Part shown: positions 1-38,466 of the stretch, in pieces
Layout of the letters: every line of letters starts with the position of its first letter
How positions within the stretch are numbered: the first letter of the stretch is position 1
The notes under the pieces: model-generated
What the model was told of the DNA's origin: nothing
The model's database searches: none
What the model saw: the letters and a program-made list of their open reading frames with translations, nothing else
Virus record (IMG/VR): IMGVR_UViG_3300042477_000554
Coordinates: 1 to 38,466 of that record
Reading direction: 5' to 3' (one strand)
Source: a virus
Length of the DNA: 38,466 nt
Program-made: the position numbers and the translations under genes

Positions 1-212
1 AACTCGTCGTTAGTAAAGAACTGGTTCATTGATTTAGTACACAGCTCTAGTCTGAGGAAAGCATTATACCTGGTCTGTAACCAGTATTCTGCAGCTGAGT
101 TCTGAATAAGTATACCAGCCGGGTCACCATCCGGATCTTGAAGATCTTTCATGGCTAGTAGACCAGTGATTATAATTCTCAGTTCTTCTCTCAATTGAAG
201 ATACTCGGTCAT
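1..212 (-). CDS. unknown protein, C-terminus outside the window
   Basis: Partial gene. It reads MTEYLQLREELRIIITGLL from an ATG at 212 and stays open to the left edge (70 codons). The start overlaps the stop of the upstream gene as ATGA, which argues for translational coupling and supports this start. The visible part is helical and rich in charged and leucine residues, with no recognisable motif. It is the last visible member of a minus-strand operon of overlapping genes. No function can be given. Confidence 0.6.
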   Translation of the reverse strand, partial: MTEYLQLREELRIIITGLLAMKDLQDPDGDPAGILIQNSAAEYWLQTRYNAFLRLELCTKSMNQFFTNDE

Positions 213-646
213 CTGCAACCTCCTTTTGGGTGGTTGAACTCTCGGTTCTTAAGCTTAGTCCAGAAGCTGAGCCAGATCTTACGACTAGCCTTTTTTCTTG
301 GTACACGCGCAATAGGTGGTAAGTAATACCAGTTCTGAGTATGACACTTCGGACAGTTATGACCAAAGTCAATTTTGTTATTGGTTTGATATTCGCCATG
401 GCTTTCACCACGTAGTAGTGTGCGATGGAAGTTGCAGTTAGCGCATATGATCCCGCCGGTATTGTAATGACCTTGAGACTCACTACCCCATTCGCAAAAC
501 GCTATCCGGCTTGTACGCCTTTTGGTTTTTGTGATTCTGATTATCGGTTTCATACGCGTTAGTTTAATTGGTTGCCCCTCTGCATTCATATGTAATAGCT
601 TGTTATCAAGCGAGTGTTCCGACGTAGTGCTGATCGGTAAGCTCAT
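209..646 (-). CDS. small zinc-ribbon protein
   Basis: A 145-residue protein with two CxxC knuckles (C68/C71 and C98/C101) about 27 residues apart, the layout of a zinc ribbon. Basic stretches flank it on both sides (residues 29-48 and the C-terminus), so nucleic-acid binding is plausible. No catalytic motif is visible. It ends with an ATGA overlap into the next minus-strand gene. A second minus-strand reading frame overlaps it (124-483), but that one lacks the paired cysteines and the operon overlap, so I treat it as a shadow. The specific function is unknown. Confidence 0.65.
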   Translation of the reverse strand: MSLPISTTSEHSLDNKLLHMNAEGQPIKLTRMKPIIRITKTKRRTSRIAFCEWGSESQGHYNTGGIICANCNFHRTLLRGESHGEYQTNNKIDFGHNCPKCHTQNWYYLPPIARVPRKKASRKIWLSFWTKLKNREFNHPKGGCR

Positions 647-741
647 GGATATTACAGATGTCCGGCCTTGGGAACCGGTTTATGATGCATTAGCAACCCT
701 GGCTTAGTTACCAGGATTGTACAGTGTTTTGACTGGTGTAC

Positions 742-981
742 CTAATCACCCTCTTCACCTCTATGTAAATAAAAGTGGTACCATAATCCCATCGCGAAGT
801 ATAGAGCACTGAACGCGACGAGTAGGATGGGGATATCCTGTCTCCATGCAAGGTAATGTACGTGAGCCAGATCCCCCGCGGGAAACATCAGTAACCAGAA
901 GCCTATGGCACCCATCTCATATAAAAAGATGGGGATCATCGCCCCTATCATGAGGCTGAGGATTTTTCTTGTCGGTTTCAT
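742..981 (-). CDS. small two-helix membrane protein
   Basis: A 79-residue hydrophobic protein with two likely transmembrane segments (about residues 8-34 and 49-70) joined by a short loop, ending in a charged tail (HRGEEGD). Such proteins in phages include holins, superinfection-exclusion proteins and simple membrane modifiers; nothing here picks one. Its start lies inside the end of the preceding minus-strand gene (65 bp overlap), so a later internal start is possible. Inference only: an inner-membrane host-takeover or lysis accessory. Confidence 0.55.
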   Translation of the reverse strand: MKPTRKILSLMIGAMIPIFLYEMGAIGFWLLMFPAGDLAHVHYLAWRQDIPILLVAFSALYFAMGLWYHFYLHRGEEGD

Positions 982-1144
982 GGTGCGGGTTATTGAGTTG
1001 GTTCTTGAGATGTTCTTCTTCTTGCCACTGGGCGTTGACCCTGGCGTAGTAGTCCATAAGCCACATAGGCATACCGGACTCAGAGACTTCCTTCAGGTAT
1101 CTCTCATGCTCTTCTATAAGAGCGTCATCAGCTGAGTGAGTCAT
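917..1144 (-). CDS. unknown acidic/histidine-rich small protein
   Basis: A 75-residue soluble protein starting MTHSADDALIEEHERYLKEV. The first half is a charged helix. The C-terminal third is rich in His, Asp, Pro and Asn and is probably disordered. Its start overlaps the upstream stop as ATGA at 1141-1144, which supports this start. It overlaps the following membrane-protein gene by 65 bp in another frame. No family was recognised. Confidence 0.5.
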   Translation of the reverse strand: MTHSADDALIEEHERYLKEVSESGMPMWLMDYYARVNAQWQEEEHLKNQLNNPHHETDKKNPQPHDRGDDPHLFI

Positions 1145-1395
1145 GATACTAAGGCTTTATTGTACTTGGCTATAAGATTAGCCTCGTGGTTATCGATGTA
1201 GTTCTTGGCTTTGTCCAACAGCTCGTCTGAGGTTATCCAGTTGAAACCCTGACCGCGGAGATACAAGCTCTTCTGACCTCCCGGAGACGTCTTGTTAGGC
1301 TTAGTCTTGATAATATGATACCAGAAACCATTATTGGTAACAGCTCTCAACCTTATGGTATAGCCTTTATACTGATGAAAGGATTCTGTTATCAT
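1141..1395 (-). CDS. unknown 84-residue protein heading the leftmost operon
   Basis: Starts MITESFHQYKGYTIRLRAVT. The pattern of a short beta-rich half (KGYTIRLRAV, FWYHIIKTKP) followed by an amphipathic helix (SDELLDKAKNYIDNHEANLI) suggests a compact alpha/beta domain, like many small phage proteins whose function is not known. It is the first gene of the operon running left to position 1. The spacer to its right holds two operator-like palindromes at 1453-1468 and 1560-1575, so it is probably the regulated entry gene. Confidence 0.6.
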   Translation of the reverse strand: MITESFHQYKGYTIRLRAVTNNGFWYHIIKTKPNKTSPGGQKSLYLRGQGFNWITSDELLDKAKNYIDNHEANLIAKYNKALVS

Positions 1396-1452
1396 AAGCA
1401 GTAACGTTTATGGTGGTGATAGTTATATAGTGCGAGGTCGTCGTCTGTCTTA

Positions 1453-1468
1453 GCGACAAATTTGACGG
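1453..1468. promoter_or_regulatory. operator-like palindrome, copy 1
   Basis: GCGACAAATTTGACGG is a slightly degraded copy of the perfect palindrome at 2335-2350. It lies about 58 bp upstream of the minus-strand gene starting at 1395. It is probably a dimeric repressor site, by inference from its symmetry and repetition. Confidence 0.45.
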
Positions 1469-1559
1469 TGTTTTGAAGGTGGAGAAAGGAGTGGGAGTTT
1501 AATACCCACTCACATTCTCTCTCATCTTCAATGGTTTACGAGTTGGTGTGCTCGATTTT

Positions 1560-1575
1560 GCGACAATTTTGTCGG
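1560..1575. promoter_or_regulatory. operator-like palindrome, copy 2
   Basis: GCGACAATTTTGTCGG matches the 2335-2350 palindrome at 14 of 16 positions. It lies between the terminator at 1601-1632 and the operon starting at 1395, in a spacer with no other assignable content. Confidence 0.45.
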
Positions 1576-1600
1576 ACTTTTACCCTTGTCGGGAAAGAAA

Positions 1601-1632
1601 AAGAGCCACCAAGATCTCTCAAGGTGGCTCTT
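1601..1632 (-). terminator. intrinsic terminator of the gene at 1653-2039
   Basis: A perfect 10-bp stem (AAGAGCCACC / GGTGGCTCTT) with a 12-nt loop, followed on the minus strand by TTTCTTTCCC. It starts about 20 bp past the stop codon. Confidence 0.85.
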
Positions 1633-1652
1633 ATAAGCTAATCAGCCTGCTT

Positions 1653-2039
1653 TTACAGCTTGCTGATGTCCTCACCTTTCGGTTCGGCCTTCGCTTCAAC
1701 AGCTGTGCTCTTTGCACCGCCACCAAGCAATTGCTCAGCAGCCATACGAGCCAACTGGTCACCGAAGTTACCACCGTACTGTGCAGCCAAGCTTGCAGCC
1801 TGGTCAAACGCAGACATGTCAGGTACAACTTTACCGTTGGTGGTGATAATCAGGTTTCCTGATTGTCCTACGCAACGAGTTGTGAACCACAACGGTGTTC
1901 CGGTTACTTCATCCGTACGGTGATTGTCACCTTGGGCTTTTGCGAACGCCTCGAGTTGCTCTTGGGTTCCACTTACAGCATACACAAACACTGTGTTGCC
2001 ATTTTTGCTCTTGTACGAGCGGATCAACTTGATTTTCAT
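1653..2039 (-). CDS. unknown conserved protein, paralogue A
   Basis: A 128-residue protein (MKIKLIRSYKSKNGNTVFVY...) closely related to the one encoded at 2975-3358. They share long identical blocks such as RSYKSKNGNTVFVY, AFAKAQGDNHRTDE, LWFTTRC and TTNGKVVPDMSAFDQAASLA. A beta-rich N-terminal domain is followed by an alanine/glycine-rich helical stretch and a variable, likely disordered tail (EAKAEPKGEDISKL). I prefer the ATG at 2039 over an upstream in-frame ATG at 2066 because the paralogue aligns from this methionine. It has its own terminator and an upstream CAACCCCC motif (2118-2128). No family name was recognised; a small nucleic-acid or protein-binding role is possible but not shown. 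Confidence 0.7.
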   Translation of the reverse strand: MKIKLIRSYKSKNGNTVFVYAVSGTQEQLEAFAKAQGDNHRTDEVTGTPLWFTTRCVGQSGNLIITTNGKVVPDMSAFDQAASLAAQYGGNFGDQLARMAAEQLLGGGAKSTAVEAKAEPKGEDISKL

Positions 2040-2117
2040 CTTGAGTTGGATTTTTGGGTTAAACATTATGTCTCACATATCTCCATATCCTGACTATGGA
2101 GCCAATGTGTCCTGAGA

Positions 2118-2128
2118 AAAGGGGGTTG
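2118..2128 (-). promoter_or_regulatory. CAACCCCC motif, copy upstream of 1653-2039
   Basis: Minus-strand CCAACCCCCTTTT. It is one of nine copies across 2118-5175, each on the minus strand. Here it lies about 79 bp from the ATG, farther than at other genes. Confidence 0.45.
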
Positions 2129-2144
2129 GTAGGAGCTTAAAGGT

Positions 2145-2225
2145 GTTAATAAGTGAGCGAGAATGCCGGCTCAAGACAAGAGTTACTGACATGTCTTGCA
2201 CTTCTCAACGTTCTCGCGTTAATAA
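2145..2225. repeat. structured repeat element, copy A
   Basis: GTTAATAAGTGA at 2145 leads into a stem GCGAGAATG (2157-2165) / CGTTCTCGC (2209-2217), followed by a second GTTAATAA. A related element lies at 2351-2417. It could be a small RNA on either strand, a leader, or a replication or regulatory site. It contains no convincing ORF, although a 15-codon minus-strand ORF ends at its edge (2227-2274). Confidence 0.35.
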
Positions 2226-2293
2226 CTCATGGCATCATGAGATAGTCAGGCCGTACCGGACGACTCTCAGTCATGCCTAAAAGTTCTAAGGAG

Positions 2294-2304
2294 AAGGGGG
2301 TTGG
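2294..2304 (-). promoter_or_regulatory. CAACCCCC motif, orphan copy
   Basis: Minus-strand CCCAACCCCCTTC. No ordinary gene follows directly on the minus strand, only a possible 15-residue ORF (2227-2274) and structured element A. Confidence 0.4.
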
Positions 2305-2334
2305 GAAGAGATCGAGTACTGAGCAAATGCTTTT

Positions 2335-2350
2335 CCGACAAATTTGTCGG
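2335..2350. promoter_or_regulatory. operator-like palindrome, copy 3 (perfect)
   Basis: CCGACAAATTTGTCGG is a perfect 16-bp palindrome. Related copies lie at 1453-1468 and 1560-1575. It abuts structured element B. Confidence 0.5.
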
Positions 2351-2417
2351 TTGATAAGTGAGCGGGAAGGCTTCTATATGGCAGAATCACAGGCACTTAG
2401 GCGTGTTCATTTCTCGC
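2351..2417. repeat. structured repeat element, copy B
   Basis: TTGATAAGTGA is followed by the stem GCGGGAA (2362-2368) / TTCTCGC (2411-2417). The order and outer sequence match element A at 2145-2225, while the loop sequences differ. Conserved stems with divergent loops are typical of structured RNA or of protein-binding hairpins. Confidence 0.35.
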
Positions 2418-2450
2418 CTAACAATACCAGTAAAGAGTAGTATAGTATAT

Positions 2451-2478
2451 AGTAGTAAGCTAAGAGTAGTAAGCTAAG
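2451..2478. repeat. two tandem 14-bp repeats
   Basis: AGTAGTAAGCTAAG occurs twice in direct succession, preceded by partial copies of AGTAGTA from about 2436. It lies just past the stop of the minus-strand gene at 2502-2804. No hairpin terminator was seen there. Confidence 0.7.
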
Positions 2479-2501
2479 CTTATAGATTGGCGAAGGAGGG
2501 G

Positions 2502-2804
2502 TTATTTCTTGGATGATTTCCCGTTCTTGCCGTTACGAGCGCGATTAGTTGAGCGGCTTTCCTGGACCAGTTTACCGGACTTGGTGTGGCTTAAGTCTTT
2601 CTTATCGCCATAACCCGCATCGTTTTTCCGGCGGTTAACCTTGTTGAGTTCCTCACGATAGTTCTTACGTTCGGTGGTTGCGTGGTACTTCTTGTTGTAC
2701 TCATTCTTTTTAGCGCGTGCTTCAGGATGAGAAGCAAAGTACTTAGCTGATGCAGATGTTCCTGTGGACTTGCCTGCGTTCTTGTTGCGTGTTGATTTAG
2801 CCAT
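2502..2804 (-). CDS. small highly basic Lys/Asn/Arg-rich protein
   Basis: A 100-residue protein starting MAKSTRNKNAGKSTGTSASA. It is very rich in Lys, Arg, Asn and Ser, with no hydrophobic core at the N-terminus. The central part reads YNKKYHATTERKNYREELNK, followed by a KKDLSHTKSGKL segment. That last pattern (D-x-S-H-T-x-x-G) resembles a small conserved phage protein that I cannot name with certainty; it faintly recalls the HNH nuclease core. I chose the ATG at 2804 rather than an upstream one at 2894 because the CAACCCC motif lies 19-29 bp before it and the upstream extension is a hydrophobic stretch unlike the rest. Confidence 0.6.
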   Translation of the reverse strand: MAKSTRNKNAGKSTGTSASAKYFASHPEARAKKNEYNKKYHATTERKNYREELNKVNRRKNDAGYGDKKDLSHTKSGKLVQESRSTNRARNGKNGKSSKK

Positions 2805-2822
2805 GACACAAAGATATGAAGA

Positions 2823-2833
2823 AATGGGGTTGG
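2823..2833 (-). promoter_or_regulatory. CAACCCC motif upstream of 2502-2804
   Basis: Minus-strand CCAACCCCATT, about 20 bp from the ATG at 2804. It is a one-C-shorter variant of the repeated motif. Confidence 0.45.
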
Positions 2834-2942
2834 TTGAGTGGTGAGTCAGGAGACAGACAGAAGCGAGGATGATAGTAAAAACTTTCTTTCTCACCGACAG
2901 GACAGCTCTGTTGGTAGGAGATCTTTGATGAAGAAAAAAGAA

Positions 2943-2966
2943 AAGACACCCGATTAAGGGTGTCTT
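2943..2966 (-). terminator. intrinsic terminator of the gene at 2975-3358
   Basis: A 9-bp perfect stem (AAGACACCC / GGGTGTCTT) with a 6-nt loop. On the minus strand it is followed by a T-rich run (TTTTCTTTTTTCTTC). Confidence 0.85.
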
Positions 2967-2974
2967 CTCGTGGG

Positions 2975-3358
2975 TTAGAACTGCTCTTCAGGTGCGTCCT
3001 GAGGTGTGTTCTGTGGTACGCTGGCTGTGTTGCCGCGATGTCCCAGCAATTGCTCTGCTGCGGCTTTGGCAAGCTGGTCGCCCAAGTTACCGCCGTATTG
3101 CTTGGCAAGGCTGGCTGCCTGGTCGAAGGCGCTCATGTCGGGAACGACCTTACCGTTCGTGGTAATGATGAGTTCGCCCGTATTACCGATGCAACGTGTG
3201 GTGAACCAAAGCGGCTTACCTGTTGTTTCGTCGGTACGATGGTTGTCGCCCTGTGCCTTGGCAAACGCTTCAAGTTCGTCTGCTTTGCCTGATACGCCGT
3301 ATACGAATACGGTGTTACCGTTCTTGCTCTTGTAAGAGCGCATAAGTGTTGCTTTCAT
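2975..3358 (-). CDS. unknown conserved protein, paralogue B
   Basis: A 127-residue protein (MKATLMRSYKSKNGNTVFVY...), paralogous to 1653-2039 along nearly its whole length, diverging mainly in the last 25 residues (GHRGNTASVPQNTPQDAPEE). The start at 3358 is the methionine aligned with the paralogue; the ATG nine codons upstream is less likely. The leader reads AATCCAATCATC before the ATG, resembling the leaders of neighbouring cassettes. It has its own terminator and CAACCCCC motif. Retention of two similar copies in a compact genome suggests dosage or slightly different partners. The function was not recognised. Confidence 0.7.
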   Translation of the reverse strand: MKATLMRSYKSKNGNTVFVYGVSGKADELEAFAKAQGDNHRTDETTGKPLWFTTRCIGNTGELIITTNGKVVPDMSAFDQAASLAKQYGGNLGDQLAKAAAEQLLGHRGNTASVPQNTPQDAPEEQF

Positions 3359-3397
3359 GATGATTGGATTTAGATGGTTAAACAATATTTGTTACCC

Positions 3398-3407
3398 AAA
3401 GGGGGTT
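3398..3407 (-). promoter_or_regulatory. CAACCCCC motif upstream of 2975-3358
   Basis: Minus-strand CAACCCCCTTT, 40 bp upstream of the ATG at 3358. Confidence 0.5.
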
Positions 3408-3571
3408 GTTCTTGTGTATTGGATGAAGCGATGGCATGTGCGTTGGGCTGAGCGTTCCTGCAGTAATCAGTGCGAGCGGCTCGTGTCCCAAACTTAAGAC
3501 AGCTGAGAGCTCCTCGTTATAGAGGAGCGTCCCAGTGTCATTATCCATCACCTGATAATCGGAAGGATAAA
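3408..3571. other. intergenic stretch with a strong hairpin
   Basis: About 165 bp between the motif at 3398-3407 and the terminator at 3572-3593. It holds a 7-bp hairpin GCTCCTC / GAGGAGC near 3509-3528 without a U-tract. No ORF of convincing length was seen. Confidence 0.4.
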
Positions 3572-3593
3572 GGGTAGAGCTGTTGCCCTACCC
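3572..3593 (-). terminator. likely intrinsic terminator of the gene at 3600-3866
   Basis: Stem GGGTAG / CTACCC with a 10-nt loop, followed on the minus strand by TTTATCC. It begins 7 bp past the stop codon. The U-tract is weak. Confidence 0.65.
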
Positions 3594-3599
3594 AGTGTA

Positions 3600-3866
3600 C
3601 TACTTACAGTACTTTTGCCTGAAGGCTTCTTCAGTAAGCCTTTGTTGATGCCACATTCTTTCCCGACTGTTCTCACTCCAGTGAGTGGATGTCTTCTCAC
3701 GACCAAAGATGATCATGGCGAATGCGATACCACCAACGATTCCAAGCGCTACCATGGTCTCCTTTACTCCGAAGTACCAGATAGATAACTCGATGCCTGC
3801 AGATGCAACTGCAGCTACCAGCAAGGTCACGAGTAACACCTTGCTTACATTACTTGTCTTCTTCAT
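3600..3866 (-). CDS. small two-helix membrane protein
   Basis: An 88-residue protein with hydrophobic segments at about residues 8-31 (VSKVLLVTLLVAAVASAGIE) and 36-54, then a charged, aromatic tail (HWSENSRERMWHQQRLTEEA). An alternative reading is an N-terminal signal peptide (cleavage near VASAG) followed by one membrane helix. It sits alone between its own CAACCCC motif (3889-3898) and terminator. The leader is ACACATCACC before the ATG. Function unknown; membrane-directed takeover or exclusion factors are common among such phage cassettes. Confidence 0.6.
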   Translation of the reverse strand: MKKTSNVSKVLLVTLLVAAVASAGIELSIWYFGVKETMVALGIVGGIAFAMIIFGREKTSTHWSENSRERMWHQQRLTEEAFRQKYCK

Positions 3867-3888
3867 GGTGATGTGTATTTATAATCAA

Positions 3889-3898
3889 TAAGGGGTTG
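3889..3898 (-). promoter_or_regulatory. CAACCCC motif upstream of 3600-3866
   Basis: Minus-strand CCAACCCCTTA, about 23 bp upstream of the ATG at 3866. Confidence 0.5.
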
Positions 3899-3915
3899 GC
3901 TCAGATAAAAAGAGA

Positions 3916-3932
3916 ACGGGATTAATTCCCGT
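3916..3932 (-). terminator. intrinsic terminator overlapping the end of 3922-4221
   Basis: Stem ACGGGA / TCCCGT around a short TTAAT loop, followed on the minus strand by TCTCTTTTTAT. It contains the stop codon of the gene, an unusually compact arrangement. Confidence 0.8.
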
Positions 3933-4221
3933 CCTCCTCAAAGCGCCTTCTCTCGCGATACTGTCTCGCTGCTTCGCTGATCTCAAATAGCTCACGAGCT
4001 ATGTTGATCACGTTCATGCGGAATCGGATCGCTTCCCCTACACGTCGTAGTACTTCGCTCAGTGTGTGCACATCTGAGTCATAGAGCATATCGAACTCTT
4101 CGGTATCGATATTGCGACCAAGTAATAGCCTGTTGGCTTTGTTGATGTCTGTGATCATGCAGACCTTGGTCTTCTTCTCATCGCTGAGAACATAGGTTGG
4201 ATCAATAAGAGTTGTTGTCAT
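3922..4221 (-). CDS. unknown helical protein
   Basis: A 99-residue protein starting MTTTLIDPTYVLSDEKKTKV. The N-terminal third has beta character. From about residue 50 it is one long charged helix or helical hairpin (SEVLRRVGEAIRFRMNVINI, then FEISEAARQYRERRRFEEDG). There are no cysteines or metal motifs beyond C21. The ATG at 4221 is preceded by AACCATCACC, the leader shared with adjacent cassettes. It is a single-gene unit with its own motif and terminator. No family was recognised. Confidence 0.6.
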   Translation of the reverse strand: MTTTLIDPTYVLSDEKKTKVCMITDINKANRLLLGRNIDTEEFDMLYDSDVHTLSEVLRRVGEAIRFRMNVINIARELFEISEAARQYRERRRFEEDGN

Positions 4222-4244
4222 GGTGATGGTTATTTGAGATGATT

Positions 4245-4254
4245 AAGGGGTTGA
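4245..4254 (-). promoter_or_regulatory. CAACCCC motif upstream of 3922-4221
   Basis: Minus-strand TCAACCCCTT, about 24 bp upstream of the ATG and only about 8 bp after the terminator of the next cassette. Confidence 0.5.
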
Positions 4255-4262
4255 CTAATGAA

Positions 4263-4289
4263 GAGAACCAGGCACTAAGCCTGGCTCTC
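4263..4289 (-). terminator. intrinsic terminator overlapping the end of 4275-4577
   Basis: An 11-position stem (GAGAACCAGGC / GCCTGGCTCTC, one mismatch) with a 5-nt loop, followed on the minus strand by TTCATTAG. As in the neighbouring cassette it overlaps the stop codon. Confidence 0.75.
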
Positions 4290-4577
4290 GATTACTCTGC
4301 TTGCTTTCTCTATGGCAAGCTTAGCTCTTTGTCTTTGTTCAACGCGGTAAAGCAATTGTGCAAGTCCAGCATTCTGATGTGCTATGAACACGATGTGTGC
4401 ATGCGTTCTGGCCTTATTGAACATGACAGTTAGGTCATTCATGTATGGACGAAGCTCGTTATCTGTGAGCATTCTGTCTGCAAGCTCTGCTGTGTAGCGC
4501 AGCTTTGCGTGAACATGTGTACCTATAGAATGGATACCATATCTCATGGTACGCATTTGGTCAAAGGATATTCTCAT
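4275..4577 (-). CDS. unknown helical protein
   Basis: A 100-residue, almost all-helical protein starting MRISFDQMRTMRYGIHSIGT. It is rich in Arg, Ala, Leu and His, with stretches such as LRYTAELADRMLTDNEL and AQLLYRVEQRQRAKLAIEKA, the latter having coiled-coil character. The ATG is preceded by ATCCATCACC, the shared cassette leader. A motif copy lies 20 bp upstream. No family was recognised. The helical, basic composition would fit a small protein that binds host factors or nucleic acid, but that is only inference. Confidence 0.6.
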   Translation of the reverse strand: MRISFDQMRTMRYGIHSIGTHVHAKLRYTAELADRMLTDNELRPYMNDLTVMFNKARTHAHIVFIAHQNAGLAQLLYRVEQRQRAKLAIEKASRVIESQA

Positions 4578-4596
4578 GGTGATGGATTTTGTCCCG

Positions 4597-4607
4597 AAGG
4601 GGGTTGA
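4597..4607 (-). promoter_or_regulatory. CAACCCCC motif upstream of 4275-4577
   Basis: Minus-strand TTCAACCCCCTT, 20 bp upstream of the ATG at 4577 and about 12 bp after the neighbouring terminator. Confidence 0.5.
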
Positions 4608-4629
4608 ACATGTGAAACATGGAAAAGAA

Positions 4630-4653
4630 AAGCCAGACCCTTTGGCCTGGCTT
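4630..4653 (-). terminator. intrinsic terminator of the gene at 4660-4884
   Basis: Stem AAGCCAG / CTGGCTT extended by two more pairs after a mismatch, with a 4-nt loop, followed on the minus strand by TTCTTTTCC. Confidence 0.8.
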
Positions 4654-4659
4654 ATTCTC

Positions 4660-4884
4660 TTAACAGTTGTAGTGCTGTCTGTACAAGGCTACCTCGCGAT
4701 GCTCGATGGCCAATACTGGTATCTTGCCGACAGGCGCATTGGTCTTGACCTGGATGATATCGCTTGGCACGATGTCACTCACGTGGTCAAACACTCTCTT
4801 TACTACGTTACCATTACGGTAAGTAACTGTCTCGGTTTTCTTACGCTGACCGTTAACGTTTTCGATTGCTACGATGCTGTTCAT
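4660..4884 (-). CDS. unknown small beta-rich protein
   Basis: A 74-residue protein starting MNSIVAIENVNGQRKKTETV. Alternating hydrophobic residues (SIVAIENV, TETVTYRNGNVVKRVFDHV, DIIQVKTNAPVGKIPVLAIE) predict a small beta-sheet fold. The ATG at 4884 follows ATACCATCACC, the cassette leader; an upstream in-frame ATG at 4908 would put the leader inside the gene and is rejected. No family was recognised. Confidence 0.6.
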   Translation of the reverse strand: MNSIVAIENVNGQRKKTETVTYRNGNVVKRVFDHVSDIVPSDIIQVKTNAPVGKIPVLAIEHREVALYRQHYNC

Positions 4885-4908
4885 GGTGATGGTATTAAGG
4901 TTAAACAT

Positions 4909-5040
4909 TTACAGGCTAAAGGGGGTTGACTGCCGTATATACTCGTGTTCCCGAGGTGCATCAGTCAATGTATAATCAAGCACAGGCCTCGTGCGTTGGA
5001 CATCACAAGACATGACCAAGACAAGGATGACCAAGACCAT
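4909..5040 (-). CDS. possible tiny lipoprotein
   Basis: A 43-codon ORF: a hydrophobic start MVLVILVLVMSC, then a polar region (DVQRTRPVLDYTLTDAPREH) ending QSTPFSL. The run ending V-M-S-C resembles a lipobox with lipidated Cys12. If real, it would be an outer-membrane or surface lipoprotein of about 32 residues. Phage lipoproteins of this kind serve as outer spanins or superinfection-exclusion proteins. Against it: no cassette leader precedes the start, and its last codons run through the CAACCCCC motif at 4918-4929. Confidence 0.35.
   Translation of the reverse strand: MVLVILVLVMSCDVQRTRPVLDYTLTDAPREHEYIRQSTPFSL
4918..4929 (-). promoter_or_regulatory. CAACCCCC motif upstream of 4660-4884
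   Basis: Minus-strand TCAACCCCCTTT, about 35 bp upstream of the ATG at 4884. Confidence 0.5.
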
Positions 5041-5246
5041 CCAGATGTTCTCATCCCATCAAGCCACAAGAAACATTCTCCTGTAAGAATTCTTTTTCCT
5101 CGTGTCCCATGAAATCAGATTTGGTCTGGCAAGCACCCCGGGGTACCCCCGCTTTCCAAACACCGAGGGGGGTTGATTGAGGGGCCCTCCTCACACTCCC
5201 GAACATGCACTGGTCCTGTATCCCGAGAAAAATTTTGTCCCTACTC
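5041..5246. other. strand-switch region without a confident gene
   Basis: This region separates the leftward cassettes from the rightward tRNA block. A minus-strand open frame (5051-5254, or a 19-codon version from an ATG at 5110) is present, but it has no shared leader and an unlikely composition. A ninth CAACCCCCC motif copy lies at 5166-5175 on the minus strand. Confidence 0.4.
5166..5175 (-). promoter_or_regulatory. CAACCCCC motif, orphan copy near the strand switch
   Basis: Minus-strand TCAACCCCCC. It lies about 125 bp upstream of the possible lipoprotein ORF (4909-5040) and would be the outermost copy of the series. Confidence 0.4.
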
Positions 5247-5276
5247 TTGCACATTAAGATCTTATGCTTATCTTTG
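5247..5276 (+). promoter_or_regulatory. Bacteroidota-type vegetative promoter ahead of the tRNA block
   Basis: TTG at 5247-5249, a 19-bp spacer, then TATCTTTG at 5269-5276. This fits the host consensus TTTG/TTG - 19 bp - TAnnTTTG. Transcription would start near 5283, at the base of the structured leader. Confidence 0.75.
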
Positions 5277-5282
5277 TGCCAT

Positions 5283-5416
5283 GAGACAATCGCTACTCTT
5301 TAGTTATTGCTGGTTATCGCCTAAGGGTGATCCGGGTAACTATTGAAGTAATGTCTCGTATTGAGGTTAAGCATTATGGAACAAAGCCCGGAGTAATATC
5401 CGGGCTTTTTCTTTTT
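5283..5416 (+). ncRNA. structured leader or small RNA 1
   Basis: An approximately 134-nt candidate transcript from the promoter at 5247-5276 to the terminator at 5383-5416. The bulk is closed by GAGACA (from 5283) / TGTCTC (about 5352-5357). Inside lie TAGTTA / TAACTA and, nested within it, a hairpin ATCGCC-TAAG-GGTGAT. It contains no convincing ORF. It ends at the base just before tRNA-Phe, so it may be a free small RNA, an attenuator for the tRNA operon, or a 5' leader cut off by RNase P. It matches no RNA family I can recall. Confidence 0.5.
5383..5416 (+). terminator. intrinsic terminator directly before tRNA-Phe
   Basis: Stem AAAGCCCGG (5383-5391) / CCGGGCTTT (5400-5408) with an 8-nt loop, followed by CTTTTT. 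The U-run ends at the first base of the tRNA. Confidence 0.8.
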
Positions 5417-5489
5417 GGAGCTATAGCAAAGACGGTCTATGCGTGGGACTGAAAATCCTGAGATCCTGGTTCGATACCAGGTGGCTCCA
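5417..5489 (+). tRNA. tRNA-Phe (GAA)
   Basis: Acceptor GGAGCTA / TGGCTCC, anticodon loop CTGAAAA, T-arm CCTGG-TTCGATA-CCAGG, discriminator A. CCA is not encoded, but C74 is. Confidence 0.95.
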
Positions 5490-5495
5490 CTGATT

Positions 5496-5579
5496 GGGAA
5501 CTGATAGTCGTTTTGGATACGGCAGCCGGACTGTAAATTCGGTCTCTTCGGGGGAGTGGTTCGAGTCCACCAGGTCCCA
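5496..5579 (+). tRNA. tRNA-Tyr (GTA)
   Basis: Anticodon loop CTGTAAA with stem CCGGA / TTCGG. It has a long variable arm as expected for bacterial Tyr, and one A-G mismatch in the acceptor stem. Discriminator A, then C. Confidence 0.93.
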
Positions 5580-5585
5580 CAACAT

Positions 5586-5679
5586 GGAAAGTGAAGCAGT
5601 GGCATTGGAGCCGCGACCGGTCTTGAAAACCGGGTGTCGGGTGATAAACTTGACTGGGGGTCGGGTCCTCCGCTTTCCG
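5586..5679 (+). tRNA. tRNA-Ser (TGA)
   Basis: Acceptor GGAAAGT / GCTTTCC, anticodon loop CTTGAAA with a perfect 5-bp stem, and a very long variable arm (94 nt in all). The T-loop GTCGGGT departs from the usual TTCGA form. Discriminator G followed by an encoded CCA. Confidence 0.88.
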
Positions 5680-5683
5680 CCAT

Positions 5684-5756
5684 ACATGAGTAGCTCAGTC
5701 GGTAGAGCTCTGGTCTCCAAAACCAGTGGTCGGAGGTTCGAACCCTTCCTCATGTG
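5684..5756 (+). tRNA. tRNA-Trp (CCA)
   Basis: Acceptor ACATGAG / CTCATGT, anticodon loop CTCCAAA, stem CTGGT / ACCAG. Discriminator G, then C. Confidence 0.95.
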
Positions 5757-5762
5757 CAAAAT

Positions 5763-5786
5763 GTTTCCCTCATTAATGAGGGAAAC
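5763..5786. other. perfect 24-bp palindrome after tRNA-Trp
   Basis: GTTTCCCTCATT followed by its exact complement. As RNA it makes a hairpin with almost no loop. There is no U-tract, so a processing or stability element is more likely than a terminator. Confidence 0.6.
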
Positions 5787-5806
5787 AAAGTATAACTATC
5801 TGAGCG

Positions 5807-5838
5807 TTATTTTACTTTAACGCCTGAAAGTAAAATAA
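5807..5838. other. 12-bp inverted repeat abutting tRNA-Cys
   Basis: TTATTTTACTTT (5807-5818) / AAAGTAAAATAA (5827-5838) with an 8-nt loop. It ends at the base before tRNA-Cys, so the hairpin would stack on the tRNA 5' end and may guide RNase P cutting. Confidence 0.6.
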
Positions 5839-5911
5839 GGTACCGTGGATGAGCGGTTTAGTCCTCAGTCTGCAAAACTCGAGTACGCGTGTTCGAATCA
5901 CGCCGGTACCT
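5839..5911 (+). tRNA. tRNA-Cys (GCA)
   Basis: Acceptor GGTACCG / CGGTACC, anticodon loop CTGCAAA. The anticodon stem has one C-C mismatch. Discriminator T, then C. Confidence 0.92.
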
Positions 5912-5916
5912 CTTCC

Positions 5917-6000
5917 GGAAAGTAAACCTACCTGGGTAGGAGCAGCCTGCTAAGCTGTCTGGTCGCAGTAGCGACTGTGGATCAGGGCCACTGCTTTCCG
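5917..6000 (+). tRNA. tRNA-Ser (GCT)
   Basis: Acceptor GGAAAGT / GCTTTCC is identical to that of tRNA-Ser(TGA). Anticodon loop CTGCTAA, long variable arm, discriminator G, then C. Confidence 0.93.
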
Positions 6001-6008
6001 CAACATAT

Positions 6009-6087
6009 GCCCTCTTGGCGAAATTTGGTAGACGCGCTAGACTTAGGATCTAGTCTTCGGGTGAGAGTTCGAGTCTCTCAGAGGGTA
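6009..6087 (+). tRNA. tRNA-Leu (TAG)
   Basis: Acceptor GCCCTCT / AGAGGGT, anticodon loop CTTAGGA with stem CTAGA / TCTAG. Discriminator A, with CCA encoded at 6088-6090. Confidence 0.93.
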
Positions 6088-6091
6088 CCAT

Positions 6092-6112
6092 GTGTTACTT
6101 TTATGTAACACG
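6092..6112 (+). other. spacer hairpin between the two Leu tRNAs
   Basis: GTGTTAC / GTAACAC with a TTTTAT loop, directly after the encoded CCA of tRNA-Leu(TAG). Confidence 0.55.
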
Positions 6113-6125
6113 TTTAACACATTGA

Positions 6126-6151
6126 TGAGATACAAAATTGGTTGTGTCTCA
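6126..6151 (+). other. 9-bp spacer hairpin upstream of tRNA-Leu (TAA)
   Basis: TGAGATACA (6126-6134) / TGTGTCTCA (6143-6151), all nine positions paired with one wobble, loop of 8. Confidence 0.55.
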
Positions 6152-6165
6152 CCGATGAGTTATAA

Positions 6166-6240
6166 ACTCCAGTGGCGAAACTGGTAAACGCAACAGACTT
6201 AAGATCTGTACCGCTGCCGGTTCGAGTCCGGCCTGGAGTA
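6166..6240 (+). tRNA. tRNA-Leu (TAA)
   Basis: Acceptor ACTCCAG / CTGGAGT, anticodon loop CTTAAGA with stem ACAGA / TCTGT, T-arm GCCGG-TTCGAGT-CCGGC. Discriminator A, then C. The variable arm is short for a leucine tRNA. Confidence 0.92.
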
Positions 6241-6279
6241 CAACATGTATAGAAAATCGAAAAAAGTTTGCATGTAGTG

Positions 6280-6309
6280 TTGCACATGTAAACTTTCTTT
6301 GTATATTTG
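6280..6309 (+). promoter_or_regulatory. second Bacteroidota-type vegetative promoter in the tRNA block
   Basis: TTG at 6280-6282, a 19-bp spacer, then TATATTTG at 6302-6309, with the same geometry as the promoter at 5247-5276. Start expected near 6316. Confidence 0.78.
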
Positions 6310-6315
6310 TAGCGC

Positions 6316-6471
6316 AAATGAGAAATATACAACATACGGCCCAGATGAATATTGTGCGCAAAGGCGATGAACCGTCTTGCCCGCAGGCTTGTTTTGTTGT
6401 ATCGATCATGTAATAGTTCATAACTGTCGAATACAAATAGGAGAAGCCTCGGGATAACACCGGGGCTTTTT
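6316..6471 (+). ncRNA. structured leader or small RNA 2
   Basis: An approximately 155-nt candidate transcript between a host-type promoter and an intrinsic terminator. Its central part is closed by ATACAACA / TGTTGTAT (8 bp, perfect, near 6327-6399). Smaller hairpins inside include GCC-CGCA-GGC. It shares the promoter-leader-terminator-tRNA arrangement with the leader at 5283-5416 but not its sequence. It could be a small RNA or an attenuator for the tRNAs from 6483 on. No known RNA family was recognised. Confidence 0.5.
6444..6471 (+). terminator. intrinsic terminator before tRNA-Pro
   Basis: AAGCCTCGG (6444-6452) / CCGGGGCTT (6460-6468), loop of 7, with a run of five T at 6467-6471. Confidence 0.8.
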
Positions 6472-6482
6472 CATTTTAACCC

Positions 6483-6555
6483 CGGGATGTAGTTCAGTTG
6501 GTAGAACGCGTGCTTTGGGAGCATGAGGTCGTAGGTTCGAGTCCTGCTATCCCGA
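6483..6555 (+). tRNA. tRNA-Pro (TGG)
   Basis: Acceptor CGGGATG / TATCCCG, anticodon loop TTTGGGA with stem CGTGC / GCATG. Discriminator A, then C. The C1-G72 start is typical of bacterial proline tRNA. Confidence 0.94.
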
Positions 6556-6605
6556 CTAACAGATACGGAATTGGCCGCCACAAACTGTAAAGAAAAGGGT
6601 CACTA

Positions 6606-6680
6606 GGGGTGCGGAGCTCGGTCCGGTCGAGCAGCTGCTTTGCAAGCAGAAGGTCGTGGGTTCAAATCCCACCCATTCCA
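6606..6680 (+). tRNA. tRNA-Ala (TGC)
   Basis: Anticodon loop TTTGCAA with stem CTGC / GCAG and T-arm GTGGG-TTCAAAT-CCCAC. The acceptor (GGGGTGC / CCATTCC) holds two G-T wobbles and one C-C mismatch. Discriminator A, then C. Confidence 0.9.
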
Positions 6681-6716
6681 CAAGTTGAAACAACTCCTGT
6701 AGTCCAGAAGCGGGAG

Positions 6717-6781
6717 GATGAGGAACGGTTAAAGGCCGTGTGCTATGCTGGGCGTAGTGTAAGTTCTGAAAAAGCCTCATC
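6717..6781 (+). other. tRNA-sized helix-closed spacer element 1
   Basis: GATGAGG (6717-6723) pairs perfectly with CCTCATC (6775-6781). Inside are CGG-TTAAAGG-CCG and CTATGC-TGG-GCGTAG. The total of 65 nt and the 7-bp closing stem imitate a tRNA, but no T-arm or anticodon loop is recognisable and the C74 found after true tRNAs is missing. It may be a decayed tRNA or a spacer RNA. Confidence 0.4.
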
Positions 6782-6793
6782 AGTGTTGATACT

Positions 6794-6867
6794 GCGAGTG
6801 TAGCTCAATTGGCTAGAGTACCTGCCTTCCAAGCAGGAAGTTGTGAGTTCGAGCCTCACCACTCGCT
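6794..6867 (+). tRNA. tRNA-Gly (TCC)
   Basis: Acceptor GCGAGTG / CACTCGC, anticodon loop CTTCCAA with stem CCTGC / GCAGG. Discriminator T, then C. Confidence 0.95.
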
Positions 6868-6872
6868 CTAAT

Positions 6873-6949
6873 GGTCTATGGGTCTGCTTGGTTGTGGACG
6901 CCTCCCTGTCACGGAGGATATCAGGTCGGTTCGACTCCGACATAGACCG
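6873..6949 (+). tRNA. tRNA-Asp (GTC)
   Basis: Acceptor GGTCTAT / ATAGACC, anticodon loop CTGTCAC with stem CTCC / GGAG, T-arm GTCGG-TTCGACT-CCGAC. Discriminator G, then C. Confidence 0.95.
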
Positions 6950-6953
6950 CAAT

Positions 6954-7026
6954 GGACTGTGAGCTCGGTTGGCTGAGCGGCACCCTGTTAAGGTGAGGGT
7001 CATAGGTTCGATTCCTATACAGTCCG
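6954..7026 (+). tRNA. tRNA-Asn (GTT)
   Basis: Acceptor GGACTGT / ACAGTCC, anticodon loop CTGTTAA, T-arm ATAGG-TTCGATT-CCTAT. Discriminator G, then C. Confidence 0.95.
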
Positions 7027-7033
7027 CAAACAT

Positions 7034-7105
7034 TGACATGTAGCTCAGAGGTAGAGCATCCGCCTGATACGCGGGAGGTCGTAGGTTCAATCCCTGCCAT
7101 GTCAA
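7034..7105 (+). tRNA. tRNA-Ile (GAT)
   Basis: Acceptor TGACATG / CATGTCA, anticodon loop CTGATAC with stem CCGC / GCGG. Discriminator A, then C. It reads AUC and AUU. Confidence 0.94.
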
Positions 7106-7112
7106 CTAAAAT

Positions 7113-7187
7113 AGGAGTATAGCTCAGTTGGTTCAGAGCACTTGCCTTACAAGCAAGATGTCCATGGTTCGAATCCATGTACTCCTA
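7113..7187 (+). tRNA. tRNA-Val (TAC)
   Basis: Acceptor AGGAGTA / TACTCCT, anticodon loop CTTACAA with stem CTTGC / GCAAG. Discriminator A, with CCA encoded at 7188-7190. Confidence 0.95.
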
Positions 7188-7193
7188 CCACGA

Positions 7194-7264
7194 AGATTAT
7201 GTACAACTTGTTTAAGATACGTAGGAAGAAGAAAAGCAGATCTAAGAGATCAGCATGATAATCT
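7194..7264 (+). other. tRNA-sized helix-closed spacer element 2
   Basis: AGATTAT (7194-7200) / ATAATCT (7258-7264) is a perfect 7-bp closure of a 71-nt segment that fills the gap between tRNA-Val (plus CCA) and tRNA-Lys to within 2-3 nt. Inside, a CAGAT / ATCAG arm carries a 7-nt loop CTAAGAG, but it sits near the 3' end. There is no T-loop. It may be a decayed or non-canonical tRNA. Confidence 0.4.
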
Positions 7265-7266
7265 AT

Positions 7267-7339
7267 TCCCTCGTAGCAAACCGGTTGTAGGCAGCAGACT
7301 TTTAATCTGCGGGGCTGGGTTCGACTCCCAGCGGGGGAA
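7267..7339 (+). tRNA. tRNA-Lys (TTT)
   Basis: Acceptor TCCCTCG / CGGGGGA, anticodon loop CTTTTAA with stem GCAGA / TCTGC. Discriminator A, then C. Confidence 0.95.
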
Positions 7340-7347
7340 CTGTAAGC

Positions 7348-7419
7348 GCCCCTGTAGCTCAATGGAAGAGCAAGAGACTTCTAAGCTCAAGGTTACCAGT
7401 TCGAGTCTGGTCAGGGGTT
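7348..7419 (+). tRNA. tRNA-Arg (TCT)
   Basis: Acceptor GCCCCTG / CAGGGGT, anticodon loop CTTCTAA. The anticodon stem is weak (GAG / CTC flanked by mismatches). Discriminator T, with CCA encoded at 7420-7422. Confidence 0.9.
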
Positions 7420-7428
7420 CCAAGTAAT

Positions 7429-7502
7429 AGGCCCTTAGCTCAGCTGGTCAGAGCAGTACTCTTATAAGGTAAAGGTCACTGGTTCAAACCCGGTAGGGCC
7501 TA
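7429..7502 (+). tRNA. tRNA-Ile (TAT)
   Basis: Acceptor AGGCCCT / AGGGCCT, anticodon loop CTTATAA. This reads AUA directly, unlike the lysidine-modified CAT tRNA used by most bacteria. Discriminator A, then C. Confidence 0.9.
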
Positions 7503-7510
7503 CAAAATAT

Positions 7511-7584
7511 AGCGGGGTGGACTGGAGTGGTTCCAGCTCGGTCTCATAAGCCGAACGACGTGGGTTCGAATCCCTCTCCCGCTA
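7511..7584 (+). tRNA. tRNA-Met (CAT), probably elongator
   Basis: Acceptor AGCGGGG / TCCCGCT, anticodon loop CTCATAA. It has no 1-72 mismatch and no three G-C pairs at the anticodon stem base, so it is not initiator-like. An Ile-2 identity is less likely because a TAT tRNA is present. Discriminator A, then C. Confidence 0.9.
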
Positions 7585-7587
7585 CAA

Positions 7588-7646
7588 ATGAGTGGTAATG
7601 ACGCCTGACAAAGGAGGGATATAGTACCAGGTTACCTCGCACTCAT
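7588..7646 (+). other. helix-closed spacer element 3
   Basis: ATGAGTG (7588-7594) / CACTCAT (7640-7646) closes a 59-nt segment that fills the gap between tRNA-Met and tRNA-Glu. A second helix GTAA / TTAC and a possible CCTG / CAGG with GAGG / CCTC crossing suggest a compact or pseudoknotted fold. It includes AAAGGAGG, complementary to the usual 16S rRNA 3' end. It is not a canonical tRNA. Confidence 0.4.
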
Positions 7647-7649
7647 TAT

Positions 7650-7722
7650 GTCCCGGTCATCTAGTGGTCCAGGATACTTCCCTTTCACGGAAGTCACACG
7701 GGTTCAAATCCCGTCCGGGATA
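7650..7722 (+). tRNA. tRNA-Glu (TTC)
   Basis: Acceptor GTCCCGG / CCGGGAT, anticodon loop CTTTCAC with stem CTTCC / GGAAG. Discriminator A, then C. Confidence 0.95.
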
Positions 7723-7730
7723 CAATATTA

Positions 7731-7804
7731 GCCCGAGTAGCTCAGCAGGTTAGAGCTACTGTTTTGTAAACAGAGGGTCGGCGGTTCGATTCCGTCCTCG
7801 GGCT
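7731..7804 (+). tRNA. tRNA-Thr (TGT)
   Basis: Acceptor GCCCGAG / CTCGGGC, anticodon loop TTTGTAA with stem CTGT / ACAG. Discriminator T, then C. Confidence 0.95.
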
Positions 7805-7806
7805 CT

Positions 7807-7879
7807 GTGGCCGTAGTTCAAATGGTGGAACGTCTGCTTGTGGCGCAGAAGGTTGCGGGTTCAAGTCTCGCCGGTCACC
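7807..7879 (+). tRNA. tRNA-His (GTG)
   Basis: Acceptor GTGGCCG / CGGTCAC, anticodon loop TTGTGGC with stem TCTGC / GCAGA. C73 is present, with CCA encoded at 7880-7882. Position -1 is T, not the G expected opposite C73. Confidence 0.93.
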
Positions 7880-7886
7880 CCAATTA

Positions 7887-7958
7887 GGCCCCGTGGCGCA
7901 GCGGAAGCGCTTCTGAATACGGATCAGATGGTCGGGAGTTCGAATCTCTCCGGGGTCT
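7887..7958 (+). tRNA. tRNA-Arg (ACG)
   Basis: Acceptor GGCCCCG / CGGGGTC, anticodon loop ATACGGA with stem TCTGA / TCAGA. It needs host TadA to convert A34 to inosine. Discriminator T, then C. Confidence 0.93.
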
Positions 7959-7967
7959 CTAAAATAA

Positions 7968-8038
7968 TGCCCGGTCGTCTAGCGGCAGGACATCTGGTTT
8001 TGGACCAGAGAACGGACGTTCGAATCGTTCCCGGGCAA
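7968..8038 (+). tRNA. tRNA-Gln (TTG)
   Basis: Acceptor TGCCCGG / CCGGGCA, anticodon loop TTTTGGA with stem TCTGG / CCAGA. Discriminator A, then C. It is the last tRNA of the block. Confidence 0.95.
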
Positions 8039-8045
8039 CAAAAAT

Positions 8046-8075
8046 TTGGCGAAGTGATGATAATTGCGTATATTA
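8046..8075 (+). promoter_or_regulatory. late promoter, copy 1 (tail-spike operon)
   Basis: TTG at 8046-8048, a 20-bp spacer ending AATTGCG, then TATATTA at 8069-8075. The ATG at 8095 lies only 19 bp beyond, leaving a very short leader. Confidence 0.7.
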
Positions 8076-8094
8076 AGATAAACACAGTTATCAC

Positions 8095-10068
8095 ATGGAC
8101 GTTGTAAATTTCCCCGCAATACTTGCTCAGTTTGGTTTACTAAAGAGCGGTGATATTGTAACAAAAGATGACCTGCTTCTTATCGGTAAGAAGGTAAACA
8201 ATCAACGTGACGGAAGCCAGTATCAAGAGCTTGCTATTACACTTGAGGAGCTTATGAAGCTTGCTTTCTGCAGTATCAGTTTGGAGAAACGAGTAGAATT
8301 TGGTCCTACAATTTTCTTTGATCATCCTACTGGAACAGGTGATACTGTTTTTGACACCATCAGTCCGGCTGTAAGAATTACCAGAGATCCTTTATGTGGA
8401 GCTGGATGTCTTTACAACTTGGCTGCAGGTGAAATATGTTGTAACGGTAGCACTACTCCAGGAGGATCTCCTGTAAATACAGAGTGGTTCTGGGTACAAA
8501 ATCCAGGTACATATGATTATACACAAGCTCCAAATGAGACTTATCGTCCTTTAATTGATGTTGCTCAAAATGACTGGCCTTGTGGAGGCATGGTCTGTGC
8601 TCCAGGTCTTCAGATGATCATGCACGATATGGTTACAGATGATTACTGGATCATTGATTTTCTTACATGGGAATCTGGCGGTGGCGGGGGATTTTCATGG
8701 AACAGACGCAAATTAACTATTCTCTGTGACGGATGCATTCATTTCGCTGATGGATCTGTACAATGTACAGCACCTGGTACACCGGCCATTAATGCCACAG
8801 ATCTTTATGTAGATCAAAACTTCGGTGATGATTCTACAGCTTTACCTAATCGTTTCGATCGTCCTTATAAAACTCTCAATGCTGCTTTAACTGCAGCTGT
8901 TGCTCCAGCTACTGTTTACGTTCGTCCCGGTACATACGAGGAGTTTGGCGTAAAACTCTTTAGCGGAGTAAACATGTACTTTGAACCAGGAGTTGTTTTA
9001 CGAAACACTATTCTTCAAGATACAGGTAGTGATGTGACAACAGGTATTTATGGGCACATGGATATGACAGAAGGTTCTTACATGAACCTTACTGGTGGAA
9101 GTAACATTAAGTGGGAATTCAACACAGTTAATACTACCAACACTTTCCTTGTATGTAATCCTGGTGCTGGAAAAACTCTTACTATAGATATTCATGGTAA
9201 GAGTGTAAACACCGCAGGTAACTTCGGTTTCGGAGCTACTTTCCGCGGAAGCACTTTCGGTACACTTACCATTGATGACTCCTTCCGTTCTTCTGCGATA
9301 CTCGCTACAATATTTTTCCGTTCTGGATCTGCTCAGTACAGCGGAAATGTTACAATCAACTGTCCTAAGATTTATCTGTCAGGAGCAGGAACAGCTAAGA
9401 GTGTTGTGATTGTAAATGAAGGTGTAACTGATGATGCCGTAGTAAATATCTACGGAGATCTGATCAACCTTAACTCCAATGTCGGTGCTTACAATGCGGG
9501 ATTATATTGCCGAAGAGGTAAAACCACTCTTTATGGTAATATCAACTATGAAGCAGATGGTGGTATTGGTGTAATCGTAGACGGTGGTTTCTTTGTAGGA
9601 ACCGGTTATGTAAAGATCTATGGTGACATCATCATGAAAAGACAAACTGCAGTATTTGCTTCTCATCGAGATGTACCTCTCTTTGTACAAGGAGGTTTCA
9701 TTAAAGGAGCAGATATAGGATCTTATGGAAAAGCTGTTGTAATTATCGGCGCAAGTTTACCAGGATTACCAGGTATGCCTAATGTATGGACTTACTTCAA
9801 AGATTGCCGTATTATCCAAATGGAAGTAGGTGCAGAGATTGTAAATCTTACCGGTAATGGACCTACAGATTACAAGATCTTAGCTTATAACACAGAGTTC
9901 CTTTATGACAAACCAGGTTTCCCGGATACAGTAGTATCTGCAGGTGGACCTCGTACACCAGGTTTTGTAAATTGTACATCCAATGCTGCACTAGGTGCGG
10001 GTATTACTGATCACTTTGTACCAAGCGGCTTTACAACAGTTCCAACCTTAATCATCCCAGAGTTCTAA
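8095..10068 (+). CDS. tail spike or fibre with right-handed beta-helix
   Basis: A 657-residue virion protein. The N-terminal quarter (1-95) is a helical and beta virion-attachment-like part. Residues 95-240 are rich in Cys, Trp and Gly. From about residue 245 the sequence LYVDQNFGDDS, FDRPYKTLNAAL and VYVRPGTYEE marks the entry of a pectate-lyase-like right-handed parallel beta-helix, as in many phage tailspikes, continuing as short repeating strands to about 560. Such spikes bind or cleave host surface glycans. No catalytic acid pair can be assigned by eye. First gene of the 8095-13958 operon, directly under a late promoter. Confidence 0.8.
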   Translation: MDVVNFPAILAQFGLLKSGDIVTKDDLLLIGKKVNNQRDGSQYQELAITLEELMKLAFCSISLEKRVEFGPTIFFDHPTGTGDTVFDTISPAVRITRDPLCGAGCLYNLAAGEICCNGSTTPGGSPVNTEWFWVQNPGTYDYTQAPNETYRPLIDVAQNDWPCGGMVCAPGLQMIMHDMVTDDYWIIDFLTWESGGGGGFSWNRRKLTILCDGCIHFADGSVQCTAPGTPAINATDLYVDQNFGDDSTALPNRFDRPYKTLNAALTAAVAPATVYVRPGTYEEFGVKLFSGVNMYFEPGVVLRNTILQDTGSDVTTGIYGHMDMTEGSYMNLTGGSNIKWEFNTVNTTNTFLVCNPGAGKTLTIDIHGKSVNTAGNFGFGATFRGSTFGTLTIDDSFRSSAILATIFFRSGSAQYSGNVTINCPKIYLSGAGTAKSVVIVNEGVTDDAVVNIYGDLINLNSNVGAYNAGLYCRRGKTTLYGNINYEADGGIGVIVDGGFFVGTGYVKIYGDIIMKRQTAVFASHRDVPLFVQGGFIKGADIGSYGKAVVIIGASLPGLPGMPNVWTYFKDCRIIQMEVGAEIVNLTGNGPTDYKILAYNTEFLYDKPGFPDTVVSAGGPRTPGFVNCTSNAALGAGITDHFVPSGFTTVPTLIIPEF

Positions 10069-10069
10069 T

Positions 10070-10408
10070 ATGAAGACAACAGCATACGGATCACTCAACC
10101 CCACTGCAGATCGTTTTATGACTGTAGCTTATACGCCTCAACAAGGTCCAACTAAGCTTGTGTACCTTAAGAGAGCAGATCTTAGCCAAGGGGATCAGAT
10201 CATCTATGATGATTTTGAAGCGCTATTTACCGGACACGCTAGTGTGGAGATTGCAAACACATCTGCAGGTATGGACATCGACTTTACTTCGAATGCCCAG
10301 CTTTTACCTACTCCAGCTTTGAGTCTTGACTACAACACAATGAGTATTGAAGATGAATCTGCTGTGTCATTGTTTATTAACCTTGTATCAATAACACCTG
10401 AAGCATGA
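10070..10408 (+). CDS. small virion-associated protein, unknown
   Basis: A 112-residue protein starting MKTTAYGSLNPTADRFMTVA. It is beta-rich with few charged residues and an acidic middle (YDDFEALFTGH), and has no cysteines. It sits 1 bp after the spike gene and overlaps the next fibre gene by 4 bp, so it is probably made with them and may be an adaptor or fibre chaperone. No family was recognised. Confidence 0.65.
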   Translation: MKTTAYGSLNPTADRFMTVAYTPQQGPTKLVYLKRADLSQGDQIIYDDFEALFTGHASVEIANTSAGMDIDFTSNAQLLPTPALSLDYNTMSIEDESAVSLFINLVSITPEA

Positions 10409-11307
10409 GCAAAGGAATGCTAAATAACCCAGCTGGGCCGCGTAATAATTTCGGTTACCAGATAAGCGCTCTACAATTATTGGGAGCGATTTCTGCATCT
10501 GTAGCACCTCCTGGAGGTCTAGCTACTGAAGCTACAGCTTTGAATATCCTTTCTGCCATTCAAAGTGGTCAGGAGTTTGAGCAAAACATTGTAGTAGATC
10601 TTGGTGGTGCAGGCTGCCCTAACAACTGCCCTACCTACTTGATGGTGCGTATCTGGAATACAGTTACACACACGTTCGATCCTCCGATTTACTACGACGC
10701 CTCTGGTGCAGTAGTTGTACCAGTGGGACCGGTGGAGCTTGTTAATCCTCAGTTTGTGCTGAATAATATCTTGGCACAAGTTACAGCGATTAATGCAGAT
10801 CTTGATGTGGCACTGAGCACGCGTGCAAGTGAGTTGACCCTTCTTGCAACTAACGCATTGCTGACTACTTTAAACAGTACTGTAGCTACCGAAGCTACCT
10901 TGCAACTGGTTCTTGGATCTATCACTGCAGGTAATGCTGCACAAGCAACTGCTGCAAATCAGGCCGCACAGAATATCATTCTTACAGCAATATCTTCTGC
11001 TTTGGATGTTGCTCTTTCTACGAGAGCCTCTGAAGCTACTCTTGCTGCTTTCAGTAACAAGTACACGAATGTTTCTCGAGTACCTTCTGTGGTAAACATT
11101 GGAACTAACGTTGCAGGTAATACTGTAGCAGGTGTACAATCTGTAAGCTTGCGTTTCATCGGAACTAACGGTACACTTAATGGTGTGAACATGCCAAACG
11201 GATCGATCGTTTCTTTCAGTTCAAAAGCCGGAGATACTGTAGGGGCAATACCATACAATTCTCCAACATCTGCAGGCGGTCGTTTAATCATAACTTATTT
11301 GACATAA
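10405..11307 (+). CDS. tail fibre with coiled-coil repeats
   Basis: A 300-residue protein. Residues 30-60 carry ATEATALNILSAIQ. The middle (about 125-225) is a run of short heptad-like units including DVALSTRASELTLLATN and DVALSTRASEATLAAFSN, the recurring STRASE-x-TL repeat of trimeric phage fibres. The C-terminal 75 residues are Gly/Asn/Ser-rich beta and likely form the tip (SFSSKAGDTVGAIPY). Overlaps its upstream neighbour as ATGA. Probably a trimeric host-recognition fibre. Confidence 0.75.
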   Translation: MSKGMLNNPAGPRNNFGYQISALQLLGAISASVAPPGGLATEATALNILSAIQSGQEFEQNIVVDLGGAGCPNNCPTYLMVRIWNTVTHTFDPPIYYDASGAVVVPVGPVELVNPQFVLNNILAQVTAINADLDVALSTRASELTLLATNALLTTLNSTVATEATLQLVLGSITAGNAAQATAANQAAQNIILTAISSALDVALSTRASEATLAAFSNKYTNVSRVPSVVNIGTNVAGNTVAGVQSVSLRFIGTNGTLNGVNMPNGSIVSFSSKAGDTVGAIPYNSPTSAGGRLIITYLT

Positions 11308-11308
11308 C

Positions 11309-11917
11309 ATGGGAGCAGAACAAGGAATAGCTTTAACCGGTGAGCAAATAGATGCTCTTTATGCTGCCAATAATCCTGGCGCTAGCAATCCTTTTGCTAC
11401 CCTAGCTGATATCGTTGCAAGTAGCAACAATCTTAAATCTGAGTATCTTTTTCCTGTTGGGGCTTCGTACGCTAAAAATGGTGTACAAGCTATGTCTGAC
11501 TTTGTAAACATACCTTTTCCTGTAAATCCTGGAGTGGTAGATGGTCGTTCAAGAAAGATCCAGATTATTACTACCTATGACAAGCTTAACAATGGTAACT
11601 CTACTATAAACTTCAGAGTTCTTTGTGGAGGTCTTGTTTTAGGGTTTATTCCTTTCACTACTGGTGTAGGAATAATTTCTGGGCGCTTTCTCATATTTGA
11701 GCTTGATATGACCTTTAGTGCTGCAAATACTCAAAGAGCTCTTTGTCGTTTGTATAACCAAAATGCTACAGCAGAGACTAATCGTCAAACTATTCTAGGC
11801 AATGGAGTCTGGGATAAGACGATTGCCAATAATATACAGTTTCAATGGGAGACCATAACTGGAGCTGGAATTAATCATCAGTTATCTGTACATCAAGTAA
11901 CAAGTATATTGATATGA
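11309..11917 (+). CDS. receptor-binding tip-like protein
   Basis: A 202-residue protein. The N-terminal 35 residues (LTGEQIDALYAANNPGASNP) match a short anchoring segment common in phage fibres. The rest is a beta-sandwich-like domain with alternating hydrophobics (KIQIITTYDKLN, INFRVLCGGLVLG, QFQWETITGAG), as in jelly-roll tips of receptor-binding proteins. Lies 1 bp after the coiled-coil fibre gene, consistent with a joint appendage. The fold is inferred from pattern only. Confidence 0.6.
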   Translation: MGAEQGIALTGEQIDALYAANNPGASNPFATLADIVASSNNLKSEYLFPVGASYAKNGVQAMSDFVNIPFPVNPGVVDGRSRKIQIITTYDKLNNGNSTINFRVLCGGLVLGFIPFTTGVGIISGRFLIFELDMTFSAANTQRALCRLYNQNATAETNRQTILGNGVWDKTIANNIQFQWETITGAGINHQLSVHQVTSILI

Positions 11918-12267
11918 CACTACAAGAGCTAAAAGAAATACGCTATAACGAGATCGATGAAACATCTCGAACAATCATCGATCAAGGATTTGTCTTTGAC
12001 AGTAAGACATTTTCTATGTCATTGACTGCGCAAATCAACTGGAGTAATATACTCCTTATTCCGGATGACGTTTTCCCAGTGCCGATTTCAACGAAAGATC
12101 AAAGCATTTACTACTTGAGCCTTGCTAATCGTCAAGCTTTTTATTTGACAGCAATGAATGCCAAGACTACCCCGCTCTTTTCAGGAAGCGCTCTTAAAGA
12201 GCAAATCCGATTGTGTCAAGATGAAGCATGTGTGAATGCTGTAGTAGATAACAGATACCAACTATAA
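11914..12267 (+). CDS. tail-fibre-associated protein, DUF4376-like
   Basis: A 117-residue protein starting MTLQELKEIRYNEIDETSRT. Features such as IIDQGFVFDSKTFSMSLTAQINW, split as IIDQGFVFDSKTF then SMSLTAQINW, resemble the small DUF4376-type proteins found beside tail-fibre genes. These are suspected fibre assembly factors or short virion proteins. ATGA overlap with the preceding tip-like gene. The assignment rests on pattern and position. Confidence 0.55.
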   Translation: MTLQELKEIRYNEIDETSRTIIDQGFVFDSKTFSMSLTAQINWSNILLIPDDVFPVPISTKDQSIYYLSLANRQAFYLTAMNAKTTPLFSGSALKEQIRLCQDEACVNAVVDNRYQL

Positions 12268-12288
12268 CAAGAGCGTTAATTAGTATGT

Positions 12289-12720
12289 ATGAATGCAGCG
12301 GATCTAACATTCGGGATCAAAGATGTAGTGGGAATTGTCCTAGCCGTATTGGCAGTAGTCGGATTTCTCTATGCTTTAAAGCGCACTGCAGAGAAAGCCA
12401 ACGAGCAAACATCTGCTGTGAAGAAAGAACTTGATGACTACAAAAAGTCTGTTGAGGAGAAATTCCTGCACGCCAAGAATAGTAAAAAAGCCAATATACA
12501 GATGATCATGGATACCATCAAGACCAATAAAGAAGAAGTCGAGAAGAAGGAGAACCAGATCTATGCCCGGATGAATGAAGTTCGAGAAGAGCAAAAACTT
12601 GCACACGATAAGCTTTCAGACAAAATTGATAGCGTTGTAACAATGCAGCAGACTATGAATACTTCTCTTGCAGAGCTTACCGGTTTCCTTAAAGGTAAAC
12701 GCAATGATGAGCATAGATAA
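12289..12720 (+). CDS. membrane-anchored coiled-coil protein, holin or spanin candidate
   Basis: A 143-residue protein: one membrane helix at about residues 10-30 (VVGIVLAVLAVVGFLYAL), then a long charged coiled coil (about 32-130). N-terminal anchor plus periplasm-sized coiled coil is the plan of an inner-membrane spanin; holin-like proteins of Bacteroidota phages can look the same. It is followed by a cysteine-peptidase-like gene overlapping by 14 bp, which fits a lysis cassette. The exact role is uncertain. Confidence 0.6.
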   Translation: MNAADLTFGIKDVVGIVLAVLAVVGFLYALKRTAEKANEQTSAVKKELDDYKKSVEEKFLHAKNSKKANIQMIMDTIKTNKEEVEKKENQIYARMNEVREEQKLAHDKLSDKIDSVVTMQQTMNTSLAELTGFLKGKRNDEHR

Positions 12721-13294
12721 CGCAATGTACATTGAAGATCTGGATGTTCTTCATGTACACTCTCCTTTCAACTGGAAAAAGCCGCAAAGATATTTAGCAG
12801 CTGCTATCCGGTTTATGCAAAAGCTTCGTTATGGACCAGAAGCTGCATACTATTCCCACACAGCTATTGCTGTTTGGCACGGATCAGAGCTTTATGTTTA
12901 CGAAGCAGATCCGGAAATAAAGAAGACCAAGTTCGAAGACTGGGTCATGGATAAAGAACTTTGCATCACTTGCATTCCTGGTAAGTTCTATGTTAATCAT
13001 GGAACACAGAGTAAAGAAGAGCTGAAGACTATAATCAAGTCGAAGCTCGGTCTGAGATATGACTACTTTTCTTTGGTATTCTACCAGATTTTGCTTATAT
13101 TATCAGGTAAGTGGTACGGAACTAAGAACAGTAACTCGTTCTATTGCTCAGAGTTTACCAGCTGGATTATGTACGTAGGTACAGGCCTCTTGGAAAACTG
13201 GTACAGCATGAGTCCAGCAAGATCATACCGGTTTTACCGAGATATGAGTTGGATCTGCTACAAAGGTAAAGGTTCCGATCTACTTGAAAAGTAA
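12707..13294 (+). CDS. permuted NlpC/P60 (YiiX-like) cysteine hydrolase
   Basis: A 195-residue protein. Key residues are H51 in YYSHTAIAVW, E66 in YVYEAD, and C147 in FYCSEFTSW, the His-Glu-Cys order of circularly permuted papain-like (YiiX/YebB) enzymes. Members cut peptide or amide bonds in cell walls or act on lipids. In a phage late operon beside a membrane-anchored coiled-coil gene, endolysin or wall-processing activity is the best guess. I chose the ATG at 12707 (or 12704); a start at 12725, just after the upstream stop, is possible. Confidence 0.7.
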   Translation: MSIDNAMYIEDLDVLHVHSPFNWKKPQRYLAAAIRFMQKLRYGPEAAYYSHTAIAVWHGSELYVYEADPEIKKTKFEDWVMDKELCITCIPGKFYVNHGTQSKEELKTIIKSKLGLRYDYFSLVFYQILLILSGKWYGTKNSNSFYCSEFTSWIMYVGTGLLENWYSMSPARSYRFYRDMSWICYKGKGSDLLEK

Positions 13295-13304
13295 ACAACA
13301 AATC

Positions 13305-13958
13305 ATGGCAGCACAAGACAAATTGATCCCTACAGCGCTTCTTTTGGCTAACAACCTTAAGGGAACACGCTATTCTACAGGAGGGACCTATAAGCTTCCC
13401 GCAAAGAAAGCCAGCAAGTATCAGAATCCGTATACGGATGCTGTAGAATTCTTCGCTGATGTTTATCAGAGAGAGCTTTTGATTGCTAATCAGCTAGAGG
13501 GAACAACTCCTCCGGCCAGTGAAGTATTCTCTAAACAGTACACGCCTAATCAGAACAATCGTTCTCTTACACTAGGCATGGTAGTTGCTTTCAGTGAAGC
13601 TGAATGGGAAGAGCTGCAGATTGCCATTTCTCGCTCCTTCAATATCGTTTACCCATTTGACCAAGTTGGTCCATGGAGTAAGCCTGAAATTAATGGTTAC
13701 AAAGCTTTGATGGGAACATTCTGGGACGATTCAACAGAGCTTAAAGCTGCCGATGGAACCACTCTGGATACAGGTTTAACTCCTGGAGCAGAATGGGCCG
13801 AAGCATGGAATACTCTTCGAGTTCCTTATGACAAGGCTCAGGGCATAAATACACCTTTCATAGCACCAATTCTTCGTCCTGCCACAGGACAGCATTATTA
13901 CTACCGATTCACAGGCCCTCGTCGCTGGTTCGGTTTTGTAGGCTATAACCTTCAATAA
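13305..13958 (+). CDS. unknown structural-region protein
   Basis: A 217-residue protein starting MAAQDKLIPTALLLANNLKG, closing the tail-spike/lysis operon. It is mixed alpha/beta and rich in Trp and Tyr near the end (YYYRFTGPRRWFGFVGY), often a sign of a virion or carbohydrate-contacting protein. The ATG at 13305 is chosen because AAACAACAAATC, the typical leader here, precedes it. A strong terminator follows at 13987. No family was recognised. Confidence 0.65.
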   Translation: MAAQDKLIPTALLLANNLKGTRYSTGGTYKLPAKKASKYQNPYTDAVEFFADVYQRELLIANQLEGTTPPASEVFSKQYTPNQNNRSLTLGMVVAFSEAEWEELQIAISRSFNIVYPFDQVGPWSKPEINGYKALMGTFWDDSTELKAADGTTLDTGLTPGAEWAEAWNTLRVPYDKAQGINTPFIAPILRPATGQHYYYRFTGPRRWFGFVGYNLQ

Positions 13959-13986
13959 GAGCTCTTTGCCTCCTCAATATCCCTAG

Positions 13987-14016
13987 GGGATCGGATCATC
14001 CGGTCCCTTTTTTTTT
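13987..14016 (+). terminator. strong intrinsic terminator of the tail-spike operon
   Basis: GGGATCGGA (13987-13995) / TCCGGTCCC (13999-14007), a 3-nt loop, then nine T. Confidence 0.92.
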
Positions 14017-14036
14017 CTCCTGTCGGTAAGTAAATG

Positions 14037-14066
14037 GTGCAAGTTTAAACTTTTATGCGTACATTC
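14037..14066 (+). promoter_or_regulatory. late promoter, copy 2 (divergent form)
   Basis: TATGCG then TACATTC at 14060-14066, placed as in the other late promoters but with weaker -33 (GTG) and altered -7. It lies between the terminator and the gene at 14094. Confidence 0.45.
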
Positions 14067-14093
14067 GCGTTAGTTTAACCAACATAATCAGTC

Positions 14094-14390
14094 ATGTCAG
14101 AAACCAACCAACAAGACAGAGAACCTACGGAAGCTGAGTTGAAGGCTTACCGGGAGAAAATGATTCAGTACTACAAAGAGCAGATTCCTTTGCTCAAGTC
14201 TCAGAAAGAATATGAGACTCTCCTTGCTGATATCGAAGAAGCACGAGCTAAGCGTGTCACCATGACAATGCGTATTGCTCAAATCATGGCCGGTCCGCCT
14301 CAACCTAAGGAAGAGGAAAGACCTAATCCGCCAGACCCAGCTTCGGAAGAAGAACGTCCTACTCGTCAACTTAGAAAGGAGGAAGCATGA
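14094..14390 (+). CDS. small coiled-coil protein
   Basis: A 98-residue acidic/basic protein. It has a helical core (EAELKAYREKMIQYYKEQIP through ARAKRVTMTMRIAQIM) and a Pro/Glu-rich disordered tail (PPDPASEEERPTRQL). First gene of the head-prelude operon; its end overlaps the next start as ATGA. Leader TTTAACCAACATAATCAGTC. Could be a virion or assembly accessory; no family was recognised. Confidence 0.65.
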   Translation: MSETNQQDREPTEAELKAYREKMIQYYKEQIPLLKSQKEYETLLADIEEARAKRVTMTMRIAQIMAGPPQPKEEERPNPPDPASEEERPTRQLRKEEA

Positions 14391-14989
14391 AAAAGGAAGA
14401 TTTCACCTATGCTAAAGTAAAAGCCTCTGTAGAGAAAGCGGGCTTTAAGTTCTTCACCGGGAACATGAACGTTAACATGATCGGTGTACGTTCTAAGAAT
14501 CGCAAAGTTGACAACTGGGATGACTTCTTTATTCTATGTTGGCAAGAGAACGGTAAGAACATGATCTGGGTAAATGATCAGTTTACTACGGATCCTGGTA
14601 TTTACTACATGCAGCAGAAGCTTCTTAATCCAGCCGGTTGTGGTATTCTTGCCCGCGGACAATATCGTGGAGTATGGAAGATCGGAAAGCACGGTGCAGC
14701 CCAATACGAAGCCTTCGTTCAAACTGGTAACAAAGTCAAGCTTTACCGCGACCGCAACAAGGACAACATAATGGACTTTGATCCTAAGTCTATCATGGAA
14801 GGTTTCTTTGGAGTGAACCAGCACCATGGATACGATTCTGTGAATGTGAAGAACAATAGTGCTGCGTGTCAAGTACACCGATACAAAAAGGATCTGGCTT
14901 ATGTCCTATCCATAGCCAAAAAGAATACAGCAGCAGGAAATGGTGACAGCTTCACCTACACTCTGCTTGAAGAAGGAGTAGATTTTTAA
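14387..14989 (+). CDS. L,D-transpeptidase-like (YkuD-type) protein, possible lytic or wall enzyme
   Basis: A 200-residue protein. The segment with H146/H147 followed 14 residues later by SAACQ (158-162, C161) resembles the YkuD catalytic pattern His then Ser-x-Gly-Cys, here with Ala in place of Gly. Residues 65-101 (FTTDPGIYYMQQKLLNPAGC, ILARGQYRGVWKIGKH) and YRDRNKDNIMDFD (120-132, a possible calcium loop) match a phage family I recall but cannot name. Probably acts on peptidoglycan cross-links at entry or lysis. The Gly-to-Ala change makes activity uncertain. Confidence 0.55.
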   Translation: MKKEDFTYAKVKASVEKAGFKFFTGNMNVNMIGVRSKNRKVDNWDDFFILCWQENGKNMIWVNDQFTTDPGIYYMQQKLLNPAGCGILARGQYRGVWKIGKHGAAQYEAFVQTGNKVKLYRDRNKDNIMDFDPKSIMEGFFGVNQHHGYDSVNVKNNSAACQVHRYKKDLAYVLSIAKKNTAAGNGDSFTYTLLEEGVDF

Positions 14990-15000
14990 ACCAACAAACC

Positions 15001-15372
15001 ATGGCAAAGGTTAACCTCGTAGAAAAGCGGGCTAGGCTTTCTCTATGGGACATAGTTAAGTTCCAGCTGATCACTCATTGCTACCTAACAAAGGCGGCAT
15101 TGAGCGAATCACAGCTGGACTGTTTGACACTACTCGCTGTAAAAGGTGAGTATGACCTGACAGAGTTCTGTACTTTGGCTAGTACTGAAGGTATCTTCAA
15201 GACTACTCAGACTGTACGAAACTGTCTGGTGAAAATGGAGAATGAAGGGTTCATCGTCAAGGAAGGGAAGAACAAGAAGAGAATAATGGTTCATCCTGAT
15301 TTGAAGATTCAAGCTACTGGAAACGTACTTTTAGACTGTAAGTTTGTGCATGTTGAACCCCAAGAAGCCTAA
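15001..15372 (+). CDS. winged-helix DNA-binding protein
   Basis: A 123-residue protein. Helices at about 16-50 (LWDIVKFQLITHCYLTKAAL, then SQLDCLTLLAVKG) lead into a helix-turn-helix (TTQTVRNCLVKMENEGFIVK) and a beta wing (KNKKRIMVHPDL), a MarR-like arrangement. Likely controls late transcription or binds DNA ends. Leader AAACCAACAAACC just before the ATG. Its end overlaps the HU/IHF-like gene. Confidence 0.6.
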   Translation: MAKVNLVEKRARLSLWDIVKFQLITHCYLTKAALSESQLDCLTLLAVKGEYDLTEFCTLASTEGIFKTTQTVRNCLVKMENEGFIVKEGKNKKRIMVHPDLKIQATGNVLLDCKFVHVEPQEA

Positions 15373-15763
15373 AGAGTGTGTCAAGCAAACGGCAGAAGCC
15401 TTAGGTGCAGATGAGAATCTTGTACAAGATATCGTCGACTTCTATTGGAAAGAAGTTCGTAAAGCTCTAAGTGATCTGCGTGGCCCAAGAGTAGAAGTAG
15501 CAAACTTTGGGACTTTCCGGATAAAAAGCTGGAAGCTCCAAGAAGCAAAAGATGATTATCAGAAAGTGCTTACTAAGCATAATCCTGAAAAGATGACATT
15601 TCAAAGACATGCTGTGAGAGCAGAGGTCGAACAACGAATGGAGCAAATATCAAAGATGCAAAAAATGGTTGAAGATGATCGATGTCGCAAGCAGCAGATA
15701 AAAGAAAAACGCAATGCTGAAGAATCTAGGAGAAATACTCAAACACCGGAAGCAGATTCTTGA
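15350..15763 (+). CDS. HU/IHF-like DNA-bending protein
   Basis: A 137-residue protein. The N-terminal 70 residues show the HU/IHF plan: a helix-turn-helix dimer core (CVKQTAEALGADENLVQDIV, DFYWKEVRKALSDL), then VEVANFGTFRIKSWK where the family has the xxxGFGxFxxxxR beta turn. The C-terminal third is a charged coiled coil instead of a normal tail. DNA compaction or help in packaging is the usual role; crAss-like phages carry comparable genes near the head module. The start is the ATG at 15350, overlapping the upstream gene. Confidence 0.7.
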   Translation: MLNPKKPKECVKQTAEALGADENLVQDIVDFYWKEVRKALSDLRGPRVEVANFGTFRIKSWKLQEAKDDYQKVLTKHNPEKMTFQRHAVRAEVEQRMEQISKMQKMVEDDRCRKQQIKEKRNAEESRRNTQTPEADS

Positions 15764-16049
15764 GGGAGTGAGCAACTCTATGTTCAAGAAAGATCATGTG
15801 GAAAAGATCGCCAAGGAGCGACTTGAAATATGTTCCAAGTGCCCTCTTATCGACAATGAGGGAAGCAAATGTATGGTGCCAGGAACACAACCTTGTTGTT
15901 CCGCCTGCGGATGCAAACTCGCGTTTAAAACGCGATCTCTATCTTCAGAATGTGCTCATCCAGATGGACCTAAGTGGCCAGCTATTTTGGAGCAAGATGA
16001 AGAAGATAAACTGTACAAGGAGATAGATTACAAACCTGATGGAGAATGA
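15714..16049 (+). CDS. Cys-rich zinc-binding protein, DUF6171-like
   Basis: A 111-residue protein with many cysteines: CSKCP near 40-44, then QPCCSACGC near 59-67, then a Cys-x-x-PDGPKW motif (CAHPDGPKW) near 80-88. This spacing recalls the small zinc proteins annotated DUF6171 in phages. A start at 15780 (MFKKDHVEKI) just after the upstream stop is a good alternative to the ATG at 15714. Ends with an ATGA overlap. Probably structural zinc and nucleic-acid or protein binding. Confidence 0.6.
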   Translation: MLKNLGEILKHRKQILEGVSNSMFKKDHVEKIAKERLEICSKCPLIDNEGSKCMVPGTQPCCSACGCKLAFKTRSLSSECAHPDGPKWPAILEQDEEDKLYKEIDYKPDGE

Positions 16050-16288
16050 ATGGATGGTCTACATACATGTTAGCTACTCACGGTGTTTTTGTAAAAGATC
16101 CAACCAGGACAATCTCCATAGTGATGCCTGAGCCATCTAGAGCTGATATCACCTTAGAAGCTCTCGAAAAGCTTGTTAGTAAAAATCGTATAACAAGTAT
16201 AGAACATCAAGATCTGTTGAAGATGATAAAGTCTCCTGATGAAGAAAACTTGACCATAGCAGAAATTATAATAGAGACCAAGATATGA
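16046..16288 (+). CDS. unknown small protein
   Basis: An 80-residue protein starting MNGWSTYMLATHGVFVKDPT. A beta-rich first half (RTISIVMPEPSRADITLEAL) and helical second half (EHQDLLKMIKSPDEENLTIA). ATGA overlaps at both ends show it is part of the same translated chain. No family was recognised. Confidence 0.55.
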   Translation: MNGWSTYMLATHGVFVKDPTRTISIVMPEPSRADITLEALEKLVSKNRITSIEHQDLLKMIKSPDEENLTIAEIIIETKI

Positions 16289-16503
16289 GCTTTCAGAAAT
16301 GTCCAGTATGCAATGGAACAGGCCTAGATCCTAGTCCAGGTACTTTTAATACCTTACCTGTATGTCCTACTTGCAGAGGCGCCAGGATAATCAATGAGCT
16401 GAGCGGTTTACCGCCAGCTTGTTACATGTCAACTCAAAAACCAACTCAAGATGTCAGTAATATTTCAAGCGAAGGATCACAGCTACAAGAGCATAAATCC
16501 TGA
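16285..16503 (+). CDS. DnaJ-type zinc-finger protein
   Basis: A 72-residue protein with two zinc knuckles, CPVCNGTG (6-13) and CPTCRGAR (27-34), the CxxCxGxG pattern of the DnaJ cysteine-rich region. The tail is Ser/Gln-rich and overlaps the start of the nuclease gene by 53 bp. Stand-alone DnaJ-like zinc proteins occur in phages, with possible chaperone or adaptor roles. Overlaps the upstream gene by ATGA. Confidence 0.65.
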   Translation: MSFQKCPVCNGTGLDPSPGTFNTLPVCPTCRGARIINELSGLPPACYMSTQKPTQDVSNISSEGSQLQEHKS

Positions 16504-17284
16504 AGAAAACATAGACTGGATGAGTGTTACCTCATTCGTAAGTCTCTTTAAACCTAAGTTTGATGCAGCAGCTCAAGCTGTAAAATCAGCTCGTAATCCT
16601 AAATCTAAGTGGTATAAACTACCTGTTGAAGAGATTGTAGCTGCTTGGGAGTCGGAAGGAAAACGAGCAACCGACTTAGGTACATGGTATCATGATCAAC
16701 GTGAAAAAGACATAAGCTCTCATCTTACCATTCAGAGAGCCGGTGTAGAAATCCCTATCATAAAACCCATCTATAATGGAGAACTCAAGATGGCTCCAGA
16801 ACAGAGACTGGTAGAGGGTATTTATCCAGAGCATTTTGTTTACCTGAAATCTGCAGGTATATGTGGTCAATCCGACCGGGTAGAAGTTGTCAAGTCTACG
16901 GTAGACATTATCGATTACAAGACTAACAAGGAGATAAAACTGAAGAGCTTCAAGAACTTTGAGGGAATATCTCAAAAGATGTTAGGTCCTTGTGCTCACT
17001 TGGATGACTGCAACTATTACCACTATGCCTTACAGCTTAGTGTATACATGTACATTATCATAAAGCATAATCCTCAACTTAAGCCCGGGAAACTTACACT
17101 GCACCACGTTATATTCGAGGAAGAAGGTCTAGACAAATATGGTTATCCTATCGCCAAGAAAGACAATCAGGGTAACCCCATTGTAAAGGAGATCTTCCCG
17201 TACGATGTACCTTATCTTAAATCAGAGGTGATAGCTATGATCAATTGGCTACACGAGAATCGTCCAACACTCAAAACTAAATAA
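16451..17284 (+). CDS. PD-(D/E)XK nuclease (RecB/Cas4-like exonuclease)
   Basis: A 277-residue protein. Core motifs in order: G77-x-x-x-H81 (GTWYH), E123 in VEGIYPEH, D142 in GQSDRVEVV, D155-Y-K157 in IIDYKT, and Q195-x-x-x-Y199 in QLSVYMY. This is the RecB-family exonuclease layout seen in Cas4-like phage nucleases, lacking the Cas4 iron-sulphur cysteines. It acts on DNA ends, possibly in recombination, replication or end processing before packaging. Begins with an FxAxxHxY start typical of the family, so the overlapping start is credible. Confidence 0.8.
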   Translation: MSVIFQAKDHSYKSINPEENIDWMSVTSFVSLFKPKFDAAAQAVKSARNPKSKWYKLPVEEIVAAWESEGKRATDLGTWYHDQREKDISSHLTIQRAGVEIPIIKPIYNGELKMAPEQRLVEGIYPEHFVYLKSAGICGQSDRVEVVKSTVDIIDYKTNKEIKLKSFKNFEGISQKMLGPCAHLDDCNYYHYALQLSVYMYIIIKHNPQLKPGKLTLHHVIFEEEGLDKYGYPIAKKDNQGNPIVKEIFPYDVPYLKSEVIAMINWLHENRPTLKTK

Positions 17285-17286
17285 CC

Positions 17287-17568
17287 ATGGTAAAGAACAA
17301 GTACAATGTTCCGCTAAAGATGTGGAGAAAGTTCAAGGAGCACAAAGCTCTTTACAACGACATAATGGATCAGATGATTCCCAACCAGAGTCTGACCACT
17401 CATCCCAAGACGCCTAAGATTCCGGATGGTCAGTGGACTACTATCTGTCACAACGCTGCAGTTTATGCTATCTGGGCTCTACAGAAACAACCTCTCAAAA
17501 AAGGAGACACTGTTGAGCACTTGAACATGAAAACAGGTAAGACTATAAAACTGAGCAAAGCAAAATGA
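17287..17568 (+). CDS. unknown small basic protein
   Basis: A 93-residue basic protein starting MVKNKYNVPLKMWRKFKEHK. A helical N-terminal half and a short beta end (DTVEHLNMKTGKTIKL). Lies 2 bp after the nuclease gene and overlaps the next as ATGA. No family was recognised. Confidence 0.6.
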   Translation: MVKNKYNVPLKMWRKFKEHKALYNDIMDQMIPNQSLTTHPKTPKIPDGQWTTICHNAAVYAIWALQKQPLKKGDTVEHLNMKTGKTIKLSKAK

Positions 17569-17999
17569 GCAACGACGATTATCAACAACAACAGTTCTTC
17601 AAGATGGATAAAACACACGCGCTAAACTTTCTCATCAAGGAGCTTGCGGATGATAAGCTCATAAAGACGAATGATATCAGAGATGGATATCACTCTTTTG
17701 GTGAACTGTATGATCACCGGATTACTCTCTATGTTGCTTTGTGTAAAATGCTTTGCGATGTAGGAGAAGCATCTCGTGTATGGAAATCTCAGTGGCACTC
17801 GGATGGCACAAGATTCCCGGATTGGTTTATCTTAGGTATCGATGAGGAGCCTGGTAAACAGATCACGTATCATCTTCCTATGAGCTATTGGGATAAGACC
17901 AGCTTTGTAAAGGCTAGAGATCTTGCTCCGTCGTGGGACGGTCATACATCTGAAGAGGTTCTTCAAAGGATTAACGCTTTAGTAGCTCTAAAATCATGA
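17565..17999 (+). CDS. conserved phage protein of unknown function
   Basis: A 144-residue protein with the pattern DGYHSFGELYDHR, VWKSQWHSDGT, WFILGI, GKQITYHLP and WDGHTSEEVLQRI. This combination is common in many tailed phages and is normally called hypothetical. The conserved His, Trp and Asp residues suggest a binding or catalytic site, but no activity is established that I can cite. ATGA overlaps on both sides. Confidence 0.7.
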   Translation: MSNDDYQQQQFFKMDKTHALNFLIKELADDKLIKTNDIRDGYHSFGELYDHRITLYVALCKMLCDVGEASRVWKSQWHSDGTRFPDWFILGIDEEPGKQITYHLPMSYWDKTSFVKARDLAPSWDGHTSEEVLQRINALVALKS

Positions 18000-18508
18000 T
18001 AAGATTATTTGACGTGCAGGATGATAAGCTTGTTCCAACGGAACACTGTTATGCCTTGAGCTTTCTCAAGAACATAATGGATGCTTATCCGGATACTTAC
18101 ATAGAGGTCTACAAGTATTTGTTCTACATGACATGTCCTAATCCGGATGCCAATCCTTTCTTCAATGTTCCTGACGAAGACAAGGAAGATATCATATTGC
18201 AAGAGATAAAGGCTGACTTCTCTACAGAAGATGACTTGATCGTTATTGCTAAGGAGAGATGTCGACAGTTGTATGAGACACCTACTGTTAGAGCTTATAA
18301 CGGTATGGCCAAGATGATGGATCGATTAGCTCGATACATGGAAACTACTCCTATTACTCACGGTCGAGATGGTAACATCAACTCATTGGTCGCCGCCGCC
18401 AAAAATTTCGAGGGTATCAGACTCTCGTTTAAAGGGGTGTACAAAGACCTACAAGAAGAACAAAAGACTCACACAAGAGGTGGTGCCGGTTTAGCATATG
18501 ATCAATAA
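17996..18508 (+). CDS. protein preceding TerL, small-terminase candidate
   Basis: A 170-residue mostly helical protein. The C-terminal half (TVRAYNGMAKMMDRLARYME, then HGRDGNINSLVAAAKNFEGI) matches proteins often found directly before the large terminase in Bacteroidota phages. Position and size fit a small terminase or packaging adaptor, but no DNA-binding fold is obvious. Overlaps TerL by 11 bp and the upstream gene by ATGA. Confidence 0.5.
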   Translation: MIRLFDVQDDKLVPTEHCYALSFLKNIMDAYPDTYIEVYKYLFYMTCPNPDANPFFNVPDEDKEDIILQEIKADFSTEDDLIVIAKERCRQLYETPTVRAYNGMAKMMDRLARYMETTPITHGRDGNINSLVAAAKNFEGIRLSFKGVYKDLQEEQKTHTRGGAGLAYDQ

Positions 18509-20705
18509 TTCTTACATAGAGGTTCCTACTTGGAAAGATGGTGAGTGGGTAGAACCTACTCTCTTTGAAACCCGCGAGGAGTTTAGACTCTTTGTGCGAT
18601 CCTGCTTTAAAGAGCCAGGTCAATATGGATTTGACGAGACGAGTTTCCTCTTCAATGAAGAGGGTCGTCGGTATAATCGACAAGGCTTCTATTGCGCAGC
18701 ACCCTTCCGTAGTAAAGATTTCGTCAAGTACTGGGACGATCAAAAGACTAAATGTAGAAAAGGTGTGATATTTCGTAACGGAGACAAGGTTTGGTATCTC
18801 ACTAGAGATTACTACATGTGGATCAACTTTCTCCCGATCAACAACAAGGAGACTAGAAGATTCGACTTTCCGGATGTACGTGATGCACAGTATCACATGG
18901 CCTTGTATGAAATTCTTGCCGAGCTGAACTATCTCCACTGTGCTATCTTAAAGAAACGTCAGATTGCCTCTTCATACTTTCACTGTGCTAAACTCATAAA
19001 TCAAATCTGGTTCGAGGAGACACCTATTCTTAAGATGGGCGCGTCTTTAAAAGACTATGTGAACGAGAAAGGCTCTTGGAAGTTCTTGAATGAGTACTCG
19101 TCATTCTTAAATGAACACACCGCCTGGTACAGACCTATGAATCCAGGTAAGGTTGGTATGTGGCAGCAACAGATTGAAGAAACAGACACTCGAGGTAGGA
19201 AATACATGAAGGGTTTGAAAGGTGTGCTTTCAATGGTAACCTTTGAGAAAGATGCCACATCTGGTGTTGGTGGTCCATGTACTTACTTCTTCCACGAGGA
19301 AGCTGGTATCGCACCTAAGATGGATACCACAGTAGAGTTCCTTTTCCCTGCGCTTCAATCTGGACACATTACTACTGGAACTTTCATTGCTGCAGGATCT
19401 GTGGGTGACCTTGATCAATGTCAACCTTTGAAAGAGATGGTTCTTAAACCGGGAGCGAATAGTATATATGCCGTGGAGTCAAATCTCCTGGATCATGAAG
19501 GGACTGTAGGGCTCACCGGATTGTTTATTCCAGAGCAATGGTCTATGCCTCCATATATAGATCAGTATGGTAACTCTCTTGTTGAAGAAGCTGTAAAGGC
19601 CATCGATCTAGAACGTGAAAAGTGGAAGAGAGATCTCTCACCAGAAAAGTACCAGCTTCGTATCTCCCAGCATCCAAAGAATATTGCTGAAGCATTTGCC
19701 TACAGAAAAGTATCCAAGTTCCCACTTAACCTGGTTGGTGCTCAAAAAAGACGTATCCTCGACAAGGAATACCCTATTGAGTTTTTAGATCTACAGCGAG
19801 ATGAGCACGGTAAGATCCAAGCCAAAATAAGCAATAAGCTGCCGATCATAGAATTCCCTATTACGAAAGACATTGAGGATAAAACAGGTGTAATCGTAGT
19901 TTACGAAAGACCTGATCCTACTGCTCCATGGGGAACGTATTATGCTTCTGTCGATCCGGTTTCAGAAGGTAAGACCACTACGTCAGAATCTCTTTGCTCG
20001 ATATACGTGTACAAGAATCCGATCGAAGTTACCCGGATAAACGGTGATCAGACAGAAACGTTTGTTGAACATGATGGAATCGTTGCTTCTTGGTGTGGCC
20101 GATTTGATGATATCAATAAGACTCATGAGCGCCTCGAGATGCTTATCGAGTGGTATAATGCCTGGACTATTGTCGAGAACAACGTCAGTCATTTCATCCG
20201 ACACATGATTTCAAGACGTCTTCAGCGATACCTTGTACCAAAAAGCCAGATCGCCTTTTTGAAAGACCTTGGTGCCAATACCAACGTGTTTCAAGATTAC
20301 GGCTGGAAGAACACCGGGACTCTCTTCAAGAATCATATGCTCAGCTATTTGATTGAGTACTTAAAGGAAGAGATCGATGTGGAAACCAAGGAAGATGGGA
20401 CTATCGTCAAAAGAAAGTATGGTATCGAAAGAATACCGGATATCATGGCCATGGTTGAGATGGAGCATTACGATGACGACGTCAACGTTGACCGTTTGGT
20501 ATCTTTGGCAGCCCTAATCGCTTTTGCTAAAGTGCAACAAGCAAACCGGGGTTACCGTAAACGCGTGGATAACGTGAGCAAGAAACCCTTGGAAAAGTCC
20601 CAGAATTTGTTTAAATTACCTAGTAGCCCTTTCCGGCATATCGGAGGGAGCTCGGCGAGTTCAGGAAAGAGACCACCTAGGAACCCGTTTAAAAACATCA
20701 GATAA
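18498..20705 (+). CDS. terL: large terminase, ATPase-nuclease packaging motor
   Basis: A 735-residue protein. ATPase half: a Walker-A-like LKKRQIASSY (151-160) preceded by strand CAI, Walker B YFFHEEAG (263-270) and a coupling motif AAGSVGD (298-304). Nuclease half: an RNase-H-like core with D486 in YYASVDPVSEG, E560 in WTIVENNVSH and D665 in the DDDVNVDRLVSLAAL stretch. The N-terminal 130 residues are an adaptor-like extension. It cuts concatemeric DNA and drives it through the portal, encoded 5 bp downstream. Confidence 0.93.
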   Translation: MINNSYIEVPTWKDGEWVEPTLFETREEFRLFVRSCFKEPGQYGFDETSFLFNEEGRRYNRQGFYCAAPFRSKDFVKYWDDQKTKCRKGVIFRNGDKVWYLTRDYYMWINFLPINNKETRRFDFPDVRDAQYHMALYEILAELNYLHCAILKKRQIASSYFHCAKLINQIWFEETPILKMGASLKDYVNEKGSWKFLNEYSSFLNEHTAWYRPMNPGKVGMWQQQIEETDTRGRKYMKGLKGVLSMVTFEKDATSGVGGPCTYFFHEEAGIAPKMDTTVEFLFPALQSGHITTGTFIAAGSVGDLDQCQPLKEMVLKPGANSIYAVESNLLDHEGTVGLTGLFIPEQWSMPPYIDQYGNSLVEEAVKAIDLEREKWKRDLSPEKYQLRISQHPKNIAEAFAYRKVSKFPLNLVGAQKRRILDKEYPIEFLDLQRDEHGKIQAKISNKLPIIEFPITKDIEDKTGVIVVYERPDPTAPWGTYYASVDPVSEGKTTTSESLCSIYVYKNPIEVTRINGDQTETFVEHDGIVASWCGRFDDINKTHERLEMLIEWYNAWTIVENNVSHFIRHMISRRLQRYLVPKSQIAFLKDLGANTNVFQDYGWKNTGTLFKNHMLSYLIEYLKEEIDVETKEDGTIVKRKYGIERIPDIMAMVEMEHYDDDVNVDRLVSLAALIAFAKVQQANRGYRKRVDNVSKKPLEKSQNLFKLPSSPFRHIGGSSASSGKRPPRNPFKNIR

Positions 20706-20710
20706 GAGCC

Positions 20711-23482
20711 ATGAAAGTATTAAATGCGATGCAGTTAAAGGCTGGAGCCAAGGCGGAATACAACCGCATGGGCTCTATTACTCAGCCTATTCAGTTTCTT
20801 CCGAGAAAAGAGAAGGATGATGAGTGGACCGCCTGGAACATGGACTGGCTGGAATGGCAAGGTCTTAAGCAAATCCGTCGAAACGCTCGCCGGTTAATGA
20901 AGAACTACAAGCTGGCCAAAGGTATCATCGATAAGACAGACTACATTGTTGAGCAGGATAACGAGATGCGAGAGATCGTAGATACTCTTATCGAAGAAGA
21001 TTTCAGTGCCTTAGAGCTTAAGTTCTACCCAATCATCCCCAATGTCATCAATGTCCTTACTGCGGAGTTTGCCAAGCGTAATTCACGAGTAACCTTCAGA
21101 GGTGTTGATGAATACACCTACAACGAAAAGATGGAACTGAAAAGACAGGCCATCGAAAACGTTCTTTTACAAGATGCTCAAAACAAGCTTATTACTAAGA
21201 TGATTGAGCAAGGAGCTGATCCTAATGATCCGGAGATTCAGCAGCATATGCAACAGCAAATGGCTCCTGAAAATCTGAAGTCGCTCCCAGAGATCCAGAG
21301 CTTTTTTGATAAAAGCTATCGTAGTCTTTGCGAGCAATGGGCTGCCCATCAACACAAGATTGATGAAGAGCGCTTTAAAATGGACGAGCTTGAAGAACGC
21401 GGTTTTCGCGATAGCTTAATCACCGATCGTGAGTTCTGGCATTTCAGAATGGGCGAAGATGATTATGAGGTCGAGTTATGGAATCCGGTTCTAACCTTTT
21501 ATCACAAGTCTCCTGACATCCGCTATATCTCCCAAGGAAACTGGGTAGGTAAGATTGAGATGATGACTGTGGCTGATGTAATCGACAAGTATGGTTACTT
21601 GATGACACAAGAACAGCTTGAGTCTCTTGAAGCTATTTATCCGGTAAGATCTGCAGGATATCCTCTACAAGGATACCAGAATGACGGATCCTACTACGAT
21701 GCTACCAAGACACATGAATGGAATACCAACATGCCTGGTCTTGCTTATCGTCAGTTTGTTTCCATGTATGACAACTTCGTGTATAACGGAGGGGATATCA
21801 TCAACTGGATTCTCGGAGAGTCGGAAGACTATTTCGACATGGGTATGGCTTTCATGTTACGCGTTACTACCGCTTATTGGAAGTCTCAGCGTAAGGTTGG
21901 TCACCTAACTAAGATTACAGAAAACGGAGAAACTATCACAGATATTGTTGATGAGAGTTATCGTATTACGGATAAGCCTTTGTACAACAATACTCTGATC
22001 AAGAATAAGAATAAGGATACCCTTGTTTTCGGTGAGCATATCGATTGGATATGGATCAATCAAACATGGGGTGGAGTAAAAATTGGACCTAACCATCCAA
22101 GCTTCTGGGGTATGAATAACCCCGGAGGAGTTAATCCGATGTACCTCGGTATTAACCAGAACAAGATTGGTCCTCTCAAGTTCCAGTTTAAAGGAGACAA
22201 CACCCTTTACGGATGTAAACTGCCTGTTGAGGGATCTGTTTTTTCCGATCGTAATACTCGTTCTACGGCTCTTGTAGACCTGATGAAGCCTTATCAGATT
22301 GGGTACAACATAGTAAACAACCAGATTGCGGATATCCTGGTGGATGAGTTGGGGACCGTAATTCTGTTGGATCAGAACGCGCTACCCCGCCATTCACTGG
22401 GTGAAGATTGGGGTAAGAACAACCTGGCCAAGGCGTACGTAGCAATGAAGAATTTCCAGATGTTGCCTCTGGATACCTCGATCACTAATACAGAAAACGC
22501 TCTTAACTTCCAGCATTTCCAAACCCTTAACCTGGAACAGACACAGCGTATGATGTCAAGGATCCAGTTGGCAAATTACTTCAAGCAACAGGCCTTTGAA
22601 ACCATTGGTATAACACCACAGCGTTTGGGTCAACAGATCGGTCAAACTGAAACGGCTAAAGGTATAGAACAAGCCATTGCCGGTTCTTATGCTCAGACCG
22701 AAATGTACTTCATTCAGCACAGTGATTATTTGATGCCTCGTGTTCATCAAATGAGAACTGACCTTGCTCAGTATTATCACTCGAAGAAACCTTCACTTCG
22801 TCTGCAGTACATGACCACTAAAGATGAGCAGGTAAACTTTGCCATCAATGGTACAGATCTTCTACTGCGAGATGTAAACGTTTATTGTACAACCAAAGCT
22901 AATCATCGTGCTGTAATCGAGCAGATGAAGCAACTCGCTATTGGTAATAACACCTCAGGTGCTACCATTTATGACCTAGGAAATATTATCCAGTCTGATT
23001 CATTATCTGAGCTTACTACTGTTCTTAAAGAGACAGAGCGCAAAGCTACTGCTCAACGTCAAGAACAAATGCAGCATGAAGAGAAGATGAAGCAAATGGA
23101 AGCTGAGCAGCGTAGTAAAGAGAAGCAGATGGAGCTTGATCATGATGCTCTGGAAGCTGAAAAAGACCGTCGTAAGGATATCCTTGTGGCCGAGATTCGA
23201 GCTGCTGGTTATGGTGCTATGCAAGACATCAATCAAAACATGCAGAGCGATTTCCGCGATACCATGGATGATATCCGGAAGCGAGATGAGTTCCAGCAAG
23301 TGATGAACTTTGATCAAAGCAAGGAAACGATGAAACAGCAGCAACATCGTGAAAAGATGGATCTTGAAAGAGAAAAGCTTCAGGCACAGAAAGATATGAA
23401 GCAGATGGATGTAGATATTGCTCGCACCAATAAGAACAAATATGACGCAGGCAAGAAAGCAAGTGACAAGAAAAAGAGTTGA
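20711..23482 (+). CDS. portal protein, crAss-like type
   Basis: A 923-residue protein. The N-terminus (WTAWNMDWLEWQGLKQIRRN, then KNYKLAKGIIDKTDYI) resembles crAss-like portals. A long mixed core reaches about residue 770. The last 150 residues are a highly charged coiled coil (RQEQMQHEEKMKQMEAEQRS onward), longer than in most portals and likely part of the crown or barrel facing the packaged DNA. As the dodecameric vertex it connects terminase, head and tail. Position right after TerL supports the call. Confidence 0.9.
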   Translation: MKVLNAMQLKAGAKAEYNRMGSITQPIQFLPRKEKDDEWTAWNMDWLEWQGLKQIRRNARRLMKNYKLAKGIIDKTDYIVEQDNEMREIVDTLIEEDFSALELKFYPIIPNVINVLTAEFAKRNSRVTFRGVDEYTYNEKMELKRQAIENVLLQDAQNKLITKMIEQGADPNDPEIQQHMQQQMAPENLKSLPEIQSFFDKSYRSLCEQWAAHQHKIDEERFKMDELEERGFRDSLITDREFWHFRMGEDDYEVELWNPVLTFYHKSPDIRYISQGNWVGKIEMMTVADVIDKYGYLMTQEQLESLEAIYPVRSAGYPLQGYQNDGSYYDATKTHEWNTNMPGLAYRQFVSMYDNFVYNGGDIINWILGESEDYFDMGMAFMLRVTTAYWKSQRKVGHLTKITENGETITDIVDESYRITDKPLYNNTLIKNKNKDTLVFGEHIDWIWINQTWGGVKIGPNHPSFWGMNNPGGVNPMYLGINQNKIGPLKFQFKGDNTLYGCKLPVEGSVFSDRNTRSTALVDLMKPYQIGYNIVNNQIADILVDELGTVILLDQNALPRHSLGEDWGKNNLAKAYVAMKNFQMLPLDTSITNTENALNFQHFQTLNLEQTQRMMSRIQLANYFKQQAFETIGITPQRLGQQIGQTETAKGIEQAIAGSYAQTEMYFIQHSDYLMPRVHQMRTDLAQYYHSKKPSLRLQYMTTKDEQVNFAINGTDLLLRDVNVYCTTKANHRAVIEQMKQLAIGNNTSGATIYDLGNIIQSDSLSELTTVLKETERKATAQRQEQMQHEEKMKQMEAEQRSKEKQMELDHDALEAEKDRRKDILVAEIRAAGYGAMQDINQNMQSDFRDTMDDIRKRDEFQQVMNFDQSKETMKQQQHREKMDLEREKLQAQKDMKQMDVDIARTNKNKYDAGKKASDKKKS

Positions 23483-23536
23483 TAGTCATATAGTGCGCCA
23501 AATCTTGCGTCTAAAGCTTTAAGGTGTAAACGTATA

Positions 23537-23566
23537 GAGTTTAAAAACGTATTTTTGCGTATATTA
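23537..23566 (+). promoter_or_regulatory. late promoter, copy 3 (scaffold-capsid operon)
   Basis: TATTTTTGCG then TATATTA at 23560-23566. No good TTG at -33, but an A/T-rich stretch (TTTAAAAACG) replaces it. Lies in the 118-bp gap between portal and scaffold. Confidence 0.6.
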
Positions 23567-23600
23567 TAATGTCAGTCAGACAATAACCAACCAACAGATT

Positions 23601-24872
23601 ATGCCAGATAATAACGAGAACGGTACAACAACCGTAACAACCGTGGATGTCGACATTAACGACATCTTAGGTACACCAGGAGCCGAGCAAGTAATGTTGC
23701 CTGGCAACGATGGAAAGAAGCCGGTTGAAAAACCAAGCATCTTTACAGCGAAACCTGTAGACATGTCGTTCCTTGACAATGATGATGACGATGATCAAGG
23801 CGGGACCGGAGGTAATGATGACCCAGATCCTGATAAAGGAGATCCTGAAAAGGACAAGGGTAATCCCAATCCGAATCCCGACATTGACCTGAGCGATCTT
23901 GATAATCCGGAAGGAGATAAAGGAGGTCGTCCTAAGATGGATAAGAATGCTATGATCGAGCTTACAAAACAGCTCATCGAAAGCAAACAGCTTATCCCTT
24001 TTGATGATGACAAGCCGATCGAGAAGTACACTGTGCAAGACTTTAAAGAGCTCTTCGAAGCCAACATGACTGAAAAAGAACGTAAGCTCCGCGAAGAAGT
24101 GCCATTGGAATTCTTCGATAACCTTCCTGAAGAGCTTCAAGTAGCTGCTAAGTATTATGCAGATGGTGGAACAGATTTCAAAACCTTGTTCCGTACATTG
24201 GCCCAGGTAGAAGAAGTACGCCAGTTGGATCCTCAACGTGAGAACGATCAGGAACAGATTGTACGTGCTTACCTTCACGCAACCCAGTTTGGTACCTCTG
24301 AAGAAATTGAAGAGGAGATTAACAGCTGGAAAGACCGTGATGAACTAGGAGCAAAAGCTCAAAAGTTCAAGCCAAAGTTGGATGCAATGCAACAACAAAT
24401 TGTAGGCCGCCAGCTACAACAGCAAGAAAATCTGCGTAAGCAACAACAGCAGCAAGCAAAGATGTACATGGATAACGTGTACAAAGTACTTGAACCAGGC
24501 GAATTGAACGGCCTGAAGCTCGACAAAAAGACCCAAAGCATGTTATATGCCGGTCTAGTTCAACCAAACTACCCTTCGATCTCGGGTAGACCTACCAATC
24601 TCCTTGGACATCTTCTAGAGAAACATCAGTATGTAGAACCTAACCATGCGTTAATCGCAGAGGCTCTATGGCTGTTGTCTGATCCAGAAGGTTACCGTAA
24701 TAAGGTAAGAGAGAATGGTAAAAAAGATGCGACTGAGAAAGCAGTACGAATGCTGAAATCAGAAGAGGCTAAGAAAGCCGGTTCTTCTGTAGTGTCAGAT
24801 GATGACGATGAAACAGCAAAGCGTGCAGGACAGAAGCTTCAGAGACCGAGCCAAAACTTTTTCAAGCGATAA
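23601..24872 (+). CDS. scaffold or capsid-assembly protein
   Basis: A 423-residue protein with a low-complexity, Asp/Gly/Pro-rich N-terminal 110 residues (LDNDDDDDQGGTGGNDDPDP, DLSDLDNPEG), then helical, Gln-rich coiled coil (about 215-300) and a short basic end (KLQRPSQNFFKR). Strongly acidic coiled-coil proteins just before the capsid gene are typical internal scaffolds. Leader ATAACCAACCAACAGATT. It is separated from the capsid gene by 29 bp. Confidence 0.8.
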   Translation: MPDNNENGTTTVTTVDVDINDILGTPGAEQVMLPGNDGKKPVEKPSIFTAKPVDMSFLDNDDDDDQGGTGGNDDPDPDKGDPEKDKGNPNPNPDIDLSDLDNPEGDKGGRPKMDKNAMIELTKQLIESKQLIPFDDDKPIEKYTVQDFKELFEANMTEKERKLREEVPLEFFDNLPEELQVAAKYYADGGTDFKTLFRTLAQVEEVRQLDPQRENDQEQIVRAYLHATQFGTSEEIEEEINSWKDRDELGAKAQKFKPKLDAMQQQIVGRQLQQQENLRKQQQQQAKMYMDNVYKVLEPGELNGLKLDKKTQSMLYAGLVQPNYPSISGRPTNLLGHLLEKHQYVEPNHALIAEALWLLSDPEGYRNKVRENGKKDATEKAVRMLKSEEAKKAGSSVVSDDDDETAKRAGQKLQRPSQNFFKR

Positions 24873-24901
24873 CCATAAATAACAATCAAATCTAATCACA
24901 C

Positions 24902-26527
24902 ATGAGCACTCCAGTTTTAAACAATGGTCTCTTCTTACGTGACACGAACTACCAGGCTAGTTCTCACGTAGACAGCTACCACTTGGTGAACATGCTGAAA
25001 GATGCAGAGCCTATGGACCTTGGTCCGGTGGACATCTGGGCTATGACCCAGAAGGTAGAAATGCCTCTGTACCAGCTGTCATCTTTTGGTGGTAAAAACA
25101 TCATCATGGTTGACAATGCCCGCGGTGAGTACAAATGGCAAACTCCGGTAAGCCAGGATCTTCCGTACATCATCGAAGACATTGAGCCGAACAACGCCCA
25201 AAAAGGTATTGACGGTACAACCTTCAAAATCAAAATCAACCGTCGTGAGTTTGGTCACGGTGATATTATCACCTACGACAAGTACAACGGTTGTGAAATG
25301 TACATCACTGCTGATGACATCCTTCCTTTGGGAGACGGTTTTGTCTACACAGTTCAGTTGGTGAACAATGACAACTACAAGTTCCTTGACAACAAGTACC
25401 TTGCAAACGGTACTAAGATTTTCCGCAAAGGTTCTGCCCGCGGAGAATACGGGGAGCGTTTCTCTGACATCACAACCCGTGCAGGGTTCCGTGAGTTCTA
25501 CAACTTCGTAGGAGGTTCTGAAGCTCACGTTCACTACAGCGTTTCTAGCCGCGCAGACCTTATGGCTCGTGGTGGTATGAAGGCTGATGGTACAGTTCCG
25601 GTAACTGAGATCTGGCGTAACTTCGACAAGAGCCTAGATCCATCAATTGCGACCATTGAACAAATGGCTTCTAAGATGGGTAAAGACTACGTGAAGCGTG
25701 CCATGGCTAATGGTACCTTGACTCGTACATTCCTTACTACGATGGAAGCTGCCCACCTTACCAAGATTGCCACTGACATCGAAACCTACTTGATGTGGGG
25801 TCATGGTGGTCGCGTTAAGCAAGACGGTCCGGATGATATCCGTATGTCTGTGGGTCTTTGGAAACAGCTGGACAACTCGTTCAAGCGTGTGTACAACAAG
25901 AGCTCGTTCAACCTTGAGTTGTTCCGTGCTGAGCTGTACAACTTCTACGCTGGTCGTGTGGAGTTCCAGGGTCCAGATCCTAAGCGTCAGCTTATTGTTC
26001 AAACTGGTATGGGTGGTATGCGTCTTGTTAACGAGGCCATCAAGAAAGAAGCAGCTAACTCCGGTCTTGTTATCCAAGCTGCTCAAAACAACGGTATCGG
26101 AGCTATCTCAGGTCAAGGTATGGATCTTGGTTTCGGATTTGCTTACACCAGCTACGTAATTCCGTTCCTTGCGAACGTGAAGTTCGTGCTGAACCCAGCA
26201 TTCGACAACCTTCATACTAACGACATCGAGAACCCGATCATCGATGGTAACCCGCTGTCTTCTTACAGCTTTGTTATCTTCGATATCACTGACACTGGAA
26301 ACGACAACATCTTCATGTTGAAGCTTGCTTGGGATAACCAGTTGAAGTGGTGGTATCAAAACGGAACCATGGACTACATGGGACGTACTCAAGGATTCCA
26401 GTCTTCTGGACAATTCAACGGGTACCGTGTATACATGACCCAAACGATGCCGGCAATCTGGGTAAAAGACCCAACCAAGGTGTTGAAAATCGTGATGAGA
26501 AACCCAATTACGGGTGGATCATTCTAA
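24902..26527 (+). CDS. major capsid protein
   Basis: A 541-residue protein encoded directly after the scaffold. Size and order match HK97-fold crAss-like capsids. Codon choice differs from most neighbours: TTC, AAC, TAC, GGT and CGT dominate, as expected of a highly expressed gene. The leader ends CTAATCACAC before the ATG, identical to the leader of the other apparent high-expression gene at 29384. A large soluble beta-rich body with a G-loop-like stretch (GLVIQAAQNNGIGAISGQGM). It is followed by a strong hairpin and a tRNA-like element. Confidence 0.88.
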   Translation: MSTPVLNNGLFLRDTNYQASSHVDSYHLVNMLKDAEPMDLGPVDIWAMTQKVEMPLYQLSSFGGKNIIMVDNARGEYKWQTPVSQDLPYIIEDIEPNNAQKGIDGTTFKIKINRREFGHGDIITYDKYNGCEMYITADDILPLGDGFVYTVQLVNNDNYKFLDNKYLANGTKIFRKGSARGEYGERFSDITTRAGFREFYNFVGGSEAHVHYSVSSRADLMARGGMKADGTVPVTEIWRNFDKSLDPSIATIEQMASKMGKDYVKRAMANGTLTRTFLTTMEAAHLTKIATDIETYLMWGHGGRVKQDGPDDIRMSVGLWKQLDNSFKRVYNKSSFNLELFRAELYNFYAGRVEFQGPDPKRQLIVQTGMGGMRLVNEAIKKEAANSGLVIQAAQNNGIGAISGQGMDLGFGFAYTSYVIPFLANVKFVLNPAFDNLHTNDIENPIIDGNPLSSYSFVIFDITDTGNDNIFMLKLAWDNQLKWWYQNGTMDYMGRTQGFQSSGQFNGYRVYMTQTMPAIWVKDPTKVLKIVMRNPITGGSF

Positions 26528-26537
26528 TACCCGCGCC

Positions 26538-26565
26538 GAGAGAGGGGTTTTTGAATCCCTCTCTC
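26538..26565 (+). terminator. hairpin after the capsid gene
   Basis: GAGAGAGGG (26538-26546) / CCCTCTCTC (26557-26565), nine perfect pairs with a 10-nt loop. No T-tract follows, so partial termination or mRNA end protection fits better than full termination. Confidence 0.6.
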
Positions 26566-26577
26566 AATGGTGCACAT

Positions 26578-26631
26578 GCCTAGATGGTTACTTGAAATAG
26601 AGTCGCGATAGGTTCGATCCTGATCTAGGCG
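26578..26631 (+). other. 54-nt tRNA-like element without D-arm
   Basis: GCCTAGA (26578-26584) pairs perfectly with TCTAGGC (26624-26630). A T-arm ATAGG-TTCGAT-CCTGA (four of five pairs) keeps the conserved TTCGA core. In the middle lies CTTGAAA, the same anticodon loop as tRNA-Ser(TGA) at 5586. The pieces add up as 7+1+5+7+5+5+5+6+5+7+1, with no room for a D-arm. Discriminator G is followed by CAA, as after true tRNAs in this window. It may be a decayed tRNA-Ser or a processing signal between capsid and downstream mRNA. Confidence 0.55.
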
Positions 26632-26661
26632 CAATGTCACACAAACCAACAAAACCAACGT

Positions 26662-27678
26662 ATGAGTAAGATTACTATGACAGAAGTTCCTACGGTCTCA
26701 GACCAAGGGAAGATCGCAATTAGACCGTTCTTTGACCCGAATGTGGAAAACCTAGGCCTTCAGAATTACCAGATGGTAGTTTACGAAGGAGTTTTTCATG
26801 AGGAACAACTCGCCTGTATCGAGATGAATGGTACTAAGCGCTACATCACCGGATTGAATCCTTTCGCTCCTGATGTGAAAGTCCTTCCTCAGGAAGAACG
26901 TGAAGCTCGTATCAACGAGATAAACAGAAAGGTTGCCCAACTTGAGGCTGAGCTTAATGCCAATATCCTTGATCCTAAGGATCCGGATTTCTGGAATAAG
27001 GTGAAGCTGCTTCGTCCAGATAACTATGATTTCTGGGAGAAGATTACAATCCGCTGCGGTAATCAACCGGTTCCTCTTGATCCGGAACATAACCCTTGGG
27101 ATATGATCAAGGTGTGCGCTATCGAAGCTGGAGGATTTTCAATTGTAGCTAAAAGCTACGAGGATGCCCGAAGCAGAGCTGTTGCTCCTAAGTTTTACCT
27201 GGATAAGGATATCCATACTGTGGCTACCAAGACTGAAGTTAAGAAACTTCGCAACAAGGCCCTTTCAGAACTTGAGAAGATGTTCAAGAACAATCAGAAC
27301 AAGCTTATGTATGTGGCTAAGGTGGTTGATGGAAACAGCGTTCAGTACAAGAAGTCTACTCCAAATGATGTGATCTATGACAACATGGATCGATTCATCA
27401 CAGGAGAAGGTGTTGAGAAAAACTTGCGTAGAGCGGCCGAACAATTCTTGGCAGCTGCGGAACTTGACATCGAGACTTTAAAGCTGAAAGCTCTTATCCG
27501 AGATGCAAGCTTCTACAAGTTGATTGCTCCTAAATCTGATGGTATGATTTATCACATGAATACCATGAGTATGATGGGTCGCAATTCACACGAATGCTTG
27601 GAGTACCTGAAGAATCCTATGAATGATAAGGTTCTTGCAGAACTCTTAAGTGTAGTAGAGGCCTACTGGAAGAAATAA
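26662..27678 (+). CDS. conserved virion protein following the capsid gene
   Basis: A 338-residue soluble protein starting MSKITMTEVPTVSDQGKIAI. An N-terminal beta part (to about 90), then a helical charged region (EEREARINEINRKVAQLEAE) and a C-terminal helical domain (KNLRRAAEQFLAAAELDIET). In crAss-like genomes a protein of this kind follows the capsid gene; an auxiliary head or vertex role is likely but unproven. Leader AAACCAACAAAACCAACGT before the ATG. Confidence 0.65.
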   Translation: MSKITMTEVPTVSDQGKIAIRPFFDPNVENLGLQNYQMVVYEGVFHEEQLACIEMNGTKRYITGLNPFAPDVKVLPQEEREARINEINRKVAQLEAELNANILDPKDPDFWNKVKLLRPDNYDFWEKITIRCGNQPVPLDPEHNPWDMIKVCAIEAGGFSIVAKSYEDARSRAVAPKFYLDKDIHTVATKTEVKKLRNKALSELEKMFKNNQNKLMYVAKVVDGNSVQYKKSTPNDVIYDNMDRFITGEGVEKNLRRAAEQFLAAAELDIETLKLKALIRDASFYKLIAPKSDGMIYHMNTMSMMGRNSHECLEYLKNPMNDKVLAELLSVVEAYWKK

Positions 27679-27694
27679 CATAAAACACGATACC

Positions 27695-27859
27695 ATGGCT
27701 GGAAATATGAAGAACAGCAATAAGTGTCCAGAGGTTGTACAAAACCCGACACGCTACAAAGGAGGAATGAACAAAGCTCCTGAAGTTGTACAAAATCCAA
27801 CGCGCTACACCGGTGGCTTAAACAAAGCTGCTTGCGATGTGCCAAAGAAAAACAAGTAA
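27695..27859 (+). CDS. 54-residue repeat protein
   Basis: Short gene with two copies of an 18-residue unit: NKCPEVVQNPTRYKGGMNKA-like and NKAPEVVQNPTRYTGGLNKA-like, followed by a Lys-rich tail. The duplicated PEVVQNPTRYxGG unit and its place between conserved virion genes suggest a small structural or decoration peptide, perhaps presenting the same binding loop twice. The leader ends CACGATACC. No family was recognised. Confidence 0.6.
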   Translation: MAGNMKNSNKCPEVVQNPTRYKGGMNKAPEVVQNPTRYTGGLNKAACDVPKKNK

Positions 27860-27878
27860 CCACTAAAACCAACATATC

Positions 27879-28055
27879 ATGGGAACAAAAAAGAAGATGG
27901 CCATGGGCGGTGAAAAACCTGCCTCAAAATCCACAACAAAAACAGAAACTCGTGCGGACGAAAAACGCGCTGCAGCTTCTATGGGAAAACGTAAAACTGG
28001 AGGATCTGCTGCTCCAGTGTCTTACAAAAAAGGCGGATCTACCAAGAAAAAGTAA
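27879..28055 (+). CDS. small basic Lys/Ala/Gly-rich protein
   Basis: A 58-residue protein starting MGTKKKMAMGGEKPASKSTT. About a quarter of residues are lysine or arginine, many next to Ala, Ser and Gly, and the protein is likely disordered. Lies between the repeat protein and the connector-like gene with the leader AAAACCAACATATC. It could neutralise packaged DNA or be a linker in the virion; no family was recognised. Confidence 0.55.
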   Translation: MGTKKKMAMGGEKPASKSTTKTETRADEKRAAASMGKRKTGGSAAPVSYKKGGSTKKK

Positions 28056-28063
28056 TCTGAAGG

Positions 28064-28768
28064 ATGGATAACAACACCATATTCCTAAAGGTTAAGCAAC
28101 GTCTTAACAAACTTGCCAGCAACGATTATGATAATATCGAATGCTGGCAAGTTGTTGAGGCTTTTAACAAAGGCCAAGTAGAGTGGTGTCGTAGAAACCT
28201 TCATGGTACTAACATTAAGCAAGAGGGAGACGAACAATCTAAAAGAAGGATTGATGATCTTCAGAGACTACTGAAGCCTCTTCCTTTAGTGATGACAGAT
28301 CGTCAACTCTTTTATGAATCTCCTGCTCTTCCCGGAGATTACATGGAGTGGAAAAGGATCTCAGCTCAAGCTGTAAATCCTTGCTGCGATAAGCCTCGCC
28401 GAATAATCATCTACCTCGCCGAAGAAGCAAACGTAGATGAGTTACTTCGAGATAAGAACAAGCAGCCTAGTTACGAATGGGGAGAGACTTTTTGTACACT
28501 CATTGATAACAAGATCCGCATCTATACTGATGGTAAATTTGCGGTAGCGAATACTGAGTTGTACTATTACCGTCAACCAGTGAGAATCCAGATGCTAAAT
28601 TGCGTGGATCCTTATACTCAACAGACAAGTACTGTAGATATTCCATGTGAGTTTAAAGACGACATGGTAGAGGTATTCATCGATGAAGCCGTTAAGATTA
28701 TCGCCGGAGATATCGAATCGTTGAACCAGATGCAAAGAGCATCTCAATCTGTAGAACAGAATAACTAA
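28064..28768 (+). CDS. head-tail connector or ring-protein candidate
   Basis: A 234-residue protein starting MDNNTIFLKVKQRLNKLASN. A helical N-terminal third (NIECWQVVEAFNKGQVEWCR), a beta middle (IIIYLAEEANVDELL, KIRIYTDGKFAVANTELYYY) and an acidic helical end (DDMVEVFIDEAVKIIAGDIE) resemble the first ring or adaptor protein between portal and tail in crAss-like phages. Overlaps the ferritin gene by one base (TAATG). Confidence 0.6.
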   Translation: MDNNTIFLKVKQRLNKLASNDYDNIECWQVVEAFNKGQVEWCRRNLHGTNIKQEGDEQSKRRIDDLQRLLKPLPLVMTDRQLFYESPALPGDYMEWKRISAQAVNPCCDKPRRIIIYLAEEANVDELLRDKNKQPSYEWGETFCTLIDNKIRIYTDGKFAVANTELYYYRQPVRIQMLNCVDPYTQQTSTVDIPCEFKDDMVEVFIDEAVKIIAGDIESLNQMQRASQSVEQNN

Positions 28769-29301
28769 TGGAAGCACTAAAGCGCCCTGTACGTAAATCT
28801 CGTAACCCGCTTTTAAGCGAGGCGAGTGAGAAACTTCTCAACTTTCGAATAGAGCAAGAGGAAGCTTCTGCTCGTTTATACTTGGCAATGTCTATGTGCC
28901 TGAATAATGAGGGTTATACCGGTGCTGCTAAGTTGTGGAAAAAATATTCTGACGAGGAAATGGCTCATGCTGACTGGGCCCGTAATTATCTTCTGGCTAT
29001 GGGTGTAACACCGGCAACCCCTATGTTACAGAAGCCGAAGACAGAATTTCCAGGATGCTTGGCTGAAATTATCAAAGACAGCTTTGAGCATGAGATCATT
29101 GTTACCAAGCAGATAAAAGCTTTGGCAGCTGACGCTTTCAAGCAAGCAGATCACATGTTGTATGAATTAGCTCTTTCTTACCTGAAAGAACAGGTAGAGG
29201 AGCATGACAAAACCCAAACTTGGCTCGATAAGCTTATGACTTTCGGATCTGATCCGTTGGCTTTACGCTTACTTGATAACGAGATGGGAGAAGGATTGTA
29301 A
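28768..29301 (+). CDS. ferritin with intact di-iron centre
   Basis: A 177-residue four-helix protein aligning along its length with bacterial non-haem ferritins. All ligands expected from E. coli FtnA are present by alignment: E31 (FtnA E17), Y38 (Y24), E63/E64 and H67 in DEEMAH (E49/E50, H53), E109 (E94) in EHEI, Q142 and E144/E145 in EQVEEHD. It should oxidise and store iron. It is translationally coupled to a connector-like gene (TAATG) inside the structural operon, which suggests late expression or a place in the virion. Confidence 0.9.
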   Translation: MEALKRPVRKSRNPLLSEASEKLLNFRIEQEEASARLYLAMSMCLNNEGYTGAAKLWKKYSDEEMAHADWARNYLLAMGVTPATPMLQKPKTEFPGCLAEIIKDSFEHEIIVTKQIKALAADAFKQADHMLYELALSYLKEQVEEHDKTQTWLDKLMTFGSDPLALRLLDNEMGEGL

Positions 29302-29317
29302 AAAAATCTGCAGGGTC

Positions 29318-29347
29318 TTGCACAAGTGACAAGATTTTGCTATATTA
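29318..29347 (+). promoter_or_regulatory. late promoter, copy 4
   Basis: TTG at 29318-29320, a 20-bp spacer ending ATTTTGC, then TATATTA at 29341-29347, 36 bp before the gene at 29384. Confidence 0.75.
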
Positions 29348-29383
29348 TAGTAGTTTGTTTGTAACCTTAAAACCTAATCACAC

Positions 29384-30715
29384 ATGGCGTATTTTAATCA
29401 TGCCTTTACCAAGCGCTTCTTAGGAACGCAGGTAACCGGAGCTGGGGCCGGTCAAAACCCAAACGTCAACATGACTAATGGTTTTATCACAGTAGCAGGG
29501 ATTCCATCTTCTGCACTTGGTAACACTGTTGGTGCGGCCAACACGATTTATGGACCAGGATCCTATGGATTCTTTGATCCTAAGACGTATCAGTCTGTTG
29601 ATTTGACCTTCGCGTCAAACAATGCTTGTTGCCCTCTTGTTCTTGCTTCAGGTTCCCTGTTGGCAAATGACAAGATCGGACCTTTCCACGGTGGCTACAA
29701 AGAGTCCAACAAGTCGAAAATCATCAACCCTAAGTACATCAGTAAGGCGTACGTAGTGGAAGAGTGTGCTCCTCAGCAGTCTGTGACTTCTATCGGAAAC
29801 ACTCCGTACACTCAAACTCTTTCTCCAGCAGATCCTCTTTGCTGCAAAGAGTTCCTTTGTGACGAGACTTACTACCTTCGCATTGACGTGAAGGGATCTC
29901 CAGCTCTGCGTTACCTGAATCACCAGGCTTACCAGACTGTGATGGCGTACACCGGATGCTGTACAGGTCCTACACCTACACCGGTTGATTCAACTTTAGT
30001 AATGATCCAGTGGGCTCAAGCTATCGTTGAAAACCAGTACTTGACTCCATTCTTGTTCCCAATCGTTTATGACGAAGCTGGAACAGCATGGTTCCCACCA
30101 AACAGTACTGTTGACCCACAAGGTAACGCTATTACACCTGCACAATGGTGGAGTGCATATGTGTCTCCAGGACACACTGCAAATGCATGTGCTGGTCTTC
30201 GTCTTTTCGGAGCTTACGTAGAAACAAAGTTTGGAAACTGCTCTTTCCAACTGACTGACTTCTTCGAAAAAGAGCCAGTGTTGATCTACGCATCTCTTGT
30301 AGATTACAACGGAGATCCTTGCGTGTTCGAAGGTCTTTGCGTATACCAAGAGTGTCGCGGTCTTCAGGGAATGGGCTTCGGAGAGCAAGTTGTTCGCGAC
30401 TTGATTCTTTCTGAGTCTTACCTGCAAAACTTCTTCGCGACTGATATTCGTATCCGTGAAATCACCCAAGGTGACCAGATCTTGAACTCTGTAAACCGTA
30501 ACGCGCTTTACACTCGTTACTTCATCCTTCACAATGTTCCTCGTTTGAACAACCCAACAGGTGTGTTCGATAACGACCAGTACATGTTGGAGATTATCTC
30601 AACCGGCCGTAACGCTGCTCTTGAGACATTCCTTACAACATGGCTCGGAAACTGTGCGAACTGTGTGACATTGGATGTGTATGATTGCACACCATGTAAC
30701 GTAGTTCCTATCTAA
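29384..30715 (+). CDS. abundant Cys-rich virion protein, unknown type
   Basis: A 443-residue beta-rich protein with many Cys pairs (NACCPLVL, DPLCCKEFLC, TGCCTG, GNCANC, DCTPCN). It has its own promoter and terminator, a capsid-like codon bias and the same CTAATCACAC leader as the major capsid gene, so it is probably the second most abundant virion protein. Tail tube, sheath-like or major head-decoration protein are all possible; no family was recognised. The pattern GDQILNSVNRNALYTRYFIL near residue 365 may mark a conserved core. Confidence 0.65.
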   Translation: MAYFNHAFTKRFLGTQVTGAGAGQNPNVNMTNGFITVAGIPSSALGNTVGAANTIYGPGSYGFFDPKTYQSVDLTFASNNACCPLVLASGSLLANDKIGPFHGGYKESNKSKIINPKYISKAYVVEECAPQQSVTSIGNTPYTQTLSPADPLCCKEFLCDETYYLRIDVKGSPALRYLNHQAYQTVMAYTGCCTGPTPTPVDSTLVMIQWAQAIVENQYLTPFLFPIVYDEAGTAWFPPNSTVDPQGNAITPAQWWSAYVSPGHTANACAGLRLFGAYVETKFGNCSFQLTDFFEKEPVLIYASLVDYNGDPCVFEGLCVYQECRGLQGMGFGEQVVRDLILSESYLQNFFATDIRIREITQGDQILNSVNRNALYTRYFILHNVPRLNNPTGVFDNDQYMLEIISTGRNAALETFLTTWLGNCANCVTLDVYDCTPCNVVPI

Positions 30716-30738
30716 GGAGCATCTTACCTCAAAAATAC

Positions 30739-30774
30739 GGGAGAGTGAGAGTTTATCTCTCCTCTCCCTTTTTT
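30739..30774 (+). terminator. strong intrinsic terminator
   Basis: GGGAGAGTGAGAG (30739-30751) / CTCTCCTCTCCC (30757-30768) with a 5-nt loop and one bulged base, followed by six T. Confidence 0.9.
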
Positions 30775-30801
30775 GTTTATTAACGTCTACAATAGATAAT
30801 A

Positions 30802-31353
30802 ATGGCACAACACTCCTTAAGTCTTGAAGCACCGGATACAATGAATAAGTGTATCCTCCGTATTGTAGACACAAGCGTTTACAACGGTCAGGTGCAAGTT
30901 GCGTGTCCTGTTCTTCAGGTCACTTTACCAGGCTTTAACCGACCCGTGACTTTTGATGAATCAATTATCCAACCGGGATTCATCGTAAATTTGACAGCAT
31001 GTGATCTAGAGATTCAGACTGCTCAGTGTGGTACTGTCTTCAGTGATCTTCCGGATGGAATATACATCATCAAATACAGTGTATCACCAAATGATCTCGT
31101 TTACGTAGAGTATAATCATCTTCGCATGACTAAGGCTATGTGGAGATATTACAATATTCTTTGTGATTTGGATGTAGCTGCATGCGATCCTCCAGCTGAG
31201 AAAAAAGAAAAGCTTAAGCAGCTGAACATGATTCGTATGTATCTTGATGCTGCAAAGGCGCAGGTTGAGTTTTGTCACCAGCCTCAAAAAGGTATGGAGC
31301 TCTTTAACTATGCAGTAAAGCTCCTTGATAAGATGACTTGTAAATCATGCTAG
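30802..31353 (+). CDS. unknown virion-region protein
   Basis: A 183-residue protein. An N-terminal beta sandwich-like part (NKCILRIVDTSVYNGQVQVA; ITCD-like cysteines) and a C-terminal helical part (EKLKQLNMIRMYLDAAKAQV) ending KMTCKSC. It follows the terminator of the preceding gene but has no clear late promoter of its own. It may be a tail or appendage adaptor. No family name was recognised. Confidence 0.6.
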   Translation: MAQHSLSLEAPDTMNKCILRIVDTSVYNGQVQVACPVLQVTLPGFNRPVTFDESIIQPGFIVNLTACDLEIQTAQCGTVFSDLPDGIYIIKYSVSPNDLVYVEYNHLRMTKAMWRYYNILCDLDVAACDPPAEKKEKLKQLNMIRMYLDAAKAQVEFCHQPQKGMELFNYAVKLLDKMTCKSC

Positions 31354-31371
31354 TAACCAACAAACCAACAT

Positions 31372-31587
31372 ATGACTTGTCCTAATTGTAATGCTACATT
31401 ATCTTGCGGGTGTCAATCTCGCAGAGCCTCAGATGGTAAAACCGTTTGCTCAAACTGTCTTGCTTCTTATGAGGCCAAGATTGGTAAAACTGCACCATCT
31501 ACTACGCCGGTTCAAGCTCCAAAACAACAGGTAGCTCCCAGCAATGTTTCCGTGAAATATATTCCACCTCATAATCGCTTACCTTAA
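31372..31587 (+). CDS. short zinc-ribbon protein
   Basis: A 71-residue protein. CPNC (3-6), a CGC (12-14) and CSNC (26-29) form a compact zinc ribbon, then a Pro/Gln-rich disordered tail (STTPVQAPKQQVAPSNVSVK). Leader TAACCAACAAACCAACAT is the fullest form of the shared start signal. Its stop overlaps the next start as TAATG. Confidence 0.65.
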   Translation: MTCPNCNATLSCGCQSRRASDGKTVCSNCLASYEAKIGKTAPSTTPVQAPKQQVAPSNVSVKYIPPHNRLP

Positions 31588-33569
31588 TGGCTATAGCTAA
31601 GACATATACCGTTGGTGATAATGGCGGAGTCAGAAGACTCGATGACTTTACTGGTCCTTGGGTAGATGTTCCTGTCACAAACTCACTACCTCTTTCCGGA
31701 GCACTATTCGACGTGGAAACGGATCCTAATGACGGAGACAAAGTTTTCGTTGTTGGAGATGGTTTTTTCCAGGCCGGCCTATACGGTATTTATGTCTCTA
31801 CCGATGGAGGTGCCTCATGGTACGTTCCCGGTGGAAACTATAGTTTAAACCAAAATGTAGGTGGCACTTATCGTTGGTGGGAAGTATTTGTACTCGACTC
31901 CAATAACATCTTCGTTGTAGGGGATAACGGATACCTTGCAGTAAGTACAGATGGAGGTTTAACCTTCAACTTATCTACTCAAGTTCCGCCTCTGCAGGAA
32001 TGCGCGGGATGTCCACCACAACTACCTCCGCTTTTCAGCGTGCATTTTATTACGCCACTTATAGGAGTAGTAGGTGCCAGAGAACATGTGTTGATCACAT
32101 ATGATGCCGGGGTGACTTGGACTGTGCTCAATGGAGGAAACTTCATAGTGGGTCCTAGCGGAAATGCTCAAGGGATGGTAGGTATTCATATATCTGCTGA
32201 TCAACAAACAATTGTTGCCTGCGGCCGAGGAAGAATGTTCCAGTCTACAGATGCTGGTAATACCTTCAATGAAGTATTTGATTGGGTACGCAACGGTAGA
32301 CATCTTACCTGGATTAATGATAACGAGTTGTGGGGATTTGGTGCCAGCGACATGATAATTAAAAGTGTCGATGGAGGAGCCAATTGGACCGTTCTTTCAC
32401 CCTTTTTAGTAGGGGGACCTAATCACTTTGGTGGTCACTTCTACCAGAATCAGAACGGTTTCTTCTCTACCAATGCTAACGTTCTTTCTACCAACAATGG
32501 TGCAGCTTCTGGAACATTTTCGGAAACTTCTCCTTATGGTATAAACGCTATATGGACTTGGTTCAGAGCTCCTATTTGCTATGTCTTAACAGACTGTTCT
32601 GGAGCGCTTGCTCCCCTTCTTTTGGATTGGGAACTTCTAGATCCTTTTGTAGGACAAGTTGTGCAGATTCCAGCTCTTTATGGTAATACATGTTGGACGG
32701 TAACTCTGGCCCCAGATTGCCAAGGAGCAACTGTTATTGACTCTGATGCGCAGATTATTGGTTTTGCGGATTGCCTATCTTGCAATCCTCCTCAATGCTA
32801 CAGCGTCGTTGAGTGTACAGGAGTAATTCCGCCATTCAACAGTAATGATCCTAGTCTTGCCGGTTTTGCCGGTGAGGTAGTTGAAATCTGTATTACTACC
32901 CAAGGTGTCACAAATTGCTATTGTTTCACCATTACAGCCATAGGTCCTTGCTTGGATGGTGTTCTTTTACCATCCGGATGGGAGATCCAAAACTGTGTTG
33001 AAGATTGTAACGCATGTCTTCCTCCGCCTCCTCCGCCTTTTGAGCTACATCCTAGAAGGATAAAACCGGGTTACTATACTCCAGGCTGTCCTCCAGAATA
33101 CACAGAAAAGATCAGCTGTAAATTTGCTGAACAGATGTATGACGAGATGGTGGCCAAGAGGTATGGAATAACCATTTGCTGCGATCATGATCCTGATACC
33201 TGGATAATCAAGAAGCAGATTCTTGACCTGAAAGCTATCTATGATCCAGACTTGTGTAAGTGTTTCTTACAACAATGTTGTCCTCCTACTTGTGTTGAAG
33301 CAACAATCCAAGTATTCAATCCTGTTACCTGTACAGCGCCTAATGCTGTATCAGCAAGTTTACTCCCGGTATGTACCTGCTATCAGATTACAGCGCCTGA
33401 AGGTAATCCTTGCCGAGTTCGATACGTGGATTGCAATGGTGTGAACTCTTCAGTTACTATTCCTTCTGGAGCTACTGTAGCAGTTTGCTCTCAGATTTAT
33501 CCTTACTCTATCCAGTGCACTCCTATTATAGTGCAAGGTGCTGAGTGTGTAAATGGAGCATGTCCATAA
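31587..33569 (+). CDS. BNR/Asp-box beta-propeller appendage protein
   Basis: A 660-residue protein. Residues 1-340 hold repeated Asp-box units S-x-D-x-G-x-x-W/F: STDGGASW, STDGGLTF, TYDAGVTW, STDAGNTF, SVDGGANW, the signature of sialidase- and YCF48-like propellers. From about 345 the protein is Cys-rich and beta (CYVLTDCSGALAPLL, CYSVVECTGVIPP, repeated C-T-V units), ending in a further Cys-rich module (FLQQCCPPTC). Probably binds or cleaves host surface glycan. No catalytic Arg triad could be assigned by eye. Coupled to the upstream zinc-ribbon gene. Confidence 0.75.
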   Translation: MAIAKTYTVGDNGGVRRLDDFTGPWVDVPVTNSLPLSGALFDVETDPNDGDKVFVVGDGFFQAGLYGIYVSTDGGASWYVPGGNYSLNQNVGGTYRWWEVFVLDSNNIFVVGDNGYLAVSTDGGLTFNLSTQVPPLQECAGCPPQLPPLFSVHFITPLIGVVGAREHVLITYDAGVTWTVLNGGNFIVGPSGNAQGMVGIHISADQQTIVACGRGRMFQSTDAGNTFNEVFDWVRNGRHLTWINDNELWGFGASDMIIKSVDGGANWTVLSPFLVGGPNHFGGHFYQNQNGFFSTNANVLSTNNGAASGTFSETSPYGINAIWTWFRAPICYVLTDCSGALAPLLLDWELLDPFVGQVVQIPALYGNTCWTVTLAPDCQGATVIDSDAQIIGFADCLSCNPPQCYSVVECTGVIPPFNSNDPSLAGFAGEVVEICITTQGVTNCYCFTITAIGPCLDGVLLPSGWEIQNCVEDCNACLPPPPPPFELHPRRIKPGYYTPGCPPEYTEKISCKFAEQMYDEMVAKRYGITICCDHDPDTWIIKKQILDLKAIYDPDLCKCFLQQCCPPTCVEATIQVFNPVTCTAPNAVSASLLPVCTCYQITAPEGNPCRVRYVDCNGVNSSVTIPSGATVAVCSQIYPYSIQCTPIIVQGAECVNGACP

Positions 33570-33574
33570 GATAT

Positions 33575-33604
33575 TTGGACATCTCCTGAAAATTGTGTAT
33601 ATTA
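33575..33604 (+). promoter_or_regulatory. late promoter, copy 5
   Basis: TTG at 33575-33577, a 20-bp spacer ending AATTGTG, then TATATTA at 33598-33604. The ATG at 33623 follows 18 bp later. Confidence 0.75.
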
Positions 33605-33622
33605 AACAAGAACGCGACTACA

Positions 33623-35167
33623 ATGAAGCCAATAAACGCCGACGACCCAACATGTAATCCGATCAGCTCCAACTGCGTGATCTGGCAAGGTCCTGATATT
33701 CCGTGTATCAAACTTTGTAAAGGTGACACTGTTAGCGTAGTTGTTTACAAGCTGGCCACAGAATTATGCAAGCTTCTCGAGCAGACTAATGTCTCAGCTT
33801 ATGATTTATCTTGCCTTCAACTTGTTGGTTGTACACCGGCTACTTTTCAAGAGCTCATCCAACTTCTTATAAGCAGGATATGTGAGCTTGAGAATTGTGT
33901 GTTTGAACCTTGTGCACCAGGTTGCCAAGGAAGAGTATGTCGAGTTACTAGCGGAGGAGGATCCGGATCGGCCGGATGTCCTGACTGTGTAGTAAACGTA
34001 TGTTCTCACTTCTACTACACCAACCAGGCTGGAGATACTGTTACTACAATGCAGTTAACAGACTATGTTCAAGCTATTGGTAATCGTGTATGTCAGCTTA
34101 TTGATCAGATAGCTACTATTAATGCTATCTTACAGAATCATGAGCAGCGTATCACCACCTTAGAAAATACTCCTCCTCCAACATTCACTTTACCTCAAGT
34201 AACTCCTGTTTGTGTACTTCCTAGTGCACCTACAGATATGAACATTGTCTTGGCCGCTTTAGAGCAACAGTTTTGTGCTTTAATCGGAGCAACAGGAGGA
34301 CCTAACGATATTTATGCTGCAATTCTTGCTCAATGTGCAGGATTAACTGGATCTCCTCAATTAGGTGGATCAGGTTCTATGGGTAGCCTACCAGGTTGGA
34401 ACAATACTGTTCAGAACTTGGCTAATGCCATAAACAACATATGGCTTACTATTTGTGACTTGAGAGCTGCGGTTACTAATATTCAGACTAACTGCTGTCC
34501 ATCCGGATGTAGCGGTATCAGTTTATCTATGACTGCCCAGCTTAACGGAGACACATTGACTGTATGGTTCAGCGGAACTATTCCTGTAGGATTCTCTCAA
34601 TGTCCTCCTTCAGGTCTTACTAATTTTACAATCTCAGATCAGAGTGGTAATAGCATCATTGTTACCGGAGATATTGTAACAGCGCTTAACTCTTTGCCTG
34701 GTATCTCTTGGAATCTTTCAGCTTCTCCTCTGAATCTTTCAGATAATCTTACTGTAACAGCTACACCTTGCTTGACAGATGGTATTTCTACTTGCCAGTA
34801 CACATACACAGAGGTTCTTGCTAATCAAACAGCATGTCCTGTTATGACGTACAATGCGACAGATACTCAGATCGCGTATAGCGGAGCCATCCTTGCTGCA
34901 GGTACAGGTGTTACATATACTGTAGAAGTATGGGATGCTTTAGGGTTAACTTTAATCCAGAGCCAATCTACACTTGTTACAGTACCACCAGTGTTCAACT
35001 TGCTTGGAACTTTCACCGGATTAAATCCGAGCACTTCTTACAAGGTAAGAGTGGTGATTACTCCTTCTGCAGGAACACCTACTTCATGCCCATTTGCTAC
35101 GGTTACCACCTTAGCACCGGCATGTCCTCCTCCAACTAATGTTGTACCTTCAATCGTAATATCATAA
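33623..35167 (+). CDS. large Cys-rich fibronectin-III appendage protein
   Basis: A 514-residue protein. The N-terminus (SSNCVIWQGPDIPCIKLCKG, then DTVSVVVYKLATELC) is a Cys-rich anchor also found in shorter form in the next protein. A coiled-coil stretch (about 160-180: QLIDQIATINAILQNHEQRI) and beta domains follow, and the end (TGLNPSTSYKVRVVITPSAG) is a fibronectin-III domain. I reject the TTG at 33593 because it lies in the promoter. Likely a tail or head appendage. Stop overlaps the next start as TAATG. Confidence 0.7.
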   Translation: MKPINADDPTCNPISSNCVIWQGPDIPCIKLCKGDTVSVVVYKLATELCKLLEQTNVSAYDLSCLQLVGCTPATFQELIQLLISRICELENCVFEPCAPGCQGRVCRVTSGGGSGSAGCPDCVVNVCSHFYYTNQAGDTVTTMQLTDYVQAIGNRVCQLIDQIATINAILQNHEQRITTLENTPPPTFTLPQVTPVCVLPSAPTDMNIVLAALEQQFCALIGATGGPNDIYAAILAQCAGLTGSPQLGGSGSMGSLPGWNNTVQNLANAINNIWLTICDLRAAVTNIQTNCCPSGCSGISLSMTAQLNGDTLTVWFSGTIPVGFSQCPPSGLTNFTISDQSGNSIIVTGDIVTALNSLPGISWNLSASPLNLSDNLTVTATPCLTDGISTCQYTYTEVLANQTACPVMTYNATDTQIAYSGAILAAGTGVTYTVEVWDALGLTLIQSQSTLVTVPPVFNLLGTFTGLNPSTSYKVRVVITPSAGTPTSCPFATVTTLAPACPPPTNVVPSIVIS

Positions 35168-35712
35168 TGAGCGAGTGCAAAACATGCGGATGTAAGAGTA
35201 AACCTTGTGGTTGTGAAGATCATGCTTTGACCACAAATACTCCTTGTGCCCAGGATACTCCAGAGTGTCCTAATCCAGATCCTTGTCCAGAAACATTTTC
35301 GGACTGCTGTATCGTGCATGCAAACGATACCATCTTGGATCTCGATATAAAGCAAGGAGATCGTCTCTGTGATATTTTGCAGAAGTTCACACTACTTTTT
35401 ACCAATCCTGGATGCATTTTACCGGGATCACCTTGCATGTCTGTTTTGGGTCTAATCTCAACACTGATTACCTCAACAACAGTGAAGCTTAAGTGGGCAC
35501 CATCTTCTACCGCGATATCTTATATCGTAGAGTATAAGCCGGCAACTTCTATGTCTTGGACACTGAATCCACCTGTAGCTCCCTCTACTAATCCGGTAGA
35601 TACTATCGGAGGATTAACCCCGAATACAGAGTATGATATCCGTGTTGCTTCAATCTGCAACGCAGGAACATGTTACTCTGTAACTATTCGAGTAAAGACT
35701 AAAAACGTATAA
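35167..35712 (+). CDS. Cys-rich anchor with fibronectin-III domain
   Basis: A 181-residue protein. N-terminus CKTCGCKSKPCGCEDHALTT has many cysteines in CxC and CxxC steps. Residues 35-80 (FSDCCIVHANDTILDLDIKQ, then GDRLCDILQKF) resemble the anchor of the 33623 product. The C-terminal 90 residues are fibronectin-III (VKLKWAPSSTAISYIVEYKP, LTPNTEYDIRVASI). Probably a small appendage subunit sharing its anchoring domain with the larger one upstream. Confidence 0.7.
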   Translation: MSECKTCGCKSKPCGCEDHALTTNTPCAQDTPECPNPDPCPETFSDCCIVHANDTILDLDIKQGDRLCDILQKFTLLFTNPGCILPGSPCMSVLGLISTLITSTTVKLKWAPSSTAISYIVEYKPATSMSWTLNPPVAPSTNPVDTIGGLTPNTEYDIRVASICNAGTCYSVTIRVKTKNV

Positions 35713-35722
35713 ACCAATAAAG

Positions 35723-36943
35723 ATGGCACCAGTACCTGCAGTTATCCAAGTCAATTTCACCAGTAACTATCCTATCGGATGTCACCGTGTATATTACCGC
35801 GTCCAAGGATCCGGTTTACCATATGCACAGGTTACGGTGAATTGCGCACCTTTTGTACCACCAGGATCTCAAGCTTGCGTGGCAAACATTCCTATTACGG
35901 TAGACAACGAAAGTTGTGATCCTGTTACATATGAAGGATATGTTCAACCATGCTGCGAAGCAGATGGTTCTCCTAATAATCAGGTACCATTTACTGTGAC
36001 CTTCACGCCTAACCCTGTTTGTCAACCGGTTCAGCTGGTTTGTAACAATGTGGGTATCCAGTCAGTGAGTCTGATTGCTCCTAACTTTGGAGGATCCGGA
36101 TATGATCCAATAAATCCCCCTGCAGTTAATCTTGTTGGTGGCGGCGGATCAGGAGCTATAATCAACGCTGTTGTGGGTAATACAGGAGCCGATGGATTCT
36201 CTGTTACCAACGGCGGAGGCGGTTATACCGACGGATCTTACACAGCTTTACCTACAAGTAACTTGACCGGTGTGGGAGTAGGTCTTCTAGTAAATCTTGT
36301 TATCGCAGGAGGAGTTATCATCAGTGCAACATTATCTGCACCTACCTCGGCCGGTTCCGGATATGTTATTGGTGATACTTTCACTGTAACAGATCCTTCT
36401 ATTGGAGGCGGAGCAGGACTGATTCTGACAGTTGGTTCAGTAAATACCGGAAAAGTTATCTACTTCACAGTAGTTAACCCAGGTTTTGGATACTCCGGAA
36501 CACCTACTGTAAATGTGGATCCTTCTCCTGGAGTAGGATTCCCTCCAGTGAACGCTAACGCTCAAGCTCTGCTTGCAGTATGCCCAGAGTTTAACGGAGG
36601 AAATAACTGCGATGGCACACCTAAAGGAATCATTCCTCCACAGTTTGCTGGAACAACTTTTGAACTTTGTTACATAGGAGGAGTTGCTGGTATCCCGGCC
36701 ATTCCTGATGAATATAGCGTTGGCCCAGGTGTAGAATGCTGCTATGATTGCAGAACACATACTATCGGGTTCAAAAATTCTCAAGGTACCTTGACTTATA
36801 CAGATTGCAACACTATGCAAACTACCACTGTAAACTTCAACAGTATCAGTGATCCGCACGTAATCTGTGCGGTTGTAGGATCCATCGCAATAAGAAATGC
36901 TGATATGCCAAGCATAACTGTAACAGTTGGTGCTGACTGCTAA
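35723..36943 (+). CDS. Gly-rich beta-repeat virion appendage protein
   Basis: A 406-residue protein. N-terminal fibronectin-like strand pattern (NYPIGCHRVYYRVQGSGLPY), then Cys-rich units and, from about residue 110 to 275, repeated GGxGY / GxGxG beta turns (PNFGGSGYDPINPP, NGGGGYTDGSYTAL, AGSGYVIGDTFTV, PGFGYSGTPTV), a pattern common in phage tail or head fibres. The C-terminal part is Cys-rich beta (GVECCYDCRTHTIGF). A surface-exposed fibre is the best guess. A weak terminator-like hairpin follows. Confidence 0.65.
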   Translation: MAPVPAVIQVNFTSNYPIGCHRVYYRVQGSGLPYAQVTVNCAPFVPPGSQACVANIPITVDNESCDPVTYEGYVQPCCEADGSPNNQVPFTVTFTPNPVCQPVQLVCNNVGIQSVSLIAPNFGGSGYDPINPPAVNLVGGGGSGAIINAVVGNTGADGFSVTNGGGGYTDGSYTALPTSNLTGVGVGLLVNLVIAGGVIISATLSAPTSAGSGYVIGDTFTVTDPSIGGGAGLILTVGSVNTGKVIYFTVVNPGFGYSGTPTVNVDPSPGVGFPPVNANAQALLAVCPEFNGGNNCDGTPKGIIPPQFAGTTFELCYIGGVAGIPAIPDEYSVGPGVECCYDCRTHTIGFKNSQGTLTYTDCNTMQTTTVNFNSISDPHVICAVVGSIAIRNADMPSITVTVGADC

Positions 36944-36948
36944 AGATT

Positions 36949-37011
36949 GTCATAGTTTAGTTGGTTTACTGTGACTGACAAGCAAGGGCCTCGGGGAAAC
37001 TCGGGGCTCTT
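36949..37011 (+). terminator. paired hairpins closing the appendage operon
   Basis: GTCATAG / CTGTGAC (36949-36975) followed by AAGGGCCTCG (36984-36993) / CGGGGCTCTT (37002-37011). The second has ten pairs but only TGTGC afterwards, not a T-run, so termination may be weak or Rho-assisted. Confidence 0.5.
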
Positions 37012-37047
37012 GTGCATTATCTTGGTCACTAAACCTAGAATGTTTAT

Positions 37048-37077
37048 TTTTACACCTGAGAAATTTTTCGTATATTA
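37048..37077 (+). promoter_or_regulatory. late promoter, copy 6
   Basis: TTT in place of TTG at 37048-37050, a 20-bp spacer ending ATTTTTCG, then TATATTA at 37071-37077, 14 bp before the ATG at 37092. Confidence 0.65.
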
Positions 37078-37091
37078 TATCAGGCCTGCGT

Positions 37092-37685
37092 ATGATCACC
37101 ACAATTAAAGCTCCAGATAGGAAAGCTCCACGCTTTAGAGAGACCACTATAGGTCTCTTAAACAAGGATGTACTCTCTTCTTTCAGAGAAAAGCATCCGG
37201 AATACTCTGCTGTATCTGATGATCAGCTCAAGAAGATAATCGAAACATTCAACGGATTCCTGTGGCAGGCCGCTATTGATAACCGGGATGGCATCGAATT
37301 ACCTGAAGGGCTTGGTAATGTTTTCGTAGGATCTTGTAAGACTCCTCGAAGAGAAAACATAGACCATAACAGATCTACAAAGCATGGAGTTAGAGTGATC
37401 AATCGCAACCTAGCTACAGATGGTTATCTGGCCAAGGTATTTTACACCAACCACGAAGCTAAGTATAAGTTCCGTTTCCGGAAACTTTGGCGCTTCAAAG
37501 GCGTAAGACAATTCACGAAACAAGTCTCTGTTACATACAAAGACGAATGGCCAAGGTACATTGTAGTGGAAGATTTTCAACGCATATCTAATCTTGTCCG
37601 TAAGCACAAGAGAAATGCGATGCATGAGAAACTCATCGCTCAAGATGTAGTACCTCAAACGTATAACGAATTTGACATGGATTAA
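37092..37685 (+). CDS. HU/IHF-like conserved crAss-type protein (tentative)
   Basis: A 197-residue protein. SDDQLKKIIETFNGFLWQAA then IDNRDGIELPEGLGNVFVGS resembles the small DNA-bending-like protein conserved in crAss-like head/tail clusters. The C-terminal half is basic and aromatic (KYKFRFRKLWRFKGVRQFTK). A DNA- or genome-end-binding role in the virion is possible. Under its own late promoter, just before a ring-protein candidate. Confidence 0.55.
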   Translation: MITTIKAPDRKAPRFRETTIGLLNKDVLSSFREKHPEYSAVSDDQLKKIIETFNGFLWQAAIDNRDGIELPEGLGNVFVGSCKTPRRENIDHNRSTKHGVRVINRNLATDGYLAKVFYTNHEAKYKFRFRKLWRFKGVRQFTKQVSVTYKDEWPRYIVVEDFQRISNLVRKHKRNAMHEKLIAQDVVPQTYNEFDMD

Positions 37686-37686
37686 G

Positions 37687-38355
37687 ATGACAACAATAGG
37701 TGATAGCATATCTCGAGTGAGAAACGTTCTCAAGGCTGTAAAGGAAGATCCTTTTATGACCGATCGCTTTATTGCGAGTATCATTCTCAAGTACGCGAAG
37801 CTTTTGATTAAGCGTCAGGATGATCAGAACAGGATCATGCGTTATCAGAGTCTCTTCGAAGTTTTACCTTGTGTAGAACTTGTAGAAGTCGATAAGGTAG
37901 AGGCATGCTGTTCAGGTATAAAATCCAAGTGCATTATTCGCAGAACAAAGGATAAGTTACCTCCGGTATTGGAAGGAGCATACGGTCCTTTATTTCGTAC
38001 GATAAGCTCTATCGATGGAGAAGAAGAATTGTTCCGTACATATCCTTCTACTTATGTAGCGATGACTCGTACGACTAATTTCAAGTACAACAAGAACAGA
38101 TACTACTGGTATCTTGATGGTCACTTGTACTTTCCGAATATCGAATGGGATGCTGTACGTGTTGAAGGATTGTGGGATGGTGATGTGAATTACCTGAAGT
38201 GTGATGCGGATGAGTGCACTCCTATACAAGATCAAGCGATGCGTATTCCTGAATACTTATTCGCCGAAATAGAACAAATGGCTCTTAAGGAGATCTTGAC
38301 ATCTGGTCAAGTACCTTCTGATGGAGCAGATAACCAGCAAAACGTGCTTAGATAA
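37687..38355 (+). CDS. ring or tail-connector protein candidate
   Basis: A 222-residue protein starting MTTIGDSISRVRNVLKAVKE. A helical N-terminus (TDRFIASIILKYAKLLIKRQ), a beta middle with Cys pairs (CCSGIKSKC) and a central YYWYLDGHLYFPNIEWDAVR strand region. It resembles a structural protein of the crAss-like connector that follows the HU-like gene. I use the ATG at 37687 instead of the TTG at 37672. Overlaps the next gene as TAATG. Confidence 0.55.
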   Translation: MTTIGDSISRVRNVLKAVKEDPFMTDRFIASIILKYAKLLIKRQDDQNRIMRYQSLFEVLPCVELVEVDKVEACCSGIKSKCIIRRTKDKLPPVLEGAYGPLFRTISSIDGEEELFRTYPSTYVAMTRTTNFKYNKNRYYWYLDGHLYFPNIEWDAVRVEGLWDGDVNYLKCDADECTPIQDQAMRIPEYLFAEIEQMALKEILTSGQVPSDGADNQQNVLR

Positions 38356-38466
38356 TGAGCTACAACTATACACTAAAATATCGAACATTCGAGCAGTTGC
38401 TTGAAGAGATTCACGTGGACTTCCAGAACTACAACCTGGAGTCTTTTATCGAGCCTCATCAGCTGA
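38355..38466 (+). CDS. partial gene, connector region
   Basis: The window ends after 37 codons, starting MSYNYTLKYRTFEQLLEEIH and continuing VDFQNYNLESFIEPHQL. The start overlaps the previous stop as TAATG. By order it may be the next ring/tail-hub protein, but the visible part is too short to call. Confidence 0.6.
   Translation, partial: MSYNYTLKYRTFEQLLEEIHVDFQNYNLESFIEPHQL

Follow-up and report, generated by a model that had tools for sequence, protein, structure and literature searches.

In the MALAT1/mascRNA system, an RNase P cut at a tRNA-like element makes an RNA 3' end that finishes in a protective structure. The M3 RNA of phi80 and the C4 antisense RNA of P1/P7 are phage transcripts that host RNase P cuts through their resemblance to pre-tRNA. 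The tRNA-like domain of tmRNA and the tRNA-like structures of plant viruses keep the acceptor/T-arm half, with the D-arm absent or replaced by T-loop contacts. In tRNA itself, a 7-bp acceptor stem is stacked on a 5-bp T-arm, which gives 12 bp closed by a 7-nt T-loop (UUCRANN), and the anticodon arm has 5 bp and a 7-nt loop. Gut phages also carry theta ribozymes, HDV-like self-cleaving nested pseudoknots that lie beside true tRNAs (PMC10879173).

We analysed a 38-kb IMG/VR virus record of an uncultivated crAss-like phage (38,466 nucleotides, the whole stretch being called the window below), in which the capsid mRNA carries a tRNA-like element at its 3' end, behind the major capsid protein (MCP) gene. 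We consider it probable that this is a tRNA-mimicking 3' processing element. It shares with MALAT1/mascRNA the order of transcript, protective 3' structure and tRNA-like fold, together with a proposed formation of the 3' end by RNase P. It differs in that the transcript is a phage protein-coding mRNA, the protective structure is a hairpin and not a triple helix, the D-arm is missing and the cleavage is a prediction. With the M3 and C4 RNAs it would share cutting by host RNase P, but those are separate small RNAs, whereas this element forms part of a capsid mRNA, at the 3' end, and is kept across a large phage group. Like tmRNA and the plant-virus structures, it conserves the acceptor/T-arm half, with the D-arm absent or replaced by T-loop contacts; unlike them, it has no resume codon or tag frame, is not at a genome end, does not encode CCA and has a variable middle. 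Theta ribozymes resemble it as phage RNA elements connected with processing of the tRNA type, in phages whose presumed hosts are Bacteroidota and Bacillota (PMC10879173), but the capsid mRNA element has no Rfam ribozyme match. Rfam 15, which includes the known self-cleaving ribozymes, returned nothing at the element when the window was searched at gathering score or a 201-nt stretch at E<=10, nor did nine relatives give a match there at E<=5, and we rejected a self-cleaving ribozyme on this basis. No published description of such an element was found in the open-access literature. It most likely represents a new RNA family among tRNA-like processing elements.

Architecture of the element behind the capsid gene

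The terminase (18498), portal (20711) and MCP genes are consecutive in the window, and ARAGORN called 23 tRNA genes at 5417-8039, tRNA-Ser(TGA) among them. Cultured phages showed no DNA similarity to the window, and MCP relatives among GenBank phages reached at most 29% identity. No such element was seen in the post-MCP gap of Leptolyngbya phage Lbo-JY46, csAss, Cellulophaga phi4:1 and cr10_1 (four records). Elsewhere in the window, a ferritin-like protein gene (28768-29301; Pfam PF00210, E 3.8e-22) lies among the virion structural genes, and the ORFs at 1653-2066 (-) and 2975-3385 (-), which resemble each other, encode about 137 aa, have RSYKSKNGNTVFVY... in common and give no Pfam match, are apparently paralogues.

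The tRNA-like element occupies 26578-26634 and starts 50 nt past the MCP stop, which ends at 26527 (table 1). A preliminary description had placed a D-armless element at 26578-26631, at this distance from the stop. Our fold confirmed the missing D-arm and the T-arm with TTCGAT (P3, 4 bp and a 6-nt loop), while the acceptor-like stem, given as a perfect 7 bp, is present with 8 bp. Ahead of it stands P0, a 5+12-bp hairpin that begins just past the MCP stop, with no U-tract directly after it; the linker between the two is 2-6 nt long in relatives. P1 (8 bp) and P3 (4 bp) make up a 12-bp stack followed by N73-C-A-A. The length of the tRNA acceptor/T stack is thus matched, and the 12-nt 3' strand recurs in 50 elements, split 8+4 in the window.

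Table 1. Coordinates of the capsid gene, the parts of the element and the neighbouring gene in the window.
Feature	Position	Strand	Basis or remark
MCP gene, 541 aa	24902..26527	+	Pfam PF23898 Crass_capsid, E 5.3e-32; phrog_11589 major head protein
P0 hairpin, outer helix GCGCC/GGTGC	26533-26537 with 26569-26573 (whole P0 26533..26573)	+	fold
P0 inner helix, 12 bp	26538-26549 with 26554-26565	+	fold
P0 asymmetric bulge	26566-26568	+	fold
Linker ACAT	26574..26577	+	sequence; predicted RNase P cut at its 3' end (26577/26578)
P1 5' strand GCCTAGAT, acceptor-like	26578..26585	+	pairs with 26623-26630; covariation
P2 variable hairpin GU-U-ACUU(GAAAUA)GAGU-C-GC	26587..26606	+	fold
P3 T-arm-like hairpin TAGG(TTCGAT)CCTG	26609..26622	+	fold; stem 26609-26612 with 26619-26622, including one G-U; loop letters conserved
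P1 3' strand ATCTAGGC, joined to P3 without gap (contiguous 12-nt 3' strand)	26623..26630	+	12-nt 3' strand in 50 distinct relatives
Discriminator-like G (26631) and trailer CAA (N73-C74-A-A)	26631..26634	+	C74 in 50/50 relatives; trailer common to true window tRNAs
Downstream gene, 338 aa, no assigned function; neighbour, outside the element	26662..27678	+	open reading frame

The folding energy of the element alone is unremarkable (z = -1.63). The specific architecture, by contrast, seldom arises by chance: among 2000 dinucleotide shuffles of 26528-26661, the pairing score of 29 was reached in 6, and a score of at least 26 combined with the loop NUYR and C74 in 2. The T-loop of the window copy, UUCGAU, has 6 nt; most relatives have 7 nt with U55-Y56-R57, and A58 is usually absent. 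The window copy also does without a junction/T-loop pairing present in other subtypes (see below), and this absence and the 6-nt loop are the main uncertainty for the window copy itself. As for the trailer, described earlier as that of the true tRNAs, the likeness extends to 18/23 tRNAs of the window, in which C74 is followed by A or U, and not to the other 5/23, which have CCA.

The letters CTTGAAA (26591-26597) equal the anticodon loop of tRNA-Ser(TGA) and, with the tRNA-like T-loop and trailer, speak for a functional tRNA such as the D-armless serine tRNA first considered. They fall within P2, however, where CTT is paired in the stem and fold and relatives agree on GAAAUA as the loop; used as an anticodon loop, they would be closed by 3 bp only. 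A P2 U-G pair becomes U-A in the sister L223, and a CTTGAAA-like anticodon loop is absent from L012, L226, L225 and all other subtypes. The phage already has a tRNA-Ser(TGA). ARAGORN, run on the window, did not call the element a tRNA, and the Rfam tRNA model RF00005 did not match it at gathering score, nor at E<=10 on the 201-nt stretch. We therefore abandoned the serine tRNA and regard a functional tRNA as highly improbable. P2 differs widely in sequence and length among relatives, and the P1-P3 interval, at the position of the D and anticodon arms of tRNA, ranges from 12 to 35 nt among the 50 elements. This variability points to tRNA-processing enzymes, and not to decoding, as the reason why the fold is maintained. 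A P2/P3 loop-loop kissing of GAA with UUC is possible in the window subtype; it has only 3 bp, is inconsistent in L224 and L196, and we do not claim it.

Conservation in relatives and exchange with terminators

Relatives were gathered from IMG/VR through the MCP and also through the downstream gene, and 161 distinct post-MCP regions were compared. They are of two main kinds. The majority have a short hairpin and then a T run, while about 34 have, in most cases, P0 with its asymmetric 3' bulge a few bases past the stop, followed by the tRNA-like fold. The core of this fold is constant: P1 of 7-8 bp and P3 of 5-4 bp, 3' strands joined without gap into 12 nt, a loop of 6-7 nt and N-C-[A/U]-A. Because MAFFT failed to align P1 across subtypes, we used a scripted descriptor of the core (including loop NUYR and C74) in place of a covariance model. 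It matched 24/161 distinct post-MCP regions against 1/483 shuffles, and it recovers most true tRNAs in G001, the contig of L195. Across 22 distinct elements, 12/12 stem pairs vary, each with changes on both sides, and 95% of cells are paired. On G001 we also noted three unusually long tRNA-model matches that ARAGORN does not call, at 120625-120739 (-), 2186-2353 (-) and 119940-120002 (-), and one further D-armless-looking descriptor match with the trailer ACTAA.

An IMG/VR-wide pattern scan, seeded with the 5' half of one subtype only, found 56 places, about 42 of them with the complete fold. An MCP gene ends 70-436 nt upstream of all but one of the complete folds; the exception, L401, has only 67 nt of upstream sequence. 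Incomplete matches lie elsewhere than behind an MCP, except in L381 (7918-7934, minus strand), where the MCP is followed by the 5' half alone, with a start codon immediately after it. As this natural truncation indicates, the element can be dispensed with. Elements added by the scan had not been chosen for C74 or for the loop letters. In the pool of 50 distinct IMG/VR elements, essentially all located 3' of a crAss-type MCP, 96.7% of stem pairs are formed, with double-sided changes at every stem position, and C74 (50/50), U55 (49/50), Y56 (50/50) and R57 (50/50) are kept. Within one subtype 96.1% are paired by the tool's own count, against 34-41% when slid. L244 and L289 fit 11 bp, not 12.

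Pairing is also maintained outside the core. The outer helix of P0 has 10 different pair sets in 21 relatives, with 105/105 cells paired (0/5000 permutations). In the non-window subtypes, loop positions 56-58 pair with a triplet that follows P1, and this pairing is compensated in 23/23 relatives; six triplet combinations account for 69/69 cells (0/20000 permutations, the triplets having been read by eye). This second pairing resembles the D-loop/T-loop contact of tRNA. In six more distant relatives (L236, L244, L250, L267, L289 and L294), P0 and the tRNA-like fold are separated by additional sequence that forms hairpins; the capsid 3' UTR can thus reach a greater size and complexity.

The preliminary description had made its case depend in part on homologous intergenic regions, and on that point it holds, since the stem and T-loop are kept there. 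These substitution patterns mark the element as real and conserved under selection for structure. A decayed tRNA relic, also raised earlier, or a chance fold could be imagined in a phage with 23 tRNA genes, one of which, tRNA-Asn, has an 11-nt identity with the element (ATAGGTTCGAT). The similarity to tRNA-Asn reaches only the 95% level of shuffles, though, and none is significant against the 23 tRNAs. Three contigs of 120-130 kb have a single copy, behind the MCP, and no tRNA gene was matched in the carriers G002, G004 and G006 (120, 131 and 73 kb), against 23 in the window phage; the element is thus not debris of a tRNA array. With covariation across diverged relatives and a descriptor found in 1/483 shuffles, a relic or chance fold has almost no probability left, and we gave up this reading.

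The element might instead belong to the downstream gene as a 5' UTR or regulatory element, for example a tRNA-like translational operator. The start codon at 26662 comes 28 nt after it in the window, and a homologue of the gene follows closely in many carriers. In seven others (L187, L023, L183, L184, L235, L180 and L201), however, this homologue starts 687-822 nt from the MCP, leaving space for a further gene behind the element, which shows that the element stays with the MCP. In L034 a different gene comes next. The element remains near the MCP, and we consider a role for the downstream gene improbable. A point against the capsid mRNA reading, on the other hand, is the small gene that separates MCP and element in L252, L258, L249, L247 and L034.

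The element also stands where other phages have terminators. A U-tract terminator follows 86/119 MCPs without the element and 1/34 with it; Fisher's p of 5e-14 is uncorrected for ancestry, and significance is lost when shared descent is taken into account, which leaves 3 supported independent pairs. The MCP tree requires 12 or more changes of the trait, only 3 of them on strong branches, and the phylogenetic sign test of the swap has low power. Three phages whose MCP is close to that of the window (L001, L002 and L198) have an intrinsic terminator at the same place, which begins with a GC-rich hairpin as the window does; the window has the GC-rich hairpin (P0) and no U-tract, and a tRNA-like fold follows the hairpin. 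Structure, covariation, position behind the MCP and replacement of terminators are established here by comparison of sequences.

These data bear on a further reading, in which the 3' end stays uncut and the hairpin and tRNA-like fold block 3' exonucleases or pause or terminate the polymerase. The element does occupy the place of U-tract terminators, and P0 is strong, folding at around -20 to -32 kcal/mol. But no U-tract follows the hairpin, and this reading gives no account of the T-loop letters, the constant 12-bp length of the stack or the C74 shared with tRNA. An uncut 3' end is unlikely, if less so than the other alternatives.

A candidate route to the capsid mRNA 3' end

RNase P acts as a ruler that binds and measures the stack of acceptor stem and T stem-loop (PMC4919913). 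A hairpin made up of acceptor stem, T-stem and T-loop is enough for a substrate, and the known substrates other than tRNA include the phage M3 and C4 RNAs and certain mRNAs (PMC11143913). The capsid element combines an acceptor/T stack, a T-loop and a C74 on the 3' side. The earlier proposal of a tRNA-like element in the 3' region of the capsid mRNA thus stands, with the geometry that RNase P measures.

From this geometry we infer cleavage by RNase P, the enzyme involved, protection of the mRNA and an effect on capsid level, as follows. P1 would stack on P3 to give a helix of 12 bp, closed by the T-loop and as long as the acceptor/T-arm stack of tRNA, with P2 as the variable part inserted where tRNA has its core. 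Host RNase P would measure this stack and cut near 26577/26578, and the RNA past the discriminator at 26631 may be trimmed by RNase Z, or by exonucleases with subsequent CCA addition. After the RNase P cut, the strong P0 hairpin would stand at the end of the capsid mRNA, where it could resist 3' exonucleases, and the message would be separated from the downstream cistron.

Extending this to the whole group, we lean slightly towards the view that a large environmental group of crAss-like phages forms capsid mRNA 3' ends by tRNA mimicry, with an RNase P cut in the place of termination, repeatedly swapped with terminators, as a phage counterpart of MALAT1/mascRNA. Since a plain terminator occupies the corresponding site in close relatives, the exchange would be a natural experiment on the level of the capsid message. 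The element would be an undescribed RNA family in a much-studied, mostly uncultivated phage order and, if the proposal is true, these phages would make mRNA 3' ends with the tRNA-processing machinery in place of a terminator.
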